6,933 nt of DNA from a bacterium (GTDB lineage: Bacteria; CSSED10-310; JAJRTK01), in contig JAJRTK010000472.1 in the NCBI GenBank assembly GCA_024278345.1, positions 1 to 6,933 on the forward strand, in the 5' to 3' direction. Under the pieces are notes generated by a model. It searched no databases, had not been told where the DNA came from, and saw only the letters and a list, made by a program, of their open reading frames with translations. Below are positions 1-6,933 of the stretch, one piece after another; position 1 is the stretch's first letter, and each line of letters begins with the position of its first letter. The translations under genes were made by a program, and so were the position numbers.

Positions 1-144
1 CTCACTTCGCTCGGCCCCGCGTTTTCCCTCTTCTTTTCCTGTTTTGTCCCGCCTTACGTGGATCCCCCCTCGTGACGAACCGTGATGAGAGATCCGGGAA
101 AAGCCCGACAACATCTTGAACAAAGATGGCTTTCCATCGCGAAA
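1..144. other. Non-coding flank downstream of hisS
   Basis: No gene is supported here. On the minus strand hisS ends at 145, and the following bases carry a small hairpin described separately. A frame is open from an ATG at 114 to the window edge on the minus strand, but it has no ribosome binding site and a low-complexity, Lys/Arg/Glu/Gly-rich product, so it is not called. The next minus-strand gene presumably begins beyond position 1. Confidence 0.5.
118..138 (-). terminator. Weak hairpin after hisS stop, possible terminator
   Basis: Read on the minus strand, a five-base-pair stem GATGG/CCATC with an AAAG loop begins seven bases after the hisS TGA and is followed by TTTGTTC. Position and T-rich tail fit a factor-independent terminator, but the stem is short and the T-run is interrupted, so this is only a candidate. 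Confidence 0.3.
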
Positions 145-1467
145 TCAACCCCCGCCAGTCTGCAAACGCCCGCGGACAACCTCCACCAACCGATCCCGGG
201 GCACCGATTCCTGTGATCGGTCCCGCAAATCCTTCACCGTCACCGAATCCGCGGCCAATTCGTCGGGACCGGCAACGATGCAAAGCGCGGCACCAATCCT
301 GGCCGCGTGACGAAACTGCTTCCCCAGCTTCGCCGTTTCGTAGCTCATCTCCGTTCTGACCCCGGAACGGCGCAATTTCTGGCAGATTTCCAGGGCAACA
401 GGTGTGGAAGCCTCGTCGAAGAGGGTCACGAAAACCTGCACTGGCGCAAGTCGTGTATCGTCGGAGAGCCCCAGTTCCTCCAAGACGAGCAAGAGGCGGT
501 CCAGGCCGAAAGAGACCCCTGCCGCCGGAAGTCCCTGCTTCGCTCCCACCTGGCCAATCAAGCCGTCATACCGGCCTCCACCTGCGATGCTCCCCAATTT
601 CACATCCCTGGACACCGCCTCGAAAATCGTCCCGGTGTAGTAGTCCATTCCCCGGGCAAGCGCCGGCTCGATGCGGATCTTCTCCATGGAGACTCCGGCG
701 ATTCCCGCCAGCTCCACCACCCTCCAAAGATCGGCCACCGCCGCCGTGCCGGCCTCCGAAGCAACCAGCCTTTTCCGGAGTTGTTCGAGCCTTTCCAAGG
801 GCCCGCCGTCCACCTCCAGGATCTGGAAGACCACCGCGACCTGAGACGCCTCGAATCCGCGTCTGGCCAGTTCGCTTTCCACACCATGGCGACCTATTTT
901 GTCCAGCTTGTCGAGGCTTCTGCAAAGAAGCGGTATCCCGTGGGGGTCTACCGCGGCCGCCTCCCCGATAGCGTCCAACAGTTTCCGGTTGTTGAGCAGA
1001 ATTTCAAACGCCTCGATTCCAAGACTCGAAAGGGCATCGCCAATGAGGGCCACGATCTCGGCATCCACGAGGAGCGCCGGCGAGCCGACAATGTCCGCGT
1101 CGCACTGGAAAAACTCGCGATGCCGCCCACGGTGGGGCTTCTCCGCTCGCCAAACGGGCGCGACCTGATACCTCCGAAAAGGACGGGGAAGCTCTGGATA
1201 CATCGCCACTACCCGCGCCAGGGGAACCGTCAAGTCGTATCTGAGTCCCACGTGCCTCTTTCCATTGTCCAGAAAGTGGTAAAGTAAGCGATCCGCATCC
1301 TCGCCATACTTGCCTGTCAAGACTTCGTAGTACTCCATGGCCGGTGTCTGCAATGGCCGGTATCCATAGCTTTCGAAGACCTTCTCCAGGCGGGCCACCA
1401 CATCGTTCCGGCGGACCATCACCTCCGGCAACAGATCGCGCATTCCTCTCAAGACTTTTGGTTTCAT
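145..1467 (-). CDS. hisS: Histidine--tRNA ligase (HisRS)
   Basis: Class II aminoacyl-tRNA synthetase that charges tRNA-His with histidine using ATP in the cytoplasm. All family landmarks are visible (numbering from the GTG at 1470): a motif 1 region with the conserved Pro near residue 43; motif 2 at about 98-128 with Arg108 and the sequence GRHREFFQCDADIVGS; the histidine-specific HisA motif RGMDYYTGTIFE near 273-284, carrying the catalytic Arg; HisB AGGGRYDGL near 296-304; motif 3 AAGVSFGLDRL near 316-326; and a C-terminal anticodon-binding domain from about 342. At about 440 residues the length is normal and nothing is missing. The start is GTG at 1470 or ATG at 1467. ATG is preferred because an AGGAG box lies six bases upstream of it but only three from the GTG. 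The CDADIVGS form of motif 2 differs from the E. coli-type sequence and is closer to a second bacterial HisRS subgroup; that grouping is from memory. Confidence 0.97.
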   Translation of the reverse strand: MKPKVLRGMRDLLPEVMVRRNDVVARLEKVFESYGYRPLQTPAMEYYEVLTGKYGEDADRLLYHFLDNGKRHVGLRYDLTVPLARVVAMYPELPRPFRRYQVAPVWRAEKPHRGRHREFFQCDADIVGSPALLVDAEIVALIGDALSSLGIEAFEILLNNRKLLDAIGEAAAVDPHGIPLLCRSLDKLDKIGRHGVESELARRGFEASQVAVVFQILEVDGGPLERLEQLRKRLVASEAGTAAVADLWRVVELAGIAGVSMEKIRIEPALARGMDYYTGTIFEAVSRDVKLGSIAGGGRYDGLIGQVGAKQGLPAAGVSFGLDRLLLVLEELGLSDDTRLAPVQVFVTLFDEASTPVALEICQKLRRSGVRTEMSYETAKLGKQFRHAARIGAALCIVAGPDELAADSVTVKDLRDRSQESVPRDRLVEVVRGRLQTGGG

Positions 1468-1473
1468 CACTTT

Positions 1474-1478
1474 CTCCT
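1474..1478 (-). promoter_or_regulatory. Ribosome binding site deciding the hisS start
   Basis: The minus strand reads AGGAG here, six bases before ATG at 1467 and three bases before the adjacent in-frame GTG at 1470. The spacing favours ATG as the initiation codon. Confidence 0.7.
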
Positions 1479-1503
1479 GGATGTCCGGTCACGGAGCGGA
1501 AAA

Positions 1504-1538
1504 CCCGCGGATTGTATCGGTACCGGGCCGATGGCGGG
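1504..1538 (-). other. Two-part hairpin in the hisS leader
   Basis: An outer stem CCCGC/GCGGG (1504-1508 with 1534-1538) encloses an inner stem ATCGG/CCGAT (1516-1520 with 1528-1532), with an asymmetric internal loop and a seven-base apical loop. On the minus strand the structure is followed directly by TTTTCC, about 30 bases before the hisS start. It could be a leader terminator, an attenuator or an mRNA 5' structure. Pairing was done by eye and its function is unknown. Confidence 0.35.
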
Positions 1539-1600
1539 AAACTACCACACGTCACTCTACCATTCGAGACCTTTGCCTTCCGGCAAGAATCGGTGGGAAA

Positions 1601-1629
1601 AGGCTATTGGGGTATGGAGAAAGCGTCAA
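1601..1629 (-). promoter_or_regulatory. Possible sigma70-type promoter for hisS
   Basis: On the minus strand TTGACG (1624-1629, five of six matches to the -35 consensus) is followed after 17 bases by TAGCCT (1601-1606, three of six matches to the -10 consensus). The location between the terminator-like hairpin and hisS is sensible, but the weak -10 keeps this tentative. Confidence 0.25.
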
Positions 1630-1695
1630 GGGCGATGATAGGCGAGCAGCGGTCGGCCGGATGGACGCCGATGGGAGCGGCCCCAACCCAAAGAG

Positions 1696-1738
1696 AAAAA
1701 AGCTGTTTTGTCAGGCGTGTGCCCTGAAGGCGTCTGAC
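1696..1738 (-). terminator. Possible terminator after the kinase-like gene
   Basis: About 25 bases after the TGA at 1764-1766, the minus strand forms an imperfect stem: GTCAG/CTGAC plus inner CG pairs, with A/C mismatches. After eight more bases comes a run of six T (the complement of A6 at 1696-1701). On the plus strand the mismatches become G-U pairs, giving a nine-pair stem. The T-run is offset from the stem, so it is not a textbook terminator. Confidence 0.35.
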
Positions 1739-1763
1739 GATCCAACAATCAGCCCCCTCCGGA

Positions 1764-3650
1764 TCAATCGGATGGGGGAAGGGAATGCTCCTTCGCCATG
1801 TCTCGCAAGCGCCGAGCCAGCCAACGATCCGCGGGATCAGCGGAATTCTCCAGCCGAACGGAAGCCGAAACCGTCGCGGCCTTCCCGGGGGCTCCCTCGG
1901 CGAGCAAAATCCGCACAGTTCGCAAAAGTGATTTCGCACCGCCGGCCCGGATCTCGATGAACGCCCTCGCCGACAGCCAAGCAGTCTCCGGTTCTTCTTT
2001 TTTCGAGAGCCTTTTCAGATGCTCCGCCGCCCGGTGGCGGAGCTGAGAATCCGGCGACAGGAGAGCCAACCAGAGCACGGAAACCAGATCCGAGTGAGTC
2101 AGGACAGACATAAGTTCCTTCGTGCCCCCCCGACTTTTCGCGAGAAGAGCCAAAAAGAGTCCCTGCACTTCGTCGGTTTTCCAGATTTTCGGGTCGGCCC
2201 TCAAAGCCACGCCCAGCCAGTGCCCGGCAACCTCGAACTCCCTTTGCCACAACTCGTATCGGGCGATGGCAAAGGCAGCCTTTGCCCCCAGATCGTCGCC
2301 CGACGCCTCAAGGCGAGCAACCTGGTCCCCGAGGCCCGGGCTCCAACCAAGCTCCATAGCCTCGGAAAGACGCCAGGCCAAAACGTCCGCCTCCGCCATA
2401 CCGGGCGCCCGACCGGCACGTTTCAGCACGCGTAACGCCCCCAGACGAAGCAGGGGATCGGGGTGGCTTAGCATGGAAAGCAGCTCCCCCTCCAACCAGC
2501 CCTCCAGTCTCCCGAGGCGCTGCAGCCAAGGTTCTGGCAGCGGGCGGCGGCGGAGGGATGCCACCAGCAAGTCGCCGAGGGAAAAAGCCAAAACCCGGTC
2601 CGGCACAAAGCTCGACAAGGCGGCGGCCAACTGAGGTGCAGCCACTAGATCTCCGCGAATCAGAGCCGCCCGAAGCAACGCCAAGCCCAGCGCCCGGGAG
2701 CGCATCTCCAGAAAAATCGGGGTGAGCGCTCGATCCCACGCGGGTGCTAGAACAGTTGCCAAGTCCGATGCCAGGCGTTCCGCGAGCCACGCGGCCCTTC
2801 CGAATTCGCGGGCGCGAAAAAGAAGCGTAAAGAGTCGGCGGCTCCTCTGGGGCGAGCCGACCCCGAGCTCTTCCACCACTTTCGGCCATTCGACCAACTC
2901 CAACCCCGCATGGGCCAGGCGATAGGCATCGGGCAGCTCCGGCCGCTCCAGGAAAAGCTTGATCAGAAGGGCTCCCAACTGGTCGCGTCGGAGAAGTTCC
3001 GGAGCCTCTTCCATGACCCGCGCCATCTCTATTACTGCCTCTTGGACCTGGCCGGTCTGGTAAGCCAGCTCGCCTGCAAGGAGCCGGAGAGCGACATCGC
3101 CATGGCCACGCTCCCGGAGGCCCTCCACAAGGTCTCGTGCCATTTGATAACGCCCCCGCGCCATCAAGCTTCGAACCCGGCCAGTGACGCGGAGGGCATC
3201 GAACAAGAGAGCCACGGACAAAACAATGAGAACCAGTGCCACCGAAGCGAGAGCTACGCGCTCCTGACGTCCGAGGGTCTCGCCCTCGGCCAGACCCAAA
3301 AGGTGGCGCCAACCGGCTCCAAAGAAACTCCTCATGCTCCTTTTTCCAAGTGTATCTGGAGGAAGGTTCAAGGGAGCGTTTTGCCTTGGCCAGCCGCCAC
3401 TTTCCCCTGGATGCGCCCGCTCCAGGGTGTTGGAAAGAGCCGAGACAAAGAGCTCGGCGGACTGGAACCTTTGGGAAGGATCTTTCGCCAAGGCCTTGAA
3501 AAGAACCCGGATGGTATTTGGATGGAGTCCGCTCTTTTGGTCCTCCCGGGGCTCGGGATCCCGGTAAAGAATGCTATCGAGAAGCTCCTCTTGAGTTTCA
3601 GCGGAAAAAGGATAGACGCCGACGAGCAATCGATAGGCCAACACGCCCAA
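1764..3650 (-). CDS. C-terminal part of interrupted membrane pseudokinase with helical repeats
   Basis: Second part of the frame that begins at 4235. The kinase homology starts directly after the TAA at 3711-3713: codons 3651-3710 encode an activation-segment end with the APE motif (CLAPEQVSG) and the subdomain IX Asp (SDHYALG). The first usable start codon in this piece is TTG at 3650, inside the C-lobe and without a ribosome binding site, so independent translation is doubtful. Counting from that TTG: GVLAYRLLVGVYPF, then ALAKDPSQRF with the conserved subdomain XI Arg near residue 61; kinase homology ends near 75; one membrane helix at about 132-152; TPR-like helices at about 162-218; a long helical region with HEAT/ARM-like units near 391-412 and 529-550; end at 628. 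By analogy with PknB-type proteins the repeats would be outside the cytoplasm. The frame has no further stop, indicating a recent lesion, a sequencing error or recoding. Confidence 0.85.
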   Translation of the reverse strand: MGVLAYRLLVGVYPFSAETQEELLDSILYRDPEPREDQKSGLHPNTIRVLFKALAKDPSQRFQSAELFVSALSNTLERAHPGESGGWPRQNAPLNLPPDTLGKRSMRSFFGAGWRHLLGLAEGETLGRQERVALASVALVLIVLSVALLFDALRVTGRVRSLMARGRYQMARDLVEGLRERGHGDVALRLLAGELAYQTGQVQEAVIEMARVMEEAPELLRRDQLGALLIKLFLERPELPDAYRLAHAGLELVEWPKVVEELGVGSPQRSRRLFTLLFRAREFGRAAWLAERLASDLATVLAPAWDRALTPIFLEMRSRALGLALLRAALIRGDLVAAPQLAAALSSFVPDRVLAFSLGDLLVASLRRRPLPEPWLQRLGRLEGWLEGELLSMLSHPDPLLRLGALRVLKRAGRAPGMAEADVLAWRLSEAMELGWSPGLGDQVARLEASGDDLGAKAAFAIARYELWQREFEVAGHWLGVALRADPKIWKTDEVQGLFLALLAKSRGGTKELMSVLTHSDLVSVLWLALLSPDSQLRHRAAEHLKRLSKKEEPETAWLSARAFIEIRAGGAKSLLRTVRILLAEGAPGKAATVSASVRLENSADPADRWLARRLRDMAKEHSLPPSD

Positions 3651-3710
3651 CGCGTAGTGGTCCGATACTGGTTTTGCTGCCTTGCCGGAGACCTGCTCGG
3701 GAGCCAGGCA

Positions 3711-3713
3711 TTA
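3711..3713 (-). other. In-frame TAA interrupting the kinase-like frame
   Basis: The minus strand reads CAT CCA TAA TGC CTG GCT CCC GAG: His-Pro-stop-Cys-Leu-Ala-Pro-Glu. The upstream and downstream pieces are in the same frame (3713 to 3650 spans exactly 21 codons). The stop falls where related kinases usually have Tyr before xxAPE, so one substitution from TAT or TAC would explain it. Confidence 0.9.
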
Positions 3714-4235
3714 TGGATGGGAAAGCTCTCCCCGCCATTGATCCGCGGCTTCCAAGAGAAGTGGTTCGAGGTCGTAGTCAACTAGAAAGGCTCCTTCTTC
3801 ATCAAGCCAGACGCCCAAGGGAGTGAGCCTTCCATAACTCCAACCTCGTTGGTGAAGGACTTCCAAGGCGGCGGCGATATCTTTGAGGCAGGCAATGGTC
3901 CTTGTGGGCGCCAAACGCTCCCCCGAGTCCGTCAAGACCGATGACAAGCTCCGCCCCACCCGGAAGTCGTGAAACAAAAACAAGAGATCCGCTGTCCGGC
4001 TCAGCCCCAGGACCCTCCGAATCGCCCGATGCTCCAGTTCTCCGGCTTTTCTTTGTCGCGCTAGAAGCCTGCGGAAGAGAGCCGAACGATCATCCAAAGC
4101 GCAGAGGGCCGTGAAGGGGATCGACTGTACCAAGACAGCCTGCCCGGTGAGCAGATCCTCGCCGCGCCAAAAGCCACCCAGACCGGGGAGATCCAGTTTC
4201 TCCCCCAGCTTGTATCGCCCAATCTTGTCGATCAC
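3711..4235 (-). CDS. N-terminal part of interrupted Hanks-type pseudokinase
   Basis: Encodes 174 residues covering the N-lobe and first half of the C-lobe of a Ser/Thr-kinase fold, ending at the TAA in the activation segment. The order of elements is standard: an IGRYKLGEKL start, a degenerate glycine loop (DLPGLGGFWRG, 15-25), a hinge-like region near 84-101, LHQRG before the catalytic loop, and a DFG-like site. Key residues are changed: the VAIK Lys is Gln37 (VLVQ); the helix C Glu aligns with Arg60; HRDLKPSN reads YGRLTPLG (134-141), losing the catalytic Asp, Lys and Asn; DFG reads DYD (153-155). The product would therefore be a pseudokinase, probably a binding or scaffold domain. The start is GTG at 4235 with AGGAG nine bases upstream. 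The gene lies 162 bases after dacB on the same strand. If the stop is real, this piece would be an incomplete fold lacking its membrane anchor. Confidence 0.85.
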   Translation of the reverse strand: MIDKIGRYKLGEKLDLPGLGGFWRGEDLLTGQAVLVQSIPFTALCALDDRSALFRRLLARQRKAGELEHRAIRRVLGLSRTADLLFLFHDFRVGRSLSSVLTDSGERLAPTRTIACLKDIAAALEVLHQRGWSYGRLTPLGVWLDEEGAFLVDYDLEPLLLEAADQWRGELSHP

Positions 4236-4244
4236 GCCGTCTCT

Positions 4245-4249
4245 CTCCT
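4245..4249 (-). promoter_or_regulatory. Ribosome binding site of the kinase-like gene
   Basis: The minus strand reads AGGAG, nine bases before the GTG at 4235. It supports GTG as the start, just ahead of the IGRYKLGEKL segment with which the kinase fold begins. Confidence 0.65.
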
Positions 4250-4293
4250 GGAAAAGGCTCCCGCCAATCTATTTTTCACCGGAAACCACAAAG

Positions 4294-4302
4294 TTATCCA
4301 CA
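4294..4302 (+). promoter_or_regulatory. Perfect DnaA-box sequence
   Basis: TTATCCACA matches the strong DnaA-box consensus exactly and lies in the gap between dacB and the kinase-like gene, 59 bases before the latter's start. I saw no second full-match box in the gap, so an origin is unlikely. It may be a regulatory or titration site, or chance. Confidence 0.4.
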
Positions 4303-4397
4303 ACCTCTCCACCCCCACGGCGTCACATCAAAGCCGCGAACACCGGACCAGGCAGCAATTGCCGGGAGAAACAAGGCAAATCTGTTGAAAAGCTCCG

Positions 4398-5633
4398 TCA
4401 ATGGAGGCCCCCGCCGGGCGGCGCCGCAAATCCCGGCTCGACCGCTCTCTGATCAGGCGGCCGGGGCAACGGAAGCCTGTCCAGAACAGAAACGATCCCG
4501 TTGAGACCGCGATCTACAGTCCGCGATCCGTTCCCAACTCCATTGACGAGTAGGCTGAAGACCAGAGTTCGACCGTCCCTTCGGAAAAGGTACCCCGACA
4601 GGGCGGAAACCCCGGAGATGTGGCCCGTCTTTGCCCGGACGCGCCCCTCAATAGGAAATCCCCTGAACCTTCCTCTCAAGGTACCATCCCGGCCACCGAT
4701 GGGAAGCGATGAAAGGAATTCCGCCGAGTAAGGACCGCGGAGGGCCCGGAAAAGTAGTCTGGCCAGGTCGCGAGGCGTCGTTCTGTTCCCCCTTGAGATC
4801 CCGGAACCGTCCACCACCGTAGTGCTCCGAACGCCGATTTTGTAAAGGTAGCGCATCATCGCTTCCCTGGAAGCGGAAAAACTCATCTGCCCACGCTCGC
4901 CCTCGCGGCCAAGAAGCAAGAACAGCCGGTCGGCAAGCCGATTGTCCGACGCCTTGTTCTGCTCGTAGAGAAGCTCCGCTAAGGCAACGGATTTCTCTGC
5001 ATGGATAAGATGCACACCAGCAGGCAAGAGAGCCTGTCTTCTCTCCCCCTTCACCTCGATCCCAACCTCCGCGAGCACCGGTCCCAGGTTCAATGAGATG
5101 GGATTGTCTGAGCACATCCAAAGACCTCCGCCCCCCTGAAAAGCGAAGTCATCGACCACGAAATCGCCCTCAACGATTTCCACGCCCTTCCGCTTGAGGG
5201 CAGCGGCAAGATCATAGACCGCCGAAGAGGAAAACCCTGGATAACAAACACCTGCCACGTAAAGATCGCCCCAAAGTGATCCCCCGGAACTCCGGCCCAG
5301 CCGGTACAATCGGACCTCAAAACGATACTCGATTCCCCATCGTTCCAGAGCCATGGACGTCACGAACAGCTTCTGATTCGATGCTGGAAGAAAAGCCTCT
5401 TTGGAGGAATGCTCAAAAAGGACTTCCTCTGTTTCGCCGTCAAGAACCACGAGTCCAAGACGAGTGCCACGAAGAACTGGTGCCGAGATCGCCTTTTGAA
5501 GAAGAACTGGAAGCTCATTGCCCGATCCCACGGCAATACCGAGCGGAAAAAGCAACAGGGCAAAGAGGGCGGCCAACGCCAGCACCCAACGCCCCCTCCC
5601 CGTTTCGACGCCTCGTTCTTGAAGCGGTAACAT
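4398..5633 (-). CDS. dacB: D-alanyl-D-alanine carboxypeptidase/endopeptidase, PBP4 type (peptidase S13)
   Basis: Penicillin-binding enzyme that removes terminal D-Ala from, or cuts cross-links in, peptidoglycan on the outer face of the membrane. Arg12, Arg14 and Arg15 followed by a hydrophobic stretch (about 16-36) form a signal peptide or membrane anchor. The three serine-enzyme motifs are present: SxxK as SNQK (Ser85, Lys88) in the PASNQKL context, SxN as SDN (229-231), and KTG (335-337) followed by SGVSALSGYL. VDGSGISR near 274-281 is also typical of S13. At 411 residues it is compact: Ser85 to Ser229 is 144 residues, against about 244-249 in E. coli PBP4 and Actinomadura R39, while SDN to KTG (106) is nearly normal. 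Part of the inserted domains is therefore absent. The start ATG at 5633 has only a weak ribosome binding site; GTG at 5585 has a purine-rich box but would drop the positive N-region. Confidence 0.93.
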   Translation of the reverse strand: MLPLQERGVETGRGRWVLALAALFALLLFPLGIAVGSGNELPVLLQKAISAPVLRGTRLGLVVLDGETEEVLFEHSSKEAFLPASNQKLFVTSMALERWGIEYRFEVRLYRLGRSSGGSLWGDLYVAGVCYPGFSSSAVYDLAAALKRKGVEIVEGDFVVDDFAFQGGGGLWMCSDNPISLNLGPVLAEVGIEVKGERRQALLPAGVHLIHAEKSVALAELLYEQNKASDNRLADRLFLLLGREGERGQMSFSASREAMMRYLYKIGVRSTTVVDGSGISRGNRTTPRDLARLLFRALRGPYSAEFLSSLPIGGRDGTLRGRFRGFPIEGRVRAKTGHISGVSALSGYLFRRDGRTLVFSLLVNGVGNGSRTVDRGLNGIVSVLDRLPLPRPPDQRAVEPGFAAPPGGGLH

Positions 5634-5736
5634 GAGTCGATCTTTCTACGTCAATTCTCTGTTCTTGTGCATCGGCAAAGAGCATCCTCACGGACGCCGG
5701 AAAGCACCTGGAATTGGAGACCGTTCCGAGCATTCC
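5634..5736. other. Divergent spacer between dacB and glycosyltransferase
   Basis: This 103-base stretch separates two divergently transcribed genes and should hold both promoters, but no convincing -35/-10 pair was found on either strand. The glycosyltransferase frame stays open upstream to an ATG at 5632 that shares the CATG at 5631-5634 with the dacB start. That extension is not thought to be translated. Confidence 0.5.
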
Positions 5737-6792
5737 ATGAAAGTTCTCGTCGCCTCAGGAGCCCCGCCCTTCGCCAAGGGTGGCGCTGAAATCCTCCTCG
5801 CGGAGCTTTGCGCGGCTCTTCAACGGGCCGGGCACCGAACCGATGCCATGCTCTTCCGCCATCGGCCGTTCGGAGGATTTACAGCGGCCTACCTCCATGC
5901 CCGCCTTGCCAACGTCCACACCACTCAAGATGGCGCGGCCATCGACCAGATCATTTCCCTGAAATACCCGGCCTACACAGTCCGCCATCCCAGACATGTC
6001 TGCTTGATGCTCCACCGATTTCGCCCCTATTACGACCTCTGGGCTGAATTCTACCACACTCTGCCCAACGTGCGGACAAGAGCCAAGGAAACCCTTCGGC
6101 GGCGGCTCATTCATCTTTGGGACCGGCGGGCTTTGAAGAGATGCACACGGCTTTTTGCCGTGAGCCGCGAAGTGCAAAGCCGGCTGGAAAAGAGTGGACA
6201 CCGGGCGACAGTTCTGTACCCGCCACCACGCTATGGCCTCGAGTATGGGATTTCACCGCCAGGGGACTACTTTCTCTGCGTCTCCCGCATGGATCGACAA
6301 AAAAGGATTGGTCTCTTCTTGAAAGCTCTGGCCCTAGTTCCCGCCTCCAGGGGAATCATCGTCGGAGATGGCCCCTTGGATTCACTTCTGAAACAACAAG
6401 CCAATGAACTGGGAGTTCGCCATCAAGTCTCGTTCGTGGGCCGAGTGACCGATTCCGAGCTCACGGAATACTACCGGAACGCCCTAGCCATTGTATTTTG
6501 CCCGCATCAGGAGGAGTTTGGCTACGTGGCATTGGAGGGCATGAGCTTCGCCAAACCCGTCATCACAGCATGGGACAGCGGAGGTCCCACGGAGCTCATT
6601 TCCTCCGGTGTTACGGGTTGGATCGTCGATCCCGAGCCAGAAAGTATCGCTCCTGTTCTCCGTGACCTGCTCCTCTCCAAGAAGCTCGCGGCCCAAGTCG
6701 GTGCGGCTGCTTTCGCCCGTCACCCGACACCTTCGTGGCCCGAGGCGCTCCGCAAACTCGTTCTTGAGGCCCCTTCTTCTCACCCACACTGA
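5737..6792 (+). CDS. GT4-family glycosyltransferase (GT-B fold)
   Basis: Transfers a sugar from an activated donor to an acceptor, probably in cell-surface polysaccharide or glycolipid synthesis on the cytoplasmic face of the inner membrane; donor and acceptor cannot be told from sequence. The 351-residue protein starts MKVLVASGAPPFAKGGAEIL, the classic N-terminal strand and Gly-rich loop of GT4 enzymes. The C-terminal nucleotide-sugar domain shows FLCVSRMDRQKRIG (about 179-192), GDGPL (210-214), VSFVGRV (231-237) and the EX7E signature with Glu259 and Glu267 in EEFGYVALEGM, followed by KPVITAWDSGGPTELI. ATG at 5737 is chosen because homology begins exactly there. GGAGA lies 16 bases upstream, rather far. 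An upstream ATG at 5632 would add 35 residues unlike any GT4 N-terminus. It is transcribed away from dacB and converges on a gene at the right edge. Confidence 0.92.
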   Translation: MKVLVASGAPPFAKGGAEILLAELCAALQRAGHRTDAMLFRHRPFGGFTAAYLHARLANVHTTQDGAAIDQIISLKYPAYTVRHPRHVCLMLHRFRPYYDLWAEFYHTLPNVRTRAKETLRRRLIHLWDRRALKRCTRLFAVSREVQSRLEKSGHRATVLYPPPRYGLEYGISPPGDYFLCVSRMDRQKRIGLFLKALALVPASRGIIVGDGPLDSLLKQQANELGVRHQVSFVGRVTDSELTEYYRNALAIVFCPHQEEFGYVALEGMSFAKPVITAWDSGGPTELISSGVTGWIVDPEPESIAPVLRDLLLSKKLAAQVGAAAFARHPTPSWPEALRKLVLEAPSSHPH

Positions 6793-6817
6793 AACTGTTT
6801 CTTGCACGACGGCACAA

Positions 6818-6933
6818 TCATCGGAACCTCTCAAATCGCCCCGTCGAGCCATCTCCAAAGAACACAAAACTGCCGTTGACGTGGCCGCGTTTCACCAGCA
6901 CAATCAGATTCGACGAGACCAGATCCAGACAGA
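6818..6933 (-). CDS. C-terminal end of an unidentified protein (partial at window edge)
   Basis: A minus-strand frame enters from the right edge and runs 37 sense codons without a stop to TGA at 6818-6820. The product ends in LVSSNLIVLVKRGHVNGSF and then VFFGDGSTGRFERFR, a beta-strand-like, protein-like composition. The other two minus frames here are unconvincing: one stops within ten codons, and the other runs on antisense to the glycosyltransferase. The gene would converge on the glycosyltransferase, with 25 bases between the two stops and no evident terminator hairpin. The family was not recognised. Confidence 0.5.
   Translation of the reverse strand, partial: CLDLVSSNLIVLVKRGHVNGSFVFFGDGSTGRFERFR

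Follow-up and report, generated by a model that had tools for sequence, protein, structure and literature searches.

A single in-frame TAA in a bacterial pseudokinase gene, most probably either a young nonsense allele or an error in the consensus

Introduction

A gene that is open over its whole length except for one TAA, placed in the middle of its kinase homology, raises the question of whether the organism reads through that codon, has lost the gene, or carries the stop only in its assembled sequence. The gene considered here lies in a contig (JAJRTK010000472.1) of the bacterial assembly GCA_024278345.1, of the lineage CSSED10-310, and the whole stretch analysed, 6,933 nucleotides long, is called the window below. 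Its neighbours in the window are genes for a histidine--tRNA ligase, a PBP4-type carboxypeptidase and a GT4-like glycosyltransferase. The source genome is metagenome-assembled, consists of 550 contigs and is 87.9% complete. An in-frame stop in a pseudokinase gene of such a draft genome is an ordinary finding, and the caution for draft genomes is that a lone in-frame stop in one gene tells little before the reads have been checked. We weighed this stop against the coding signal on both of its sides, the kinases of the same genome, the genetic code of the organism and the kinases of other genomes.

Results

The interrupted gene

On the minus strand, the reading frame opens at a GTG (position 4235) that is preceded 9 nt upstream by a Shine-Dalgarno-like AGGAG, runs into the TAA at 3713-3711, and closes at a TGA (1766-1764). 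Reading the TAA as a residue yields 823 residues (174 + 1 + 648) with zero further stops, and an earlier note on this DNA, which had described one gene split by one TAA, was right in this respect, there being no second stop in the codons before or after it. The hexamer coding score is 0.279 before the TAA and 0.284 after it, with the other frames at 0.00 or below, and GC3 is 0.644 before versus 0.674 after. Up to the end of the gene, the interrupted frame is also the top-scoring frame of the coding strand, except in two weak 40-codon scoring windows. Since the two open reading frames share the same frame and coding signal, and since a kinase match extends across the TAA, they are not paired by chance, and the description of one interrupted gene holds. 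Of the five genes of the window that had also been claimed to end in TGA, four ORFs could be confirmed (hisS, the C-terminal piece, PBP4 and the glycosyltransferase).

By its sequence, the gene is kinase-like. With the stop read through, residues 66-262 match PF00069 at 49 bits against a gathering score of 31.7, which assigns the protein to the protein kinase fold, and this one match spans residue 175, bearing out the earlier statement that kinase homology continues past the TAA. Taken alone, the C-terminal piece reaches 27.6 bits to PF00069, and the N-terminal piece is without any Pfam match. The NCBIfam search returned kinase-domain matches only, all below cut-off (the best being NF033483, residues 6-277, 76 bits), and no named pseudokinase family above its cut-off. 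In the translation, VLVQ stands for VAxK, so that the Lys of VAIK is replaced by Gln, YGRLTPLG stands for HRDLKPxN, and DYD for DFG. As the usual catalytic residues (the catalytic Lys, the HRD Asp and DFG) are gone, the label of pseudokinase under which the gene had been introduced is a fair name for it. Judged from its translation, the gene product is a predicted catalytically dead Ser/Thr-kinase-like domain followed by a single membrane helix and a C-terminal part that resembles TPR. A similarity search over 60 genomes (the source genome and 59 others) found no ortholog in the 59 others; the similarity seen was confined to the kinase domain, at ~22-34% identity.

Within the kinase domain, the TAA falls in a well-defined motif. 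In an alignment with kinases of the same genome, anchored on LAPEQ, it occupies column 163, the x of GTPxY[M/L][A/S]PEQ. In 60 sister kinases this column holds A (15), S (8), L (7), G (6), E (4), D (4) and others, with Tyr in just 1/60, whereas the next column holds Y in 56 and F in 4, and Cys in the interrupted gene. Tyr had been taken as the usual residue at the stop, which would have made a one-substitution change from TAY to TAA a natural origin; neither idea is supported here, the usual Tyr lying one column later and the x column being variable. Because the TAA occupies this variable position, with the Tyr column adjoining it, the ancestral codon is not inferable. The sister kinases mostly run through the x column without interruption, and on its consensus sequence the gene therefore qualifies as a pseudogene, having a lesion beside intact relatives.

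Table 1. Features of the interrupted gene (positions in the window) and other in-frame stops of the same genome (positions in the locus named)
Feature	Position	Strand	Remark
Whole interrupted gene	1764..4235	minus	pseudokinase domain, predicted membrane helix and TPR-like C-terminal part; 823 codons plus terminal TGA
N-terminal piece	3714..4235	minus	174 codons, GTG start; expected product if UAA terminates
In-frame TAA	3711..3713	minus	variable x of the kinase motif GTPxYMxPEQ; here SHP-stop-CLAPEQ
C-terminal piece	1764..3710	minus	648 codons plus TGA; codon statistics equal to those of the N-terminal piece
PF00069 match across the stop	3450..4040	minus	catalytic Lys, HRD Asp and DFG Gly absent
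Hydrophobic stretch VALVLIVLSVALLF	3186..3254	minus	probable single membrane helix; by eye, bounds approximate
Weak TPR_16 match	3015..3179	minus	residues 353-407, below curated cut-off
Kinase stop, C179	L061:798-800		TAG, YM-stop-PEQ
Kinase stop, C57	L062:9752-9754		TAG, MSPE-stop-V; coding signal also shifts frame ~85 codons past this stop
Kinase stop, C306	L064:8287-8289	minus	TAA, YM-stop-PEQ
ABC ATPase stop, C262	L224:5411-5413		TAG at the Q-loop, MVF-stop-EPMTSLNP; Opp/Dpp-type
Nudix box stop, C101	L131:2689	minus	TAA
ThiF domain stop, C501	L239:12810		TAG
RHS repeat region stop, C159	L172:1577		TAG
Reg_prop-kinase (propeller-kinase) protein stop, C145	L153:8752		TAG
Stop between two FHA domains, C154	L191:15750		TAG; same frame on both sides; gene boundary or interruption
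DUF3352 protein stop, C434	L146:14961		TAG; frame unchanged across it; gene boundary or interruption
GrdB-like protein, C484	L176:616	minus	candidate selenocysteine TGA, PV-stop-PLC
CMD/AhpD-like protein, C353	L121:17354		candidate selenocysteine TGA, CFY-stop

Further in-frame stops elsewhere in the genome

The window gene is not alone in its genome, where at least nine in-frame TAA or TAG codons within 1.72 Mb lie in otherwise open genes that have the support of homology or of repeats (Table 1). A PF00069 search with stops read through gave 129 matches, or ~100 kinase domains, and exactly four of these domains carry a stop, namely the window gene and those in C179, C57 and C306, with one stop each. 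Outside the kinases, a coding-score scan for interruptions over 1.72 of the 6.06 Mb, followed by Pfam, added four stops, those in the Nudix box of C101, the ThiF domain of C501, the RHS repeat region of C159 and the propeller-kinase protein of C145. A candidate at an integrase Tyr (C378, L068:776) was dropped, no integrase domain having been matched. Two further TAG codons, one separating two FHA domains and one within a DUF3352 protein, may each mark either a gene boundary or an interruption. As to the kinase complement itself, ~100 Ser/Thr kinase domains are found in this 6 Mb genome, whose phylum is sparsely sampled (seven same-phylum genomes were returned), and long insertions in some of these domains split the Pfam match.

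Control families in the same genome had an in-frame stop in 1/65 ABC_tran domains, 0/81 Response_reg domains and 0/43 Radical_SAM domains. Per codon, the rates in kinases and in these controls show no clear difference, and a general enrichment of stops in kinases was rejected; given these controls, only the clustering of the kinase stops is odd and not their rate. In five comparison genomes, no internal stop was seen among the kinase domains listed, which number at least about 160.

Clustering of the kinase stops

All four kinase stops fall within seven codons of the GTxxYMxPEQ motif, and those of C179 and C306 share one column, TACATG-TAR-CCGGARCAG. Four one-step nonsense sites drawn at random, with transition weighting, from 75 of the genome's kinase domains were confined to seven or fewer columns with p = 7.75e-5, a value whose true weight is lower because the test was post hoc, devised once the pattern had been seen. 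Random substitutions would be expected to leave several missense changes per nonsense change at the APE Pro and Glu, and here the APE Glu is kept in 60/60 motif-matched kinases and the APE Pro column has zero missense changes among the motifs listed. This lack of a missense excess does not support a hot-spot of random base errors in the motif. Within 1.72 Mb, none of the stops has flanking sequence that recurs beyond 8+8 nt, which makes bridging by repeats inside the genome unlikely, and we rejected assembly bridging of this kind. Beyond the source genome, the pattern TAYATGTWRCCNGARCA was searched over 386 genomes; its two in-frame kinase matches both come from the source genome, and the three matches elsewhere are all non-kinases.

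Discussion

Nature of the lesion

Taken together, these observations lead us to posit, with a probability of roughly 0.87, that the TAA terminates translation normally and that the lesion is either an error of the consensus or a nonsense allele of recent origin, the two being about equally likely. In the first case the assembled base would be wrong; in the second, a nonsense substitution would have arisen lately in the population that was sampled. The earlier note had put a recent nonsense mutation and a sequencing or assembly error forward together, and this pair gives the best fit to a single lesion with unchanged statistics on either side. Our preference rests on the other in-frame TAA and TAG codons of this fragmented genome and on their absence from the comparison kinases. 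With 648 downstream codons at full coding statistics and no second lesion, the lesion has to be young. Should the base be real, translation begun at the GTG would yield a fragment of 174 residues that stops short of the helical half of the kinase C-lobe and also lacks the membrane anchor and the TPR part, and the gene would thus presumably be functionally null.

From the side of the assembly, inflated counts of internal stops are, according to one study, a mark of low coverage, poor assembly or assembler error (PMC11017572), and from the side of populations, bacterial in-frame stops persist mostly as short-lived polymorphism (PMC7918605). The present assembly contains two differing versions of at least one locus, since two contig ends, L160:1-391 and L243:13777-14167 (C500 and C496), share an overlap of 391 bases in which there are 8 mismatches, several of them amino-acid-changing. 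Two points stand against an error or a neutral nonsense mutation: neither model predicts that four kinase stops cluster in seven codons, and either, if random, should have produced far more missense than nonsense changes, yet the APE Pro and Glu are essentially intact. The clustering may be chance, and it is the sole oddity among these observations.

Alternative explanations

Functional low-level readthrough of the UAA, also among the explanations first offered, would make a little full-length protein and mostly the 174-residue fragment, and would keep expression low. The intact coding statistics downstream of the TAA would suit it, as would the stops in the motif of other intact kinases of the genome, but we consider it very unlikely. 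UAA followed by U is a strong termination context in bacteria, and UAAU is the context here; the RNA past the stop is no more structured than shuffled versions (z 0.61), and no suppressor tRNA was found in the loci scanned with ARAGORN. Moreover, no ortholog sharing the stop was found in the 59 other genomes searched, and the four kinases differ in stop codon and exact column. It also counts in favour of readthrough that a published study (PMC7918605) reports bacterial in-frame stops with dN/dS below 1.

Very unlikely, in our estimate, is a lineage-specific process that places or retains stops in the P+1/APE motif of Ser/Thr kinases, that is, a targeted or selected switch-off, which would work by an undescribed mutational process or by regulated readthrough. 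If the clustering holds, it would point to a motif-specific disabling of signalling kinases, a way of silencing them of which we know of no description.

A true split of the gene would give two separately translated proteins, half a kinase from the N-terminal piece and a TM-TPR protein from the rest. The N-terminal piece does have a good start signal, but the break interrupts the C-lobe core of the kinase, and homology to kinases picks up again directly past the stop. The start codons that lie shortly past the stop are all TTG or GTG, and no Shine-Dalgarno-like sequence was seen there, which makes a second independent gene unlikely; an ATG near 3330 has its AAGGAG only 1 nt away and would lose the kinase remnant. 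We regard such a split as highly improbable.

Reassignment of UAA, or of UAA and UAG, to a sense codon, which several in-frame TAA and TAG codons inside conserved genes might suggest and which, for UAA, had been ranked as the least likely reading from the start, is excluded by stop usage, RF1 and the tRNA set: among 533 ORFs of more than 400 codons (1.44 Mb of the genome), TGA ends 290, TAG 154 and TAA 89, RF1 was found in the genome, and ARAGORN scans of the loci with 48 tRNA matches gave no TTA or CTA anticodon, as a UUA- or CUA-reading tRNA would have. The residues expected at the in-frame stops of the genome (Ala/Ser, Gln, Glu and Tyr) also fit no single change, and TAA works as a normal stop codon here. 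Pyrrolysine was rejected because no pyrrolysyl-tRNA synthetase (PylS) scored over the cut-off and the codon in the window is TAA; selenocysteine at the window stop was rejected too, for SelB is encoded (over cut-off), but UAA is no Sec codon. Two candidate selenocysteine TGA codons lie elsewhere in the genome (Table 1). For one tRNA-like gene of 73 nt (C257, L074:2872-2944, minus strand), ARAGORN gave no anticodon.

Comparison with known systems

With a lesion that is most probably a nonsense allele or a consensus error, the gene can be set beside three known kinds of system. Polymorphic in-frame stops of prokaryotes (PMC7918605) likewise leave intact coding statistics past the stop and are probably short-lived, as this one would be; in contrast to those cases, no ortholog carrying this stop was found in the 59 other genomes searched. 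Ser/Thr pseudokinases of bacteria in which a membrane helix follows at the C-terminal side (PMC12599244) have lost their catalytic motifs, as has the protein predicted here, which, unlike them, carries a TPR-like C-terminal part. The third kind is that of pseudogenes with internal stops, real or spurious, in draft bacterial assemblies (PMC11017572), which, in the accessible part of that study, likewise show one stop in an otherwise intact frame within a fragmented assembly holding several such stops; unlike those pseudogenes, as they are described there, the stops of this genome cluster in a kinase motif.
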